From positions 2,232,001 to 2,296,000 of the forward strand of contig NZ_CP019646.1 of the NCBI RefSeq assembly GCF_001999965.1: DNA of 64,000 nucleotides, read 5' to 3'. Under the pieces are notes generated by a model. That model worked only from the letters and a program-made list of their open reading frames with translations. It was not told the DNA's origin and did no database searches. The stretch is from Limihaloglobus sulfuriphilus. Lineage in GTDB: Bacteria; Planctomycetota; Phycisphaerae; Sedimentisphaerales; Sedimentisphaeraceae. Below are positions 1 to 64,000 of this stretch, in pieces (positions within the stretch are counted from its first letter, which is position 1; the number at the start of each line of letters is the position of its first letter). Both the position numbers and the translations under genes were made by a program.

Positions 1-20
1 ACTCTATTCTCTACATGAAG

Positions 21-48
21 TTGAGATACGTACGCAATACGTCTGTAC
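21..48. repeat. Dispersed 28-bp palindromic repeat, copy 1
   Basis: Degenerate copy of a 28-bp imperfect palindrome seen again at 1665-1692, 1725-1752, 19546-19573 and 40271-40298. The arms here are GAGATACGTA and TACGTCTGTA around a short centre. It lies in the gene-free stretch before trpB; the sequence just before it (CTCTACATGAAG) resembles the tail of a further copy cut off by the window edge. Confidence 0.7.
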
Positions 49-77
49 GAATTTTGCGGCCGTTTTTTCAAAAATAC

Positions 78-105
78 TTGTTTTTGTATGTAGAAACACT
101 ATAAT
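78..105 (+). promoter_or_regulatory. Putative sigma-70-like promoter of trpB
   Basis: A perfect TATAAT at 100-105 lies 16 bases after TTGTTT at 78-83. The predicted transcript would start near 112 and leave a short leader before the trpB ribosome site (AGGAG, 148-152). Assigned by eye from the consensus only. Confidence 0.45.
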
Positions 106-159
106 ACTTTCAGTCTGATTACAGAGAACGCTAACACGTGTATATACAGGAGCTACCCT

Positions 160-1548
160 ATGGACAGAAAGATTTTACTATCAGAATCAGATATCCCGAA
201 ACAATGGTACAACCTCGCGGCAGACCTGCCCAGCCCTTTGCAGCCGCCGCTGGGCCCGGACGGCAAACCCATAACACCGGATATGCTTACGCCTGTTTTC
301 CCCGAAAACCTTATCGAACAGGAAGTAAGCACCCAGAGATGGATCGACATACCAGAGGAAATTCTCGATATTCTCTACCGCTGGCGGCCAGCTCCGCTTC
401 GGCGTGCGGTTTATCTGGAAAGATATCTCGATACGCCGGCGAAGATATACTATAAGGACGAGAGCACCTCGCCGCCCGGCAGCCATAAACCAAATACCGC
501 CGTGGCGCAGGCCTGGTACAACAAACAGTTCGGCATCGAAAAAATCACAACCGAAACAGGCGCCGGCCAATGGGGCTCGGCCCTGGCGTTTGCGTGCAAA
601 ATTATCGGCCTGGAATGCAAGGTCTTCATGGTGCGCATCAGCTTTGACCAGAAGCCCTTCCGCAAGTTTATGATGTCGGTCTGGGACGCTAACTGCATCG
701 CCAGCCCGAGCAGCGAAACAGAATTCGGCAAGAAAATACTCGCCGAGATGCCCGACACCCCCGGCTCGCTGGGAATCGCCATCTCAGAGGCCGTTGAATC
801 GGCGGTCAAGGACACAACAGGAAAAACACGTTACTCGCTGGGCAGTGTACTCAATCATGTCATGCTGCACCAGACAATTATCGGCCTGGAAGCGAAAAAA
901 CAGCTCAAGATGGTCGGCGTTGACAAGCCGGACATTGTTATCGGATGCGCCGGCGGCGGAAGTAATTTTGCCGGCTGTGCTTTTCCCTTTGTGCATGACA
1001 AAATAAATGGTGCCGACATTGACATCATACCGGTGGAACCCTCTGCCTGCCCGACACTTACAAAAGCTGATTTCGTGTATGACTATGGCGACACAGCCTG
1101 TATGACGCCGCTTCTGGCGATGTACTCGCTGGGACACGCCTTTGTGCCGCCGCCGTTCCATGCCGGCGGGCTGCGTTATCACGGAATGGCGCCGCTCGTG
1201 AGCCAGGCAACCGTTGAGGGGCTTCTGGCCCCCCGCTCATACCACCAGATAAAATGCTACGAAGCGGCTCTGACATGGGCAAAGACAGAAGGTTTCATCT
1301 GCGCACCAGAGACCAGTCACGCCATCGCGGCAGTGATTGATGAGGCACTCAAAGCAAAAGAAGAGGGCAAAGAAAAGAATATCCTCTTCTGCTACTCCGG
1401 ACACGGGCTTATGGACCTTACCGGATATGACGCGTACCTCTCCGGCAAGCTCACAGACTACGAGCTCCCCGATGAGGAGATGGACAAATATTCCGAGTGT
1501 CTAAAAGACCTGCCCAAACCGCCGAAAAACAAATCCGGCAAGTGGTAA
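160..1548 (+). CDS. trpB: Tryptophan synthase beta chain, TrpB2 type
   Basis: A 462-residue PLP-dependent beta subunit, expected to condense indole with serine to make tryptophan in the cytoplasm. The PLP Schiff-base lysine is in GSHKPN (Lys110), followed by the [10 protein letters not shown] segment near residue 132 and the glycine-rich phosphate loop GCAGGGSNF near 253. The extended N-terminus (about 75 residues before the core) and overall length fit the TrpB2 group rather than the roughly 400-residue TrpB1. The start is fixed by AGGAG seven bases upstream of the ATG. No trpA or other trp gene is adjacent, which is usual for TrpB2: it often stands alone and may serve indole salvage. That role is inference; the family assignment is firm. 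Confidence 0.93.
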
Positions 1549-1566
1549 ACCAATAAAAACACACCA

Positions 1567-1593
1567 GGGGCGGCCAAAACCGCCCCTTTTTTT
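1567..1593 (+). terminator. Rho-independent terminator after trpB
   Basis: A perfect 7-bp stem GGGGCGG/CCGCCCC with a 6-base loop (CCAAAA) is followed by seven T, 18 bases after the trpB stop codon. This makes trpB a monocistronic unit. Confidence 0.9.
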
Positions 1594-1610
1594 AAGTTTG
1601 CGACAACATT

Positions 1611-1635
1611 GTAGAGCCGCATTAAATGCGGCTCT
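1611..1635. repeat. Divergent copy of the dispersed palindrome
   Basis: GAGCCGCAT and ATGCGGCTC flank a short TAA-type centre, preceded by GTA as in the other copies. The arms carry compensated changes (GCC/GGC where other copies have ACG/CGT), so pairing rather than primary sequence is kept. It lies just after the trpB terminator. Confidence 0.6.
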
Positions 1636-1664
1636 CTGCTGTTAAACGATTTGGCTTTATAACC

Positions 1665-1692
1665 TTGAGAGACGTATGCAATACGTCTCTAC
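1665..1692. repeat. Dispersed 28-bp palindromic repeat, copy 2
   Basis: The arms GAGACGTAT and ATACGTCTC are perfectly complementary around GCA, with flanking TTGA on the left and TAC on the right. Compared with copy 3, the A and T in the arms are exchanged in a compensated way. Confidence 0.85.
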
Positions 1693-1724
1693 ACGAAGGG
1701 GTTAAACCTATTCAAAATATAAAG

Positions 1725-1752
1725 TTGAGAGACGCATGCAATGCGTCTCTAC
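1725..1752. repeat. Dispersed 28-bp palindromic repeat, copy 3
   Basis: The arms GAGACGCAT and ATGCGTCTC pair perfectly around GCA. This copy is 60 bases from copy 2, measured start to start. Copies 1611, 1665 and 1725 fill most of the 348-bp space between trpB and the aldolase gene; I see no gene in that space. Confidence 0.88.
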
Positions 1753-1832
1753 GGTTGAGCAGTTTGCCGCCGCACCTCGAAGAAAATGCTGCACGCCAAT
1801 TTTTCTAATTTCCGAGTGTGAACAATCCTTTG

Positions 1833-1861
1833 TTGACAAACATACTATAATATACTATATT
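1833..1861 (+). promoter_or_regulatory. Putative promoter of the aldolase gene
   Basis: TTGACA (1833-1838) and TATATT (1856-1861) are separated by 17 bases, and a further TATAAT-like string lies between them. The -35 matches consensus perfectly. The start of transcription would fall near 1868, giving a leader of about 30 bases. Confidence 0.65.
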
Positions 1862-1899
1862 CAAGAAGTTAAGACCTTATATTTATTTTGGAGTAAATG

Positions 1900-2952
1900 A
1901 TGAATAAACGAATTACTGAAATTCTCGGCAAAGACAGCGAAGCTCTGTTGAGTCATACCTGCAAAACCATTTCCAAAGACCAGATTCACTGCCCGGGTCC
2001 GGATTTTATTGACCGTGTGGTTTCAGTCTCCGACCGCGGCCCTCGCGTTCTTCGCAACATGCAGAGCGTTTTTGATCACGGCAGGCTCGGCGGTACGGGG
2101 TATCTCTCTATCCTGCCTGTTGACCAGGGGATAGAGCACAGCGGCGGCGCTTCGTTTGCCCCAAATCCGATATATTTTGACCCTGAAAACATCGTCAAAC
2201 TTGCCATCGAGGCAGGCTGCAACGCAGTTGCCTCTACGCTTGGCGTTCTGGGTGCGGTTTCCCGCAAGTATGCGCATAAGATACCGTTTATAGTGAAGAT
2301 AAACCACAATGAGCTGCTCAGCTATCCGAACTCATACGACCAGCGGCTCTTCGCAAGTGTCGAACAGGCCTTTGAGCTTGGTGCCGCGGCGGTAGGTGCT
2401 ACGATATACTTCGGTTCGCTCGAATCCCGGCGGCAGATAGAAGAAATATCACAGGCATTTGAAACGGCGCACAGCCTTGGAATGTTTACCGTGCTGTGGT
2501 GTTATCTGCGGAACAGCGAGTTCAAAACCGGCGGCACTGATTATCACGCCTCCGCCGACCTCACCGGCCAGGCAAACCACCTCGGCGTAACAATAGAAGC
2601 GGATATGATCAAGCAGAAACAGCCGGTAAACAACGGCGGCTACAACGCCGTCAAGTTCGGCAAGACTCACAAAGACGTTTATGACAAACTCACTACCGAC
2701 AATCCGATAGACCTGACGCGATACCAGGTCGCCAACTGCTATATGGGACGTTCAGGGCTGATCAATTCCGGCGGAGCCTCCGGCAAAAATGACATGCATC
2801 AGGCCGTCCTCAGCGCTGTTATTAACAAACGTGCCGGCGGAATGGGGCTTATCAGCGGGCGAAAGACGTTCCAGAAGCCGATGAAAGAAGGCGTTGAGAT
2901 TTTTAATGCTATACAGGATGTTTTTCTTGATGATGATATTACAATAGCCTGA
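1900..2952 (+). CDS. fbaB: Class I fructose-bisphosphate aldolase, DhnA/FbaB type
   Basis: A 350-residue Schiff-base aldolase of the archaeal/DhnA class, expected to interconvert fructose-1,6-bisphosphate with dihydroxyacetone phosphate and glyceraldehyde-3-phosphate. Family segments seen are [10 protein letters not shown] near residue 75, the buried strand [11 protein letters not shown] near 132, the [10 protein letters not shown] region near 250 and the C-terminal phosphate-binding stretch [12 protein letters not shown] near 317. Two ATG codons are in tandem (1897 and 1900); I chose the second because GGAG at 1890-1893 is then six bases away. The gene has its own strong promoter and is followed after 67 bases by a membrane protein gene on the same strand, with no terminator visible between them. 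Confidence 0.9.
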
Positions 2953-3019
2953 TCGCCGAGAGGTGATACCGGCATTCAACTATGACAGGGGCCTATAGAC
3001 AAAGAAAAGAAACTGATAT

Positions 3020-3595
3020 ATGGTAAGTGAATTTTTTAACCTCAACCCGTTTGAGAGCCCATTTTTGTTAATGATCGCAGCCTTGGTTGCGATAGTTGTT
3101 GTACACTTTATCAAAGACAGCCTCAAAGGCCCTGCCGCCGTACTGGTGTTTATTATGCCGTTTATTATTCTTGCCCTCTCAGTCGGGCTTGACCGGTTTG
3201 TACTCACCGACAACGAAGCCATAACAAGCATTATATATAATATAAGAAGCTGCTTTATCGAGCAGAGAACCGATGATATCGCCAGATATGTTTCTGATGA
3301 TTTTTCCGCCAGGGGCAGCCGCTCAAAACAGCATCTCATGGAAGATATCGCCTATGCATCCAAAAAAGTCGAAGCGGAAAAGATCAGTATAAACCATGTA
3401 GATAACACCATCAATGAGCCCGAAGCGGAGATTAAAGCTAATGTTACAATCCACGCTAACGGCAGTTTCGAGGGTATCGATTTCGCGGGCATAATGATCG
3501 TTGATTGCGAGGCGAAGATGCGTAAAACCAACGGCCGCTGGCTTATTACCAGCGCAAGCGTAACAAAAATAAACAATTCACCAGTGAGTTTTTAA
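3020..3595 (+). CDS. Membrane protein with NTF2/DUF4440-like C-terminal domain
   Basis: A 191-residue protein of unknown function. Two hydrophobic segments (about residues 13-31 and 38-57) form an N-terminal hairpin; the remaining 130 residues are soluble. The pattern of a helix with FIEQRTDDIARYVSDDF, then alternating strands and the ending GRWLITSASVTKI, resembles NTF2-like (SnoaL/DUF4440) folds, but I see no catalytic signature. It follows the aldolase on the same strand, and its stop codon overlaps the stop of the convergent GH3 gene by four bases. A weak AAAGAAAAG ribosome site precedes the ATG. The fold suggestion is inference. Confidence 0.7.
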   Translation: MVSEFFNLNPFESPFLLMIAALVAIVVVHFIKDSLKGPAAVLVFIMPFIILALSVGLDRFVLTDNEAITSIIYNIRSCFIEQRTDDIARYVSDDFSARGSRSKQHLMEDIAYASKKVEAEKISINHVDNTINEPEAEIKANVTIHANGSFEGIDFAGIMIVDCEAKMRKTNGRWLITSASVTKINNSPVSF

Positions 3596-4704
3596 AGACT
3601 GTTTTTCAAACGCATAATACGTTGATAACTCTCTTCAATACGCCCCTTGGAAATTTCCCCGTTTAATACCATCTCGGTTATAATCGCGATTGTCTTTTCT
3701 GCGATATCCGGTTCGTAGTGCAGATTGTTGCCAAAGAGCAAAATATCCGCGCCGGCGTTTATTGAGAGCCTGACTGCCCGGCTCAGGCTGTACTCCTGCA
3801 CAATCGCCCCCATCTGCATATCATCGGTCACAATCACTCCGTCCCAGCCAAGCTCGCCGCGGAGAATGTCGGTTAGAAACTTCTCGGAAAGCGTCGCGGG
3901 ATATTTCGGGTCAATATTGGTATTCACCAGATGCGCGGTCATAACCATATCCGCGGCGGCGGATTCTATCATACTCCTGAAAGGTACAAGCTCCGACTGC
4001 GTCCAGGTGTCTGTGATATCGGTTAGCCCCTTATGCGAATCGTTGTAAGCCGAGCCGTGGCCGGGGAAATGCTTGACGCACGAGAGCACACCGCCGCGGC
4101 CAAGGCCTTCGGCGAAAGCCCGCCCGTGCAGAGCGACTTTTTCCGGATCTGCCGAGAAACTCCGCCCGCGAGAACCGATCGCCGGATTATCCGGATTTAC
4201 GTTTACATCTATACAAGGGGCAAAGTTGACGTTGACCCCCATCTCTGCCAGCGTGGAGGCGATATCATAGCCGGATTTTTCTGTGAACGCCGGATCGTCT
4301 CTCTCGCCGAGCTGCTCCGCTGAATATGTGGGTGAAAATCCGTACTTTTCCTTAAGCCGGTTTACCGTGCCGCCCTCCTGATCGATGGCGATCAGCAGAG
4401 GCGTTGATGCAGCGGATTGCAGACGGCTGACAAGCCCTTTGAGCTGTGGGGGGCTTTTTATATTGCGGTCGGGTTTGCCAAGCTCAACATCATAATCGAA
4501 CAGGATAACGCCGCCGATATTCCGCCGCCGGATATCCTCAAGTATTGATGCATCGCCGGCAAGCTCTGTGCCGCGAAAACCTACCATCAGCATCTGTCCG
4601 ATTTTCTCTTCCATATTCGGCGCAGAACGGCTTCTGTGCCTGCCGGAGCATCCGGCAAAAACCAGGCTTATTATTATGGCCGCTGCGATAAATATTCTGT
4701 GCAT
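3592..4704 (-). CDS. nagZ: GH3 beta-N-acetylhexosaminidase (NagZ-like lipoprotein)
   Basis: A 370-residue family GH3 enzyme expected to release N-acetylglucosamine from peptidoglycan or chitin fragments. The signature KHFPGHG is at residues 211-217, with the catalytic Asp/His dyad segment NDSH at 221-224 and the nucleophile segment VTDDMQM around Asp294/Asp295. Cytoplasmic NagZ lacks a signal; this one begins with a hydrophobic stretch and lipobox LVFAGC (Cys19), so it is predicted to be an exported lipoprotein. It lies 29 bases downstream of the GH20 gene on the same strand, and the two are probably cotranscribed. Together they could trim GlcNAc-containing polymers outside the cytoplasm; that joint role is inference. 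Confidence 0.88.
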   Translation of the reverse strand: MHRIFIAAAIIISLVFAGCSGRHRSRSAPNMEEKIGQMLMVGFRGTELAGDASILEDIRRRNIGGVILFDYDVELGKPDRNIKSPPQLKGLVSRLQSAASTPLLIAIDQEGGTVNRLKEKYGFSPTYSAEQLGERDDPAFTEKSGYDIASTLAEMGVNVNFAPCIDVNVNPDNPAIGSRGRSFSADPEKVALHGRAFAEGLGRGGVLSCVKHFPGHGSAYNDSHKGLTDITDTWTQSELVPFRSMIESAAADMVMTAHLVNTNIDPKYPATLSEKFLTDILRGELGWDGVIVTDDMQMGAIVQEYSLSRAVRLSINAGADILLFGNNLHYEPDIAEKTIAIITEMVLNGEISKGRIEESYQRIMRLKNSL

Positions 4705-4733
4705 TTTATTTTCGCTGAAAACCTGAGGCAGTC

Positions 4734-6344
4734 TTAATCTAACGGCCGGTAATTAACATCCATTGCGTCGAGACGTTTGAGATGAGCTTCCAGTCGCTTG
4801 AGGAAACCCTCATAATCCTTTTTACCCGCATCTGTCCAGACAACCTCCGCCAAAGCACACGCCCTTGGAAACGCCATGTACTCAGCCTGCTTGGGATTGG
4901 GGATGTATTCTGTCCATACCTGGCCCTGAGCGCCGAGAATGTGTTTTTCTTTACCCGGGTCAATCTCATCGGGAACCGGCTCAAACGAATACACCTTTTC
5001 CAGCGGCAGATATGAGCCGTTTGCCAGGGGCTCCTGGTCCTGCTTATCTTTGTCAACCGGATAATAATCAAAGTATGTGTAATTGTTAGCCGCCATAACG
5101 ACATCGTGACCGGCGTCCGCCGCGTCGATACCGCCCTTGGTACCTCGCCATGACATGACTGTTGCTCCGGGTGCGATTCCGCCTTCGAGTATCTCGTCCC
5201 AGCCGATAAGCCGTCTGCCGTTTTGGCTGAGATATCTTTCCATGCGTTTTATAAACCAGCTTTGCAGCTCGTGTTCATCTGCCAGGCCCTCGTCCTTGAT
5301 TCTTTTCTGGCAGTCCGGGCATTCTTCCCAGCGGTCTTTGGGGCATTCGTCGCCGCCGATATGGATAAACTCGCTGGGAAAGAGCTCCATAACCTCATCG
5401 AGAACATCGGTCAGGAATTTAAATGTAACCTCTTTGCCGGCGCAGTACACGTCTGGAAATACTCCCCAGGATTTCTGCACTTCGAACGGCCCGCCCGTGC
5501 AGCTAAGCTCTGGATACGCCGCCAATGCCGCCAGGCTGTGACCGGGCATCTCAATCTCGGGAACCACTGTGATAAACCGTGCCTTCGCGTAGGCGACAAC
5601 CTCGCGGACATCATCCTTGCTGTAGAAGCCGCCGTGTGGTTTACCGTCGAACTTGTGCGGCTTATTGCGAACATGCCCGATAAGCGTCTCGTCACGCCAG
5701 GCGGATATCTCGGTGAGTCTGGGGTATTTCTCTATCTCAATACGCCAGCCCTGATCCTCGGTAAGATGCCAGTGAAAACGGTTCATCTTGTGCATTGCTA
5801 TCAGGTCAATATATTTTTTCACAAAATCTACCGGCATAAAGTAACGTCCCGCATCCAGGTGCATACCCCGCCATTGGAAACGCGGCTTATCCTCGACAAC
5901 ACAGCAGGGAACCTCCCACTCGTTACTGCCGGCCGGTGCCTCGCGGTAAACGGCCGCCGGCAGCAGCTGGCGAAGCGTCTGCATTCCGTAGAAAACACCG
6001 GCATCAGCCGCCGATTCTATCAGAATCTTGTTTTTATCGACAGTCAGCCGGTAGCCCTCTTCGCCGAGCGATGCGAGTTTGTCATTGAGCTCAAGCTGTA
6101 TGACATTTTCATTGCCGCGGGCGTTTGGCACTGCGTCGATATTAAAACCAACCGGCCCGCTGAGATAATCCGACAGCAGCTCGCCAAGCGGCGACAGCGG
6201 CCCCTTAGCCGCGATAACAGTTTTATCTGTTATTTTGAATACGCCTTCGTTTTCTGTTATTTTAACCGGCTCAGGTATTATAGAAACCTGTGCCTGAGCG
6301 ATAGATAAGCTCATGATAGCTCCCAGTAAAATTAAATGCTTCAT
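4734..6344 (-). CDS. GH20 beta-N-acetylhexosaminidase, secreted
   Basis: A 536-residue family GH20 hexosaminidase that uses substrate-assisted catalysis on terminal GlcNAc/GalNAc. A signal peptide of about 18 residues ends at AQA. An N-terminal GH20b domain (to about 150) precedes the (beta/alpha)8 barrel that opens with RGMHLDAGRYF near 159. HWHLTEDQGW lies at 191-200 and the catalytic Asp-Glu pair is in HIGGDECP (Asp332, Glu333). The aromatic C-terminal region with WTEYIP is present. GAGG seven bases before the ATG supports the start. It is the first gene of a pair with the GH3 enzyme. Confidence 0.93.
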   Translation of the reverse strand: MKHLILLGAIMSLSIAQAQVSIIPEPVKITENEGVFKITDKTVIAAKGPLSPLGELLSDYLSGPVGFNIDAVPNARGNENVIQLELNDKLASLGEEGYRLTVDKNKILIESAADAGVFYGMQTLRQLLPAAVYREAPAGSNEWEVPCCVVEDKPRFQWRGMHLDAGRYFMPVDFVKKYIDLIAMHKMNRFHWHLTEDQGWRIEIEKYPRLTEISAWRDETLIGHVRNKPHKFDGKPHGGFYSKDDVREVVAYAKARFITVVPEIEMPGHSLAALAAYPELSCTGGPFEVQKSWGVFPDVYCAGKEVTFKFLTDVLDEVMELFPSEFIHIGGDECPKDRWEECPDCQKRIKDEGLADEHELQSWFIKRMERYLSQNGRRLIGWDEILEGGIAPGATVMSWRGTKGGIDAADAGHDVVMAANNYTYFDYYPVDKDKQDQEPLANGSYLPLEKVYSFEPVPDEIDPGKEKHILGAQGQVWTEYIPNPKQAEYMAFPRACALAEVVWTDAGKKDYEGFLKRLEAHLKRLDAMDVNYRPLD

Positions 6345-6438
6345 TATAAACCTCGACTTTAAGGTAAAGTTTGCTAAAACTGCATTATAATCAATGACAA
6401 AATCTAAACAATAGAAAATAATTCAGCCACCGTAAACC

Positions 6439-7158
6439 TTATTGACATTTGCCGCCATTGCAGCCGCCGCACCTGCATCGCATCTTTATCAGCAGCTCCG
6501 GCAGCTCCAGCAGCGAGTTTATCCTGTAATCAGGTGCATAACTCTCATCCGGCGGCCGGTTATCCTGTGTCCTTTCCGGCGAGCAGACATGTATTGTCGG
6601 CATTCCCAGCGATTTCGGGCCTGCAAAATCCCACGCGGCGTTATCCGCGATATACACACATTCGTCAGGCGTATGATTTAGACGCTCAAGGAGAACCTCG
6701 AACCCTTTGGCGGAGGGTTTCCAGAACTCCCTGCCAAGCTCTTCAGTAAAGAGAACCTGAGCAAACCGCTCTTCGATTCCCAGTGCATCGAGCTTGTACT
6801 GCTGGGCAGGCAGATAACCGTTTGAGAGCATCGCCAGGCGAAAATCCCCGCCGAGCACATCAAGCACCGCACGCGTATCTTCGGGAAGGGAAATATCCGG
6901 CCGGTGATTGCGGAAAACATCCAGCACCCTGGAAACCATCTGCTTATCCGGCTCAATACCGGCGGCGATAAAGGCTGAATTGAAAATATCCTTGCGAACA
7001 CCTTCGCTGAAACTGTTCCACATTACATCAAAAGCCGCCGTGGCATCCATACCGTAAAACTCTTGCATAAAACGGCTTACTGCGGAGAATCCGCTGCGGT
7101 AATATTCACGCTCCGGGTAGAGCGTATCATCCATATCAAAAATCAGGCATTTAAGCAT
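6439..7158 (-). CDS. HAD-superfamily hydrolase, pyrimidine 5-prime-nucleotidase-like
   Basis: A 239-residue HAD phosphatase. Motif I is DMDDTLYPE, beginning about eight residues from the chosen start, motif II is MLSNGY near 114, motif III is the Lys of WKPSAKGF near 146, and motif IV is IADNAAWDFAGP near 170. The YPE after motif I and the helical cap before motif II resemble the SDT1/YjjG-like nucleotidase branch, but substrate cannot be read from sequence. The frame stays open to 7224; I chose the ATG at 7158 because motif I should lie close to the N-terminus. The C-terminus ends in an unusual cysteine-rich tail (CRCGGCNGGKC), a possible metal site. Confidence 0.85.
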   Translation of the reverse strand: MLKCLIFDMDDTLYPEREYYRSGFSAVSRFMQEFYGMDATAAFDVMWNSFSEGVRKDIFNSAFIAAGIEPDKQMVSRVLDVFRNHRPDISLPEDTRAVLDVLGGDFRLAMLSNGYLPAQQYKLDALGIEERFAQVLFTEELGREFWKPSAKGFEVLLERLNHTPDECVYIADNAAWDFAGPKSLGMPTIHVCSPERTQDNRPPDESYAPDYRINSLLELPELLIKMRCRCGGCNGGKCQ

Positions 7159-7356
7159 AATATCAGTCCGGCTAATAATCGTTTGATTTCTTGTTTCGAT
7201 GTCCTGGAAAACATTAAACCACACGCCGCCGATATTGTCAATAAAATCAATGTTTATGACAATTATAGTCTGTTAAATTTTGGTTTGATTATTGGCTTTA
7301 CCAAACCTTGCAATATGTTATGGGTTTTGCATGTCGTCGTAGAGCCGCGTTTATTA

Positions 7357-10300
7357 TCACGATGGTTTTTGTTCGCTATCTTCTTGGCTGACCGGTTCAT
7401 CCGTTTTAACAGAAAACGGCGCATGTACCGAGCGTATGTGCAGGTCCTGCTGCGGGAAGGCGATTTCTATGCCCGCCTTGCGGAACTCCTGGTCAATCTG
7501 GTTATTTATCTCGTGGAGCACCTTGAGCCTGTTTTCAATGCTGTTTAAGTACGCCCGCATCTCAAAGAGAAGCGCACTGCTGCCGAACGACTGAAAAAAC
7601 ACGATCGGTTTTGGATCTGTTTTTATAACTTCAGGGTGCCTGTAGGCTACCTTGTATAGCAGTTCTTCGGCCTTTTTGGTATCCGAGCCGTAAGCGATGC
7701 CGACCGGAAAATCCAGGCGTATTATATTATCGCTGAGCGACCAGTTTATCAGCCGGTTGATGATGAATTCCTTGTTGGGCACAACCATTTCTTTTTTGTC
7801 CCATTTACGTATAGTCGTTGCCCGAATCTGTATCTTTGTTACCAGCCCGCTTGTATCGCCGATGGTAACGTAATCGCCGACACGTATCGGCTGTTCAAAG
7901 AGGATTATAAGGCCGCATACAAAGTTGGCGAATATCTCCTGAAGCCCGAAGCCAAGCCCAACAGAGACCGCCGCCACAAGCCACTGCACCGTTTTCCAGG
8001 TTATGCCCACAGCGGAAAAGGCCATAATAATACCAGCTGTTACGATGATATATCGTGTAATTGTATTGACGGCAAAACGCACACCGGAATTGATTGGCAG
8101 GTTTTTCAGAATCAGCATCTCCAGAGCTCCGGGGATGTTTCGGCCGAGCATAACCGCAAGAACCGCGATAAATATCGCCTTAAGAACATCAAAAAGATAA
8201 AAAATCTGCTCATTGCCGAGGCTGTCGGTCCTTGACCATAGCCTGATCTGTGCCAGCTCATACATCGCGGGGAATGTCTCCGACCAGATCAGCCATAAAC
8301 CGAATATGGCTGTCAGTCCAACGGCAATACGTATGAGCCGTTTCATCTGTGCAGTTAATATCTCCATTTCTCGCTGCTGGTTTACCTTCTCCTGTTCGAT
8401 TATTTCGCTCTCAGGCTTCTTTTCAGAAGAGTTTTCTTTGCCGGTTTTTTCCAGAATCTGCTTAGCTTTGATTTTTTTTGCTACGAGATACTTGAAGTGT
8501 GTAACCTTAAGCCAGCGGCTCAATACTGCACTTAGAAGGATTATCATGAAAATCAGCAGCAGCGTCTGTTCAATTTTTGAGAATAAAAACGTAGCCGCGT
8601 AAAGGTAACCCGACTCTGCCATAATAATCATGATCGCCGGTACGATAAAACATAACGGGTAGAAGAGATACTTAAGTTTATCAATCCAGCCGCCGCGATG
8701 ATCGCCAATGTGCGCGGCAATGAATTTGCCCCCAGGACGGAAAATCACTAACAGATAAACCATCAAAACAGCGGCCGCCGCAAAAAACAGCATCCTGCCA
8801 AGCGAATTATACCATTCGACATCGACCGTTTGTGTGTAGAGAATCTCGGTAATCAGTATTATCGGAATGTATATAATCAAAAACCAGCTGGTATGGCGTC
8901 TGAGCCATCTGATACTTTCTTTGTGCAGGTTGAGATGGTTTATCGCCGGGCCCCAGCCGGCTGTGATATGGCGAAACAAAAACAAAAATGCAAGCTGAAC
9001 AGAAAGATTATCCAGCGATGCGGTAAGCGCAGTAACAAACGGATCTGTCGGTGCGGCAGTATTCAGCCTCCAGTAGAAAAACATCAAAACAGCGGGCACA
9101 GGCATTGCCATAACACCCGTCATCAGCAGGCTCGCCAAAGTCTGCCTGAAACTGTCTGAATATTTGTGAGCCGTATTCTCGTTGGTGAACTTTATCTTCC
9201 GTTTTAGTTTTGGCTGGGCCCAGAGATAATACGGAATCAGCAATATCAGAATCAGATAAGCGGAGTGATTTGATTTGAAATCGGCCAAAATCGCGGCTGC
9301 AAGCGGCTCCCAGTGCGGCCCGAAGAGCCAGTTGAGCGCTTCCCGAACAGATTCAAAAGTCTGCCTGTTAAATCTCGAAGCACTTTTCACCCATAGAATA
9401 TTCGAATCAATCAGTCCGGCATAATCATCTATCAGCCTGACAAAATCCCGTTCCTGAACATCGAGTTTGCCAAGTATCCCCGCATAGGTACCGTAATATC
9501 CGCTGACTGAGCCGAGTATTTTCCGCCGGTCTTTATACAGCTGGACAAGCTGATTGAACAGGTCGTCATACTCCTGTTCGCTGATGCTGTGCTGTGACTG
9601 CTCAATAACATCCTTTGCCTCTCGTTCTACATTGGCAAGCCTGGCCCATTCACGGTCAAAATTGCGGCTTTCGAATCTGGCTATCGACATTTCGGAGAGC
9701 CGCTCATTTATATTCTTTCTGTATTTTGCAGGGTCAGGCAGTGAGTTGCGTTTGGTCAGCAGGATGACACCCATAACATCTGTCACCTTGCCGGCCACCT
9801 CGATATCTTCACGAAGCTCTTTATAATCCATCTGGAGGCGGGCCCGCTTTTCAAGTATTTTGAGCCTGTACTGAGAAACCTCTTCAATTTTGGCAACGAT
9901 CTGCGTCTGTTTTTTTGCCAGCTCTGAGTTATACTCGGCGGCCTTCTGGAGTAGAGGGTGGGCGGTCTGGGCGATTTGTTTCGCTGTCAGAGCCTCTTTG
10001 GCTGTTTTTTCCGCGTCTGTTTTCCTCGCCTGGGCGGTCTTCTCCTGCCAGAAGCTGAAGGTCTTGTGGTCGTTTTCAAGCCTGCTTGCGGAAAGGTCGC
10101 GGCGTAAAGAAAGCAGCTCGCCGGCGGTGTTGTAGAAAAGCTGTTCTTCCAACAGGCTCTCAAGAAGCGCCTTTTTCGCCTGTATCTGCGCCTGAATATA
10201 GTACATATTTGCCCGCGAGAGTAAATCCTCGCCCGTGAATGCCTTCAGATTGAATCGTGCCTCAAGTGAATCGATGGTTTCCCTGATCGTCAGCACCTCT

Positions 10301-10830
10301 GCGGGAATCGCCGCCAAACGCTGCTCACGGCGTTTAGGCTCTGCCATGAGCTCCTTATACACACGGTAGCTCTCGGCAATCTGGGTCTGCGCTTCATTGA
10401 GACGCTGTTCCATTTGCTCAAGTGTCATCTCAGCCGGGACCTGAGGTTCAGAAAAACCCCCTGCATTGCTGAGCTGTTCTTTGACTGCTTCCCTTCGCTG
10501 GGGTATCTGTTGGCGGTCTGATATGTATTGCTGACGCGTTTGTGAGTGATTTTGGGCTAATTTGAGCTGGGCTATCGCCTTGTTGAGCAAATCTCCGGCC
10601 GATGCCAATGTCTCCTCGGGAACATTAGAAAGTGATTCGGTGCGGCTCAGCTCTGCCTCGACCTGCTCAATAGTCAAGGTAACCGCTGACTCAGAGACTG
10701 CCGGCTCACCCGCCGGCGGCAGAGCAGTTGAGTCTAAAGAACTCTGAGGCTGCGCGATTGAAAAAGCAGCCCCGGCAAAAAGAAAGAAAAAGACTTGAAA
10801 TCCACATATAATATGACGAGCATTCAGCAT
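7357..10830 (-). CDS. MscK/MscM-like mechanosensitive channel
   Basis: A 1157-residue channel in the size range of E. coli MscK (KefA) and MscM. It should open under membrane tension to release solutes during osmotic downshock. Order: signal peptide ending at FSIAQ, a roughly 480-residue coiled-coil periplasmic region rich in Glu/Gln/Arg heptads, about ten membrane segments, then the conserved MscS pore and vestibule: SVGLGFGLQEIFANFVCG, followed by RVGDYVTIGDTSG and the KWDKKEMVVPNKEFI beta domain. The frame can begin at a TTG (10887), but the ATG at 10830 gives a normal signal peptide and is preferred. It is flanked by unrelated genes on the same strand. Confidence 0.9.
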   Translation of the reverse strand: MLNARHIICGFQVFFFLFAGAAFSIAQPQSSLDSTALPPAGEPAVSESAVTLTIEQVEAELSRTESLSNVPEETLASAGDLLNKAIAQLKLAQNHSQTRQQYISDRQQIPQRREAVKEQLSNAGGFSEPQVPAEMTLEQMEQRLNEAQTQIAESYRVYKELMAEPKRREQRLAAIPAEVLTIRETIDSLEARFNLKAFTGEDLLSRANMYYIQAQIQAKKALLESLLEEQLFYNTAGELLSLRRDLSASRLENDHKTFSFWQEKTAQARKTDAEKTAKEALTAKQIAQTAHPLLQKAAEYNSELAKKQTQIVAKIEEVSQYRLKILEKRARLQMDYKELREDIEVAGKVTDVMGVILLTKRNSLPDPAKYRKNINERLSEMSIARFESRNFDREWARLANVEREAKDVIEQSQHSISEQEYDDLFNQLVQLYKDRRKILGSVSGYYGTYAGILGKLDVQERDFVRLIDDYAGLIDSNILWVKSASRFNRQTFESVREALNWLFGPHWEPLAAAILADFKSNHSAYLILILLIPYYLWAQPKLKRKIKFTNENTAHKYSDSFRQTLASLLMTGVMAMPVPAVLMFFYWRLNTAAPTDPFVTALTASLDNLSVQLAFLFLFRHITAGWGPAINHLNLHKESIRWLRRHTSWFLIIYIPIILITEILYTQTVDVEWYNSLGRMLFFAAAAVLMVYLLVIFRPGGKFIAAHIGDHRGGWIDKLKYLFYPLCFIVPAIMIIMAESGYLYAATFLFSKIEQTLLLIFMIILLSAVLSRWLKVTHFKYLVAKKIKAKQILEKTGKENSSEKKPESEIIEQEKVNQQREMEILTAQMKRLIRIAVGLTAIFGLWLIWSETFPAMYELAQIRLWSRTDSLGNEQIFYLFDVLKAIFIAVLAVMLGRNIPGALEMLILKNLPINSGVRFAVNTITRYIIVTAGIIMAFSAVGITWKTVQWLVAAVSVGLGFGLQEIFANFVCGLIILFEQPIRVGDYVTIGDTSGLVTKIQIRATTIRKWDKKEMVVPNKEFIINRLINWSLSDNIIRLDFPVGIAYGSDTKKAEELLYKVAYRHPEVIKTDPKPIVFFQSFGSSALLFEMRAYLNSIENRLKVLHEINNQIDQEFRKAGIEIAFPQQDLHIRSVHAPFSVKTDEPVSQEDSEQKPS

Positions 10831-10970
10831 AATGTTACCCGCAGAAAAGGTTTTTACTAAAAGTGCAAAGATTCGTCTAAGAATCAATACACAAACAACA
10901 GTGCATTATACCAGTTCTGCCCCGAAAATCAAGTAATGACTATACTCAAAACACAAATCGTGTGTGACAT

Positions 10971-11495
10971 TTATTTGCGGGGGCGGCCGGTCGTGAAGGT
11001 TACTATCTTCCGTTCAAGCTCAAGCATCCGCCGTTTCAGGCCGGTTGTATCAACTGTACTGCCCATGAATCCCCCCGCCGTTCCGGCAGCGTTTATAACC
11101 CTGTGGCAGGGAATAATCAGCGGCAGAGGATTATTCGCCATTATACTGCCGACCGCTCTGGCGGCTTTGGGAGAGCCTGCCCGGGCTCCAAGAGCCGAAT
11201 AGCTTATTGTCTCTCCGGGCCTGAGCTTTCTGCATTCAAGCAGCACCCTGCGGGCAAAATCGCTTTTATCAAGCAAAATATCAACATCGCAGAAACCGTC
11301 CATTACTCCCCTGTCGAAATAACCTACAATACGTTTCCGCAACTCGGGCATAAGACGCTGATTTTTACGAAACCCATTTGCCGGCATATCATCACCGATA
11401 CTGCCCGGCAGCCAGAGGTGTGTTAGCCTCCGTTCAAAAGCCGCGAACCCCGTTGTTCCCCAGCCGGTTTCAAAAACGCAGTATTGCTGATCCAT
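10971..11495 (-). CDS. ogt: Methylated-DNA-[protein]-cysteine S-methyltransferase
   Basis: A 174-residue suicide DNA-repair enzyme that transfers the methyl group from O6-methylguanine to its own cysteine. The acceptor is Cys130 in IIPCHRVI. The helix-turn-helix with ALGARAGSPKAARAVG lies near 101-116, and the asparagine hinge VGSIMANNPL precedes the active site. The N-terminal half is short and lacks an Ada-type metal-binding domain. It lies 77 bases downstream of thrC on the same strand; no shared function is implied. Confidence 0.92.
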   Translation of the reverse strand: MDQQYCVFETGWGTTGFAAFERRLTHLWLPGSIGDDMPANGFRKNQRLMPELRKRIVGYFDRGVMDGFCDVDILLDKSDFARRVLLECRKLRPGETISYSALGARAGSPKAARAVGSIMANNPLPLIIPCHRVINAAGTAGGFMGSTVDTTGLKRRMLELERKIVTFTTGRPRK

Positions 11496-11572
11496 GAAAT
11501 CTTACTCCATGACTATATACGGCAGATTCCGCATTGATTCTCCGGAAATATCAAACAATGAAAAACTATCTT

Positions 11573-12913
11573 TTAGACGATATGTTTGATAATCTCTTCA
11601 ATATCGTTTGCGGACTCAACCGGAGGATTGCTGAACTCGCCTTCGCTGTTCTTATGATAGCTTACCGTTTTGTCCGGATCCTTGAGCAGATGCCCCGTCA
11701 GCACACAGGCGACCCTTTCGGATTTGCCGATAGTGCCGTCAGCAAGCATATCCCGCAGCCCGGCGATTGTCGCCGCCGAAGCCGGTTCACAGCCCATGCC
11801 GTAACGGCCGACAAGAGCCTTGGCATCGCAAATCTGCTCATCAGTAACCTTGCGTACAATGCCGTCACAGATGTCGATAGAACGGAGACATTTTTTCAGG
11901 TTTACCGGACGGGATATTTCTATCGCCGAGGCAATTGTGTGAGGCGAAAAATGTCTCGCGGTAAAGTCGGCATAAAGGGCTTGAACCTCCTTCATATTAA
12001 CATTGCCGCCGTTCCATTTCAAGCCGCGTTCGTTTACCAGGTAGGAAAGAGTATCTGCACCGGCGGCGTTTATTATCGCCAGCCGGGGTATCCTGTCAAT
12101 CAGGCCCAGCTCTTTAAGCTCAAAAAACGCCTTGCCGAAAGCGCTGGAATTGCCGAGGTTGCCGCCGGGCACGATAATCCAGTCGGGAACCTCCCAGCCC
12201 AGGCCCTCAATAATGCGGTACATAATCGTTTTCTGCCCTTCAAGCCGGAATGGGTTGAGCGAGTTTAGCAGGTATATATTCAGACGCGTACAGACTTCCT
12301 GCACCTGTTTCATGCAGTCATCAAAATCGCCCTGTATCTGGATTGTGTTGGCGCCGTAGTCCATGGCCTGGCTGAGCTTGCCGAAAGCGATACGCCCCGA
12401 GCCGATAAATACGGTGCACTTCATGCCGCAGGCGTGAGCATACAGAGCCACCGCCGCGGAGGTGTTGCCCGTTGATGCGCATGCGCAGGATTTTGCTCCT
12501 ACCATAACCGCATGGCTGAAAGCCGCCGTCATGCCGTTGTCCTTGAAAGAGCCCGATGGGTTCATGCCCTCGTACTCAAGGTGCAGAGAGCCTTTGTCCA
12601 TACCCAGAAAGGCCGCCAGCTCATCATTCTGCTGAAGCAGTGTCTGGCCCTCGCCAACGGTTACACGATGCTTATCCTCACAAAAGTTGAGCAGCTCGCG
12701 AAACCGCCAGACACCCGAAAAATCGAGCGGGTTATTGCGTGTTGCCCAGCGATTGGCGAAATCGCTCATTTTTGCAGGTACCGTGGTTTTATCCCAGTCA
12801 TATAAAATATCGAGCAGATCTCCGCAGTCGGGGCATTTGAACATTGCCTGGCCGCAGTCAAATTCGCTGCCGCAATCAGGGTTTATACACTTTTGAATCG
12901 CTGATATATTCAT
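11573..12913 (-). CDS. thrC: Threonine synthase
   Basis: A 446-residue PLP enzyme that converts O-phosphohomoserine to threonine. An N-terminal zinc ribbon is visible (Cys9, Cys14, Cys27, Cys30). The PLP lysine is Lys124 in GSFKDNG, with [12 protein letters not shown] near 150 and the phosphate loop [15 protein letters not shown] near 250. The zinc ribbon and length fit the class shared by archaea and many bacteria; cysteate synthase is a related alternative, but nothing here favours it. It lies 27 bases after manB and is probably cotranscribed with it. Confidence 0.9.
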
Positions 12914-12940
12914 TTTAAGGCTGTATCCTTGTAATTATCA

Positions 12941-14311
12941 TTAGCTGATGTTGTTGAGCAAACCGCTTATCTCGGCGACCTTTTCGCTAAGCAGCTCGCT
13001 GGTCTTGGCTTCTACATTCAAACGCAGGTACGGCTCGGTATTGCTCGGGCGGGAATTGAACCACCAGTCCTTGTACTGGATGGTAACTCCGTCGAGATCA
13101 TCATACTGGCCGTCAGAATAACGCACTTTAAGCTCCTTGAGAGCTTTGGCCTTGTCGGAAACCTTAAAGTTTATCTCCCCGCTGCCGTGATACCTGCGAA
13201 GCGGCTCTATCATCTCACTGACCGGTTTGCCGCTCCTGCTCAGCAGGTTGAGCATATGAACAAATGTTATCATTCCTGAATCGGCGTGAAAGTTGGCCGC
13301 GTAATAAAAATGCCCGCTAAGCTCACCGCCAAACGCGGCGTGGCAGTCGCGAAGTGTCTTTTTCATAAACGAGTGTCCTACCCGCTCCCGCCGCGGCGTT
13401 CCGCCTGCAGCGATGATCTCTTCCCGAACAACCCAGCTGCTGCGCAGGTCGTAGATAACCGTTGTACCGGGATGCTTTTCGAGGAAGTAAGGCGCCATAA
13501 GAGCGGTAAATAGATCACAGCTGACGCTGCGGCCTTTTTCATCAATTACCATAAGCCTGTCCGCGTCGCCGTCAAAACATACGCCCGCATCCGCCTCTTC
13601 TGCGACTACAGTTTCCTTGAGCTCTTTGAGGTTATCCTCGTCAAGCGGGTTGGGCTCGTGCTTAAAAGTGCCGTCATAAGTCATATTTAAAGCGATAATG
13701 TCTATCGGCAGGTCACCAAACAACGCCGGCACCATCCTCGCCGCCATTCCGTTGGAAGCGTCAATTGCAATTTTTAAAGGTTTTATGTTTTTATCAAGAA
13801 ACTGAAGTACGTGCTTTTTGTACTGCTCAGTGAGGTCAACCTGCTTAAAAGAGCCGGTTTCGTTACCCTTGGTATGCAGCAGTGACGAAGCGATATGACG
13901 AATCTCCTTGAGTCCGGTATCGCCGCTGACGGGCTTGGCCTGGAGGCCGCTGATCTTGAAACCGTTGTAATTTGCCGGATTGTGAGAAGCGGTTACCTGA
14001 ATGCCGCCGCAGGTCTTTAAGTGGTTTATGGCAAAGTACATCTGAGGCGTATCGATCATGCCGATATCGATAACATCCGCCCCGGAGCTTCGAAGGCCGC
14101 TGATAAGCGATTTGGAGATCGATTCCCCGTGAGTGCGCATATCCCTGCCTACGCAGACGGCGTGAGAGTTCTCCATGCCGCGTTCGTAACCGTGCAGAAG
14201 CGAGCGGAGATACTGCCCCGTCGCATAGCCGATCTTCCAGGCAGCCGTCTCATCGAGCTGATCAGGATAGATACCTCTTATGTCATAAGCCTTGAAAATA
14301 GCTTCATCCAT
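12941..14311 (-). CDS. manB: Phosphomannomutase/phosphoglucomutase
   Basis: A 456-residue alpha-D-phosphohexomutase, expected to interconvert hexose-6-phosphate and hexose-1-phosphate for nucleotide-sugar supply. The phosphoserine loop TASHNPANYNGFK has Ser109, the metal loop DGDADR is at 247-252, the sugar-binding loop GELSGHFY near 333, and the phosphate-binding loop SNTEPYLR near 427. GGAGAA eight bases before the ATG supports the start. Mannose-type and glucose-type specificity cannot be separated by eye. Confidence 0.92.
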   Translation of the reverse strand: MDEAIFKAYDIRGIYPDQLDETAAWKIGYATGQYLRSLLHGYERGMENSHAVCVGRDMRTHGESISKSLISGLRSSGADVIDIGMIDTPQMYFAINHLKTCGGIQVTASHNPANYNGFKISGLQAKPVSGDTGLKEIRHIASSLLHTKGNETGSFKQVDLTEQYKKHVLQFLDKNIKPLKIAIDASNGMAARMVPALFGDLPIDIIALNMTYDGTFKHEPNPLDEDNLKELKETVVAEEADAGVCFDGDADRLMVIDEKGRSVSCDLFTALMAPYFLEKHPGTTVIYDLRSSWVVREEIIAAGGTPRRERVGHSFMKKTLRDCHAAFGGELSGHFYYAANFHADSGMITFVHMLNLLSRSGKPVSEMIEPLRRYHGSGEINFKVSDKAKALKELKVRYSDGQYDDLDGVTIQYKDWWFNSRPSNTEPYLRLNVEAKTSELLSEKVAEISGLLNNIS

Positions 14312-14369
14312 AGCCGTGATTCTCCATATATTAGAGTAAATTAGTTTTGTATATCTGTCACCTACATTT

Positions 14370-14397
14370 AGTTTAAGAATAATACCCTCTCTGTCAA
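14370..14397 (-). promoter_or_regulatory. Weak putative promoter for manB-thrC
   Basis: On the minus strand TTGACA (14392-14397) is followed after 16 bases by TAAACT (14370-14375). The -35 is perfect but the -10 matches only four of six positions. Confidence 0.35.
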
Positions 14398-14502
14398 TTA
14401 TTTATGCAGTTTCAAAATTAGCGGTTGAGATATATCAAACAGTCATACCGCAGTCGATAAATATCTGAAAGTTGAACATGGATTTGTCAATTTCTCTCAC
14501 CG

Positions 14503-14545
14503 GACAAACAAAAAGGGAAGCGACCCGAAAAGGACCGCCTCCCTT
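14503..14545 (-). terminator. Rho-independent terminator of the LamG protein gene
   Basis: Read on the minus strand, AAGGGAGGCG pairs with CGCTTCCCTT (one G-T wobble) across a 13-base loop and is followed by TTTGTTTG. It lies about 40 bases after the stop codon at 14582. Confidence 0.75.
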
Positions 14546-14581
14546 AGTTTTTAGAAGTGTTTATTCTGACTCAAGTTAAGG

Positions 14582-17254
14582 CTATTCAGCAGCCGGCCAG
14601 AGAATTTCTTCAAGCCAGTCCGCCGCGACTATTTCAAAGTCTGCAATGCCTACAACACCGTCCCCTGAGGGGTCTGCGTTGGACACGAGGTCCTGAACGA
14701 TATTTTCCTCATTTGCAAGCCAGACAATCTCGGCCTGAGAGAGTTCTTTGTCATACATACGGAACTCATCGATCTTACCGTACCAGACCCACTTGTTGAA
14801 ATCAAAGCGTCCGCCGATGCTAAAGTCCGTTACATCAGGAGCATGCGACAAGTCCTCAACCCCATTCATCTGGGCGATGAGAACTCCATTTTTGTATATC
14901 TTCTGGGTTCCTTCTGTAACGTTTTTTGTCAGAGCAAAGTGGTTCCACTTGCCTGCAAAATCGCCGGGCTGCTCAACTGTCCATCTCAGGAAGTCACTGC
15001 TTGATGCCCAGGTATAGTTCGGAGCACCGCTCGCTATGTACCACGGAGCATGGAACTTAAACACATGCAGATTCTCAACATCCGGATTCATGGCCGCAAG
15101 AATAAGGGCATTGTCATTTGGCTGGTTCGCAGGGTCGCCGTATGCCCAGATCGAGAAAGTAACCTCATCGGTAACGCCGGCCAGCGAAGCAGTCGGAACT
15201 TCTATCGCGTAAGTCCCGTCAAGTACAAGACATCCGGTTCCGCTCCAACGTGAGCTGGCAACGCCGTCGCCGGCCCAGGTTGGGCTTGCTGCGGTGTATT
15301 CCTCTACAAGTTTGATCTCACCGTCAAAGCTGTTACCGGAAGAGTCCACTGAGGTTCCGCCGGTGCCGTCTTCAAAAGCGTAGTAGATCACAGGTGATAC
15401 CGCCGGCTCGGCTGCTGCAAATGAACCGCCGGTCATACCCCAATCCTGCGCAATTTCTACAAAATCGTTGAGGTTTATCTCGCAGTTGCCGGTAAGGTCG
15501 GAATCACCATCAAACTGGCGGCAGATAAAGGTGTACAGGCGGATATCATCTACATAGATGGTGCCTGTTCCGCCCTCTGCAGCTCCGTCGCCTACCCCGA
15601 CAGAGTAAGAAACTACATCTGTAAGGTCAACGCCTGCCGCGGCAAATTCACCGAGATCGAAGTAGTAGTCAACCCATGACGGGCTGCCGTCTGAGTCAAC
15701 CTGCCAGTCATACATAATGAAATCTGCCGGTTCGCCGTCAAACATCACCGTTGCGCTGTTTCCGCTTCCATCAGCAATTCCCACATAAAGCATTTCAGGC
15801 GAATTGGTTTCCATGCCGCGGATACTAAGACGCAGCGACTGAACATTTTCGGCTGTAAAATCAGTTATAGCCGGTGAGGTACAGGTAACTTCATCATAGT
15901 AAGGAGCCGCTGTGGTGTCATATACAAATTTCATTGCTCCGGCGTCTGAACGTACAATTGTTGTCTCAAGCTCGGGCGAGCCATTCCATACGGCCTGAAG
16001 CGCTTCAGTGTCTGCATACGTCTCGAAGTATTCAAGCGGAAGCATTGACTCTACATCAAAGCCCCATACCTCGCCTGTTACAATACCGCCCTGGTCGTCA
16101 ACCTCATCAACCCGCCAGTAATAATCTCCGTTTAGAGCGAGTGTGATGTCAACATCCCAGGCTGTTGCTGCCTGGCGGCCTTTATATATACCGGCTGTAT
16201 TGGTATCAGCTGCCAAAACAGCATCGTAGTCATCGCCGAAATAGACATCATGCTCTACCGCATCGGAGCCGGCCTGCCATTCAAGGACAAGCGTATTTAT
16301 GTCGGCCGAGCTTACAGTAGTATTATTAACCGGTGTCGGATCCCAGGCTTCAGGGCCTATCAGCTCAGCGGTTACCACTGTTATTGTGTTATTCTGATCA
16401 TCTGTTGTAACCTCAATTGTCGGTGGTTTGTAGCCGTCTGAAGAATAGAATTTACCTTCGGCGACATAACCGGCTACCGCCGCGGAATCATTACCTGCGA
16501 GGGTTAATACACCTGTTCCGCCAATCTCGAACTCTGAATTCAGGTTCATAACAAGATTGTTCGTCTTGATCTCACCGCCGGCAAGGGTGATCTTTGACTC
16601 AAATTCACCTTCAGTGCCCCTGTTAGCCGGGTTGAACTGAACCGCGGCTGCTTGTATAAGCCCACCGGTCATATTAACATAACCATTACCGGGGGAAGTA
16701 CTGGCATTACCACGGCAAAGGTTGAAGTTGCCGCAGGTTATCTGGCCGTCGTTCATGTTAAGAGTACCTGTACCGGGTGCAAACTCGCCTATAAGAAAAA
16801 AACGCGTTGTAAGATCATAATGACCGCCATTGATTTCCAGTACCGCATTGCCCATACGGCTCAGAAAGTTCTGTGAGTTGGGTTCATAAATTGTACCGCC
16901 ATTGAGCGTTAGCTTCCCGCCGGAACCGGCAGCCCAACCCAGACGAACCTGCTGGCCAACCTCGACAGTGCCTGAATTGACTATCAGGCCCTTGTCCGCC
17001 AGATCAGCCGTGCTGCCGACATACAGGTAGAGACATTCTGTCGTGCAGCCGCCGTCAACAACGCAGTTGCCGGCACCCGGATCATCAATGTAAACATCGT
17101 CAGCGGAAGTGGGCAGTACCATTTCAAACCAGTTGTCGGTTAAACACCAGTCACCGTCTGCTCCGCCAACCGGCCCCCACCAGTTAACACTGCCGGCATT
17201 GACACTGATTGTCAAAATAAAAAGACTCACAAAATACAACATTTTTTTTGCCAT
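14582..17254 (-). CDS. Large secreted LamG protein with two dockerin-like segments
   Basis: An 890-residue exported protein. Order: signal peptide of about 20 residues; a glycine-rich repetitive beta region with GKLTLNGGTI-like repeats (about 60-260); a Planctomycete-type Fn3-like segment ending in YYWRVDEVDDQGG (near 380); a beta-sandwich resembling a carbohydrate-binding module (about 415-590); a first dockerin-like DxDxDG-type segment with DGDSDLTGNCEINLNDF; a LamG/concanavalin-like domain (about 640-840); and a C-terminal DPSGDGVVGIADF segment ending in DWLEE. No catalytic domain is recognised. The start is the ATG eight bases after GGAGG; a longer frame from an upstream TTG is unlikely. 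Probably a surface or secreted glycan-binding protein using the T2SS; that route is inference. Confidence 0.85.
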   Translation of the reverse strand: MAKKMLYFVSLFILTISVNAGSVNWWGPVGGADGDWCLTDNWFEMVLPTSADDVYIDDPGAGNCVVDGGCTTECLYLYVGSTADLADKGLIVNSGTVEVGQQVRLGWAAGSGGKLTLNGGTIYEPNSQNFLSRMGNAVLEINGGHYDLTTRFFLIGEFAPGTGTLNMNDGQITCGNFNLCRGNASTSPGNGYVNMTGGLIQAAAVQFNPANRGTEGEFESKITLAGGEIKTNNLVMNLNSEFEIGGTGVLTLAGNDSAAVAGYVAEGKFYSSDGYKPPTIEVTTDDQNNTITVVTAELIGPEAWDPTPVNNTTVSSADINTLVLEWQAGSDAVEHDVYFGDDYDAVLAADTNTAGIYKGRQAATAWDVDITLALNGDYYWRVDEVDDQGGIVTGEVWGFDVESMLPLEYFETYADTEALQAVWNGSPELETTIVRSDAGAMKFVYDTTAAPYYDEVTCTSPAITDFTAENVQSLRLSIRGMETNSPEMLYVGIADGSGNSATVMFDGEPADFIMYDWQVDSDGSPSWVDYYFDLGEFAAAGVDLTDVVSYSVGVGDGAAEGGTGTIYVDDIRLYTFICRQFDGDSDLTGNCEINLNDFVEIAQDWGMTGGSFAAAEPAVSPVIYYAFEDGTGGTSVDSSGNSFDGEIKLVEEYTAASPTWAGDGVASSRWSGTGCLVLDGTYAIEVPTASLAGVTDEVTFSIWAYGDPANQPNDNALILAAMNPDVENLHVFKFHAPWYIASGAPNYTWASSSDFLRWTVEQPGDFAGKWNHFALTKNVTEGTQKIYKNGVLIAQMNGVEDLSHAPDVTDFSIGGRFDFNKWVWYGKIDEFRMYDKELSQAEIVWLANEENIVQDLVSNADPSGDGVVGIADFEIVAADWLEEILWPAAE

Positions 17255-17341
17255 GGTCATTACCTCCAAGTAATAATTATAAATGGATTATTTAACGATA
17301 CATAACTCTGTACCGGGTCACATATCATTTTACTTTTTGCA

Positions 17342-18187
17342 TTAATAAACTTTAAAGCTCTTCATCCAGGGTGCATAGCGGTTCCACCTTGCGGCGGCGG
17401 CATCCCCGGCTCCTGCAAGAGTCCAGGGCCCTTTTGTATCAAAGCCCCTGTGCCAGAGAAGCGTCCAGTTTTCTTTAAGCCCTACAGTTCGGGCAGAGCC
17501 GTCAACAAATACCATATTGATATTGCCGTCGTGGCGGTTTATCGTCCAGCGGCGCATTAAATCCTTGGTGTTGCTGGTTGCGGGTTCGCCATCATACCGC
17601 GGCGGCATATCGTTATATTTCGGCCAGCCGCCGTTGGCACCGTGATGGTCACCAAACACGGGAATCTGGTCTGCATTGTCGAGAGTGCTGAAACCTCGCC
17701 AGTAACTGTCAAAATCATTTCCCATTAATCCGTCTTTTTCGTTTTTAGGGCTTAGAATCCAGTTGTTCATTCCATAGCTGTAGTATTCATCCCCAACACG
17801 CACCAGATCGTATCCGGTTACATCTGAATCGCCGGCACCCTTTACCTCCTGGTACCTCCAGAAAGGCTTTGAATTGTGCGGCGCAGGCCTGTTTTCAGAT
17901 GTATTGGGACATACCATAACATCAGCGGACTGGCCGTAATAGGGATAAAGCTGAGTCTGCCAGCTCATCTCCTTGATGCTGTTGCCCGACTCCATCAATT
18001 TGCCGCCGTGGTCTTCGGCAAACATTATAAAAAGCAGCCCGCATGAACGGAGGTTTGAACGGCATACAACATTCTTAGCCATATTCCGCGCTCTCTGTAG
18101 TGAAGGCATAAGGATTGCCATCAACAGGGCAATAATCGAAATCACCACAAGCAGTTCAATAAGTGTAAAACCTTTTTTACGTTTCAT
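17342..18187 (-). CDS. Pseudopilin-like secreted protein with H-X9-DG motif
   Basis: A 281-residue protein beginning with a type IV prepilin leader: KRKKG then FTLIELLVVISIIALLMAIL, so cleavage is expected between Gly6 and Phe7. The C-terminal half carries the H-X9-DG motif (HDGNINMVFVDG) typical of the DUF1559/H-X9-DG pseudopilin group that is greatly expanded in Planctomycetes. The role of that family is not established. It sits between the LamG protein and a sugar-type regulator, all on the minus strand, suggesting a regulated surface-glycan unit. Confidence 0.88.
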   Translation of the reverse strand: MKRKKGFTLIELLVVISIIALLMAILMPSLQRARNMAKNVVCRSNLRSCGLLFIMFAEDHGGKLMESGNSIKEMSWQTQLYPYYGQSADVMVCPNTSENRPAPHNSKPFWRYQEVKGAGDSDVTGYDLVRVGDEYYSYGMNNWILSPKNEKDGLMGNDFDSYWRGFSTLDNADQIPVFGDHHGANGGWPKYNDMPPRYDGEPATSNTKDLMRRWTINRHDGNINMVFVDGSARTVGLKENWTLLWHRGFDTKGPWTLAGAGDAAAARWNRYAPWMKSFKVY

Positions 18188-18230
18188 TTTTCAATACCTC
18201 ATTATATCAAAACATATTTCAACTTTTTTA

Positions 18231-19325
18231 CTAACCGCTGCTGGCCCGTACAACAAGAGTCGTCGGCATCACCTTATGAACAGGACGGCTAATCTGCCCA
18301 TTAATCTGCATGTATAACATTTTAGCAGCGTCGCAGCCCAGCTCAACAGGACACTGCTTCACGCTTGTCAGGGGTGTCGGCAGTTTATTGCAGAACGGAA
18401 GATTCCCAAAGCCTGCGACAAATACATCTTCACCGATACGATAACCGCGGGAAAAAGCAGATTCATAAACCCTGTTAGCGGCATAATCGTTAACCGCAAA
18501 AACACTGTAAGAATCAAGCCTGTTCTCATTAAAAAGTCTCTCTGCGGCGATTATTTCAAATTCACGTGAACTTTGATGTTTCTCAGATAACACACTTTCA
18601 CGCACCCCAATATCTATGAAATATTTATCACAATCGAAATAGCCGTGCGTTTCCATAGCACTGCGCCAGCCTCTGTAACGGTTTTCCGAGGATGACGGCT
18701 CGCCTGTATTGCCAACATAAAAAACCGGCTGATTATGCTTCTCTAAAAGGTGAGAGACCGCTGCAAATGCGCCGCCAAAATCATCACTCGTTACAGACCC
18801 GGCATTAACGCCGGCAAGTTCACGGTCAACACAGACTATCTGCACGCCGGCGGCGGCTATTCTGCCCAGCGATTCCTCATAGCCCAGCCTGTCAAAAGGC
18901 ATAACTATAAGACCGTCCATATGACCAATAAAACTCTCTATGCTGTCCCGGGCAAGACTGTGTTTTCTTTGGGCGTTTACAACCGTAAGCTCTAAATCAG
19001 TTTTTTCATTAACAAAATTGCGGATTCCCTCGCTGATCAGGCCGCAAAACGGATTATCTTCCCATTGTATATAAACTATTTCCTTCTTTGACTTAACGAT
19101 TGCGCCGATATTTGGTTTATAATCTATATAGCCTTCACCCTCCAGCCGTGCCAGGGCAGATTTGACCGTGCGGTAATTTGCGGAATAACAGACCGACAGA
19201 TCTGAAACGGTTGGAAGTTTTCCAGACTTGAGCGAGGATGAAGTGATGATTTTGCGTAAAGAGAGATAAATATCATCTGCACTTGCCCGTTTGTCAGTGC
19301 CGCCATTCATATCTTTACTAATCAT
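18231..19325 (-). CDS. GntR-type regulator with LacI-like sugar-binding domain
   Basis: A 364-residue repressor or activator of the AraR arrangement. The first 80 residues form a GntR winged helix: ADDIYLSLRKII, then KLPTVSDLSVCYSANYRTVKSALARLEGEGYI. The rest is a periplasmic-binding-protein-like sensor with VVNAQRK, DGLIVMPFD, VDREL, VTSDDFGGAF and a C-terminal PLTSVKQCPVELG. The ligand is probably a mono- or oligosaccharide, not determinable here. The frame can start earlier at a GTG (19355); I chose the ATG at 19325, though no start has a good ribosome site. It is the first gene of the minus-strand group that includes the pseudopilin and LamG proteins. Confidence 0.85.
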   Translation of the reverse strand: MISKDMNGGTDKRASADDIYLSLRKIITSSSLKSGKLPTVSDLSVCYSANYRTVKSALARLEGEGYIDYKPNIGAIVKSKKEIVYIQWEDNPFCGLISEGIRNFVNEKTDLELTVVNAQRKHSLARDSIESFIGHMDGLIVMPFDRLGYEESLGRIAAAGVQIVCVDRELAGVNAGSVTSDDFGGAFAAVSHLLEKHNQPVFYVGNTGEPSSSENRYRGWRSAMETHGYFDCDKYFIDIGVRESVLSEKHQSSREFEIIAAERLFNENRLDSYSVFAVNDYAANRVYESAFSRGYRIGEDVFVAGFGNLPFCNKLPTPLTSVKQCPVELGCDAAKMLYMQINGQISRPVHKVMPTTLVVRASSG

Positions 19326-19355
19326 TTTAAGCAATTCAACCAATAATACTCTCAC

Positions 19356-19377
19356 TAATACTAAATACTATGTATTA
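19356..19377. promoter_or_regulatory. Possible operator upstream of the GntR/LacI-type regulator
   Basis: An inverted repeat TAATAC/GTATTA with 10 bases between the arms lies about 30 bases upstream of the chosen regulator start. Position and symmetry would suit autoregulation, but the arms are short and AT-rich and may be chance. Confidence 0.3.
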
Positions 19378-19545
19378 ACATTGTACTATTTTATGCATTC
19401 AGTGTGCATTGTCAACAGAAAAATAGAAACATTACGCAGAAAATGGCAAAAACTGTAATTACAAATCTATGGACGAGAAAGACCTTAAACTTAACAGCTC
19501 CGGGGCATCGCGGCCTGTTGGCGAACCGTGCGGGTTGTTACAGGA

Positions 19546-19573
19546 TTCAGAGACGCATGCAATGCTTATCTAC
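19546..19573. repeat. Dispersed 28-bp palindromic repeat, copy 4
   Basis: The left arm AGACGCATGC is intact while the right arm has decayed (AATGCTTATCTAC instead of AATGCGTCTCTAC), so the hairpin is weakened. It lies in the gene-poor stretch upstream of the 126-bp tandem repeat. Confidence 0.7.
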
Positions 19574-19590
19574 TATGAGTAAAATGATAC

Positions 19591-19627
19591 TTTGGAGCGG
19601 CGGGAGAATCCGTTGCGGCACCGCTTT
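19591..19627. repeat. Degenerate relative of the 40-kb inverted-repeat element
   Basis: TTTGGAGCGGCGG followed after about 15 bases by GCGGCACCGCTTT matches, with small gaps, the left part of the element at 40036-40219 (TTTGGAGTGCGGCGG ... GACACCGCTTT). Probably a partial copy of one dispersed repeat family. Confidence 0.5.
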
Positions 19628-19760
19628 TGAAATGCAAAAAAAAAGAGGCCGGGCATTGCGTATGAATCAAACGCTACCAGTTTTCGTTAGGTCTGCGGCC
19701 TGTACACCGCTCGCCAAGTGTCCTTCTGGGACATCCTCTGATTCTTACGCCATCCCGGCC

Positions 19761-20153
19761 ATAAGGTGGTCGGGTTCTCACATGCGTCAGCTGCTCGACA
19801 GCGTTCGTTAGCATGTCAACGGTTTTACCCGTTTCTCTGCCGCGTATCCTGCCGCAACGACTGCTGGCACTTATGATTCCCCGACCATAAGGTGGCCGGG
19901 TTCCCACATGCGTCAGCTGCTCGACAGCGTTCGTTAACATGTCAACGGTTTTACCCGTTTCTCTGCCGCGTATCCTGCCGCAACGACTGCTGGCACTTAT
20001 GATTCCCCGACCATAAGGTGGTCGGGTTCTCACATGCGTCAGCTGCTCGACAGCGTTCGTTAGCATGTCAACGGTTTTACCCGTTTCTCTGCCGCGTATC
20101 CTGCCGTAACGGCTGCTGGCACTTATGATTCCCCGACCATAAAGCGGCCGGAC
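19761..20153. repeat. 126-bp tandem repeat, three full copies plus a partial fourth
   Basis: The unit start ATAAGGTGG/ATAAAGCGG recurs at 19761, 19887, 20013 and 20139, exactly 126 bases apart each time. Each unit contains a 7-bp hairpin (CCGACCA, loop, TGGTCGG), an AACGG/CCGTT hairpin and a GCTG/CAGC hairpin. Because 126 is 42 codons, a minus-strand frame (20066-19674) stays open through all copies and would encode a 42-residue repeat. No ribosome site or recognisable domain supports translation, so I list it as a structured repeat and not as a gene. Confidence 0.88.
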
Positions 20154-20516
20154 TAACCAACATAACCCAGAACTGCATCATTTTATGTTTTAAAATGATC
20201 AATACTGAATCACCTTAATCCGGCCTTCTTTTCGTCACTTTATTTAATTGTTAACCAAACTTAATGTTCAACTACTAATATACATTGAATTCACAAACTG
20301 TCAATAAAAAATTTTTAGATTTCTCTTGAAAAAGATAGATACGTAATTAGAATGCTTCTATCATCGGTCAATATCCCTTTCAAATTACTTGCCTTACAAA
20401 TCAAACAAAAATCAGGGAATTTTCATAACTTTTTTTTAAATTTCTGGTTTGCCGAGGCTCAGACATTTTAAAAGAGAACCGCCGCCCTCACGGGCTTTTT
20501 GGGTGCAGAATTTTTG
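20154..20516. other. Gene-free AT-rich stretch
   Basis: I see no credible gene, tRNA or palindromic repeat here. A 4-bp GCCC/GGGC stem with five T at 20484-20500 is oriented as a plus-strand terminator but has no gene upstream of it and is weak. Confidence 0.5.
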
Positions 20517-21425
20517 TCAGCGAATTGGAGATATATAATAATGTTTTGAAACGCCCTCAATGTCATTATAAAAGAAAAAGGCGGTTTTATCAGCTTTCTC
20601 AATGACCTTTATAACGTCCGGAAGCTCTTCCTGTGTAACAATCGCCCGAAGGATATTAACATTAGCATCTGAGTAGCCGCCAATGCCCTGCTCTCTTGTA
20701 AACGTCCTGTGGGGCAGCATCGCCCTTATATCCTCTCCAATCCGGTTTGGGTTTCTTGTAATGATGTTGACCAGCACAAGTTTGAATTTACGGTAGAAAT
20801 TATTGAGAGTCTCCGAGCTCATAAATATATATATTGTCGTGTACATCAGGGTGTTTATGACCGGCTCAATCTGCCATGTCTTGACAAACGCAAGAATTAA
20901 GCCAAACAGAGTTGACATGACAGCTGCGATAACCGCGATATTCCCCACAGGCTTGAGATATTTCATAGACAAATAAGCTGAAGGAATATCCTCGTCGCCG
21001 GTGGAGGCACCATAGCGAAACGCAATTGCCTTAGCCAGACCCGCAAGGATTCCGCCAAAAATAACCAATATTATACGCTCATTTTGCGGTTCGGGGCTGG
21101 CGAATTGATAATCAGGCAGAACCGCAAGCATTCCCACAACTGTCCCGATAACAATCATAGTTCTTATAGCGAAGCGAGCCCCTATTTTGCAAAAGGCGAA
21201 AATTATCAGAATCGCCTGGAAAATGAGATAAAGCCATATAAATAATTTCTGGTTTTCAAAATAATACGATGTGGCGATCGATATCCCCTCTGTTCCGGTC
21301 ATGATAACCTGTGAGGGGTACACAAAATACTTAATCGCTGCAGAATAGACCAATCCCGCTAAAATGCAAGCTGCATAAGCGTTTATGATTTTAAATATCT
21401 TAGAAATAGTATATTTTGCTGCCAT
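20517..21425 (-). CDS. YitT family membrane protein (DUF161 plus DUF2179)
   Basis: A 302-residue inner-membrane protein. About six hydrophobic segments (near 15-37, 58-80, 85-104, 120-140, 160-180, 187-203) make the DUF161/YitT part, including YPSQVIMTGTEGIS and RYGASTGDEDIPS. The C-terminal 80 residues form the soluble DUF2179 domain ending FFYNDIEGVSKHYYI. Family members are widespread and their transport or signalling role is not settled. A strong promoter abuts the start codon, implying a leaderless mRNA. No operon partner is adjacent. Confidence 0.88.
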   Translation of the reverse strand: MAAKYTISKIFKIINAYAACILAGLVYSAAIKYFVYPSQVIMTGTEGISIATSYYFENQKLFIWLYLIFQAILIIFAFCKIGARFAIRTMIVIGTVVGMLAVLPDYQFASPEPQNERIILVIFGGILAGLAKAIAFRYGASTGDEDIPSAYLSMKYLKPVGNIAVIAAVMSTLFGLILAFVKTWQIEPVINTLMYTTIYIFMSSETLNNFYRKFKLVLVNIITRNPNRIGEDIRAMLPHRTFTREQGIGGYSDANVNILRAIVTQEELPDVIKVIEKADKTAFFFYNDIEGVSKHYYISPIR

Positions 21426-21432
21426 GTTTTTT

Positions 21433-21460
21433 ATTATAGCATATTCATTTTTTCTTTCAA
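21433..21460 (-). promoter_or_regulatory. Promoter of the YitT gene, leaderless arrangement
   Basis: On the minus strand TTGAAA (21455-21460) and a perfect TATAAT (21433-21438) are 16 bases apart. Only seven bases separate the -10 box from the ATG, so transcription should begin at or next to the start codon. No Shine-Dalgarno sequence is present, consistent with leaderless initiation. Confidence 0.6.
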
Positions 21461-21630
21461 TCTCACAGACAAATATATGTTCCAGACCCGGGCACTATCG
21501 GTTGTAACATCCGGCTCTTCTGCTTAAATGCAAAAGTTTAAGATTATCCTATTGAAGAACCTGTAAGGCCCCATTATAATCCTGAAACGTTTTTTAAGAA
21601 TTTCGACAGGTTAAGAATCTCGGAACTAAT

Positions 21631-23364
21631 ATGAATACTGGCAAATTATTGTTGTTTACGGTTATTTTGAGCTCGATAATATCAGCCGGCTGCTCGCCGC
21701 AGACTGACAGGGACAAATGGCAAAACGCCCTTCTTCCGGACTGCTCACCTCCGGCCCAAACTGTTAACCTTGTTGACATTAAGTCGCAAGAGCCCGACAT
21801 TAAACTTGCCATGATAACCATGCAGGGACATGCCAACTCCGGCAGCAAGAGCAGGCTCTGCTTCGAGGTGTGGACAAAAGCCTCCGGAAACACGCCTCAG
21901 CGGTTCTGGCTGGATTACTTCAAGAAAAAGGGCCGCATTACAGAGATAAACCAAATGTCTATCGATGATTGCATAGATAAATATCAAAGCTGCTACGACA
22001 AAGTCATCATATACGACCCTGACCTGCCTGTTACCATAAACATAGCGACAATGATAGGTTCCGTCGAAAAGGGTATCGTTGCTGCCGCCGCCCAGGCAGA
22101 AAGATTCGCCGGCAGGTATGGAAAAGAAATCATTGATCTTAGAGGAAGATGGAAAAGCAATATCGAGGCCCAGGAATGGGCACTGGATACGCTTTGGCCG
22201 AAAATGAATCACTCCGTCCTGGCATGTCAGCACCCAACTTTCGCTGAACACCATTTGCGGGATTACCTCATCAGACACAAGGTGTTCCAGTTCTGGGTAA
22301 CCGGCAAAAACGCCGAGGACAACGAAAAAAGCGATTATGAGATAGAAAAATGCTTTGCTGAGAGGCTTTTTGCCATGACAGAGCCCAATATACCGCTCAT
22401 CGGCTGGATTGACGGCGGAGCAGATGACCACGGATTATCAGAATACTACGGCGTCGGGCTTGCCGGCCGCTACGGCAAGGTAATGCTCGGCAGTAACTGG
22501 GGCATAAACCTGAGCTTTCATGGCGGAATAAACGTTGATTTCGAGGCAATGACCGCTGATTACAGGTCAAGAAAACCATCGAAAACCGTTGAGCTCGAAG
22601 ACGACAAGGTATATGTTGCCCTGGCTGTACAGGAATCAGGAGATGCCCCGATCTACTGGGAATGCGTACAGAAAAAGGCCTGGGACGACCCGGGCAGGGG
22701 CAGGATCCCCTTCGGCTGGTCAATCGCTCCCGGAGTATTTGAAATGTGCCCCGGCATCATAGAGTGGTTCTACGAAAACGCCACAGAGAACGACCACTTC
22801 TACTTCTGTCTCTCCGGTCTGGCGTACTGCCACCCATACCGCAACTTTCTGGACAGAACGCCTGAACCGCAGGCAGCCTTTGAGCAGCAGCTGGATATAG
22901 TAAACAGATACGCCAGAATGGCAGGGATAAGACAGATGGGGCTTTACACGGACGCGTGGCTGGATTTTGACCGTGAGAAAAATGACCCGATAACGTTAAA
23001 TTTCGCCCAGGGGCTTGAAGGCATCAACACACTGATAATGGGCATGGGCAGAGATGAAAACGCGCTGGAAATCGGCCCGAATTATTTTATCGGAGACAAC
23101 AAAACGCTTGTTTCCCACGTAGTAAACCGCTGGGACGCGGCGAAGGTGCAGGACCGTGACGAGGCCAACCGCAGATTCCTCGCAGATGACATCCGCAGGC
23201 ATACACCAAAAGAGCGGCCGGCGTTTATCTACGTGCATCCGCTGAGCTGGTCTTATTTTCCCTCGGATATGATAAAGGTCATGGAAATGCTGCCCGATGA
23301 GTATGTTGTCGTTTCGCAGGACGAATACTACCGGCTTTATTCAGAGCACACGGGCAAAAACTAA
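21631..23364 (+). CDS. GxGYxYP-type putative glycoside hydrolase lipoprotein
   Basis: A 577-residue lipoprotein with lipobox IISAGC at about residue 20. The body has the layout of the GxGYxYP family (putative carbohydrate-processing proteins of gut and soil bacteria): an N-terminal domain with LAMITMQGHANSG, and a barrel-like C-terminal part with PFGWSIAPGVFEMCPGI, then the family motif in the variant form GLAYCHP. The first glycine spacing is altered (GLAYxHP for GxGYxYP). It faces the opposite way from the YitT gene and converges with the DUF3604 gene. The substrate is unknown; location in a polysaccharide-use region is the only clue. Confidence 0.75.
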   Translation: MNTGKLLLFTVILSSIISAGCSPQTDRDKWQNALLPDCSPPAQTVNLVDIKSQEPDIKLAMITMQGHANSGSKSRLCFEVWTKASGNTPQRFWLDYFKKKGRITEINQMSIDDCIDKYQSCYDKVIIYDPDLPVTINIATMIGSVEKGIVAAAAQAERFAGRYGKEIIDLRGRWKSNIEAQEWALDTLWPKMNHSVLACQHPTFAEHHLRDYLIRHKVFQFWVTGKNAEDNEKSDYEIEKCFAERLFAMTEPNIPLIGWIDGGADDHGLSEYYGVGLAGRYGKVMLGSNWGINLSFHGGINVDFEAMTADYRSRKPSKTVELEDDKVYVALAVQESGDAPIYWECVQKKAWDDPGRGRIPFGWSIAPGVFEMCPGIIEWFYENATENDHFYFCLSGLAYCHPYRNFLDRTPEPQAAFEQQLDIVNRYARMAGIRQMGLYTDAWLDFDREKNDPITLNFAQGLEGINTLIMGMGRDENALEIGPNYFIGDNKTLVSHVVNRWDAAKVQDRDEANRRFLADDIRRHTPKERPAFIYVHPLSWSYFPSDMIKVMEMLPDEYVVVSQDEYYRLYSEHTGKN

Positions 23365-23495
23365 TCACCCTCTGGGGAATTCGTTTTTTCTATTGGCACC
23401 TCATTATCAGTTCAGTTTGTAAAGCGTATTTTGACGGAAGGATTGAAGTCTTAGATCCTGGAATTTTACAAGATCTCTCGTCAAATTACAGGAGT

Positions 23496-26192
23496 TTACA
23501 TAAAACTGACATACCCATCCTTATACGCTGTCGGTACTTTCCACCTGCGGCCCGGCTCAAGAACCGGTATTTTCTCATTATGCACAGCCGCGTTATTCGT
23601 CCTTCCGTTTAACGGAACTGTTATCTTATCAGACTCAAATGTCTTGCTGCCGGCAAACGTCGTCAGATCTTTATTAAAACTTATTGTAACTTTACAGGGC
23701 ACATCTGTTCTAACGTTGATATCAATATCAAAACCTATTGAGTGGGTAATTGTGTGGGTTTTGCCGATGGTGAAGTCGGCCTTGCCGTCGCCATGGTCTG
23801 TCATTTGACCCTGCCAGAAAATAAAATCACGGTTGTAATCAAATTCATAATCTGCCGCGCCGGCAATCTCAACACTGCCCTCAATCGGCTCTCCATGCCA
23901 GCGGTAATGCAGTATGATATTACGGTCGTCTCTTCTGGTTGTCCATATAAAACCGGCTGTCTCCTCCCAAGCCGGCTCACGGCCCGGGATTCTCTGCCTC
24001 GTGTGCGTAAAGTCAGTCCGGGATAACATAATCTCGACATTTTCCGCGGCGGCGGAGCCGTTATTGACAACGAAGACTTCTCCGCCCGCTGTCCTCTCTA
24101 CAGACAGCTCAGGCAGCGATTTTTTCACAACCCAGATCGGGCTCGAATAAGCCCTGTTTTCATCTTTTTGAATAACGGCTACTGTATATGCACGCATCGT
24201 TTCAGCAGGCTCAAGCCCCCCAAATGTGCATTTAATATCTTTGACATTTCCAAACTTTTTACTTTCAACAAGGTTCATACCGTTGAACAGGTTTACACTT
24301 TCAATCAAATCCGTACCCGCGGCCTCTACTTCGATGCTGAAGTTTTCGTCGCAGCGAAGAATCTCTCCAAACGATACTCCAAGAGCACGAACATCAAGAA
24401 AAATTCTCTCACCTGTGGTTGCATAGGCAGCCCGATCATGAAAGGCATCCATTACCCCCTGTCGGCTGAAGTTATTTGTCATAACCGCGGTAAGCCCTTG
24501 CGGGTGGTCATGATGAGGGGCGACACCGCCGGGATTTCTTCTGCCGGGCAGGCCGGTGTGAGAATCAGAGTCCCCCAGAACACCCAGCCTGTAACCTTTC
24601 TCAAGTGCCCATAGATAACTGTGGGCATCGCTGTTTCGCACCCCCCCGAAAAGTGAATGTTCCGGCCACCTGCCGTACGGGTCGAACGCATCTCCCCAAT
24701 CAGAATAGACCTCGATACATGGCGTAAGAGCTTTTCCCGCGGAGTTGCTCACTTCCTGTAAAGGGCGGTAAGGGAATACGTCTGCGTGTTTATGCGGAAT
24801 GAAAAGCGCTTCACAGTTTTTAAGTTTTTCCTGAAGAGTAAATCCGCAATCTTCATACTTGTCTGTAAAAATTTTATCCATATTATCCATATCTGCCTCG
24901 GCAAGATAGATATTGTAGTGCCCCATATCCATGCTTGACCATTCATAACCGATAAGAGTTACGAAATCATCGCTATTGTAACGATTCGCGGCAGTTATGG
25001 TATCTTTCCAAGACTCATAGGGACTTACCGGATGTCCGAGCCTCCAGCGAAGCAGCCGACCCGCACCCCCTTGTTTGCGGGGCATAGCTCCAAGGTGGTC
25101 ACTCAGTGAAACATAATCCATTCCAGAGACTTCTCTGGCAAAACTGTAAAATGTATCCAGATCATCGCCCCAGCATTCCGAGTATTGGCCGTGGTTATGG
25201 ATATTCCCCCAGTAAATGGGAGCCTTAACATCATTGCGAACAATTACAGGATTGCTTTCAAAGATTTCCTTTGCCCCGTCGAGTCTTGCTCTAAGCCGAT
25301 AAATCCCAGGTTTAGTAATAGATATATTTTTAAGCAATTTAGAGCATCTATCCTTCTTAGAAAATTTTAAAGTTTTAGATGCCCCCTCAAAACCGGTTGA
25401 ATCCTCAATTATTGCATTGCCCTCAAATACAGGAAATGCCCTGCTGTCGAATTCGTCCGTTACAGAAATCCGCATATCAAATTTACTGCCGGCCTTCACA
25501 AGAGACGGGGCGAATATTCGAAGTGCCGAAGCAGGAGCAGGCTTAATGTTTATTTTCGGCAGCGCGTATGCCCAGCCTTTGACCTGCCAGTCATATTCTT
25601 TTCCGGCTTGAGGCGGATTCCAGGGTTGTTTATAAGTGTTTTTATCAGACGCTTTTGCGGCATGAGTTTCATCAAATCCCGTGTAAATTTCAAATGTAAG
25701 ATTACTGACCGGCACCGGATTTATCAGAGCGGTTATCTCACCTTTATCATCAGTATTGCCAAGCTGTACAGCGAAACTATCACCTCTTTTTATGCCTTCT
25801 GGAAAAACCATCTTAACCTCACGGAAACCAACACCATGAACAGCTTGAGGTATCAAATCAACTTTTGGCAGAGTGTTTTTGTATTCAACCACTTTCATAT
25901 CAGTGCTCGGAGGGCAGTGGAAAAGAGATTTTACGCTTACAGGCTCAATAAGAACCCTGTGGTAAGACCCTGCCGGCAGACCCAGACCTGTATGCTCATA
26001 GCAAAGCTCAACACGTGTTTTTCTGCCCGATACAAGCGTCTCAGGGCTCAAGGCCCAATTACCGGGAGCTGAGCCGGCTCCGGATTCGTAAGAAAAAGCG
26101 GTATTGAGAATATTCCTTCTCAAAATATAACCTGAAAATACAGCCATATTAGAATGGAGCAAAAAGGATCTCCTGCTGAGCTTATTATGCAT
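23496..26192 (-). CDS. DUF3604 (PHP-like) protein with Tat signal
   Basis: An 898-residue exported protein. The N-terminus LSRRSFLLHSNMAVFSG has the twin-arginine pattern, so it is expected to be exported folded, often with bound metal. The central part carries DUF3604 features resembling PHP-type metal phosphoesterases: YWGNIHNHGQYSECWG near 330, MDYVSLSDHLG near 360, FVTLIGYEWSS near 415 and GVLGDSDSHTGLPG near 540. The His and Asp residues there are candidate metal ligands. Beta-rich domains flank it. GGAGG seven bases before the ATG supports the start. DUF3604 function is not established; in Planctomycetes such genes often lie near sulfatase and glycosidase genes. Confidence 0.82.
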   Translation of the reverse strand: MHNKLSRRSFLLHSNMAVFSGYILRRNILNTAFSYESGAGSAPGNWALSPETLVSGRKTRVELCYEHTGLGLPAGSYHRVLIEPVSVKSLFHCPPSTDMKVVEYKNTLPKVDLIPQAVHGVGFREVKMVFPEGIKRGDSFAVQLGNTDDKGEITALINPVPVSNLTFEIYTGFDETHAAKASDKNTYKQPWNPPQAGKEYDWQVKGWAYALPKINIKPAPASALRIFAPSLVKAGSKFDMRISVTDEFDSRAFPVFEGNAIIEDSTGFEGASKTLKFSKKDRCSKLLKNISITKPGIYRLRARLDGAKEIFESNPVIVRNDVKAPIYWGNIHNHGQYSECWGDDLDTFYSFAREVSGMDYVSLSDHLGAMPRKQGGAGRLLRWRLGHPVSPYESWKDTITAANRYNSDDFVTLIGYEWSSMDMGHYNIYLAEADMDNMDKIFTDKYEDCGFTLQEKLKNCEALFIPHKHADVFPYRPLQEVSNSAGKALTPCIEVYSDWGDAFDPYGRWPEHSLFGGVRNSDAHSYLWALEKGYRLGVLGDSDSHTGLPGRRNPGGVAPHHDHPQGLTAVMTNNFSRQGVMDAFHDRAAYATTGERIFLDVRALGVSFGEILRCDENFSIEVEAAGTDLIESVNLFNGMNLVESKKFGNVKDIKCTFGGLEPAETMRAYTVAVIQKDENRAYSSPIWVVKKSLPELSVERTAGGEVFVVNNGSAAAENVEIMLSRTDFTHTRQRIPGREPAWEETAGFIWTTRRDDRNIILHYRWHGEPIEGSVEIAGAADYEFDYNRDFIFWQGQMTDHGDGKADFTIGKTHTITHSIGFDIDINVRTDVPCKVTISFNKDLTTFAGSKTFESDKITVPLNGRTNNAAVHNEKIPVLEPGRRWKVPTAYKDGYVSFM

Positions 26193-26333
26193 TTGCTTAC
26201 CTCCGGCAAGATTCTATAATAATATGTAAACTTTAAAACATTACATTATCTTATCATTTCTGGTGGCTAAAGCAACATTATTTTTCATATTTTGCATTAC
26301 GGCAAATTTATTTTAGTGAATGAGCAGCCAAAA

Positions 26334-29300
26334 TTACAAATCGCCGCCAGAAGCATCCAGCCGATTGTCCTCGAGTACAGCGTCGGGAGAATTCTGAATC
26401 ACTATCGCCTTTGAATCGGCGTCATCGATTTGCGGTGATGCAATGGTATTGTTACGAATTACAGCAGATGAATTTGCCAATACCAGCTGGTTCTGCTTGT
26501 TGTCTCCAATCCAGCATTTTTCCACCGTAGGAGTGCCGCCCATTACGAACACCCCGACTGTATTGCCGGTAATTTTGCAGTTTCGTATTATCGGCCGTGC
26601 CTGTTTTGCCTGCATGGAAAACGACATTACAAGCAATCCGCTTGAAGCGTTGGTCAACGTTACGCCCTCAAGTACCGCGCCGCTGCCCTCACCCTGCGTA
26701 AAGATCGCCGCGGCCTGGGCTCCCTGTGCATCAATCACGGTTTTGGCGACAATCTCCGGTTCCAGCGGGTCTATGCCGGTTATGCGTATCTCCTTGCCCG
26801 CAAAGTTGATCTGCTCGTTATATGTACCGGGAGAAAGCACTATAACATCGCCGGCGGAGGCATGGGAGACAGCGTCTCTGATCGTCTCATAAACCGCGGC
26901 GGATGTGCGGTTGTATATTCTGCCCGCAAGAGCTGTTATAGAATGGTTTTGCGAGATTCCTTTAAACTCGTATTCAGTAACAGCGCCTACAGACTCGCCG
27001 TCAACGATAACGTCGCCACTCTGGCCGGCAGGGAAACTGATTCGAAAACCGGCATCCTGTCCTTTTTTAAGCGTAATATCCGCCGCGGGCTCAATAACCG
27101 CCCCGCCGACTGATTGCACACGTATGGCATGAACGCCGCCTTCGAGTAAATCGGGAATCCCGTTTTTGTCATCATCCCTGTCAAATCCGACAATTGTAAA
27201 CTTTAAAACGTTCCTGTCGTTTCCGGCATAGATATTGCCCTGCCCATCGGCGGCAACACCTGATAAGGTTCCAAATTGTGCCGGTTTGCCCTGCTGCTGC
27301 CAGCTTGAGAATGAATATATAAACCGCCCTTGACGGTCAAATATCTGAAGCCGCGAATTGAACGGGTCGGCAACATAAACAAGCTCTAACTTGGGGTCAG
27401 CGGCAATATCGTATGGATATACAAACTCGCCGGAATCTCTGCCGGGCGAGCCCCAGGATTTTATAAATTTGCCGCCGGCAGCGAATTTCTGGATACGGTG
27501 ATTTGCGATGTCAACAACATAAAGATTTCCATCTGGGTCAATATCGATTCCCTGCGGAAAACGAAATTCTCCCGCAGCGCTGCCGGGCCCTCCGAAGGTC
27601 TTTGAGAGAACGGGCTTACTTCCATTGACATCGTAAACCTTGATGCGGCATTCGCCTGCGGATACCGCGTAGAGCCGGCCGCGGGACTGGTCAAGGGCGA
27701 TATCTGAGATCCACTTGCCGGAGCCGAAAATGGTTGAGCGGTATTTGCTGTCCCAGCCTGGCGGCACCTTGCTTCGCAGCTTCTTCCAGCCGAGGCTTTT
27801 GGTGCGGTAATCCATGTCAAATTCGCGGATATAGCTGTTTGCCCAGGCACTCCCGCCGCCGCCGTCGATGATGCGGTTTGACATGTAAACTTTGCCCCGT
27901 ATGTTGTCCACGCAGCAGCCGCCGGGGAAGTAGAGATGGTCCCAGAAACCGCCCCAGCTTACCGCCCTTTCCGGCGAGGTTTCGTCTTTGTCTCTGATGA
28001 CGGCATTGCAGACCGCAGAATTCACAGAATAAAGATACTGATTGCTGTCTATTACCATTCTGGCGGGGTGTTGACTGCCATAGGGAGCATAGGGCTTTGC
28101 GGTGTTTACCGTTTCGCCGGCGTATTTAATGCGGGCATCGGCGGTAATGCCTTTGGGCTGAGATTTAAACCGCAGCGGCTTTTCGTCCTGCCGGAAACAT
28201 TTGCAGTCCGGCGAAACAGCGTAGATTTCAGAGCTGCCGTCTTTGTCCTGCTCGGCTGTAAATGCTATGGGCATCTGGTCCTTGCCGGCGAAATTGACAT
28301 CGAGAATCCTTATCTTTAAGCCGCCGCCTGTGTAAACAAGCCGCTCTTGTGTCCAGCCGCCCGCTGAGGGCTTCTTTATAAGCATAAGCTCATTATTTTT
28401 ATGTACATAGAACAGCCAGAGACCGCCCTGCTTGTCCTGAACCGTTATATATTCGCTCGCCGCGGCAAGCTGGTTCTCCGTTTCTGTTATTTGCAAGCCC
28501 GTTTCTTTAAACTTGAGTCCCTTTTCATAGACATGATTATTTTTCTGATAGAAGAATTTTATGCCGCCGCCCTGCAAGACCTCAAGCCTCACCGTGCGGC
28601 TGACATCGGAATCAACAATCGGGGCATAGTCAAAGGACCCGCCCTGAGAAAAGCCGCTGCCGTTGAACCACGACCACTCTCCGCCGGCGTTTTCGTCGTA
28701 AAGCAGCATCGATGTAATGGAACCTTTAGTGCCGGCATATCCAAAGGTTACAATATATCTGCCATTGTCGATGCGGGCTATACGGGGGTTGGTATATTTC
28801 TCGCCCTTGGCAGCTTTAGGATTCGGCAGGGCATACCTGGCGACATCACGTGTCGGCGGCCATGAGTTATCCTTGTACCAGCCGCCGTTTTGGCTGTCCC
28901 ACCTGCGCCAACGCTGTTTTGAGTTGTTACGGTCGTAATTTACGGCAACGAGCTTGTCGCCGTAGCCGCCGTTAAGCCAGTCGCCCTTTGTGCTTATGAG
29001 AATCCCTGTTCCGCTGTGCGGATCAAAAGCCATATCTCCTTTAACACCGTTCCAGGCATCCACCAGAGCCGACATGCCGAACCGCTGATACTCTGCGCCA
29101 GAGACCCAGAACCGGCTGCCGGCGGTGCCGTCGTATTCGAGATTGACAACGCCGCCGTGTATATCCATTCCTATAAGAGAGTTACGGATACCGCCGGATG
29201 GGAAACACGCCGCGGCGAAAAACGCATCTTCGCTCCCCTCAACGGCAAAGATATTCACCGGATCAGAGAACGCGGCTATCGTATTGGACAAGGATTGCGG

Positions 29301-29630
29301 CACCGCGTCCGAATCAGCAGACCACTTGCCGCCGGAATAAACCTGCCATTGGTATGAGGGCTGACTGCCGCAGCACTGAAACCTGCCCATCGCCGCGGGG
29401 ATTTTCTGGTCGTTATAGATATAAACCAGGTCTCCGCTGCCGGTTACCACGGTTTTTAAGAACACCGCAGAACCCCGAGCCGGAGAGCCGCTGTTCAGGG
29501 CATACCCGCCGTTGACCCTCTGCCAGGGCTGCTCATCGCATATCCCCAGCGACGCGGCAGAAACCGCCAACAACATAAACGCAATTACTGCCCTGAGGGA
29601 AACACCTGATATGGGATATAGTCTAAACAT
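26334..29630 (-). CDS. Secreted NHL-repeat protein with right-handed beta-helix
   Basis: A 1098-residue protein with an N-terminal signal peptide (about 31 residues). The first 500 residues form a beta-rich, probably propeller region (DNGRYIVTFGYAGTKG). NHL repeats follow at about 655-800 (GEFRFPQGIDIDPDGNLYVVD, then GEFVYPYDIAADPKLELVYV), then a short beta domain, and from about 905 a parallel beta-helix of pectate-lyase-like repeats (VIVLSPGTYNEQINF, then GVTLTNASSG, RNCKITGN, IRNNTIA). No catalytic residues are recognisable. NHL propellers and beta-helices both bind polysaccharide or protein partners; the role here is inferred as extracellular glycan binding or cleavage. Confidence 0.8.
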   Translation of the reverse strand: MFRLYPISGVSLRAVIAFMLLAVSAASLGICDEQPWQRVNGGYALNSGSPARGSAVFLKTVVTGSGDLVYIYNDQKIPAAMGRFQCCGSQPSYQWQVYSGGKWSADSDAVPQSLSNTIAAFSDPVNIFAVEGSEDAFFAAACFPSGGIRNSLIGMDIHGGVVNLEYDGTAGSRFWVSGAEYQRFGMSALVDAWNGVKGDMAFDPHSGTGILISTKGDWLNGGYGDKLVAVNYDRNNSKQRWRRWDSQNGGWYKDNSWPPTRDVARYALPNPKAAKGEKYTNPRIARIDNGRYIVTFGYAGTKGSITSMLLYDENAGGEWSWFNGSGFSQGGSFDYAPIVDSDVSRTVRLEVLQGGGIKFFYQKNNHVYEKGLKFKETGLQITETENQLAAASEYITVQDKQGGLWLFYVHKNNELMLIKKPSAGGWTQERLVYTGGGLKIRILDVNFAGKDQMPIAFTAEQDKDGSSEIYAVSPDCKCFRQDEKPLRFKSQPKGITADARIKYAGETVNTAKPYAPYGSQHPARMVIDSNQYLYSVNSAVCNAVIRDKDETSPERAVSWGGFWDHLYFPGGCCVDNIRGKVYMSNRIIDGGGGSAWANSYIREFDMDYRTKSLGWKKLRSKVPPGWDSKYRSTIFGSGKWISDIALDQSRGRLYAVSAGECRIKVYDVNGSKPVLSKTFGGPGSAAGEFRFPQGIDIDPDGNLYVVDIANHRIQKFAAGGKFIKSWGSPGRDSGEFVYPYDIAADPKLELVYVADPFNSRLQIFDRQGRFIYSFSSWQQQGKPAQFGTLSGVAADGQGNIYAGNDRNVLKFTIVGFDRDDDKNGIPDLLEGGVHAIRVQSVGGAVIEPAADITLKKGQDAGFRISFPAGQSGDVIVDGESVGAVTEYEFKGISQNHSITALAGRIYNRTSAAVYETIRDAVSHASAGDVIVLSPGTYNEQINFAGKEIRITGIDPLEPEIVAKTVIDAQGAQAAAIFTQGEGSGAVLEGVTLTNASSGLLVMSFSMQAKQARPIIRNCKITGNTVGVFVMGGTPTVEKCWIGDNKQNQLVLANSSAVIRNNTIASPQIDDADSKAIVIQNSPDAVLEDNRLDASGGDL

Positions 29631-29827
29631 ATACTTAGACTAACACCCCAAACAATCCGAGTCAATAAAAAACCGGAGCGAAGCACTTCAGAAGGGCAGA
29701 CATTATAAAGTCTGTATTCCGCCGGTACTTTTTGACCTAACTATTTAAATACTGTTCCCCAAAGAAATGCTGAATTTATGCCTGCAACGTACCATAAAAT
29801 GATATAAATATATATCTGATAGTATAT

Positions 29828-29854
29828 TATCAAATAATTGTCCCGCAGTCCTTT
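29828..29854. repeat. 27-bp direct repeat, left boundary of the SPFH island
   Basis: Matches 37442-37468 at 25 of 27 positions in the same orientation; the last 16 bases (TGTCCCGCAGTCCTTT) are identical. The two copies bracket the whole AT-rich SPFH operon, the IS30 element and a 60-codon gene, and lie between polysaccharide-type genes on both sides. Confidence 0.7.
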
Positions 29855-29863
29855 TTCTCTTAG

Positions 29864-30655
29864 TTAGTTATTTTGTTTTTTGGAACCATCTTTTGTTCCG
29901 CGGGATAAATCAGATAAAGGCAATTGTGGCAATTTAGAATATATCGGCGAAAATCTTTCATACATCACAGCAAGTTTTCGTTTATTCCTTTTATCGACAT
30001 ACGTTTTTGCTCGTCGGATTTTGCCATCAGCCCTAATGAAACCTCTAAAAAATACCCTATGAAGTCTTTCACCCATCTGAAATAGCCCGGGGTATGTCAC
30101 AACTTCTGATGCGGAGAGCAAAGAATCGACCGATTCAGCCAAAGCATCATTGAAATTTCTAATTTTTTGTTCATCAATTTTTTCTTTATTCTTTACAAAT
30201 AACATGTATTGCCAACACAGCTCACGTGTAGCAATACACGTGAAAACCATATCGCCAGCTTCGTTTATTGTCTCATTTTTTTTATCGTCAGGTGCATTCA
30301 AGCAAGCTTTTTTATAAGCTTCTACAAATAATGTCATATAGCCAGGAGTAGTCATATTCTCAGGAAATTTAAACATGCTTCTGGCCTTCCCCAACCATGC
30401 CTGGTAGTCTGTAGGCTTTGATTTTAGAACTGAATCATAATACGACATTGCCGTTTTATAATCCTCCTTTTGGTACGCATTAATTGCCATATCTAATAAA
30501 TTTGGCGTTTCTCTTTTTTCCGAGTTTTGAAACTCAAGCGGAAGATTGAATTTACTCCCGCACCATTGACACTCCAACAGACTTGAGTTTTCCTGGGGAC
30601 CAATTCGCCCATTACAGTATTTACACTTAATATTTTTGTGAATGCTATCTATCAT
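29864..30655 (-). CDS. Zinc-ribbon and TPR protein, last gene of the SPFH operon
   Basis: A 263-residue protein not assigned to a named family. Residues 10-32 hold a zinc ribbon (CKYC, then CQWC). A TPR unit follows: MAINAYQKEDYKTAMSYYDSV, then LKSKPTDYQAWLGKARSMF. The C-terminal 130 residues are helical and basic (RRAKTYVDKRNKRKLAVMYERF). The frame is open from a GTG at 30700, but that portion is the 3-prime end of the neighbouring gene read in another frame; the ATG at 30655 is the likely start. Before the IS30 insertion the upstream gene stopped at 30661, so the two were five bases apart and probably translationally coupled. The insertion may now leave this gene poorly expressed. Confidence 0.75.
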   Translation of the reverse strand: MIDSIHKNIKCKYCNGRIGPQENSSLLECQWCGSKFNLPLEFQNSEKRETPNLLDMAINAYQKEDYKTAMSYYDSVLKSKPTDYQAWLGKARSMFKFPENMTTPGYMTLFVEAYKKACLNAPDDKKNETINEAGDMVFTCIATRELCWQYMLFVKNKEKIDEQKIRNFNDALAESVDSLLSASEVVTYPGLFQMGERLHRVFFRGFIRADGKIRRAKTYVDKRNKRKLAVMYERFSPIYSKLPQLPLSDLSRGTKDGSKKQNN

Positions 30656-30660
30656 CTCTA

Positions 30661-30704
30661 TTAGCCCTCTCGTGTTGAAGTAGTTCTTTTTGTGTTCCAC
30701 CTAT
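30661..30704 (-). pseudogene. Severed 3-prime end of the GYF_2/TerB protein gene
   Basis: Read on the minus strand from the target duplication ATA, the sequence continues the frame of the 31769-34054 gene. Joining ...TGTGGACATA to GGTGGAACACAAAAAG gives Cys-Gly-His-Arg-Trp, then NTKRTTSTREG and TAA (30661-30663). This rebuilds 13 native C-terminal residues and a normal zinc-ribbon ending (CxxCGHRW). Confidence 0.88.
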
Positions 30705-31824
30705 AGCGGATTCAACTCATAAGTGCAATTAAGTCGCCAAAATTGTGGTGAGCTGGTATACTCTCTCACTGAATTATGGTGACCTCAACGAAAGGAACAC
30801 TTATGAGAGCGTACAAGCAGCTCACCGAAGACGATCGTATCGAAATATATGCCATGAAGCAAGCAGGAAATCAACAAAAACAAATAGCTGCGGCGTTGGG
30901 CGTTTCTCCCAGCACGATCAGCAGGGAACTGGCCCGCAATACAGGTCTGCGGGGCTATCGCCCTAAGCAGGCCCAGCAAAAGGCTTTATATCGACGGATG
31001 GCCGCCCGTAAAGCAGTCAAAATGAAGCCGGAGACGATAGAATACATTGAATCCCGCCTCCGGCAGCAACATTCGCCGGAGCAGATCGCAAAACGCATGA
31101 AAACCGATCCCCACTGGCAGGGGCCGGCCGTCAGTCATGAGCGGATTTACCAGCACATTTGGCAGGATAAAGCCCGGGGAGAAACCCTGTATACCCATCT
31201 GCGGATTGCCGGGACCAAACAAAGAAGAAAACGAAGAAACAGCCGGGACCGGCGTGGAACGATCAAAAACAGGGTTGGTATCGAAAAACGCCCACCGGTT
31301 GTAGAGAGAAAAAACCGCATCGGGGACTGGGAAGGCGACACCGTCGTGGGGAAAAACCATCAGGGAGCCCTGGTAACCCTGGTTGACCGCAAAAGCAAGC
31401 TGACGCTGATCGGTAAGGTAGATCGTTATACCGCCGAAGCGGTTGAACGGACCATTATCGCCCTGATCGGCACGCTGCCCCGACGAACCTATACACTGAC
31501 AGTGGACAATGGCAAAGAATTTTCAAACCATGAATCTATTGCCCATAACCTTAAAATTAAGGTCTTCTTTGCCGATCCCTACAGTGCATGGCAGCGGGGC
31601 TTGAATGAGAATACCAATGGCTTGATCCGTCAGTATGTACCAAAAGGAAGTGACATCCGAATGCTGACCAATCAGAAGATTGAGCACATAATGAATCGAC
31701 TGAATAATCGACCCAGAAAATCTCTTGGATTTTTAACCCCAAATGAAGTATTCTATAAGAGGAAAAAACTAACAGGATAACAAAACAGGATTTAACTTAA
31801 TTGCACTTGGGAGTTGAATCCGCG
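30705..31824 (+). mobile_element. IS30-family insertion sequence, complete
   Basis: A 1120-bp element with inverted repeats: GCGGATTCAACTC, two variable bases, then AAGTGCAATTAAGT, starting at 30706 on the left and ending at 31823 on the right. Only two of the first 29 positions differ between the ends. A 3-bp target duplication TAT (30702-30704 and 31825-31827) fits the family. It carries one intact transposase. It is inserted against the direction of the host operon and replaces the end of one gene. Intact ends and ORF suggest a recent and perhaps still mobile copy. Confidence 0.92.
30803..31780 (+). CDS. IS30-family transposase
   Basis: A 325-residue DDE transposase. The N-terminal helix-turn-helix (RAYKQLTEDDRIEIYAMKQ, then QKQIAAALGVSPSTISREL) binds the ends. 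The catalytic triad lies in RIGDWEGDTVVG, LTVDNGKEF and NENTNGLIRQYVPKG, and the family tail RLNNRPRKSLGFLTPNEVF is complete. The frame opens at 30776, but AAAGGA six bases before the ATG at 30803 and the usual family N-terminus set the start there. No frameshift is visible. Confidence 0.93.
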   Translation: MRAYKQLTEDDRIEIYAMKQAGNQQKQIAAALGVSPSTISRELARNTGLRGYRPKQAQQKALYRRMAARKAVKMKPETIEYIESRLRQQHSPEQIAKRMKTDPHWQGPAVSHERIYQHIWQDKARGETLYTHLRIAGTKQRRKRRNSRDRRGTIKNRVGIEKRPPVVERKNRIGDWEGDTVVGKNHQGALVTLVDRKSKLTLIGKVDRYTAEAVERTIIALIGTLPRRTYTLTVDNGKEFSNHESIAHNLKIKVFFADPYSAWQRGLNENTNGLIRQYVPKGSDIRMLTNQKIEHIMNRLNNRPRKSLGFLTPNEVFYKRKKLTG

Positions 31825-34054
31825 TATGTCCACAATGTTTACAATGCCATGAATCAGATATTACTTGAACCATAAATTGATGAACAGCATCTCGTTCAAC
31901 AGTTCCTATAACTTCGCGCTGATTATTGTATACCTTGTCTGTTTCTGTTGTTAGTATATTCTGATGATACTGACCAACCACTTGACTGCTATCAAGAATT
32001 TTTGCAAACAATATTTGGCATTCAGGACATACTGTCTTAAACGCTGAACAAGCAGTGATAAAAGCGAGGAGACTAAATACAAATGGGATCCATGAAAATA
32101 TAATATAATTCTCCACAATATCAAACGGTTCTTCAGGGCCAAAGAAGAAGGCTAATAATCTCTCGCTCAGAGGCATTGTTACAAGTACTAAAATCGTAAT
32201 ATTGATTAGCATTAGAGCAACAAGCAGCAATCTCTGGTATTTTGTAAATAACCAAGCAATAACATAAAAAAGCATACTCAAAGCACCGATTGCTAACATT
32301 ACAAACATTGGCATAGGATCCGGATTAATCCAGTTTTCATGAGCTACTTGTGCACGAGTTTCTTTAATATCTGAGACGAAGGAGTCGGTTCCAGCTTTAT
32401 CAACTATATTTTTTATATAACTATCTTTAACATTATGTTTGTTTTGGATTTGCAACTTAAGTTTTTCATGAGTTCTTTCAGCAGCAAGATAGTTATCTTC
32501 CTTCAAGTACTGCTGAACTTCTTCCCATGTGTTAGATATTTCTTCATAACCGAGTTTTTCCCATTGTTCTAAGGCAATTTCTTTCTTTGCCCTCACTGTT
32601 GCTATTTTGGAAGTAGCGTACTTTTTTATTTTTCGGGCTTCCAGTAACTTGTCAATTTTTGTATATATTTTTAACGATTCATATATCTGTTCTTTATCCA
32701 TATAATCTTCAGCTTGAGAAACTAGGTTGTCTATTTTTTTTATGCCTATTATTGCACTTGATATTTTCACTTTCTGAACCACTACAATTAAAAATAGCAC
32801 AAAGATGACAGAGATAATGGTATACCAAAATATAAGAGGTAAACCAGCAATTGTCTGATTATGTTCATCAGTTTCAAAATCGCCGCCTTCTAAGCGACCC
32901 GGTTGTTCAGGCTGCTGACTGGAATTCCTGACAGAATTTAAGAAAGAACTTAACCTTGAAATATCGTTAGGGTTTTCAAAAAGCAGACTTTCTATCTCAG
33001 TGATTTGCATATCTGAAATTCCGAGAAGACGGCAGTATTTTACTATAATGTCAATTTCATCCTTAGACATTTGACCATCTGCCATAGCAACTTTAATCAG
33101 CGTTAGCAGTGTACCCCATTGTTCGTCAGGTGAACCATTTAAAATCACGTTTCCCGGATTATTAATACTTTCCCTTAGTATTTTATCATATTCGTTTTGT
33201 CCTATCCCAGCTTTCTTACAAAAACTCTTTATGAGCTTAACTTCTGATCCATCTAAATAACTATCTGCTCTTGCTACAGCAAGAATGTTATGCAAAAACA
33301 ATCTAGAGTTTGTAATTTGGTAATTGATATCTTTGTAAAATCTGACTGCATCTTGATAATATTCTGGAAATTTTTCTTTAAAAAATTTATTAATTGATGA
33401 TTGTGCTGAATTATCATAGTCATTATCTAGATCGACACACTCATCATTATTTCCCAGTTCGATGCTTTTGGCAAGCTGCACTAACAGGTTTTTGTCCTGT
33501 TTTAATTTGTTTCCATAGTAAATAAGTGTATCAAGTAATTCTCTTTGCTCTGAGCCAGTAGAGACAGATAACATTGCCAATAAATAAAATATATTTACTG
33601 AATCCTGCATGCTGATATTTATGTTATGATTTACAATACCAGCTTTAAAAGAACCCATAATATTTTTCATTTCATCGTTAGAAATTTCTAATTTGGCTTG
33701 CAGAGCCTTGATGACCTTCATTTCAGAGCTGTTTAAATTCCCATCCGCCATAGCGATTTCAATCAAATATGTCATTATTTTAATATTTGAATTTGAACCT
33801 ACTTCAAAACTTTTTATAGAATCTAATGCAGGTAAGGGGGGGAGGGCGTCAGGATTTTGAGCAACCAAGTTCTCATTGGTTTTATCATGGAATAAACCGT
33901 TTATCTTTGAAGCCAAAACCCATGTTTTCAAACCTTCCTTCCAAATTATATCTGTGGGGTATAACCCTCCATTATTAGCTGCCTTCCTAAGTTGTTGAGA
34001 AGAAATAGGGCCAATATTTTTCCCATCACGGTGATAGAACCATTGCGAACTCAT
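31769..34054 (-). CDS. GYF_2, TerB-like and zinc-ribbon membrane protein, IS-truncated
   Basis: A 761-residue protein. Order: GYF_2 (DUF4339) domain at 4-55 (WFYHRDGKNIGPISSQQL); three TerB-like acidic helical units near 92-135, 252-296 and 315-358, each with a DG.(L/M)..(S/D)E core (AMADGNLNSSE, ARADSYLDGSE, AMADGQMSKDE); a membrane segment at 406-427; a helical TPR-like stretch; three further membrane segments near 595-700; and a zinc ribbon with CPEC and CKHC. The last 18 residues, from TRIQLPSAI onward, are encoded by the IS30 right end and replace 13 native ones. The metal cysteines survive, so the protein may still fold. TerB-like and GYF_2 domains point to a membrane-associated stress role, inferred from related gene sets. 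Confidence 0.85.
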   Translation of the reverse strand: MSSQWFYHRDGKNIGPISSQQLRKAANNGGLYPTDIIWKEGLKTWVLASKINGLFHDKTNENLVAQNPDALPPLPALDSIKSFEVGSNSNIKIMTYLIEIAMADGNLNSSEMKVIKALQAKLEISNDEMKNIMGSFKAGIVNHNINISMQDSVNIFYLLAMLSVSTGSEQRELLDTLIYYGNKLKQDKNLLVQLAKSIELGNNDECVDLDNDYDNSAQSSINKFFKEKFPEYYQDAVRFYKDINYQITNSRLFLHNILAVARADSYLDGSEVKLIKSFCKKAGIGQNEYDKILRESINNPGNVILNGSPDEQWGTLLTLIKVAMADGQMSKDEIDIIVKYCRLLGISDMQITEIESLLFENPNDISRLSSFLNSVRNSSQQPEQPGRLEGGDFETDEHNQTIAGLPLIFWYTIISVIFVLFLIVVVQKVKISSAIIGIKKIDNLVSQAEDYMDKEQIYESLKIYTKIDKLLEARKIKKYATSKIATVRAKKEIALEQWEKLGYEEISNTWEEVQQYLKEDNYLAAERTHEKLKLQIQNKHNVKDSYIKNIVDKAGTDSFVSDIKETRAQVAHENWINPDPMPMFVMLAIGALSMLFYVIAWLFTKYQRLLLVALMLINITILVLVTMPLSERLLAFFFGPEEPFDIVENYIIFSWIPFVFSLLAFITACSAFKTVCPECQILFAKILDSSQVVGQYHQNILTTETDKVYNNQREVIGTVERDAVHQFMVQVISDSWHCKHCGHTRIQLPSAIKLNPVLLSC

Positions 34055-34065
34055 TCTATTTTCCC

Positions 34066-34533
34066 TTACTTTGACTTTTCGATTGCTTGCTTTGCTAATT
34101 CATAATATAAGATTTTTTCTTCTTCTTTTCCACTAGTTATGACTACATAAGAATCTTGGAAATCTTTTAGTTCCTCTAAGCACTCTTTGACCTTTATCTG
34201 GTTACCAAGTTGAATATAACAAGTCAAAAGGCCCAAGTATGCTTTAGCTGGAGTACGACCGTACTCAAGGTTCTGCTCAGAAAAAGCAATTATTGAGTCA
34301 GGATATTCATCAATAACTTTTTGAAAGTTTTCAATTGCCTGTTTAATTGCATTCATCTTCATATAGCACAAACCAATATTAAATTGAGCATCATCTGCTA
34401 GGTCGCCTGCGGGGTCCAAGGCAATTATTTCTTTGAACTTCGATATCCCATCAATATAAAAGTTGTTACTTAATAATTCTATTGCTTCTTGAAATAAAAC
34501 AATCGCTTTATCATTAGTGTTCAAGTCAGACAT
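34066..34533 (-). CDS. TPR-repeat protein
   Basis: A 155-residue, predicted soluble protein. Three or more TPR-like helical pairs are visible: AIVLFQEAIELLSNNFYIDGI, then AQFNIGLCYMKMNAIKQAIENF near 55-75, then AYLGLLTCYIQLGNQIKVKECL near 110-130. This resembles YbgF/BamD-like adaptor repeats, but no signal peptide or lipobox is present. Its ATG overlaps the stop of the upstream membrane-protein gene by one base (TAATG), and 11 bases separate it from the GYF_2 gene, so translation is probably coupled. Likely a scaffold within the SPFH gene set. Confidence 0.8.
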   Translation of the reverse strand: MSDLNTNDKAIVLFQEAIELLSNNFYIDGISKFKEIIALDPAGDLADDAQFNIGLCYMKMNAIKQAIENFQKVIDEYPDSIIAFSEQNLEYGRTPAKAYLGLLTCYIQLGNQIKVKECLEELKDFQDSYVVITSGKEEEKILYYELAKQAIEKSK

Positions 34534-34886
34534 TACTCTTCCTCTATTCTTGTTGTAGTTATTTTCTCTATATAATCTTTTCTGGAAAACGGCTCATGTG
34601 GATTAATCCAGCCTATTGAAATTAAAACAGTTAGAAGTGTTCCTAGTATTCCTCCGGGGATTAAGCCGTGCCATGCATGCTCAATTCCAAAGTAAAGTAT
34701 TAGCATAGCAATAATTGCGATAGGAAATATAGTTATTGGACGCCTCCATTGTGTTCCAATAAAAGAGAGAGGAAAGCAGATGATAAACCCAACAATCATT
34801 TGCCAAGTTGAGAAAGCTCCTTCAACTGCCAATATAATACATACCACTAATCCTATAGCGATAATCAATGAAAATAAAAGTTTCAT
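34533..34886 (-). CDS. Small four-helix membrane protein of the SPFH operon
   Basis: A 117-residue integral membrane protein with hydrophobic segments at about 4-22, 28-45, 50-68 and 74-92 and a charged cytoplasmic tail (FSRKDYIEKITTTRIEEE). No family is recognised. It lies 11 bases after the SPFH gene and overlaps the next gene by one base. Its position suggests a membrane anchor or partner for the SPFH assembly; this is inference. Confidence 0.75.
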   Translation of the reverse strand: MKLLFSLIIAIGLVVCIILAVEGAFSTWQMIVGFIICFPLSFIGTQWRRPITIFPIAIIAMLILYFGIEHAWHGLIPGGILGTLLTVLISIGWINPHEPFSRKDYIEKITTTRIEEE

Positions 34887-34897
34887 AACATCTCCAT

Positions 34898-35920
34898 CTA
34901 TATCTGTTTTAATAACTCTATCTTTTTAGATTCAAATTCATCTTTGTTAATAATATCAGAATCTAAAAGAGCTTTAAGTTCTTTAAGTTTGGAAATGGGG
35001 TCAGATTTATGATCACTTTCCGTTATCTCAACAGACTTCGAGGGATTAGTCGCAGGCTGTTGAGAGTTAAAAGATTGTTGAACTATTTGTGGGAGCATCA
35101 TACCCATCCCAAGTCCTGCCCCCATACCAACACCCGCACTTGCTGGTCCTCCTGGATTATTGGCAGCCATTTCTAACGATTTTGCTGTTTTGAACTGAAT
35201 GTACTTATTCATATCACCAATAACCTGCATACTCGTTCTCTCATCAATGATTTTTTGAACTTCTTCAGGTGGCGATATTGAGTTGATAAAGAAATCTACA
35301 ATAAACAATCCCAAAGCTTCGAAATCTTCTTCTAAAACTGCTTTTGTACCTGTGCTAAGTTCATCATAAACTTTGGGTAATTCAAAGACACTCTTTACTT
35401 GAGTACCTAAGATATCAATTAGACGTGTTATTATAATATTCTTCAAGTAATCTTTAATTTCAGCATCAGTAAAGACGCCTTGAGTTCCAACAATTTTGTT
35501 TAAAAAAACAATTGGATTCTTAATTTGAATTGAAAATATTCCGTAGCTTCTAAGACGAATCATTTGGAGCTCAGGGTCGCGGAAAATAATCGGTTCCGAA
35601 GTGCCCCATTTAAGATTTCTAAAAAGTTTCATATTCAGAAAATATACTTCTGAACGGAAAGGACTATCAGGTCCATACCCGAATTTAGTTACAAATTTCG
35701 TAAGAGCCGGTATGTTCTGTGTTTTTAATACATAACGTCCGGGCCTTTTAAAAACCCCCACAGACTTGCCATCTCTAAAAAAGACTGCACTTTGACTTTC
35801 CCTTACAGTGAGTTGTGCTCCCCATTTAATTTCACAGGGTCCTTCTTGAGGCATACGAGCAACCATCACATTTCCAGTATCATCAAGATATTCAAGAACC
35901 TCCATTAACTTTGGCATCAT
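34898..35920 (-). CDS. SPFH/band-7 domain protein with C-terminal SHOCT
   Basis: A 340-residue protein of the YdjI-like SPFH branch (often named virion core protein in databases). There is no N-terminal membrane segment. The SPFH domain covers about 15-230 (VRESQSAVFFRDGKSVGVF, RPGRYVL, LRSYGIFSIQIKNP, FEALGLFIVDFFINSISPPEEVQ). A coiled coil and a Gly/Met-rich linker (near 255-275) follow. The last 34 residues are a SHOCT motif (DPISKLKELKALLDSDIIN, then KDEFESKK), a short oligomerisation or recruitment element. SPFH proteins form ring or cage scaffolds at membranes. The ATG overlaps the previous gene by four bases. Confidence 0.9.
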   Translation of the reverse strand: MMPKLMEVLEYLDDTGNVMVARMPQEGPCEIKWGAQLTVRESQSAVFFRDGKSVGVFKRPGRYVLKTQNIPALTKFVTKFGYGPDSPFRSEVYFLNMKLFRNLKWGTSEPIIFRDPELQMIRLRSYGIFSIQIKNPIVFLNKIVGTQGVFTDAEIKDYLKNIIITRLIDILGTQVKSVFELPKVYDELSTGTKAVLEEDFEALGLFIVDFFINSISPPEEVQKIIDERTSMQVIGDMNKYIQFKTAKSLEMAANNPGGPASAGVGMGAGLGMGMMLPQIVQQSFNSQQPATNPSKSVEITESDHKSDPISKLKELKALLDSDIINKDEFESKKIELLKQI

Positions 35921-36411
35921 TCTATCTCCGTAATTAATTTATCTCTATTCTCGACTATCTGTTTTAGTGAGTCTAGTTGCTCAGAAAGGTTTTCGAGTCC
36001 AACACCTTTCCTCTGATGAGAATTAATACTGTTCAGATTGGTAATGAATTCATCAACCTTTTTTTTAAAGGCCATGTCATATAAATATAAGTTATCAAGA
36101 GTTTTCTCATTCACCTGAACAACGTCAAAAAAACCAGAATCTCCACATTGTGCAAATTTAATTTGGTCAGTGATAATTCTTAGTTTTTTCTCAATGTCTT
36201 CAACTTCGGTCAATTGTTCAAGGTGTCCCTCTTTCAAGAACGCTCTATTCCATTTGTAGAGCACAGAAATATTATTATTAAGAGAGTCTACAATTTGTTC
36301 CCGGAGAATTTTGTCTGTTTCTCTCCGACCTTCCCTCTCAGAATACCCCTTGTAACCAGGTATTAAAGCTCCCAGCTTTTCAAATATATTATTGCCATTG
36401 TATTCTGCCAT
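35917..36411 (-). CDS. LIPGYKGY-family coiled-coil protein, first gene of the SPFH operon
   Basis: A 164-residue soluble protein. It opens with a segment containing LGALIPGYKGYSEREGRRET, a pattern I recall as typical of small uncharacterised proteins encoded next to YdjI-like SPFH genes. The rest is helical with coiled-coil character (LEQLTEVEDIEKKLRIITDQ, then ENLSEQLDSLKQIVENRDKL). No catalytic motif is seen. The ATG at 36411 has GAGG five bases before it; a GTG six bases earlier is possible. It is the promoter-proximal gene, and its stop overlaps the SPFH start (ATGA). Likely a structural partner of the SPFH protein. Confidence 0.78.
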   Translation of the reverse strand: MAEYNGNNIFEKLGALIPGYKGYSEREGRRETDKILREQIVDSLNNNISVLYKWNRAFLKEGHLEQLTEVEDIEKKLRIITDQIKFAQCGDSGFFDVVQVNEKTLDNLYLYDMAFKKKVDEFITNLNSINSHQRKGVGLENLSEQLDSLKQIVENRDKLITEIE

Positions 36412-36434
36412 ATCCACCTCGCAAATAAAGCTAT

Positions 36435-36547
36435 TTATTCCAGCCTATGCAATTGTCCGGGACATGCGAAATACCCGGATTCTTTATCATTATCATTACC
36501 GATAATAAGTATTTTACCACGGCGGAGTTTTAAATTCCAATAAAAAA
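36435..36547 (-). promoter_or_regulatory. Duplicated regulatory module R1, promoter of the SPFH operon
   Basis: A roughly 110-bp segment that recurs with about three-quarters identity at 36990-37094. On the minus strand it contains TTGGAA (36535-36540) and TAAAAT (36511-36516) 18 bases apart, then a conserved downstream block TAATGATAAAGAATCCGGG. It lies directly upstream of the LIPGYKGY gene. Conservation of both the promoter boxes and the downstream block between copies suggests a functional control region. Confidence 0.55.
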
Positions 36548-36616
36548 TACACTTCCATCTGACAACTCTAACCTGTTTTAATACAAAATGTTACGATTAA
36601 AAGAAACGTCACTGCC

Positions 36617-36799
36617 TTAGTTCTTTTTGCCATCAGCTGTTTTTAATGCCTCTTCTGCCGTTACCCGGCAGGGCCTGCCATCTCGGTTAATAATTACATA
36701 CTGGCCGAGTTTGGCCTTTTTATCAAGCTCTTTTCGAACAGCCCGTTTAAAACACTCGCCGGCAATGCGGGTTCTTTCACTTATTGTTGTTGCACTCAT
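36617..36799 (-). CDS. Small hypothetical protein, 60 residues
   Basis: A basic, soluble 60-residue protein of unknown family, with a helical first half (TRIAGECFKRAVRKELDKKA) and a beta-like middle (GQYVIINRDGRPCRVTAEEAL). AAGGTG five bases before the ATG at 36799 gives a good ribosome site, and regulatory module R2 lies about 190 bases upstream. It is flanked by the two copies of the duplicated module. The size and pattern could suit an antitoxin or DNA-binding adaptor, but no partner toxin is visible and I do not assign one. Confidence 0.55.
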   Translation of the reverse strand: MSATTISERTRIAGECFKRAVRKELDKKAKLGQYVIINRDGRPCRVTAEEALKTADGKKN

Positions 36800-36989
36800 C
36801 GGCACACCTTATAATTTCATTATAGATTTTGTTATTTTGAATACTAATATCTTCACAAGACCGCTCAAAAATTAGAGAAGAAATAAAGAGTCTAAATCTT
36901 TTTTTTGGAGCAAACGCACATATACCTTTATAAATAAATGGTTTATGTTTGCCGGCCAAGCTGTTTGTAAAAGTATTATTCATCTTAAA

Positions 36990-37094
36990 TTATTCCAGAC
37001 AATGCAACTTTCCGCTCAAGCACAATACCCGGATTCTTTATCATTACTGTTGGCAAGTATTTTACCACAGCGGAGTTTAAATTCCAATAAAAAA
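36990..37094 (-). promoter_or_regulatory. Duplicated regulatory module R2
   Basis: Second copy of the module at 36435-36547. On the minus strand TTGGAA (37082-37087) and TAAAAT (37059-37064) are 17 bases apart, followed by the same conserved block TAATGATAAAGAATCCGGG. It is oriented toward the 60-residue gene. A promoter here would give a leader of about 250 bases, long enough to hold further control elements. Confidence 0.5.
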
Positions 37095-37441
37095 CTTGTA
37101 AATCTTGTCAATCCTGTCCACTTAACTCGTAATTAGTATTGCCTATTGTCTGTCATCTTTTGTCTAAACTAACCGCTCCATAATTCTTCACTTATTTATC
37201 AATATTATCAGAATGCGAAACAAGTGAAGAACGGCTCTGATTGTTTCTTCGCTGATGCCTGATTCAGGTTTTCTGTGGCTAAAATGCTTTAATACACCAC
37301 GGAGGACACAGAGGACACGGAGGGCATAATTGATTATTATTTACCATGCAGGCATTGAAGGCAATGAAGAATTTATTTACTTGTTTGATAGGAATTAGGA
37401 ATTAGGAATTAAAACCCCTGACAATACCCCCAAACACTCCA
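37095..37441. repeat. Gene-free stretch with low-copy direct repeats
   Basis: No gene is seen. It holds runs of short direct repeats: GTCAATCCTGTCC, a GGAGGACACAGAGGACACGGAGG array (about 37301-37324) and a three-fold AGGAATT array near 37390-37409. Such purine-rich degenerate runs are common intergenic debris in environmental genomes; I see no defined element ends. Confidence 0.5.
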
Positions 37442-37468
37442 TATCAAACAAATGTCCCGCAGTCCTTT
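37442..37468. repeat. 27-bp direct repeat, right boundary of the SPFH island
   Basis: Same-orientation partner of 29828-29854, with two mismatches in the first 11 bases and none in the last 16. After this copy the sequence returns to glycan genes with more GC-rich coding. Confidence 0.7.
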
Positions 37469-37695
37469 AATTTTCTTTGGTGCTACGAGAGGCGGAGAAT
37501 ACAGCCGGATGAAATTTCGATTGACAGTAAGAATATCAATGGTAGAGTAAATTATAATATTATAATGTGACATCCAGAAATACAATTTTAACGTCAGAAG
37601 TCTTGCAAGACGATACTTCAAAAGCGTTTAGAAAAAGGGGCATCTATTACCTTTCGTTCTGGACACTTTGAATGTCGTTTTCGTTGGAGAATCCA

Positions 37696-38940
37696 ATGGG
37701 TAAATGTGCAAAATATGCTCTCAAAGCCGCCGTCATTGCGATTTGTGTTGTCTCAACCGCTGCCGCTATGTCAAGCCGTCCTCAAAGACCTTTTACAGAA
37801 TTTAAGAAAAACCCTGATGACAGGCCGGTTATCTCATCGGGATCAAACGGCCGGCCCACGTTCATGTCGGACCCTGTTGTGATCAAGGACAAAGAGGGCT
37901 ATCACGCTTTCTTTTCAAACTTCTATATTAAGAAAAACGGGCAATATTGGATATCTTTCGACCCGCAAAACCAAGACGCGTACAAGATGGATGATTTTGT
38001 GGGCAGCATCGCATACGCATTCTCAAGCGATCAGGGGCTGAGCTGGACACTGCGGCAAACACCATGTTTAATGCCGGGGCCGCAGGCATGGTGTGACGAT
38101 GTCCTTGAAACGCCCTCTGTCATTAAAGACGGGGATCGATTAGTTATGTTTTATTCGGCACTGGGAAGCCGCAACGGCAGGAAATTTCTCTCCAGATATC
38201 AGATTGGCGGGGCGACTCTAAAACTAAACGGCAAAACAATCCGGGAAAAACTGCTTGATGAATCCATTCAATTCACCAAGATTAAACAACCCGTTGTGCC
38301 TCACAATACCAGCATTATTCATCATGACAATAACACCCAGGAGCCCAGTGTTGTCCTTAAAGATGGGAGATTTGAGCTGTTTTACATCGGGCTGACTTTA
38401 CAAAAACCCGATGAGCAGATCCCCGGTGTGCCCGGGCAGGGCATCAAGAAAGTCGCCTTATACAAGGCTGTTTTTGATAAAGATTTAAACCTGATCCTGG
38501 CGGCAGATGATGCGCTGATCAACGGGGCCAACATCACCGAAGTGCATTACCATGACGGCGCCTACCACGTCTTCTCAACACAGTCCCCTTCCTGGTTTTC
38601 CAATTACCCGGGCAAGGCGGAAGGCCTTGATAAATTTCATTATGATGAGTCTATCACCTATTACCACTCTGCGGAGGGCCAATCCTGGTCTAAACCCCAA
38701 ACCATTCTTGAAAAAGGTACGGAGAACTCTTTCGACAGCTGGGGCATTATGGCACCAACCGTAGTATTTGAGAACGACCGCCTCGTGATGTTTTATACTG
38801 CCTGGCAGCTCGGGAACCAGACAATGACACCGCTGCCGGCTGACGGCCGCTATGGATTAAGACGCGGCCAAGAACAGACTATCTGGGGCACAATGGGCAG
38901 AGCGGAAGCAACATACAACCCCCGAGCCTGGGAGAATTAA
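37696..38940 (+). CDS. Five-bladed beta-propeller glycosidase-like protein
   Basis: A 414-residue secreted protein with a signal peptide ending near TAAAM. The repeats have the look of the GH32/43/62/117/130 propeller superfamily: TFMSDPVVIKDKEGYHAFF, LETPSVIKDGDRLVMFYSA, QEPSVVLKDGRFELFYIG, NITEVHYHDGAYHVFS and MAPTVVFENDRLVMFYTAW, one per blade. Candidate acids are the Asp of MSDPVV and the Glu residues of LETPS and QEPS, but I cannot assign a GH family. The frame opens at 37672; the ATG at 37696 is chosen because GGAG stands seven bases before it. Confidence 0.75.
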   Translation: MGKCAKYALKAAVIAICVVSTAAAMSSRPQRPFTEFKKNPDDRPVISSGSNGRPTFMSDPVVIKDKEGYHAFFSNFYIKKNGQYWISFDPQNQDAYKMDDFVGSIAYAFSSDQGLSWTLRQTPCLMPGPQAWCDDVLETPSVIKDGDRLVMFYSALGSRNGRKFLSRYQIGGATLKLNGKTIREKLLDESIQFTKIKQPVVPHNTSIIHHDNNTQEPSVVLKDGRFELFYIGLTLQKPDEQIPGVPGQGIKKVALYKAVFDKDLNLILAADDALINGANITEVHYHDGAYHVFSTQSPSWFSNYPGKAEGLDKFHYDESITYYHSAEGQSWSKPQTILEKGTENSFDSWGIMAPTVVFENDRLVMFYTAWQLGNQTMTPLPADGRYGLRRGQEQTIWGTMGRAEATYNPRAWEN

Positions 38941-39046
38941 AAGGGTAATCAATTGCCCTGACAAATACTGCCGTTACCGACCCGGGCAGAGAACACCGCT
39001 TTTTTTACCTCTATCAAAAATGGCAAAATAAAGAGTCAAAGCTGTT

Positions 39047-39895
39047 TTATCGTTTTAATATCATTTTGCCGACCTCGCAGCCGATATCGCTTGCGATGAC
39101 CGGGCATTTGACCTTGAGTATGAAAAAGATATCCTTATCTACATCGCTGAGGGACTCATAATTTCCCTGCCCCTTTGCGATTACAAGAGATGCGGCGTTG
39201 AAACAGTCAAGGAATTCATCAGAACAGGTATCAAGAATCGTGCCGGGGCCGTCTGAGCCGTTGTCTATTACCTTTACCATGTCTGTCAGACCGGCAAACT
39301 CTGCGTCCTCCATTGTCGCGTCATTGATGACGGGAAAACCGCGAACAGCGACTGTAATCTTTTCGGTTGGAAGCTGTTCTATGAGCAGTTTGTCAAAGAC
39401 GATCTCGCCGGCATTGTCTGTAAGGTAAAGGATACTCTCCGCGTTTGCAACATCGCGGCGAAAATTATCAAGCTCGCCCGCCTCAAAATCCGCCGTGAGC
39501 GATTCATTTATAACTTTTCTTATCTCTTTTTCGGGGATGGATGATTTCACCCCGCAATCGATAATATTGCCCGCAATGGCAAGCCGCATAGCAGTCTCAA
39601 GGGGGTTGGCAGATTCGGCTATATCCGATTCAAGCTCGGAAAAAATCTCCATAGCCAGCCGGTTAAAACGCTGTTTCATTTCGAAATAGGGATCCTCCGA
39701 GCCCACAATAGAACGTATCCGTCTGTGTATCTGCTGCGCGATAGCCGGCGGGCTCAAAGTCATATCAACATCTGCCGCGAGGCACAAAGCGTCGCGAAGT
39801 ACCTGTTCCTGTATGTCCTGCTCGTCTGTGGCGAGCCTGGCGGCGTCGAGTGCCTGACGTATAAAGCATGGAATGCAATCGAGATATATATTCAT
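39047..39895 (-). CDS. DUF89/ARMT1-family damage-control phosphatase
   Basis: A 282-residue DUF89 protein of the microbial CxxC-type subgroup. The N-terminal YLDCIPCFIRQALDAAR carries the paired cysteines. Motifs of the metal-dependent phosphatase core follow: LYLTDNAGEIVFDKLLI near 155, VRGFPVINDAT near 184, VIDNGSDGPGT near 209 and ASLVIAKGQGNYESL near 236. Members hydrolyse phosphate esters that arise as metabolic damage products. It stands alone between a propeller protein and the T2SS operon, on the same strand as the latter. Confidence 0.88.
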   Translation of the reverse strand: MNIYLDCIPCFIRQALDAARLATDEQDIQEQVLRDALCLAADVDMTLSPPAIAQQIHRRIRSIVGSEDPYFEMKQRFNRLAMEIFSELESDIAESANPLETAMRLAIAGNIIDCGVKSSIPEKEIRKVINESLTADFEAGELDNFRRDVANAESILYLTDNAGEIVFDKLLIEQLPTEKITVAVRGFPVINDATMEDAEFAGLTDMVKVIDNGSDGPGTILDTCSDEFLDCFNAASLVIAKGQGNYESLSDVDKDIFFILKVKCPVIASDIGCEVGKMILKR

Positions 39896-40035
39896 TCTAA
39901 ATTCCTTTTAGTAAAAAGCTGAGATTCAAATAAACAAACAATTACAGAGTGTTTGCGAGAAACACTGCCGCTGAGGTAAATTTAAACCTTATGCAGGAAA
40001 GATTCAAGAGAAAAATTTAAGGCAAACAGGGTTGA

Positions 40036-40219
40036 GTGTGTGACATTTTTCTTTGGAGTGCGGCGGCAAGCGGCAGCGCGACACCGCTTTAAAGCCGCTC
40101 TTCTAACGAAAACACCGCTGAAACTATAACATAACGCTCAAATAACAAAAAACGGCGCCGCCTCGCTGCGCTCGTTGTCGCGCGCACTCCAAAGCACCCC
40201 ACAAAAAAATGTCACACAC
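40036..40219. repeat. 184-bp inverted-repeat (MITE-like) element
   Basis: The outer arms GTGTGTGACATTTTT (40036-40050) and its exact complement (40205-40219), and the inner arms CTTTGGAGTGCG (40051-40062) and its exact complement (40183-40194), give a nested palindrome. The centre is rich in GCGGC-type sequence and holds no gene. A degenerate relative is at 19591-19627. With the palindromic repeats that follow, it fills the 388-bp gap between the DUF89 gene and gspD. Confidence 0.8.
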
Positions 40220-40224
40220 CAGGA

Positions 40225-40247
40225 CTGAGAGACGCATTCAATGCGGA
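40225..40247. repeat. Degenerate copy of the dispersed palindrome
   Basis: GAGAGACGCATTCAATGCG is intact, but the expected TCTCTAC tail is replaced by GATTTAG. It lies 46 bases before the intact copy at 40271. Confidence 0.65.
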
Positions 40248-40270
40248 TTTAGACCTGTCGCCATATTTAG

Positions 40271-40298
40271 TTGAGAGACGCATTCAATGCGTCTCTAC
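40271..40298. repeat. Dispersed 28-bp palindromic repeat, copy 5, overlapping gspD
   Basis: The arms GAGACGCAT and ATGCGTCTC pair perfectly around TCA. Read on the minus strand its start gives GTA GAG ACG CAT TGA, which are the last four codons and the stop of gspD (40284-40286). The repeat thus forms the gspD C-terminus and could double as a transcript-end hairpin. Confidence 0.9.
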
Positions 40299-42380
40299 GG
40301 GGGACTGCATATTGTTCATATGTTCCTGTAATGAGGGATATTTCTGCGGATCGTTGAGAATCTTGCTTCTTGAGCTTTCCTGGTTTGAGATATTCTCCAG
40401 ATCCTCGCCGCTCTGTGCTACCAATGGAGTCAGGAATATCAGCAGCTCGGTCTTCTCGGTTTTTGTGCGGTTTCTCTGGAAAAGCAGCCCCAGCAGAGGT
40501 ATATCGCCCAGCAGAGGCACCTTTTCGATAGTATCTGTGTCCTTATCCTGCATAAGGCCGCCGATAACAATAGTCTGTCCGTTTGCCACCGCCACCCTGC
40601 TGTTTGTGGAGCGTTTTGCGTAAACAGCCGCTTCTACATTATCCGATATCAGAACCGTCTCGCCGGTCATGGTTGATATCTCCGGTTTGACATCCATTAT
40701 TACCAGCGACTCATTGTTAATTGTCGGCGTTACCTCGAGTATAATACCTATGTCTTCGTATGAAATTGAATTGATGGTCTGGCCGGTTTCGGTAACTCTT
40801 GTATCGGTAACAAAGGGCACCTCCTGGCCGACGGTTATGGTAGCTTTCTGATTATTGCTGGTGAGTATATAAGGACGTGAGAGCACATTCAGATCGCCGA
40901 TTTCCTGAAGCGCACGTATGGTAAAATCAAGGTCGCCCTCGAGAGTGCGGGTCATAAAGCCGTTCATGTTATCCGGCAGAAATTCAGTCCCGAAAAGCGT
41001 CTCTCCGCCGGAGCTTCTCATATTAAGTACCGAAAATTCTGTGCCCAGATCAAGGCCGTCGCTGGTTGTAACCTCCGCGATAAGCACCTTGATAAGTACC
41101 TGCGGAACGATCTTATCCAGCTCATCGAGAACAGGCTCTATTTTGGCATAGTTTTTCTGAGAGGTCATAATAAGCAGTGAATTTGTATCCGCATCGGCCT
41201 CTACATAGAAATCTTCTGAAAGATCGCTGCCGGCACTTCTTGATGATGAGCTGCCTCTTCCGACGTTATTGTTTCGCCCGCTTGCCTGGTTCTTCAAATC
41301 CTTGAGTTCTTCAAAGAGGTTGTTGAGAACCTTTTTTATATTGGGCGCCTGAGCGTTTTTGAGTGTATATACAAATATCATCTGCTCAGATTCAGGATTA
41401 GAGTCCAGCTCTTTGATTATCTCGGCAATAACATCCATAGTGTCATTTGGAGCACTGATAACTACTGAATTTGAGCTTCTGTCCGCCGCGGCAGTAATCC
41501 GCACATTCGTATTTCCGGTTGACTGGCCGCCATTACTGCCTCTTGAGGAGTCTCTGGGTGAGGAACCGCCCCGGCCAAAATTCATCATTCTCTGAAACGG
41601 ATTTGTACTATCGCGATTTGTACTGCGTGCCTGTTCCTGTTCAAATACACGGTTGACCAAATCAGCCGTATCCTCTGCATCGGCATAGACAAGATGGAAA
41701 ACACGAACGTCGGCCACCGAAGACATCTGTGTATCAACGGCTCTGACGATTTCTATGAGCCTTTTTACATTTGCCGAGGTGTCTGTGATTATCAGACTGT
41801 TGCTTGCCTCGTTTGCACTTAACACAGCATAATCAGGCAGCAGGGAACTTAGATCCTCCCTGAGATTTACCGCGTTGGCGTATCGTATTGGAATGATGTG
41901 GGTAATAACATTGTCTCCACCAACCACTGCCGCGGGGTCACTTCCGGAAGAAACCGGCAGATTCATATATCTGGCCTGTTCGATTGAGACAATCCTGAGG
42001 GTACGCTGTGTCCGCACCGCCGCCAGGTAGCTGTCTTTGAGCACCGTATCAATCAGCGAAACGGCCTCGTCAATGCTAAGAGGGTTTTTGCTTATTATGG
42101 TTACTCTGGTATCCATCGCTACGTCCGAGACCACAATCAGCCCCGCCTGCTCGCTGAGATAATCAAGAACATCACCCAAAGGCACATCACGGAAGTTGAG
42201 TATGATCTGTTTATCTGTTAAGGACGGTGTATCCTGTGCGGCTGCGGGCAGGCTCACTAAAACCGAAAGCAAGAGCAGTATCAAAGCCGCAAGCCGGTTG
42301 AAACAAAGCCCCTGCGCCGCATGGCATGAGGCCGCTAAGAGGTTATTACGATAACTTTTTGTTTTTTCTTTTTTATGCAT
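40284..42380 (-). CDS. gspD: Type II secretion secretin GspD
   Basis: A 698-residue outer-membrane secretin, the exit pore for folded T2SS substrates. A long N-terminal signal region ends at PAAAQ (near 49). The N0 domain (ILNFRDVPLGDVLDYLSEQAG) and N1-N3 repeats (IPIRYANAVNLREDLSSLL, then VFHLVYADAEDTADLVNRVF, then FVYTLKNAQAPNIKKVL) are split by two Gly/Ser/Arg/Asn-rich loops. The secretin core is at about 430-650, with NVLSRPYILTSNNQKATI, GQEVPFVTDTR, VPLLGDIPLLGLLFQ and TELLIFLTPLV. It is the last gene of the minus-strand operon, and its final four residues (VETH) come from a dispersed repeat. No pilotin-binding S-domain is evident. Confidence 0.94.
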   Translation of the reverse strand: MHKKEKTKSYRNNLLAASCHAAQGLCFNRLAALILLLLSVLVSLPAAAQDTPSLTDKQIILNFRDVPLGDVLDYLSEQAGLIVVSDVAMDTRVTIISKNPLSIDEAVSLIDTVLKDSYLAAVRTQRTLRIVSIEQARYMNLPVSSGSDPAAVVGGDNVITHIIPIRYANAVNLREDLSSLLPDYAVLSANEASNSLIITDTSANVKRLIEIVRAVDTQMSSVADVRVFHLVYADAEDTADLVNRVFEQEQARSTNRDSTNPFQRMMNFGRGGSSPRDSSRGSNGGQSTGNTNVRITAAADRSSNSVVISAPNDTMDVIAEIIKELDSNPESEQMIFVYTLKNAQAPNIKKVLNNLFEELKDLKNQASGRNNNVGRGSSSSRSAGSDLSEDFYVEADADTNSLLIMTSQKNYAKIEPVLDELDKIVPQVLIKVLIAEVTTSDGLDLGTEFSVLNMRSSGGETLFGTEFLPDNMNGFMTRTLEGDLDFTIRALQEIGDLNVLSRPYILTSNNQKATITVGQEVPFVTDTRVTETGQTINSISYEDIGIILEVTPTINNESLVIMDVKPEISTMTGETVLISDNVEAAVYAKRSTNSRVAVANGQTIVIGGLMQDKDTDTIEKVPLLGDIPLLGLLFQRNRTKTEKTELLIFLTPLVAQSGEDLENISNQESSRSKILNDPQKYPSLQEHMNNMQSPVETH

Positions 42381-42398
42381 TTTCTTATCCTTATGAGA

Positions 42399-42962
42399 TC
42401 AATTCTCAAGCTGTTGTTGTCTTCGTTCCATGAGTTTACGCAGTATTTGCCCCTCATCCTCGCCGGACTCGCCAGAGGGCATATCCCCGGGCTCTGCCGA
42501 ATCAGGGGAGGGCTCTGCCTCAGTTTTGATTTCTAAGTCTGTAGAAGGCTCCGGCGATAAAAACTGACCTATCATAATCTCGTAGTTGTCCTTGCCATCT
42601 GTTATTACGACATTATCCGTGTTTATTTCTTTTATCGTAAAGCCGCCAATCATCTCCCCGGCAGTGTATATCTCTACGCCGGCGTTAAGAGGATCCTCGA
42701 TAAAGACCTGCTTGTGCCGGTTTGAAATAGCTATACCCCGAAGAATATACTTTCTCTTTACGGGCGTCTGCTCCTCTGTATCGGTTGAATCCATTTGAGC
42801 TTGCTGAGACCCTGGGCTCCTGTTTTTTGAAAAGATATTGACCTTTGCGATAATGTCAAAATCCTCTCGCCGGGGTTCTGCCTGCCGCGGTGTATCTGCC
42901 AGGGTAAAGACCGCTGCCGCAGCGGCGATGATGAGCATCAAAATGGCGAAACAGCGAATCAT
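42399..42962 (-). CDS. gspC: GspC-like periplasmic connector
   Basis: A 187-residue protein with one N-terminal membrane segment (about 3-22) and a periplasmic part. The segment KRKYILRGIAISNRHKQVFI, then EDPLNAGVEIYTAGEMIGGF and VVITDGKDNYEIMIG, matches the homology region of GspC/PilP, which contacts the secretin N0 domain. No C-terminal PDZ domain is present; instead there is an acidic Pro/Ser/Glu tail. Its start overlaps gspM by four bases, and gspD follows after 18 bases, as expected for a partner pair. Confidence 0.82.
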   Translation of the reverse strand: MIRCFAILMLIIAAAAAVFTLADTPRQAEPRREDFDIIAKVNIFSKNRSPGSQQAQMDSTDTEEQTPVKRKYILRGIAISNRHKQVFIEDPLNAGVEIYTAGEMIGGFTIKEINTDNVVITDGKDNYEIMIGQFLSPEPSTDLEIKTEAEPSPDSAEPGDMPSGESGEDEGQILRKLMERRQQQLEN

Positions 42963-43588
42963 ATCAACACCGCCTTTTCAACAGTACAGCTTATAGAGTA
43001 TTCATTTTCAGCAGGCATATCATTTATATCCAGGAAAGCCGCCTCCGGGCTTTGCGCAGAAGACCGGCTGATAAAATAAATCACCGAGAGGCTAAGCTGT
43101 ATAGACATTGTCTCCGCTGATTCATCGATTGAGCCAAGCTGAATTGATTTTAAACGCACAGGGATATCCGCGGTTTCAATATCCCATAACAGATCAACAA
43201 CCGAGGACATAGAACCGGAAGCGGAAACATTTATCTCAATTTCACCGAGATATTCTTCCGGCGAGAGCCTTTGAGGCTGTACACTCGAGACCCTCATCCG
43301 GTTTTGGCGGCAGCAGTCATCAATAAACCGCACAACATAGCTCTCTGTCTTTTCAGGATCGGAGCAAAGACCGGCCTGGAGCATTGTCTGCCATCTTTTT
43401 CTCTGCAACTTTTCTCGTTTCAGTATATTAAAGGCATCTTCAAGCTGCGCCCTTGCTTCTACAGCACTCTCTGCCGCGGCTGACCGCAGTTCAAAAATCG
43501 GATTCAAAACATAGCTGTTGAGTACAGCCAGGGCGACAACAGCAATTGTTACTATTAGTATTCTGTGTTCTCGTCTGGTCAGGGCCAT
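42959..43588 (-). CDS. gspM: GspM/PilO-like inner-membrane protein
   Basis: A 209-residue bitopic protein: a basic cytoplasmic start (MALTRREHRI), one membrane segment at 10-27, a coiled coil (about 35-70) and a ferredoxin-like periplasmic domain with strands EIEINVSASGSMSSVVDLLWDI-type near 125-145. This is the layout of GspM and PilO, which pair with GspL/PilM. It begins directly after the gspL stop and overlaps gspC by four bases. The assignment rests on position and layout more than on sequence motifs. Confidence 0.75.
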   Translation of the reverse strand: MALTRREHRILIVTIAVVALAVLNSYVLNPIFELRSAAAESAVEARAQLEDAFNILKREKLQRKRWQTMLQAGLCSDPEKTESYVVRFIDDCCRQNRMRVSSVQPQRLSPEEYLGEIEINVSASGSMSSVVDLLWDIETADIPVRLKSIQLGSIDESAETMSIQLSLSVIYFISRSSAQSPEAAFLDINDMPAENEYSISCTVEKAVLI

Positions 43589-44971
43589 TTAGTTGTCCCT
43601 TTCGTATTTGAAGTTAACCGCGAATGTGACCGTATCGGAATTTTTGTTCATCTTTCGCAAATACAATATCTTTATATTGCTGAAACCTGAACTTGAGTTC
43701 ATAGCCTCAACAACGTCGAGTACCGCGTTTTCCGAGACCGCACTTCCGGATATGACCTGGTTAAAGTTTTCATCCAGTGCCAGGCTCGAGAGCCATATAT
43801 GCGGATATTCAGGAAAGCAGAGCGTGAGCTCTTTTAGACTGGAAAGACAATAAGTCCGGCTGCTGAACCACGGCCGTGCCTGGCTGACGCGCTGTATAAC
43901 AGATTGCGCAGTTTCCAGCCGTTCGGAGAGATCAGCGTACTGCTGCTCAGCCGCTTCGGCGTCTCTGCTGTCCATATACCAGCCGCCAAAGAAGACGGCC
44001 GCAAAAGCTAACACCAAAAGCGAAGCCGCGATTATACGACCTGACCAGCCGCTTCGTTTTTTTTTGTGAGTGCCAAAATGGGTATTTACAAAGTCAAGCT
44101 CACAGCCCCCGTCTAAAATTCTTTCTCCAAGGGAAACGGTGATCCATTCCAGCTGGGAGGGCCTTGAAATCCGCTCAAAACGGGTGTCCGGTATTACCTT
44201 TTTGAAGCTGTCAACGACCTCTTCTGCGGGCGATTCACTGCCCCATATCCGGCAGCTTATGCCCTGTGTATTCTGCATTGTAAGCAGAAGCCTTTTGAGC
44301 TCCGCAACTGCCGGGGCGGTTTTCCCAAGGCGGGTTGAGCCTGATGGGAGACATTTGAGCGTCTGAAGGCAGGAATCCTCAAAAACAACAAATCCCGTGT
44401 GATGGGGGTATAGAATAAGATTGACGCACACGCCGGGTTCTCTATGCAGCCGGGGAGCGAGCAGGGAGACGCTTAGCGAGACAAGAGAGATGCCTGTTCC
44501 GGCAAATAATTCTCGAACGGACTGAATGTCTCTGTTCAGAACCGCCGCGGCAAGTATATGATTCGAATTGCCGGCTAACGGCACACAGTCAAACACTGCG
44601 TCCTTTACATCAAACTCGAACCTTTGTTCCAGATCAAGCTGAACTGCCGAAGTGAAAACATCCCTGTCAGCATCGGCGTATTTTGAAACATCAACAAGAG
44701 TAGTCAATACATTTCTTGAGGAGATGCCCACTGCCGCGTTTTTAAATTTGAATCGATTCTGTTTCAGGAATGCGATGAAAGCGTCTTTTTCTTCTCCGAG
44801 CTCATCCAGGTTGACTGAAACGCGCCGGTTATACTCGGCGTATTTTATCAGCTTTGGGCCGTCGGAAGAGTCAGAAAGCTCCGCTGCTGCGATCTGATCC
44901 GGAGTTATGACTATGGAGAGTGTATTTTTTGCTCTGATTTTATTGTTCTTCAATTTAGATCTGTTTCCCAT
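43589..44971 (-). CDS. gspL: GspL/PilM-like assembly ATPase adaptor
   Basis: A 460-residue protein with an actin-like cytoplasmic domain (TLSIVITPDQIAAAELS, then FKFKNAAVGISSRNVLTTLVD), a membrane segment near 318-336 (IIAASLLVLAFAAVFFGGWY) and a periplasmic coiled coil plus ferredoxin-like domain. This is GspL arrangement: it links the GspE ATPase to GspM. The ATG at 44971 overlaps the end of gspK by 17 bases; an upstream TTG (45013) would also be in frame but is less likely. Confidence 0.8.
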   Translation of the reverse strand: MGNRSKLKNNKIRAKNTLSIVITPDQIAAAELSDSSDGPKLIKYAEYNRRVSVNLDELGEEKDAFIAFLKQNRFKFKNAAVGISSRNVLTTLVDVSKYADADRDVFTSAVQLDLEQRFEFDVKDAVFDCVPLAGNSNHILAAAVLNRDIQSVRELFAGTGISLVSLSVSLLAPRLHREPGVCVNLILYPHHTGFVVFEDSCLQTLKCLPSGSTRLGKTAPAVAELKRLLLTMQNTQGISCRIWGSESPAEEVVDSFKKVIPDTRFERISRPSQLEWITVSLGERILDGGCELDFVNTHFGTHKKKRSGWSGRIIAASLLVLAFAAVFFGGWYMDSRDAEAAEQQYADLSERLETAQSVIQRVSQARPWFSSRTYCLSSLKELTLCFPEYPHIWLSSLALDENFNQVISGSAVSENAVLDVVEAMNSSSGFSNIKILYLRKMNKNSDTVTFAVNFKYERDN

Positions 44972-46283
44972 CTCTAAGATTATCCAGTATATCTTCGTCA
45001 AGCGGCCAGCCAAGATGGCTCAGGGGCTGTCTTAACAAAATTCTCGGCTCTTCCTGTGCGGTATCAATAACAACAAAATAACGCCGAAAAGCCCTGCCGT
45101 CACTGCTTGCCGCGACTATATCCGCTGAATACTGGTCAGACTTTACTGTTATGCGGCTTCCAACGCCAACTGCCTTTTCAGGCGAAAGCACTTCTGTAAC
45201 CCAGAGTATTGACGATGTGTCGGAAGATTGGTCACCGGTTTTCCCTCGCCGCTGGATTATCGCATCTACATCGCTCTGTTCCAGTCCGGGCAGACAGAGC
45301 AGTACCTCAGGCGGAGCTGTGTTTATATTTATAAGGCCGTTTATACGCTTTTTATCGCCGGCTGTCAGAGAGGCTGCTATCGCGTTAAAATCATCGTAAT
45401 CCATCATGCTTGTGTAAAACAGCTCTATGAGGCTGGAGTAATGATTTTTTGTGCGTATCCTGTTCATAATGGTAAAATAATCTTCACCGGCAACAGATTT
45501 TATAAGGTTTGACAGCCTGGACATATTTTTTTTGTCATTGACGTTTATAAGCTCACCGCCATCCTCCGCGACATTTTTTTGATAGGAGTAAACAGTTACA
45601 TAATGGCAAAAACATGGGTCAAGAACTCCATTTCCGTTGTCATCGGGGGCCGTTTTGCCTCCGTCATTCTCGTTCCAGTCGAGCACACCATTTCGGTTCA
45701 TATCCTCGCCAAAGAGAGATTCTCTGCCGCCGCCCTTAATCATAAGCACCTCTTCAACGGTTTCAAGCCGATCGTCTTTGCAGTAATAGGGCCGATCAAG
45801 CAGCAGGTAATATTCACTCTCAGCGCCGCCCTCGGTAAGATCCTGATCTGTGTCTCTCCAGTCTATTATGGAACCGGCAAGCTCGCTGCTCATCCCCGGC
45901 AGATTCAGCAGCATATCCCGCGGGGCGGAATTGATGTTTACTTTGGCGGCTTCATCAATAATGCCGAAATCATATTCCCCTCCGTTGAGGGCATTTACAC
46001 GAAGCAGCCAGAAATAGGCATCTCCAACTTTAACCGCCTCGCAGAGATCATTCGGCAACGCATTTACCTGGCTCTGCTGCCCGCTCAGTGCCAGGACATA
46101 ATCAACAGCACCGGCAGCGGCGGCTTCGGCCTGTGCGGCGGCGATGCGGTTTGCCGAGGCTATAGATTCAACCCTGACAGACTGAGCAAAGACCGCCGTC
46201 AGAGCGGCAATAATCAATGTTACCCAGATAACGATAATAAGTACCGTGGCTCTGTTTCGTTTATTACGTATAAACTCGCTCAT
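44955..46283 (-). CDS. gspK: Minor pseudopilin GspK
   Basis: A 442-residue tip pseudopilin, much larger than its partners, as is normal for GspK. After a short basic start (RNKRNRATVLIIVIWVTLII) the hydrophobic helix follows; the usual FTLIE is relaxed, also normal in GspK. Two helix-hairpin-helix segments are visible: KVNINSAPRDMLLNLPGMSS near 114 and LININTAPPEVLLCLPGL near 320. Between them lie Asp-rich calcium-type loops (DMNRNGVLDWNENDGG, then DDNGNGVLDP). It overlaps gspJ by four bases. Confidence 0.88.
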   Translation of the reverse strand: MSEFIRNKRNRATVLIIVIWVTLIIAALTAVFAQSVRVESIASANRIAAAQAEAAAAGAVDYVLALSGQQSQVNALPNDLCEAVKVGDAYFWLLRVNALNGGEYDFGIIDEAAKVNINSAPRDMLLNLPGMSSELAGSIIDWRDTDQDLTEGGAESEYYLLLDRPYYCKDDRLETVEEVLMIKGGGRESLFGEDMNRNGVLDWNENDGGKTAPDDNGNGVLDPCFCHYVTVYSYQKNVAEDGGELINVNDKKNMSRLSNLIKSVAGEDYFTIMNRIRTKNHYSSLIELFYTSMMDYDDFNAIAASLTAGDKKRINGLININTAPPEVLLCLPGLEQSDVDAIIQRRGKTGDQSSDTSSILWVTEVLSPEKAVGVGSRITVKSDQYSADIVAASSDGRAFRRYFVVIDTAQEEPRILLRQPLSHLGWPLDEDILDNLRDGKQI

Positions 46284-47014
46284 TCCCTAACCTCCTGCTC
46301 AGCCGCGATTGTATTTATGACGAATGTTTTTGTATATACGGGCATATCTTCCTTTGCCGCCCTGCCTTGCTGTGTCTTGAGACAATCTTCATTCAGAACA
46401 AAACTTACCCTTACAGCCATGGGCAGAGGAATATCCGAGGCCTCCGGATCCCATGAGCTCACCCATGAATAACCATCGTAATACTCAAGGGCAAACGAAG
46501 CAAGCCCCCTGCATACAATCTCATCTTCGTAAAGGCCGCTGTCAGTAGAAAGCAGGTTCAGCGTCTTGCGGCGGATGAGAACAAGCTGTTCCGATTCCTC
46601 CTGTATATCGTAAAGCGAGTATTTATCATCGTACTCAAAGGCATCGCCGAGAAAGTATTCAACCCTGATAATATTCGAGGCCTTTTCACCTGCAGAAGGT
46701 CTGAAGCCTGCGGTGTAGAAAGACACATAACTGCTGTATAAATCATCGCCTGCGGATTCTTCTGTACCGGTGAAATAGCCGGCGAATAATCCGCCCGGGC
46801 TCATCGCCGCGATGATATCATTGCGCATCATATCGAAGGCCGGCATTATAGTATTATAGGGGCCCAAGGCAGCGTCCGTCGTGTCTTTTGCCCGGGAGGC
46901 AATGAATATGCTTGAGTACATTGAAAGGGCAATAACTCCCATAATCGCCAAAGCAACCATAAGCTCAAGCAATGTGAAACCGGTATTTCTTGTTGTATTG
47001 ATTTTACCGCTCAT
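46280..47014 (-). CDS. gspJ: Minor pseudopilin GspJ
   Basis: A 244-residue pseudopilin with leader NTTRNTG and mature start FTLLELMVALAIMGVIALSM; Glu5 of the mature form is present. The body is beta-rich with no special motif. It overlaps gspI by 11 bases and gspK by four, consistent with coupled translation of the I-J-K tip complex. Confidence 0.88.
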   Translation of the reverse strand: MSGKINTTRNTGFTLLELMVALAIMGVIALSMYSSIFIASRAKDTTDAALGPYNTIMPAFDMMRNDIIAAMSPGGLFAGYFTGTEESAGDDLYSSYVSFYTAGFRPSAGEKASNIIRVEYFLGDAFEYDDKYSLYDIQEESEQLVLIRRKTLNLLSTDSGLYEDEIVCRGLASFALEYYDGYSWVSSWDPEASDIPLPMAVRVSFVLNEDCLKTQQGRAAKEDMPVYTKTFVINTIAAEQEVRE

Positions 47015-47396
47015 AGAAGAGCCTGCTTAATTTAAGTTCCTGGGTTACATTACGCCTCTGCCACTCAACAACAACCTCTATCAGCTTGACGTTTTCAATT
47101 CCCTGCTCTGCTGCGGTTATCTGCCAGCTGTATTCAACATTGAACCGCCTCTGGTTTCCGGCAGATTCTCCGCCCTGCCAGGACTGCTCAAGAACGGCTT
47201 GAGCAAGAGCATTCTCGGCAAGCTCAAGGGCTGTGAGCCGGTTTCTGGTCTGAGAACCAAGCGAGACAGCCAACGATACGCCTTTCATTGCGACCGGCAT
47301 TATAAGGGCAATAAGCAGCATTGCCGCCATCACCTCGACAAGTGTAAAACCGCACTGATTCAAGCGTCGGTCCGGAAGCTCGTACACGGCCCGCAT
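47004..47396 (-). CDS. gspI: Minor pseudopilin GspI
   Basis: A 130-residue pseudopilin. Leader RRLNQCG, mature start FTLVEVMAAMLLIALIMPVA with the conserved Glu5. The short beta domain (RFNVEYSWQITAAEQGIENV, then VVVEWQRRNVTQEL) is typical of GspI. It lies 55 bases after gspH and overlaps gspJ. Confidence 0.85.
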   Translation of the reverse strand: MRAVYELPDRRLNQCGFTLVEVMAAMLLIALIMPVAMKGVSLAVSLGSQTRNRLTALELAENALAQAVLEQSWQGGESAGNQRRFNVEYSWQITAAEQGIENVKLIEVVVEWQRRNVTQELKLSRLFYER

Positions 47397-47451
47397 GTTT
47401 TCAGGCTTGCTGCCCTTATGGGCAGATGCATAAATATGTTTTATAGTGCTT

Positions 47452-47955
47452 TTAATTTCTGTCCTCTATCTCTCTGATAAAGAATTTCTCCGCGGGGCTG
47501 GGACAGAGAATTTCCCAGCCTCTGCCGGTTTCGTCACGAAACTCAATACGGCATTGGCGGCAGTACCCTTCCGGTGTAAACTCGATAAAATACAGCGATC
47601 CGTCTCTGTCGAAATTATCAAACTCCAGTTCTATGCCTTCACTTATATTAAAGCGGCTTTTGAGCTGTTCGTCCTGGTCAACATACTCCCCGCGGTCAAG
47701 CGAAGAGAGCCGGTACTGTCTTTGGTTTAAATCAAAGCTCAACCTGTAAATCCGGCTCTGATGTATGGACTGGGTGTGAGCATAACGCGTCAGCATGACA
47801 ACATGCTCTGCCGACCACCGCAGCTGTCTGCCTGAGAAAAAACCGCTCAGAGACGGCGCTGCCATAGCCAGAACTGTTGAAAGAATCACCATCACCAGTA
47901 TCAGCTCAAGCAGCGTAAAACCGCCTGTTTTGTGTTTTTGAGTTTTATATCTCAT
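47452..47955 (-). CDS. gspH: Minor pseudopilin GspH
   Basis: A 167-residue pseudopilin. Leader KTQKHKTGG, mature start FTLLELILVMVILSTVLAMA. The GspH-type segment with SAEHVVMLTRYAHTQSIHQS (near 50) and YRLSFDLNQRQYRL follows the helix. The frame opens at 47997, but the ATG at 47955 places the leader correctly. Confidence 0.86.
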   Translation of the reverse strand: MRYKTQKHKTGGFTLLELILVMVILSTVLAMAAPSLSGFFSGRQLRWSAEHVVMLTRYAHTQSIHQSRIYRLSFDLNQRQYRLSSLDRGEYVDQDEQLKSRFNISEGIELEFDNFDRDGSLYFIEFTPEGYCRQCRIEFRDETGRGWEILCPSPAEKFFIREIEDRN

Positions 47956-48018
47956 GTGCTTCACTAAGCAAAACAACACCAGAGTCTGCCCGAACAATCT
48001 GTCGGGGCAGAATGCGAT

Positions 48019-48447
48019 TTATTCTTCTGTCCAGTTTACAATATCGTCTTCATTGCCGGCCTGGCCGTCAGGACCGCCGGAAGAAAGGTCGTAGCCGTAT
48101 TCGTTGTGGCTGCCGGGCTGTTTGTAGATGTATTCTGCCCCCCAGGGGTCTTTTGGTACGCCGCGTTTCAGGTAGGGCGTCTCCCAGCCGTCAGCGTTTG
48201 AGGGTTTTTCGATAAGAGCCTTAATGCCCTCAGATGTTGTGGGGTAACGGCCGTTATCGATCTCGAAGGCGTCAAGAGCAACCTCGATATTCGATATGTC
48301 CGTTTTGGCGGCGGTTATCCTTGCCTGTTCACTCCTTCTGGTGAATTTCGGGACAACAACCGCCGCGAGGGCCGCGAGAATAACCAGAACCAGAAGCAGT
48401 TCAATCAGTGTAAAACCAGTTTTTCGTTTGTATTCAATGTTTAGCAT
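48019..48447 (-). CDS. gspG: Major pseudopilin GspG
   Basis: A 142-residue protein with leader YKRKTG, mature start FTLIELLLVLVILAALAAVV, and the diagnostic GspG C-terminus: ALDAFEIDNGRYPTTSEG, then KDPWGAEYIYKQPG and DLSSGGPDGQAGNEDDIVNW, where the Asp residues bind calcium. It forms the pseudopilus shaft. The ATG at 48447 is chosen because AAAGG is seven bases upstream; two further ATG codons (48453, 48462) lie close by. Confidence 0.93.
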   Translation of the reverse strand: MLNIEYKRKTGFTLIELLLVLVILAALAAVVVPKFTRRSEQARITAAKTDISNIEVALDAFEIDNGRYPTTSEGIKALIEKPSNADGWETPYLKRGVPKDPWGAEYIYKQPGSHNEYGYDLSSGGPDGQAGNEDDIVNWTEE

Positions 48448-48482
48448 TATCATACCTTTCATTTTATTCAGTCATTTGCCTT

Positions 48483-49691
48483 TTAATGTATCAGTTCCTG
48501 CAGATTGAATATCGGCAGCAGCATCGCTATAACAATTGTCCCGACAAGGGCCGCCATGACAAAGAGCATAGCCGGCTCCGCAAGTGAAACAGCGGTTTTA
48601 AGGTTTCTGTCAAGTTCCTTTTCATTGAATTCAGCCAGCCTTAGAAGCTCTTCGCCCAGCCGTGAGCTCTCTTCAGCGATAGATATCATTTCTATATTCG
48701 AACCGGAAAACAATTCCGGGCAGATTCTGAGCCCGCCGGCAAGCGTCATACCCCTGCGAACCATATCAACGGAGGTGTTGACCGTCTCGGAGAGCCGCGA
48801 ATTGCCGATAGATTCCTTGGCAACCTGCAGAGCAGTGATAAGAGGAACTCCCGAGCTTATCAGCGTTCCCAGCATACGGGCGAAACGCACAAAGGCAAAA
48901 CGTGATGAGAGCTTACCAAATATGGGCAGCTTTAGAACCCATCTGTCCCAGGAAGCCTTTCCCTCGGGGCGTGAGAGCCAGGTTTTTATGCCGACAACTA
49001 ACATAACTGCTCCTACAGCTGTAATTATCCAGTATTTCATGAGCATATTACTTACGCTGACAACCATCTCTGTAAGCCTGGGCAGATTGCCGCCGAATTC
49101 GGTAAAAATAGAGGAGAACCTCGGGATAAAATAGGTAAGCATAAACACCAGTATTACTACCACGAGTACGCAGAGCACTACCGGATAAACCAGAGCTGAC
49201 TGAACCCTGCTCATCAAGTCCCTTTCACGGCTTCGAAAATCAGCTATCTGAGCGAGTACAAGCTCCAGAAATCCGCCCGTTTCGCCGGCCTGAATCATTG
49301 CGATATACACCGGCGGAAACACCTTGGGCCACTGCCGCATGGCATCGCCCAGGCTCATGCCGTTGGAGACGTTGTCGTATATCGTCTGGACAAGATGGGC
49401 AAGTGCCGGTTTTTCAGTCTCCCTTACGAGGATTTTAAGCGACCTGCTCAGCGGCATACCGGCGGCAAGCAGGCTTCCAAGCTCGCGTGTAAACATCTCA
49501 ACATCACAGCGCCTGAGTCTGCCGTGAAAATGCTTATGCGATTCATGCTTTCCCTTGTCAGGCTCAACATGCAGCGGAACAAGTGAACGGGCCATAAGAG
49601 CGGATACAGCGGCCTTTTTCTCGGCGGCCTGGATACTGCCGGTCAGTTCTTTGCCATGTTCATCTCTTGCTTTGTACTTAAATTGCGGCAT
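48483..49691 (-). CDS. gspF: Inner-membrane platform protein GspF
   Basis: A 402-residue polytopic protein with the family start PQFKYKARDEHGKELTGSIQ, two homologous cytoplasmic helical domains (about 65-165 and 265-370; LGSLLAAGMPLSRSLKIL, then LGTLISSGVPLITALQVA) and three membrane segments near 168-190, 215-238 and 375-395. It couples GspE to pseudopilus growth. It lies four bases from the gspE stop. Confidence 0.93.
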   Translation of the reverse strand: MPQFKYKARDEHGKELTGSIQAAEKKAAVSALMARSLVPLHVEPDKGKHESHKHFHGRLRRCDVEMFTRELGSLLAAGMPLSRSLKILVRETEKPALAHLVQTIYDNVSNGMSLGDAMRQWPKVFPPVYIAMIQAGETGGFLELVLAQIADFRSRERDLMSRVQSALVYPVVLCVLVVVILVFMLTYFIPRFSSIFTEFGGNLPRLTEMVVSVSNMLMKYWIITAVGAVMLVVGIKTWLSRPEGKASWDRWVLKLPIFGKLSSRFAFVRFARMLGTLISSGVPLITALQVAKESIGNSRLSETVNTSVDMVRRGMTLAGGLRICPELFSGSNIEMISIAEESSRLGEELLRLAEFNEKELDRNLKTAVSLAEPAMLFVMAALVGTIVIAMLLPIFNLQELIH

Positions 49692-49695
49692 TGTT

Positions 49696-51426
49696 TTACT
49701 GCTCCGTTGTCAACATCTCGTCCTTTGTTACCCGCAGCACCTCTTCGAGCGTAGTTTCGCCTCTGTCAAGGTAGCGTTTTACGTCTTGCCGCAGATTCTT
49801 CATGCCATCTTTCATCGCGGCAAGCCGTATTTCTCTTGAACTGGCGTTTGCAAGGAGCAGAGCCCTTATATTCTCGCTTACAACCATCTGTTCAAATATA
49901 CCCTTTCGGCCTTTATAGCCGGTGCCCTGACATTCTCTGCAGCCGGTGCCTGTATAAAGTTTATCGGGTATCAGCTCACCGTACCGGCCCCGCAGGCTCT
50001 CGGTCTGAGCTTGGGGCACGGCGGTTTTGCAGTCGGGGCAGATAAGCCGGATAAGCCGCTGGGCAATCACCGCCTCGAGTGATGAGGCTACAAGGTAGGG
50101 CTCAACGCCCATATCCACCAGACGTGTCAAAGCCCCGGGCGCATCATTGGTATGTAATGTCGAAAAAACCAGGTGTCCGGTAAGAGAAGCCTGAACGGCG
50201 ATTTCGGCGGTTTCGAGATCGCGTATTTCCCCAACAAGTATTACATCAGGGTCGTGCCGCAGAATTGAACGCAGCCCGCGGGCAAAGCTCATGCCCGTTT
50301 TGTTGGAGACCTGAATCTGATTTATGCCGTGAAGCTGGTATTCGATGGGGTCTTCTATTGTTACTATCTTGCGATGTATGTCGTTGATGCAGGACAGAGC
50401 AGCATAAAGGGTGGTTGTCTTGCCGCTGCCGGTTGGGCCGGTAACGAGTATTATTCCGTGCGGCCGCTTTATGACTTCCGCGAAAACCGCCAGGTCATGC
50501 GGCCCCATGCCGATCTTCTCAAGACCCAGCAGAACTGATGAGCAGTCAAGAAGCCGCAGCACTACCGCCTCGCCGTGAAGCATTGGTATTATAGAGACAC
50601 GTATATCAACCTCTCTGCCGGCAAGGAGTACCTTTATGCGGCCGTCCTGGGGCACCCTCTTTTCAGCAATGTCAAGGCTGCTGAGGATCTTGATTCTGGA
50701 TACAATTGCCGGCTGAAACTGCTTGAGCTCCGGCGGAACCGCTGCCGACTGCAGGACGCCGTCTATGCGATACCTCACCCTAAGCTCGTTTTCAAACGGC
50801 TCTATGTGCACATCTGTCGCTCTGCTCTCAATGGCCTGGGAAAGCATCTGATTCACAAAACGGATTATGGATGCCCCCTCTTCCTGGGTGCTTGCCAGAT
50901 CCATGTTTTCCTGATCAATGCTGGTAAGGAACTGCAAACCGCTTTGAGCCGCCTCGTCAACCATGCTCTGTATCGTGTCGGCACCGAGACCGAGATATTT
51001 TTTGAGAAATTCGTTTATGTCAGTCTTCGGGGCAAGACCAATCTCTATGTCAAGGCCGGTAAGCAGCCTGAGCTCGTCAACCCCCGTCGTTTCAAACGGA
51101 TCGCTTATAACCGCAAAAACCCGCCCTTCTTTGCTTAGAATTGGCGCAATGCCCCGCTCAAGCAGAACGTGCGCTGAAAACTTTGCCAAAAACTGCGGCT
51201 CGGGAACATAACCCGCAAGATTATCGATATACTCATAGCCCAGCTCGCCGGCAAGGAACTTCAGAGCGGCATCTTGTTTAACCCCATTGAGAACTGATGC
51301 TTCCATGAAACCATGCCCGGCAGCAGCCGAAATCTCAATCTGCTGCATCTGGGAAGAGTTGATAATGCCGGATTTACACATGCCGGATAAAAGAGTACTG
51401 ACAATAGACAACTGAAATAACCTCAA
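49696..51426 (-). CDS. gspE: Type II secretion ATPase GspE
   Basis: A 576-residue motor ATPase. The N1E domain (about 20-150) precedes the catalytic core: Walker A GPTGSGKTTTLY near 330, Asp box and Walker B with DPDVILVGEIRDLETAEIA near 390, His box STLHTNDAPGALTRL near 424. A C-terminal tetracysteine zinc site is present (CPDC, then CREC). It is the first gene of the gspEFGHIJKLMCD operon. The start is uncertain: the frame opens at a TTG (51426), with another TTG at 51411 and an ATG at 51381, and none has a good ribosome site. No GspO prepilin peptidase gene is in the window. Confidence 0.93.
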   Translation of the reverse strand: MRLFQLSIVSTLLSGMCKSGIINSSQMQQIEISAAAGHGFMEASVLNGVKQDAALKFLAGELGYEYIDNLAGYVPEPQFLAKFSAHVLLERGIAPILSKEGRVFAVISDPFETTGVDELRLLTGLDIEIGLAPKTDINEFLKKYLGLGADTIQSMVDEAAQSGLQFLTSIDQENMDLASTQEEGASIIRFVNQMLSQAIESRATDVHIEPFENELRVRYRIDGVLQSAAVPPELKQFQPAIVSRIKILSSLDIAEKRVPQDGRIKVLLAGREVDIRVSIIPMLHGEAVVLRLLDCSSVLLGLEKIGMGPHDLAVFAEVIKRPHGIILVTGPTGSGKTTTLYAALSCINDIHRKIVTIEDPIEYQLHGINQIQVSNKTGMSFARGLRSILRHDPDVILVGEIRDLETAEIAVQASLTGHLVFSTLHTNDAPGALTRLVDMGVEPYLVASSLEAVIAQRLIRLICPDCKTAVPQAQTESLRGRYGELIPDKLYTGTGCRECQGTGYKGRKGIFEQMVVSENIRALLLANASSREIRLAAMKDGMKNLRQDVKRYLDRGETTLEEVLRVTKDEMLTTEQ

Positions 51427-51524
51427 AATAATTCAGGCAGGCAGGACAAACTGCTCATAAAGCAATGATCCTTGCCTGCCTATATTTTATCGCTGAATTT
51501 GCTGGATTATCTGCGCCGATTTAT

Positions 51525-52079
51525 TTATTCCAGCGTTCCCATAAGAACAAGCTGTGCTTCCTGTTTGAGAGTCAGCACCTCACGAAGCTCCTGCTGTGCA
51601 GTTATAAGCTCCTGTTTGGCTTTTTCGCGGGCTTCACGCAGAGCGGTGAGCCCGGCTTTTATCATCTCGGGAGAAACTTTGTCCTTATCAAGCAGCTCAC
51701 GCAGGTCCTGCTGGGCTTTCTCTACCGCTGTCTGTTCTCTCTGAGAGCGGCTGCCCGCAAATCTCCCGTCCCGGGCAAACATATTCATGCCGCCAAAACG
51801 TGCATTGCGAGACAGATTCATGACCTTGCTCAAACGCGGCTCAACCACTTTCCACTCATCGTCGGAGATTTCAAGACGCTCTTTCATCATCTCCGACATA
51901 CGCTTCTGCATAGCCTCGGGATCAAATCGTCCGCGGCCGCCGCGGTCATCACGGGCCTGGCGCTGCGGCTGACGAGACTGAGACTGATTCTCCTCCTCCG
52001 CGGCATACGTCAGCGAAATAAACGTTACAGCCGTCAGTAAAACAACGGCAACAAGTGTCAATACTTTTTTAGCAAACAT
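51525..52079 (-). CDS. Periplasmic Spy/CpxP-like (LTXXQ) protein
   Basis: A 184-residue exported protein. The signal peptide FAKKVLTLVAVVLLTAV ends near AEEEN. A Gln/Arg/Gly/Asp-rich linker is followed by long amphipathic helices (MSEMMKERLEISDDEWKVV, then EVLTLKQEAQLVLMGTLE). The layout resembles the LTXXQ/Spy periplasmic chaperone group or heavy-metal-resist family. AAGGAG about eight bases before the ATG at 52079 sets the start. It lies upstream of gspE on the same strand, separated by about 100 bases. Confidence 0.72.
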   Translation of the reverse strand: MFAKKVLTLVAVVLLTAVTFISLTYAAEEENQSQSRQPQRQARDDRGGRGRFDPEAMQKRMSEMMKERLEISDDEWKVVEPRLSKVMNLSRNARFGGMNMFARDGRFAGSRSQREQTAVEKAQQDLRELLDKDKVSPEMIKAGLTALREAREKAKQELITAQQELREVLTLKQEAQLVLMGTLE

Positions 52080-52393
52080 TTTATATCTCCTTATAAAACA
52101 GAGTTTTATATGCAAATACCGCAAACTGACAAACGCCGCCGGTATTGCAATATTAATAATGTAGAGAAAAAACACGAAAACGTTACACAATTCTTTAAAA
52201 ATTCACATTAAAACAACACATAATACAAGCATTTATGGCAGCCTTGGATTCACCTTGCCGGAAATTTTGTTTTTCGAACTCCATTTGCACCTATAAAATA
52301 ATTTTAAACTTCACTTGAAAATATTTCGCAATTCGATATATTTCATGTGTAGATATCAAAACATAAAATAAATACCAAGAAAAGGTGAATAAA
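52080..52393. other. Divergent intergenic region
   Basis: It separates the Spy-like gene (minus) from the KDG kinase gene (plus) and must hold both promoters. The sequence is AT-rich; I see no palindromic repeat and no hexamer pair good enough to name. Confidence 0.5.
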
Positions 52394-53470
52394 ATGACTG
52401 AACTGAAGAAAAACTGTAAATATGCAATGATAGTACCTACCAGCATGGGAACCCGCCTGACCCCCGTTAATCAACAGCCGTTTCACTGCAGCGACACTTT
52501 CAAAATGCAGGCCACAAGTGCCGAAAGCAACGTCGCCAGCATATCTTCTTTTCTGGGATTGCCTGTAAAGGTTCTCACCGCCTTTGTTAAAGGCAGTCCG
52601 ATATCCCACTATATCAAGGATAATATCCGCAGCCGGCGTATGGATTTTGAGGGGCCTGAATTCGATCAGGACAGTCCCTGGGGATACCGCCATCAGATCA
52701 ACATGGCCGACAGCGGCTGTGGAATGCGCGGCCCGAGGGTACACAATGACCGCGCAGGCGAGGTTGGCAGACTGCTTAGTGTGGAGCATTTCGACCTGGA
52801 TCGTATATTCGCACAGGACGGCGCACAGATTGTTCACCTCTCTGGACTTATAGCGGCACTCTCGCCCAAGACGGGGCAGTTTTGTCTTGATATCGCCAGG
52901 AAGGCAAAGGAAAACGGTTCGTTGATCTCCTTTGACCTGAACCACAGGGCGAGCTTCTGGAAAGGCCGCGAGAGTGAACTGGCAGCCATTTTTGATGAGA
53001 TTGCCGGCAAATCTGACATTCTCATCGGCAATGAGGAAGATTTCCAGCTCTGCCTTGGCATAGAAGGCCCCAAAGCCGGCGGCGAAGGCCTCGACGAAAA
53101 AATTGACAGCTTCAAGGAGATGATCAGCAGGGTAAAACAGAACTATCCTGATGCGGGGATATTCGCAAATACGCTGCGGGAAGTAATCAGTGCAAATCAG
53201 CACAAATGGGGGGCAATCGCTACAGACGGCAGCGACTGGGAAGTGATTGAGCCGCGTCCTATCGGCGTTCTTGACCGTATCGGCGGCGGAGACGGTTTCG
53301 TTGGCGGGCTTCTTTACGGAGTGCTTAAGGGCTGGGATATCCACAATTCCGCCAGGTTCGGCTGGGCAACCGGCGCGCTGGCAACCACCATGCTTACCGA
53401 CTACGCCCAACCGGCAGACGAAGAGCAGGTGTGGAGTATCTGGTCAGGAAACGCCAGGGTAAAAAGATAG
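52394..53470 (+). CDS. PfkB-family sugar kinase, probably 2-keto-3-deoxygluconate kinase
   Basis: A 358-residue ribokinase-fold kinase. The C-terminal PfkB signature DRIGGGDGFVGGLLYG holds the catalytic Asp (GxGD). SLISFDLNHRASFWKG near 180 and ILIGNEEDFQL near 210 are typical of KDG kinases (NHRxxLW pattern), which phosphorylate 2-keto-3-deoxygluconate in uronate breakdown. The N-terminus before the core is longer than usual by about 20 residues. The start is the ATG at 52394, six bases after AAAGGTGA. It has its own terminator. Use of uronates would fit the polysaccharide theme. Confidence 0.82.
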   Translation: MTELKKNCKYAMIVPTSMGTRLTPVNQQPFHCSDTFKMQATSAESNVASISSFLGLPVKVLTAFVKGSPISHYIKDNIRSRRMDFEGPEFDQDSPWGYRHQINMADSGCGMRGPRVHNDRAGEVGRLLSVEHFDLDRIFAQDGAQIVHLSGLIAALSPKTGQFCLDIARKAKENGSLISFDLNHRASFWKGRESELAAIFDEIAGKSDILIGNEEDFQLCLGIEGPKAGGEGLDEKIDSFKEMISRVKQNYPDAGIFANTLREVISANQHKWGAIATDGSDWEVIEPRPIGVLDRIGGGDGFVGGLLYGVLKGWDIHNSARFGWATGALATTMLTDYAQPADEEQVWSIWSGNARVKR

Positions 53471-53476
53471 ATAATC

Positions 53477-53516
53477 GCGGCCGAAGGTTGTTTTATACTG
53501 ACGCGGCCGCTATTTT
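53477..53516 (+). terminator. Terminator of the KDG kinase gene
   Basis: GCGGCCG (53477-53483) pairs perfectly with CGGCCGC (53504-53510) across a 20-base loop and is followed by TATTTTT. It begins six bases after the stop codon. Confidence 0.75.
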
Positions 53517-53594
53517 TGAAAAATATCAGCACTTTTTTCGTATTTGCGCTTGCATTATTAGCTGATTTAAATAAACTTCTTAGCCTTGACCTAA

Positions 53595-53667
<73 letters not shown>

Positions 53668-53742
53668 TTCCATAAAGCTTTGTAAGCTAAAGACTTGCAA
53701 GGCTTCTTCTTTTTTAGTCTAACCTTAAAAAAGCCCGTGGTG

Positions 53743-54954
53743 TCACTTTGGTGTCACTTGCGTTAGCTCTTTATTAAGCATCTTGTCTAAAAGATTACCG
53801 GCCGTAGCCAAATCTTCCTCGCGAACGCTCAAATAAAAGCCCATCGTAGTAGATATACTGCTGTGCCCTGCCAATTTATGCACCGCCTGAAACGGCAAAG
53901 CCGAGGCCCAGTTCGTAATCGCACTTCTGCGTAGATCATGAATAGTGGCTTTGGCAATTCCTGCACGTTTTTGGATTTTGCTGAAATTAGCCCCAACATT
54001 GTTTACTACCCATGACCTCTCGTGCCAATCTCCGGAACGCTTTCGTTCCAATATAGTTTGAAGCCGTTCTGGGGTAATAAATATGTAAGGATGGCCTTCT
54101 GGGCAATCTATTTGCATATCAACCAACAGTTTTATTGCATCTTCAGCTATCGGAACTACGCGATTACGTCTGCCCTTTGGCTCCCATGAGATAATGTTAT
54201 CTTTTGATTTCCTTGCCTCAACATTAATCCGCTGATTTACAAAATCAATGTTATTCCAGGTCAAATGAAGTATCTCATTGAGACGAAGCCCACTGCTGTA
54301 TGCAACAGCGATGAAAGTTTTCCACCACTTATTTACAGCCGCATCCTTCAGGGCAAGATACTCTTTAATGGTCACGTATCGCTTAGGCTTATCAGTTACC
54401 CTGCGGGGTTTAATCCTGCTAAAAGGATTGCTGCCCTCGGGCAGATAACCTCGTGGGTCAATAGCCTTATTGAAGATACTTTTTAGGGTTCGTAAGTATT
54501 TATTGACCGTGGAAACAGATAACTCATTAGATGCAAGTCTGTCTGCAATAAATGCTTCCGCGTCACGGGGCAGTATGTTCTTTAATTCTACCGCCTCACC
54601 TATGAACTTTTCAAAGATCCGTAAAATATTCTTATGTTCCATATATGTGGCGTAACTCACCTGCCCGAAAATTATCTTTTCGTGCTCAAGCCTGAAATTC
54701 CGCAGACTTACCTTTTTAGGTCTGTCAGCCTTGCCCATGTAAACCTTCGCCTGAAGTTCACCGGCAAATCTTTCGGCTTCTTTTTTGGTCTTGAACACCT
54801 TGCCGTATCGTTTTCCATGACAGTTTTTCCATCGCACTGCCCAGTTGTGCCGCCGCTTGCGATGCCACAACTCTCTTGCGATTGGTTTGCCATGTTTATC
54901 CTTTGGCACTGGCTCAAGCCATTTTGGGTATACGCCAACTTTTTCATATGCCAT
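53743..54954 (-). CDS. Tyrosine-type site-specific integrase
   Basis: A 403-residue recombinase. The N-terminal part carries an AP2-like arm-binding region (WAVRWKNCHGKRYGKVFKTK near 38-57), followed by a SAM-like core-binding domain (about 95-185). Catalytic residues are Arg in SSGLRLNEI, the His/Arg box HDLRRSAITNW, the His in LAGHSSISTTM and the nucleophile Tyr in GFYLS. All are in place, so it is predicted to be active. Its 3-prime end lies 76 bases from tRNA-Phe, the usual layout for elements using a tRNA end as target. Confidence 0.93.
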   Translation of the reverse strand: MAYEKVGVYPKWLEPVPKDKHGKPIARELWHRKRRHNWAVRWKNCHGKRYGKVFKTKKEAERFAGELQAKVYMGKADRPKKVSLRNFRLEHEKIIFGQVSYATYMEHKNILRIFEKFIGEAVELKNILPRDAEAFIADRLASNELSVSTVNKYLRTLKSIFNKAIDPRGYLPEGSNPFSRIKPRRVTDKPKRYVTIKEYLALKDAAVNKWWKTFIAVAYSSGLRLNEILHLTWNNIDFVNQRINVEARKSKDNIISWEPKGRRNRVVPIAEDAIKLLVDMQIDCPEGHPYIFITPERLQTILERKRSGDWHERSWVVNNVGANFSKIQKRAGIAKATIHDLRRSAITNWASALPFQAVHKLAGHSSISTTMGFYLSVREEDLATAGNLLDKMLNKELTQVTPK

Positions 54955-55062
54955 GATTATTCCTTTCTGTTTTTAGAAAGTAACAATCGGGCACACTGGA
55001 GGTGACAGGCACCATTGTGGTATAGAAAAACGCATATATCCAGTTATATAAAGAGATTAAGT

Positions 55063-55314
55063 TCATATCTCGGTCTTGTTTTCCAGGAACTTATCCAGCT
55101 GTGAGCGCAAAAACCACACATTCCTGACATACCGCGTAGCCCTAAGCTCGCCCCTGTCACGCCAGAATTTGAGATTCCGCAAGGCTTGTTTTTGGGACTG
55201 ACCGATTTCGTCAAGCCGCAAATACATCGCAGCCTCAATAGAAGTCATTAAGTCGGGGAATTTTTCAGGCCTTGGAGGCCAGGTAGCAGCAATAATATGT
55301 TTACCATCACTCAT
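55063..55314 (-). CDS. Excisionase-like small DNA-binding protein
   Basis: An 83-residue protein next to the integrase. Residues with DLMTSIEAAMYLRLDEIG, then LRNLKFWRDRGELRATRYV and WFLRSQLDKFL look like a MerR/excisionase winged helix, in which a helix-turn-helix is followed by a beta hairpin and the phrase (R)xxWFLRSxLDxFL. The frame opens at 55356 from a TTG; the ATG at 55314 is chosen. It probably controls excision direction or early transcription; this is inferred from position and fold. Confidence 0.7.
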   Translation of the reverse strand: MSDGKHIIAATWPPRPEKFPDLMTSIEAAMYLRLDEIGQSQKQALRNLKFWRDRGELRATRYVRNVWFLRSQLDKFLENKTEI

Positions 55315-55379
55315 CTTATATGATTCCACCCGACCGGACACCCCTGTCTTCTGCAAGATGCCCGGTCTTTTAGTTACAC

Positions 55380-55658
55380 TTAGCCTCTGGATAACATTCC
55401 CAATATTAGCAGCTTAAACACCGATAATACAGTAATGCCAAGCACCAGACTGCTGTTTTCAGAAAGGTTTGGGTTAACACACCTTCTTACAGTGTCAATT
55501 ACACGAAACACGATCAAACTACCTGCCTTATCAAGGGCATCAAAGCATGACACACGCAACCAGTTCCGCAACAAGCGAACACCAAGAAAGAAGATCACAA
55601 TATCAATCAAAATAAACAACAGACTTAAATGCCCGCCTGGATAGCCAAGGATTATCAT
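55380..55658 (-). CDS. Small membrane protein downstream of the JAB-E1 gene
   Basis: A 92-residue protein with two hydrophobic segments (about 10-28 and 70-88) separated by a charged loop (RNWLRVSCFDALDKAGSLIVF). No family is recognised. GGAGG six bases before the ATG, and nine bases from the E1 stop, place it firmly in the operon. With the 69-residue membrane protein (57838) it suggests that the conjugation machinery works at the membrane. Confidence 0.75.
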   Translation of the reverse strand: MIILGYPGGHLSLLFILIDIVIFFLGVRLLRNWLRVSCFDALDKAGSLIVFRVIDTVRRCVNPNLSENSSLVLGITVLSVFKLLILGMLSRG

Positions 55659-55667
55659 GATGACCTC

Positions 55668-57212
55668 CTATTGGGTTTCCTGGGGCCCTACCTGAGCTTC
55701 GATTACTTCGGTTGCTTCGACCTGAGCCCTGGTATCTTCGTTTTCTGCATTATCTGCCAGCTCAACCGCCTTGCCAACCTTTGGAGAGTCAATACCTCGC
55801 GATACACATGGCCTTGGAGGGATAATGCTTTTTAATGATATCTCACGAACATCACCACAGCCAAGATAACCACGCCTGCCACATACCGGACAATTATCAT
55901 TACGATCAACCGATGCTGTGAACATGGAAGCTTCCCTTGCATTGTAATGCAGGTATTCTTTACCGTTAATGCCGTCTGCAAATAGCATCCTGACAAGTTG
56001 AGAAATAGCCAGATGACAGGTAACACCATTAAGATGAAGCACTGATGGGGTCGGAGTCGAATTAGTTCCTCTGACATAGCCTGCCTGTGCGTACTGAGCT
56101 TTTGCCTCATCATCCATCTTATCCAGCGCTGCACTTGATGGGTCAATTGACCCCGAACACATAAGACATCCGGTTCTTCCGGGTAGAAACACCTGAATCT
56201 GACCGATTGACTCATACTTGTCGTCCTCGGGAATAATCTCAGTGCCAAGATCGATGTATGGAACCATATATCTTGACGCAAGGCTATTGAGCGTCTGTCT
56301 TGCCCCATCGTTATCGATACAACCGATAATAACATTGGCTTCCTTTATACATTCCAGCATCTTCGCATCATCAAGCGGCTCGGTATAACACTCAACATTT
56401 GTCTTATGCCCACGGTGTTTTGCATAAGCCTGTGCAATCTTTGCCTTAGTTTCCCCGATATCTTTGGGACGTGCATAAGGAATGCGAGGCAGATTTGAGG
56501 CTTCAAGGATGTCCGGATCACATGCCTTGATCCAGCCGGAATGGCTCCCTACACCAAGAGCCAGCAGGCTTTCAAATACCAGTGCACCGTTACCGCCAAG
56601 ACCGCCGACAAAGACTTTTGTATCCTCAAGTAGCCCCTGCTTCCAGCCTGGAATGATGCGGTGGCGGGCATAGGGGTCGTCCTTGCCGCCCTTGGCATCG
56701 TTAACATCGTAACGTAGAATCATGGTCGGAGACCCCAAAACCTCAATCCGGTTGACTGGTTCAAACCTCTCGTTTTTCCTGTCCCAGATTCTGGCCTCAA
56801 AGTTGTCAAAACCGCGACCAAAAACAATCATTCCCATCTCAGTGGTTTTAGGGAAATTTGCCGAGATATAACTGGCGTTCGCCATACCGTGATGGTTGTC
56901 AATCCCGCTGAACCGTGCCTTTGTACTAAAGGGGTGCGTATGGGTATCAAGAATTGAGAGTCCCTGATCAAAGGCAAGACTGTAAACTAAAGCCTGATAC
57001 ACCTGATCCGGCTCAATTGACACCGAAGACTGGTTCTTGAGTTCCTCACGGTCAGGCACAACCAACTGTTTGCAGATATAGGTCATGCAATCATTAGTCA
57101 TAGCCCTTGAAAACAAGCCGTAGATAAAACTTTCATCTGAGCCTGATTCAGCTAGATGATTTGTCAGAACTTTGTAATAATCAGTAGTAAATCGTATTAT
57201 TTTCTTTTTCAT
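55668..57212 (-). CDS. JAB peptidase-E1 (ThiF) fusion of a ubiquitin-like system
   Basis: A 514-residue fusion. Residues 1-165 form a JAB/Mov34 domain with the JAMM pattern H-x-H-P...S-x-x-D (His91, His93, Ser102, Asp105), a zinc peptidase expected to trim or remove Ubl. Residues 190-450 form an E1/ThiF domain: nucleotide loop GGLGGNG (203-209), Asp232 of the ATP site, zinc cysteines Cys349/Cys352 and Cys441/Cys444, and a candidate thioester cysteine Cys399. A low-complexity acidic tail ends the protein. It follows the E2 gene by five bases. The gene arrangement recalls Bil, Bub and CBASS Cap2/Cap3 systems, but the JAB-first fusion differs from the forms I know best. Confidence 0.9.
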   Translation of the reverse strand: MKKKIIRFTTDYYKVLTNHLAESGSDESFIYGLFSRAMTNDCMTYICKQLVVPDREELKNQSSVSIEPDQVYQALVYSLAFDQGLSILDTHTHPFSTKARFSGIDNHHGMANASYISANFPKTTEMGMIVFGRGFDNFEARIWDRKNERFEPVNRIEVLGSPTMILRYDVNDAKGGKDDPYARHRIIPGWKQGLLEDTKVFVGGLGGNGALVFESLLALGVGSHSGWIKACDPDILEASNLPRIPYARPKDIGETKAKIAQAYAKHRGHKTNVECYTEPLDDAKMLECIKEANVIIGCIDNDGARQTLNSLASRYMVPYIDLGTEIIPEDDKYESIGQIQVFLPGRTGCLMCSGSIDPSSAALDKMDDEAKAQYAQAGYVRGTNSTPTPSVLHLNGVTCHLAISQLVRMLFADGINGKEYLHYNAREASMFTASVDRNDNCPVCGRRGYLGCGDVREISLKSIIPPRPCVSRGIDSPKVGKAVELADNAENEDTRAQVEATEVIEAQVGPQETQ

Positions 57213-57217
57213 GTTTA

Positions 57218-57598
57218 TTATCCTCTCGTTGGGGGCTTTGTCATGTGTGCCCGTAACAATTCAAAAAAAGTGATTAAATCATCCGAAGATGAGTTCCAGG
57301 CAATGCTTTCATAGCACCACCAGCTCCACCCCGGCGGGCCGACATCTCTATGGAAATCTTTTGGTACCTTATTATTATACCTGAGCATACTTGGAACAAA
57401 CACCCTGGAACTACCCACGCCCGGGGGACTTTCAGGGTAGTTCGTCGGGAGTGCCAAAAGGACTCTAATAACACCCGTATTATAACCTGGAGGCAGATTG
57501 AAATTATCTACATAAAGGTTTCGTTCAGTGTCATCAAGACTGATGTTGTACACACAAGATAATCGCATTAAATCATCTTCCAATATCTGAGATATCAT
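57218..57598 (-). CDS. E2-like ubiquitin-conjugating protein
   Basis: A 126-residue E2-fold protein. Strands GVIRVLLALPTNYPESPPG hold the E2-type YPxxPP signature (54-59). The active-site stretch WSWWCYESIAWNSSSDDLIT places a candidate catalytic Cys95 before the W...DDL helix that replaces the WSP of eukaryotic E2s. The His-Pro-Asn motif is not present, as in other prokaryotic E2 families. The frame is open to 57733, but the ATG at 57598 follows the Ubl stop by one base (TAA G ATG) and has AAGGAGG inside the last Ubl codons as ribosome site. E2, Ubl and E1 are therefore translationally coupled. Confidence 0.85.
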   Translation of the reverse strand: MISQILEDDLMRLSCVYNISLDDTERNLYVDNFNLPPGYNTGVIRVLLALPTNYPESPPGVGSSRVFVPSMLRYNNKVPKDFHRDVGPPGWSWWCYESIAWNSSSDDLITFFELLRAHMTKPPTRG

Positions 57599-57599
57599 C

Positions 57600-57821
57600 T
57601 TAACATCCCCTCCTTGCCCTTGGAGCCTCCATGAATCTTTCAAAATTCTTGATATCCAGCTCACCGTCTCGGGGAATAATAGTGTTACCGCCATTGGGTT
57701 TCTGCTGAAGAACAACACGGTTATCAGGTACACCCATTGCGTTTCTTAGTTCACGGGCATCAACCCGTCCGTTACTTCTTTGAGGGACATTAATTTCTCG
57801 TCCGCCTGCAAATACTCTCAT
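57600..57821 (-). CDS. Ubiquitin-like protein ending in RRGC
   Basis: A 73-residue predicted beta-grasp protein: strand MRVFAGGREINVP, helix VDARELRNAMGV, strand NRVVLQQKPN, turn and strand TIIPRDGELDI, and a tail FMEAPRARRGC. The C-terminus places a single Cys after Arg-Arg-Gly, so removal of one residue would expose a ubiquitin-like glycine. The neighbouring JAB domain is the obvious candidate for that step. AAGGAG eight bases before the ATG sets the start. Sequence similarity to ubiquitin is weak, and the assignment rests on size, predicted strand order, tail and neighbours. Confidence 0.82.
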   Translation of the reverse strand: MRVFAGGREINVPQRSNGRVDARELRNAMGVPDNRVVLQQKPNGGNTIIPRDGELDIKNFERFMEAPRARRGC

Positions 57822-57837
57822 TTTAATTCTCCTTGAA

Positions 57838-58047
57838 TTATTTGTTAAAAAATCTTAAAATTAAGGCCACTATAGCTATCAACGTTAGCAGTGCCATTAA
57901 CGCTTGTAGGTTATCACTCCAATACGTCACCCCACCCAGACTCTCGCATATCCACTGATACAATGGCTCAAACATATGCAGAATCTGGCGGAGGTTGAGC
58001 AGAATCAGGATCACAATGATCGCTTTGATTATTTTTTCCAAGCTCAT
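57838..58047 (-). CDS. 69-residue two-helix membrane protein
   Basis: Two hydrophobic segments (about 5-24 and 47-66) flank a short aromatic loop (FEPLYQWICESLGGVTYW). No family is recognised. Its ATG overlaps the ATPase stop by four bases (ATGA), and the Ubl gene begins 16 bases downstream. Probably a membrane anchor or target of the conjugation system. Confidence 0.75.
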   Translation of the reverse strand: MSLEKIIKAIIVILILLNLRQILHMFEPLYQWICESLGGVTYWSDNLQALMALLTLIAIVALILRFFNK

Positions 58048-60062
58048 ACTATGCCTTTCTTTAGAAATGAATTAAATTTACTGAAATGTGAATACTCAAA
58101 CTTATCGATAAGTTCATTTGGCAATGAAGTAATTTTATTGAAGTAGGCCTTAACAGCCTTCGCCGATGCAGCATCCTTAGTCAACCATACTATTTTCTTA
58201 TATGAGGTATCCTGCAATTTAGCGGCATTGCTTAGCAGGTTGCCGGTATTGAGAGTGATTTCTACCGCAAACATCTCAGCTTTCCCATTTATCAGGGTAA
58301 CATCTATTGTTGCCCCTTTTTGGCCAGCAGGAGTTTCTGTCTGAACCTTTAATCCTTTACACTGTTTTGACAAGTGTGCTGCTAAACCAACATAAAACGA
58401 GTGTTCAACACTCACGCTTCGCTCATAAGGGACAGGAACATTGAATTTATCATATGTCTGTTTTGTGGGAATCAAATACACACTCTTGCCTGACATTGAA
58501 TGAAGTAGATAACCTTCCTGTAAAGCAGAATTCACGGCAGTTTCATACACACGAACCGAAACTCCCATCCGATCAATGTGTTCTCTAACCTTGGAATATG
58601 GATAATGAATACAGTCTAAGAGCAGTTTATCAAGTGCGGTATTAACATTGGAAACCTGCTTTATGGGTTTTGGGGCCTCACTTTTTGGAACCTCAGTCAG
58701 AGAATGCCAGGGTACGATCATGTTAGAGCAATCCGTGATATTCACATCACCTTCCGCCTCATCGGGAACAAAGGGAACCCAGCCGTGGACAGGCCTTGAC
58801 CATGCTGAACCTGAGATAAACGCAAGGGATTCACGTTTTTGGAACCGCAGGATACTGCTCTTTTGTTCCGGCGTGAGTGACATATAACTTTGGAGTACAC
58901 GCAGGTTATTTTCTCCATTGATGTTACCAACAACAAACATATTTCGGCTAAGTGCCAATACTGCCGGGTCAATCTGTGATGGAATTTGAGTTGCAAACAT
59001 AACAGCAACTCCTGCTGATCTAAGAACGGCTAATATATGCCCTAACGGAGACGTTCTTTTCTCGGAGTGGAAGGTGTTGGGAACACCTACAAACCTCGTA
59101 CTGTCATCGATAATTAAAAGATGCTTGATTACCTTTGTTTCAGAAACATTCCTATATTTCTGATAAAGCCAAAAGAGGAGGTAATTTAAGAGACCTTTAC
59201 ATTCAACCTCGCCGGTAAGGCAACGGGCATTTATAACAGTGTTTTCGCCAAACAACCAATCTAATGAGAGACCTTTTCTGCAACTGAAGATATTTGAAGG
59301 GCCGAGTAACTGGGATAAGCCAAATTTGGCTGCATCAAGATAGCCTTGAGTACGAAAACTCTTTGGCTTGAACTTAGCCAAAGATTCATAAATATCTTTT
59401 AAGCAAAGAGTGGTATCGCCACCATACCCACGAAGCTGAGAAAGAGAATCATCAACTGCTCTGTTAAAAAAGTCTACCCCGAAGATGACAGAAGTGATAT
59501 TTGCAAGAATTGGCATAAACTCAGTAATATAATTATCCTGCTCCACTCCCAAAGGAGATGATAAATCAAATGACATCTTACCAAGGTCTAAATGTCTAAA
59601 AACCGATAAGCTGCTAAAACCATTTTTAGGGTCAAGAATCAGTACTTTTATATCAGGACGTATTATTGATAACTGCTTACAAATAGAGGTTATAAGTCGT
59701 GATTTACCCATACCCTGCGGACCTAAAACTAAGGCTCCGGTAAGCAGTTTATCCGGATCAATGGAAAACTTAACGCCATCCATCTGATCAAGCAGATGCA
59801 AATCTCCCTGATTTAACAGCACTTCGGGCCCGTATGGTCGAAAACTATCGTAGGTTCTCTGTGCATCGGTATTAAACATTTTAAGAAACTCGAAAAGATG
59901 CTCTAATTTTGAATCAAAAATTCTTTGGTTACGAGCCTCATTTATGGTCTTAAGCAGAAATTGTATCTTTGGATCACTCAGCAGCTCATTTTCTCGCAAT
60001 TCTTGTTCAAGAGCTCTGATCTTACGAGCATTTTCTTCAAGTAGTGCCAACGGTATACTCAT
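58044..60062 (-). CDS. HerA/FtsK-type P-loop ATPase
   Basis: A 672-residue ATPase. An N-terminal coiled coil (about 5-65) precedes Walker A GPQGMGKS (114-121), the following strand VLILDPKNGF (140-149) typical of HerA/VirD4-like enzymes, Walker B HLLIIDD (Asp319-Asp320) and the sensor strand VMFATQIPSQID near 360. The C-terminal 190 residues contain a winged-helix-like part (KVREHIDRMGVSVRVYETAV) and an end segment (GATIDVTLINGKAEMFAVEI) whose Asp...Glu spacing resembles PD-(D/E)xK folds, but the expected Lys is Thr. It overlaps both neighbours by four bases. It might move DNA, or remodel Ubl-modified substrates; either is inference. Confidence 0.85.
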   Translation of the reverse strand: MSIPLALLEENARKIRALEQELRENELLSDPKIQFLLKTINEARNQRIFDSKLEHLFEFLKMFNTDAQRTYDSFRPYGPEVLLNQGDLHLLDQMDGVKFSIDPDKLLTGALVLGPQGMGKSRLITSICKQLSIIRPDIKVLILDPKNGFSSLSVFRHLDLGKMSFDLSSPLGVEQDNYITEFMPILANITSVIFGVDFFNRAVDDSLSQLRGYGGDTTLCLKDIYESLAKFKPKSFRTQGYLDAAKFGLSQLLGPSNIFSCRKGLSLDWLFGENTVINARCLTGEVECKGLLNYLLFWLYQKYRNVSETKVIKHLLIIDDSTRFVGVPNTFHSEKRTSPLGHILAVLRSAGVAVMFATQIPSQIDPAVLALSRNMFVVGNINGENNLRVLQSYMSLTPEQKSSILRFQKRESLAFISGSAWSRPVHGWVPFVPDEAEGDVNITDCSNMIVPWHSLTEVPKSEAPKPIKQVSNVNTALDKLLLDCIHYPYSKVREHIDRMGVSVRVYETAVNSALQEGYLLHSMSGKSVYLIPTKQTYDKFNVPVPYERSVSVEHSFYVGLAAHLSKQCKGLKVQTETPAGQKGATIDVTLINGKAEMFAVEITLNTGNLLSNAAKLQDTSYKKIVWLTKDAASAKAVKAYFNKITSLPNELIDKFEYSHFSKFNSFLKKGIV

Positions 60063-60631
60063 GACCGGGAGTCCTCTCTAAACGGCGAAGCAAGAAAGGA
60101 TAACAACTTGCTTAACAACTGCTTACGCCTATATTTTTGCTTGCATTTCTTGCATAGTTGGACTGTTGAACCATCGGGCATACTAACTGGACGGATATGG
60201 ACAGAGCAGGCATTGATTCCACACTTATCGCACTGGCCGGCACTTGAAATTGTATAATAGCTTTTCGCATGGGCCTCTTCGAGGCTTATTTTTTTACGGC
60301 GATAAGCCGCCTCTGCTTCCTGTTTGCAAAATGGACACTGACCATAGACATCATTAATGTCACTGACCAGTCTGCCGCTGCCGAGACTGCGGTTTATAGT
60401 TTTTGAAGTGTCTTTGGCCTGATCGCCCTTGACCTCAACTGATTTCACCACACCAAACTCAAGATCGGTTCCGGCTATTTTTTCAATGACCTCTTCAGAT
60501 TCCAAATATGACAGCTCATCATCAGAGTCTTTAGGCTTCTCACCAGAATCGCTTTGAGGAGGTGTCGGCTGATAGGGCAAGTGAGCCGGGTGTGACTTTT
60601 TTGTAAATATACGTTTAGTTAGCTTAGACAT
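60059..60631 (-). CDS. Eight-ligand zinc protein, possible RING-like E3
   Basis: A 190-residue protein with a disordered acidic N-terminus (to about 95) and a C-terminal metal domain. The ligands form four pairs: Cys99/Cys102 (CPFC), Cys134/Cys137 (CDKC), Cys142/His145 (CSVH) and Cys160/Cys163 (CKKC). The pattern C-x2-C-x31-C-x2-C-x4-C-x2-H-x14-C-x2-C suits two zinc ions in a cross-brace treble clef, as in RING, FYVE or AN1 fingers. In a Ubl/E1/E2 operon this makes an E3 role plausible. A basic helix (KQKYRRKQLLSKLLSFL) follows. The ATG at 60631 lies six bases after GGAGG. Confidence 0.8.
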   Translation of the reverse strand: MSKLTKRIFTKKSHPAHLPYQPTPPQSDSGEKPKDSDDELSYLESEEVIEKIAGTDLEFGVVKSVEVKGDQAKDTSKTINRSLGSGRLVSDINDVYGQCPFCKQEAEAAYRRKKISLEEAHAKSYYTISSAGQCDKCGINACSVHIRPVSMPDGSTVQLCKKCKQKYRRKQLLSKLLSFLASPFREDSRS

Positions 60632-60648
60632 AATATACCTCCACAACC

Positions 60649-60798
60649 TTACACTACTCTGACAAACCTGGACATAATGAAATCTTCATAAGACGATGGA
60701 ATAACTCTCTTCGCTATATTATCTGAAGATCCCTTACCGGGATCGCCGTGAGCGGAATTGTTGTTTTCACCAGATTTTCTAGGTTCTTGATTTCTCAT
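60649..60798 (-). CDS. 49-residue leader protein of the Ubl operon
   Basis: A short open frame (MRNQEPRKSGENNNSAHGDP..., ending IMSRFVRVV) with a good ribosome site (GAAAGG, six bases before the ATG). It ends 17 bases before the zinc-protein start. It is hydrophilic and probably disordered at first, with a hydrophobic end, and matches no family I know. It could be a substrate, adaptor or regulatory peptide of the system. Confidence 0.55.
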   Translation of the reverse strand: MRNQEPRKSGENNNSAHGDPGKGSSDNIAKRVIPSSYEDFIMSRFVRVV

Positions 60799-60906
60799 AA
60801 AAAGCCTTTCTTTTATTAACTAAACTCGTTATATTGTTAGCATAAAGTACAAGAGCAAATTAACACATTACGTAAACCATTTCAAGGCAAATACTTACAT
60901 TTGGCC

Positions 60907-60980
60907 TGCGCGATATTTGCGCCCAAATAATGCTATTAAAGTAAAGATGTTATAGGAATCGCTGCGCAACTTTTGCGCAG
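60907..60980. promoter_or_regulatory. Candidate operator pair upstream of the Ubl operon
   Basis: A perfect palindrome CTGCGCAA-CTT-TTGCGCAG (60962-60980) and a related imperfect site TGCGCGATATTTGCGC (60907-60922) are about 55 bases apart, in an otherwise AT-rich 240-bp gap. They lie 109-182 bases upstream of the first small gene of the operon. There is no T run, so a terminator is unlikely and a repressor binding region is more plausible. Confidence 0.45.
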
Positions 60981-61038
60981 GAAAAATCAAGACAACAAAC
61001 GACAAAAGAAATAACGAAAACAGCAGTTCTAAAAAACA

Positions 61039-61371
61039 CTAATTAATTTCATAATAAAAGTTTTCCGAATCTTTCACTTTAGAAAGGATATTGGCTTGAC
61101 TTTGCTCTGACAGCACCTGAGAGCAATAAACATCTCCTTCGTAGATTACTTTAGAGCAGTTTGGCTTAAATGAAAATGCAATATAATGAGTCTGCATGGT
61201 TTCTTTAAATAAGTACTGATAAATATAATTAGCCACTTCCTTTTCAGATGATGATACAAAAGGAGGGTGATCAAGTGGTAAATTACCTTCAGCTACTATA
61301 TTCTCAATAGGACTCGAAGGTGAGCGAGAAAGACCAAATACACAAAATCTATAGCTTTTTAACGGCGTCAT
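61039..61371 (-). CDS. Hypothetical protein, 110 residues
   Basis: A soluble protein of unknown family on the Ubl-operon strand: KSYRFCVFGLSRSPSSPIEN, then SSEKEVANYIYQYLF and YIAFSFKPNCSKVIYEGDVY. Alternating strands and helices look protein-like, but there is no Shine-Dalgarno sequence before the ATG. It lies between the NACHT gene (divergent, 130 bases away) and the candidate operators. It may be a genuine member of the defence cargo; coding status is uncertain. Confidence 0.5.
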   Translation of the reverse strand: MTPLKSYRFCVFGLSRSPSSPIENIVAEGNLPLDHPPFVSSSEKEVANYIYQYLFKETMQTHYIAFSFKPNCSKVIYEGDVYCSQVLSEQSQANILSKVKDSENFYYEIN

Positions 61372-61501
61372 AAGGAGTAAGAAATAAACGGAATTTAAAA
61401 AGGTTTTGGGAAAGTACTACCACGACGGGGTGATTTTAATAAAATATAGTATAATAAACTCATAAAAATTATTTTATCGTTTTGCAGAAACATAAAGAAA
61501 A

Positions 61502-64000
61502 ATGGAAACTCTTGAACAGAAAAAAAAACAGCTTTCAGATGAGCACTTTAAAATTGTCAAGTTTTTACGAGACAATGAGTTAAAAAACGAAATCCTTAGC
61601 GACAACCTAAACACCCATCTTAATGAAAAGGAAAAGGTTGATGTAATAAACCTGCTCAAAATCATATACAAATCGTTTGGATTGTCTCAAAAATCGATTA
61701 GTGAAAAAAAGGACATGCACAGTTACCACAGATTTGTTTCACGCACAACAGGTGATTTGAATCGAGTCTTGCAAAGTTTTTGTCACAATAAAACTTTGCA
61801 CGCTATCCAACTCTATTTTGCTACGTACCATTCTGAAAAAATCAAAAATATTGGTTGCCATCTTGTTTGCACTACTCCTAAAGAAGTTAAAGTATTTAAA
61901 AAATACAAAAATGGCAGTACTAAAGAAACCACAAAGGTCTGCTCACATGAGATAACACCACTTGAAGAAGCACTGAACTTCGATTCAGATTTAGAACAAT
62001 TTCGATCTGAGTTGAAACAGGATGCGATTGACAATTTGAGAGATAAGTTACATGGTGAGAAAATTGAAGATTACAGACCTTTGGAGCTTGAGATCGGCAC
62101 ATTCGATGAAAAGAAAAACACGGCAGAAAAATCGTTCATTGATCATAACCGAGATTGGAAGCCATTTCATCGAGATATGCTTCTTGATTTGCAAGGAAGG
62201 TATATCCTAACATCAGATACAGGCAGAGGAAAGACAACTTTCTTAAGACGTCTTCAACTTGATATCATCAAAAAAGACAATGGATTAATTCCTATCTATT
62301 TACATGTAAGTGAAATATCTGATTTCAACTTAGGTAAGAAAAAGTTTGAAAGCTTTCTGCGAAATTTATCTGATTTGTTTAAGGACTACGTGAAAGACGC
62401 TAAAAGTTTCCTTTTAAAAAATAAAGATAAAATTGTTTTTCTAATTGATGGCCTTGATCAAATTCCCGGGGTTGGATCAGCCTATATAAATGCAGCTGAT
62501 GAAATTTTAAAGACAATAAGTAATAGACTTGTCTTAACCTCAAGGCCATTTGCAATAACACAATTAGAACAAAATAGAGATTTAGCTTTTCTTAGGCTCA
62601 AACCATTTAGCCCAGATTTAATTGAAGAATATTATGGTGATCACTACGACATAGCAATTGACCTCTGTCATCGCTGTAGAGAAATGTTATCAATTCCAAT
62701 GTTGGCTTACATGGTACGCTTATTAATTATTGAGGGGCAAGCTGGAGGAGTAGATAACCGCACACAGCTATATGAACGCTTTATTGATTACTTATTTGAC
62801 CCACAAGAATACAAACATGAAAACTTGAATATTAGTGAGAGCAAATTACTTGAGATACGACGTTCATATGAAAAACTGTCTTATGATGCGATCAATAATG
62901 AGCCGCCAGATTTACAACAAATACCTTTTGATTTGGCTCATTACTCGGCAAGTGTTGAAGTTGATATTTTATTAAAATTAGGGCTATCACAACTTTATGA
63001 GATAAGAAGAAAAGAAAGGGAAAAAATACTATACTTTTCCCACCAGTCTTTCCAGGAATACCTTGCCGCTGTCCACATAAGCGAACATGAAGATTTGATT
63101 GCGAAGGTACTTAATGAAAAATGGAATCCAAAATGGAAAGAAGTCTTACGTTTCCTTGTAGGCTTGAATCAAGTAAAAGGCAATGAAATTATTGATAGAA
63201 TACTTAACGAAAATGACTTTTTTTTCAGGCCAAAGCTTTTACTGGCTGCCAAATTAGTGCCTGAGACAAAAGTTCCTTTAGCTACCCAAAATATCATTTA
63301 TGACAGATTATTAAAAGTTCCTAAATTTCCAGGCTTTTTCCCTGATCTTGCAAATGCCCTATACCAATCAAATTATACTAGATTTTATTCGATGATAAGA
63401 AGCTTAATAGATCACGGAGAGATAGACCAAGCTGTGGACTTTTTATCTCATTTACATGCGATGAGCTACGACAATGCAACAGAGGACAGAATCATCCATA
63501 AGTTACAATATTATTCATATGAAAATATTATTCACATAGTAAAAAACATTGACATTCAAAAGCTTAATAGAAACAACCAAAAAAAGATTATTTTTTCATT
63601 AATAAACTGTATCAAACTCGGGGATAATACTACATCATTTTCTGCAGCAAAAATACTTAACGACACCCAAATTGATGAATCTATTTTGCACAGACTTCTA
63701 CCTTGTCTTGAACATGAAAACCCTAATGTTGTAATTAAAATAATCAATCTCTTGGGTAAAACAGAATTTCAACATGACGAACTAACACTCCACTTACTTA
63801 GAAAACTCAAAGACACAAATCCAAATATAGTTTTTGAAACAATGGTTACATGTAGAAAGCTAAAGTTATTCGATCTTGATATATCAGAAATGATTTCTTC
63901 TAAGATTTATGATGATCATCTATCTTACGCAGTTATACCTTACGTACTCTACCAAGTTTACCACAAACATGGCATAGAACAAGTTACAGCAAAAATCTTA
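61502..64000 (+). CDS. NACHT-family NTPase, NLR-like, 3-prime end beyond window
   Basis: An open frame of 833 codons from the ATG at 61502 to the window edge with no stop. Residues 1-225 form an N-terminal region of unknown type (helical, then a beta-rich part with IGCHLVCTTPKEVKVF). The NACHT core follows: P-loop TGRGKTTFLRR (Lys244), Walker B IVFLIDGLDQIPG (Asp316, Asp319), LVLTSRP sensor near 341, and the winged-helix end with HQSFQEYLAAVHI near 517. From about 535 on, the sequence turns into HEAT-like helical repeats that would form a sensor array. bNACHT proteins are phage-defence NTPases; the N-terminal effector is not identifiable by eye. A TATAAT lies at 61450-61455. Confidence 0.88.
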   Translation, partial: METLEQKKKQLSDEHFKIVKFLRDNELKNEILSDNLNTHLNEKEKVDVINLLKIIYKSFGLSQKSISEKKDMHSYHRFVSRTTGDLNRVLQSFCHNKTLHAIQLYFATYHSEKIKNIGCHLVCTTPKEVKVFKKYKNGSTKETTKVCSHEITPLEEALNFDSDLEQFRSELKQDAIDNLRDKLHGEKIEDYRPLELEIGTFDEKKNTAEKSFIDHNRDWKPFHRDMLLDLQGRYILTSDTGRGKTTFLRRLQLDIIKKDNGLIPIYLHVSEISDFNLGKKKFESFLRNLSDLFKDYVKDAKSFLLKNKDKIVFLIDGLDQIPGVGSAYINAADEILKTISNRLVLTSRPFAITQLEQNRDLAFLRLKPFSPDLIEEYYGDHYDIAIDLCHRCREMLSIPMLAYMVRLLIIEGQAGGVDNRTQLYERFIDYLFDPQEYKHENLNISESKLLEIRRSYEKLSYDAINNEPPDLQQIPFDLAHYSASVEVDILLKLGLSQLYEIRRKEREKILYFSHQSFQEYLAAVHISEHEDLIAKVLNEKWNPKWKEVLRFLVGLNQVKGNEIIDRILNENDFFFRPKLLLAAKLVPETKVPLATQNIIYDRLLKVPKFPGFFPDLANALYQSNYTRFYSMIRSLIDHGEIDQAVDFLSHLHAMSYDNATEDRIIHKLQYYSYENIIHIVKNIDIQKLNRNNQKKIIFSLINCIKLGDNTTSFSAAKILNDTQIDESILHRLLPCLEHENPNVVIKIINLLGKTEFQHDELTLHLLRKLKDTNPNIVFETMVTCRKLKLFDLDISEMISSKIYDDHLSYAVIPYVLYQVYHKHGIEQVTAKIL

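Follow-up and report, generated by a model that had tools for sequence, protein, structure and literature searches.

Among described bacterial systems, the closest to the operon analysed here are the multiubiquitin (Bub) operons, type 6e of the classification of Iyer et al. (2006; PMC1779556), in which the E2-like protein has no catalytic cysteine. Bil systems combine a two-domain ubiquitin-like protein (Ubl), BilA, with a separate JAB peptidase (BilC) and a separate E1 that contains a Cys domain (BilD) (PMC11354881). According to PMC11090510, TerY-type vWA/PP2C/kinase and Hsp70 units accompany the nucleic-acid-processing ATPases of CoCoNuTs, and TerY-P triads are switches that act by phosphorylation and are linked to restriction and DNA-processing systems. 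The operon in the window (the whole analysed stretch of 64,000 nucleotides of a planctomycete genome) encodes a Ubl, an E2 with a conserved cysteine (Cys95) and a JAB-E1 fusion, placed among genes for a HerA-type ATPase, a zinc protein and two small membrane proteins. We propose that, in a family of integrative elements of planctomycetes, it forms the module nearest the integrase, a module of which the Bub-related Ubl cassette would be the variable part and a reversible switch, and we give this proposal an even chance of being correct.

The first-pass annotation had described eight tightly packed minus-strand genes, and all of these open reading frames were recovered (Table 1). The zinc protein/ATPase and ATPase/TM1 gene pairs overlap in ATGA, the spacing of the Ubl/E2, E2/E1 and E1/TM2 pairs is 1-9 bases, and the membrane proteins ascribed to the operon are indeed present as two small transmembrane (TM) genes, TM1 and TM2. 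As for the suggestion that the eight genes form a unit, the order zinc protein-ATPase-TM-Ubl-E2-E1 recurs in other planctomycetes and is therefore more than chance, but the 49-aa ORF is not conserved. Since it has no relative at that place in locus L022, it was dropped as a part of the system; conserved in its stead are the 110-aa upstream gene and the N-terminal domain of the NACHT protein.

Table 1. Features of the operon and of the integrative element that carries it (window positions unless stated otherwise).
Feature	Position	Strand	Basis or remark
tRNA-Phe	53595-53667		
attL, 47-bp exact direct repeat over the tRNA-Phe 3' part	53623-53669	+	
Tyrosine integrase	53743-54954	-	Pfam Phage_integrase 5.7e-23
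Excisionase-like HTH_17 protein (weak)	55063-55356	-	HTH_17 E=0.012
TM2, 92-aa membrane protein	55380-55658	-	Backbone gene; aligns with L021, L022, L087, L100, L101
JAB-E1 fusion (JAMM peptidase and ThiF adenylating domain)	55668-57212	-	Pfam, alignment, tree
E2, Prok-E2_E family, Cys95/H83/W91/W93 invariant	57218-57598	-	Pfam, alignment
Ubl, 73 aa, beta-grasp, C-terminus ...APRARRG-C	57600-57821	-	AlphaFold2 model, alignment
TM1, 69-aa membrane protein	57838-58047	-	Backbone gene; aligns with L012, L013, L021, L022, L087
HerA-type ATPase with predicted winged helix and PD-(D/E)XK-like domain	58044-60062	-	Backbone gene
Zinc protein, tentatively FYVE-like, eight ligands	60059-60631	-	Backbone gene
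49-aa ORF	60649-60798	-	No counterpart at that place in L022; status uncertain
110-aa gene upstream of operon	61039-61371	-	Similar to L022 4794-5186, L087 3622-4029
NACHT gene, divergent	61502-64000, on to about 64750 outside the window	+	NACHT 1.6e-10
Second HerA-type ATPase, predicted nuclease-fold-like C-terminal domain	L020 15190-17268 = window about 66689-68767		Outside the window
attR, other 47-bp copy	Genome 2344436-2344482		58.8 kb off, past window end

The mobile location assigned to the operon was confirmed: it lies inside a 58.8-kb element inserted at tRNA-Phe, with the integrase gene beside the tRNA and 47-bp repeats at both flanks. Only the start of this element (first 10 kb) falls within the window; the remaining ORFs, read on the single 3.87-Mb contig of the host genome, include transposases, a methyltransferase, a RadC-like gene and a second HerA-type ATPase. 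A phage-type integrase was found near the module in 10 of the 10 loci tested (most of the comparison loci being metagenome-assembled contigs), and an excisionase-like gene occupies a similar position in L021, L022 and L087 (HTH_17 5.7e-7 in L087). A viral origin was rejected, since viral contigs yielded no relatives of the E1 or the ATPase, and phage and plasmid records none of the ATPase.

The predicted complete Ubl-E2-JAB-E1 conjugation core was borne out by Pfam profiles, alignments and a model of the Ubl. The E2 matches Prok-E2_E (E=6.4e-7, residues 14-119), and its reported signature, Cys95 after YPxxPP, is seen as YPESPPG followed by a cysteine that, together with H83, W91 and W93, is invariant in an alignment of five sequences. 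The E1 part matches ThiF (E=7.6e-29) and contains the expected GGLGGNG loop and two CxxC pairs, and the JAB signature is equally clear, the JAMM residues E27, H91, H93, S102 and D105 being invariant in an alignment of six homologues. The same alignment shows an invariant adenylation loop and five invariant cysteines, four of them zinc ligands and one in a CDPD motif, so that no catalytic E1 cysteine stands out. The fold of the Ubl agrees with its assignment, the AlphaFold2 model (pLDDT 88.5) being a beta-grasp of the order bb-a-bbb with multiubiquitin 9cd2 (Z 8.7) and BubA 9ea8 (Z 7.4) as nearest solved structures. Its C-termini in the different loci (ARRG-C, AIRG-W, AVRG-DKK, AERG-R and AERG-E) follow the pattern R-A-x-R-G and then one to three residues, a tail that appears to have the form expected of a precursor trimmed by a JAB peptidase. 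In profile searches against PDB sequences, both domains of the JAB-E1 protein matched Citrobacter BubCD (2.5e-16, residues 8-406) and the E2 had BubB among its best matches (E=0.005); the profiles of the Ubl and the zinc protein gave nothing useful there, and a Pfam scan of these two and the TM proteins produced no match above cut-off. Since the nearest solved structures are Bub proteins, the Ubl/E2/E1 core is related to Bub (type 6e).

Three further metagenome bins each yielded a homologue, and another bin yielded two; those relatives that bear names belong to Planctomycetota. In the E1 tree the six planctomycete loci form one clade (100/100). This Ubl/E2/E1 clade is rare: in a scan of 85,000 species with strict E1 motifs, which may miss more distant relatives, it turned up in Planctomycetota only. 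Cys-type E2s also occur in haloarchaeal operons and in one cyanobacterial operon, and Bub-type E2s of planctomycetes and plasmids have Ser in the position of Cys95. The Cys-type systems L063, L068 and L064 group with the window clade in the E1 tree with moderate support (85/80); when the Ser-type loci L100 and L101 were added, both fell into this wider Cys-type group (82/86), so the Cys/Ser difference does not divide the tree cleanly. We take the window system to be a distinct clade and not a standard Bub operon. Two particulars of the Cys-type loci may be recorded. The haloarchaeal JAB-E1 proteins (L063 5878-7398 and L068 2815-4611) have C-termini that look like a single membrane segment, which the window protein does not share, and on the cyanobacterial plasmid the genes for the Cys-type E2 and JAB-E1 (L064 5136-7275) stand just before type III-B CRISPR genes (cas10/cmr2, cmr3).

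The eight zinc ligands of the zinc protein are invariant in four Ubl-type loci, in the order C-x2-C, C-x2-C-x4-C-x2-H, C-x2-C, which differs from that of RING proteins (C-x2-C..C-x(1-3)-H-x(2-3)-C-x2-C..C-x2-C) and fits the binuclear FYVE pattern CxxC/CxxCxxxxCxx(C/H)/CxxC. In comparison of the modelled core (pLDDT mostly above 90) with solved folds, all Z scores were low, the best FYVE match being 1vfy (Z 5.1) and RING matches reaching Z 2.4-2.6; the match to the Pfam FYVE profile was weak (0.71). We tentatively regard the modelled protein as FYVE-like and not RING. By hhalign (98.9%), the zinc proteins of the Ubl-type loci are homologues of those in the Hsp70-type loci. The first-pass annotation had put this protein forward as an E3; such a role is weakened by its FYVE-like model and by its occurrence in elements that contain no Ubl, E2 or E1 genes. 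The associated remark that an E3-like zinc protein is usually missing from known relatives holds only partly, as a different putative zinc-binding protein, DUF6527, with the pattern C-x3-C..H-x2-C, is a regular member of Bub operons (Iyer et al., 2006; PMC1779556). Separately, a RING-like cysteine-rich protein of 157 aa is encoded straight after the JAB-E1 gene in L012 (5824-6297), and its counterpart in L013 seems truncated.

The ATPase matches DUF87/HerA above the Pfam cut-off (E=1.4e-6), has GPQxxGK and the Walker B DD as invariants, and gives weak but significant PADLOC matches to mad8 (6.8e-10) and HerA (7e-7). Its C-terminus is predicted to consist of a winged helix and a nuclease-fold-like, PD-(D/E)XK-like domain, the nuclease part being recognised by motif pattern and profile homology. 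The second HerA-type ATPase of the element is homologous over both the ATPase and the C-terminal domains (hhalign 99.6%). This kinship, and the presence of the ATPase beside TerY-type or Hsp70 modules in loci devoid of Ubl genes, weaken the suggestion that it is a protein remodeller dedicated to the Ubl. Profile searches, which covered the class and order of the host in sampled, not exhausted, genome collections, placed the ATPase in 8 of the 161 genomes of the order (E < 1e-30). The second ATPase has a 145-aa partner, and similar genes are seen in L013, L012 and L029.

Comparison of sister elements separated a backbone from an exchangeable slot. The Ubl cassette has identical surrounding gene order in the window, L022, L012 and L013, and the partial contigs L021 and L014 are compatible with it. 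L087 and L086 keep the zinc protein and the ATPase, the latter as two pieces in L087, which additionally has TM1, TM2, an excisionase-like gene and an integrase; in both, the slot between the backbone genes holds a GrpE, Hsp70, vWA and J-like set and contains no Ubl, E2 or E1. From the ATPase end onward, L102 shows the same GrpE/Hsp70/vWA arrangement as L087. In L099 the slot encodes, according to profiles, a TerY protein (PADLOC 2.9e-18), a PP2C-like phosphatase (4.2e-5) and a kinase (7.6e-10), and in L100 and L101 a Ser-type E2 and a JAB-E1. No Ubl was recognised in the latter two, where a conserved ORF of 55-66 aa that is not beta-grasp-looking stands in the Ubl position (L100 9960-10160, L101 7270-7437). 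On gene content and alignment, the constant part is thus the FYVE-like zinc protein, the HerA-type ATPase, the two small TM proteins, the excisionase and the integrase. With the ATPase of L022, a Ubl locus, the window ATPase shares 53% identity, and with that of L099, a TerY locus, 52.5%; the three form a 100/100 clade in the ATPase tree, which indicates that Ubl and TerY modules have taken each other's place on closely similar backbones. The divergent upstream gene is of NACHT/STAND type in three loci (the window, L087 and L100) and short in two (L022 and L099), and the NACHT N-terminal domain is common to the genes at the equivalent place in L087, L100, L022 and L099. In L022 (3757-4644) and L099 (14764-15690) this domain forms a short standalone gene.

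Because the slot holds TerY kinase/PP2C/vWA or GrpE/Hsp70/vWA sets in sister elements, and by analogy with the TerY-P triads, the most fitting reading of the Ubl cassette is that of a reversible switch, which most likely would control the HerA-zinc-membrane machine or its substrates. The JAB domain would trim the residue or residues after the C-terminal Arg-Gly of the Ubl, and the ThiF domain would adenylate it. The Ubl might then reach Cys95 of the E2, perhaps with no E1 thioester on the way, given that the E1 proteins conserve no cysteine besides the four zinc ligands and that of the CDPD motif. Attachment to the target would dispense with a dedicated E3, and the JAB domain could take the Ubl off again. 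Against such a switch stand two considerations: the ATPase might work on its own, apart from the Ubl cassette, and genes that lie side by side in an element are not bound to act together. A broader proposition, that HerA machines of planctomycete elements take interchangeable Ubl, TerY or Hsp70 modules in one slot, with tagging and phosphorylation as functional substitutes in the control of one membrane-DNA machine, seems to us plausible but somewhat more probably wrong than right.

The operon could instead belong to a mobile defence island, in which the cassette would tag phage or host proteins in the manner of Bub or Bil and the HerA and zinc proteins would be a separate HerA-nuclease defence. 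The PADLOC matches of the ATPase to mad8 and HerA, the conserved divergent NACHT/STAND gene and the kinship of the core to Bub speak for this, as does the anti-phage activity reported in PMC11090510 for TerY-P-like modules by themselves. However, PADLOC gave no convincing match for the E2, Ubl, zinc or TM proteins, and the backbone genes overlap and pack with the cassette, which suggests joint work. For Bub operons, moreover, protection against phage has yet to be demonstrated (PMC13373217), which leaves defence, in our estimate rather unlikely, as one option and the transfer or maintenance of the element as the other.

On this other account, the ATPase would be the DNA translocase of a simple transfer system, regulated by the Ubl cassette and serving excision, DNA transfer or stability of the element. 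The adjoining integrase in all ten loci, the excisionase-like gene in several of them, the second, homologous HerA ATPase within the element and the two small TM genes of the backbone are in line with it, but inspection of the element's ORFs by eye revealed no relaxase or mating-pair genes and most genomes of the order are without the module, and we consider it improbable. Far less probable still is a pathway complete in itself from E1 to E3, in which the zinc protein would serve as the E3 and the ATPase would remodel the tagged proteins. One operon does hold all parts, and the eight zinc ligands are conserved, yet the zinc protein is modelled as FYVE-like and not RING, it and the ATPase are found together without any Ubl genes, and the ATPase belongs to the HerA superfamily and not to the AAA+ unfoldases.

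If the slot truly swaps Ubl, kinase/phosphatase and chaperone modules, these elements are a natural experiment on the function of bacterial Ubl systems. The reading of the cassette as a switch would, if true, also supply a short list of candidate targets, namely the HerA, zinc and membrane proteins encoded beside it, where for Bub we found no targets named. Finally, the occurrence of a Cys-type E2 beside Ser-type Bub relatives makes the evolution of E2 catalysis testable inside one protein family.

Compared with known systems, the window operon shares with Bub the Ubl, a Prok-E2_E family E2, an N-terminal JAB fused to a ThiF E1 and the order Ubl-E2-JAB/E1. It differs in having Cys95 where Bub E2s have Ser (W..WSRH or similar), in its single Ubl of 73 aa, in the absence of the DUF6527 gene present in Bub loci, in the added HerA, FYVE-like zinc and TM genes, and in the position of its E1 in a separate 100/100 clade. 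With the haloarchaeal and cyanobacterial plasmid operons L063, L068 and L064 it has in common the Cys-type E2, a small single Ubl and a JAB-E1, but their annotated flanks contain no HerA, FYVE-like or integrase genes. Bil (BilABCD) likewise comprises an E1, an E2 with a catalytic Cys, a JAB and a Ubl, whereas JAB and E1 are fused in the window and the Ubl has only 73 aa; the PADLOC match to BilD is weak (E=0.002). CoCoNuTs are built on an McrBC-type core and not on HerA, and the account of their modules in PMC11090510 describes, in the parts concerned, no ubiquitin-like option. HerA-nuclease and MADS defence proteins resemble the window ATPase through its weak but significant profile matches to HerA and mad8; in the window, by contrast, HerA is fused to predicted winged-helix and nuclease-fold-like domains and stands beside zinc and TM genes.
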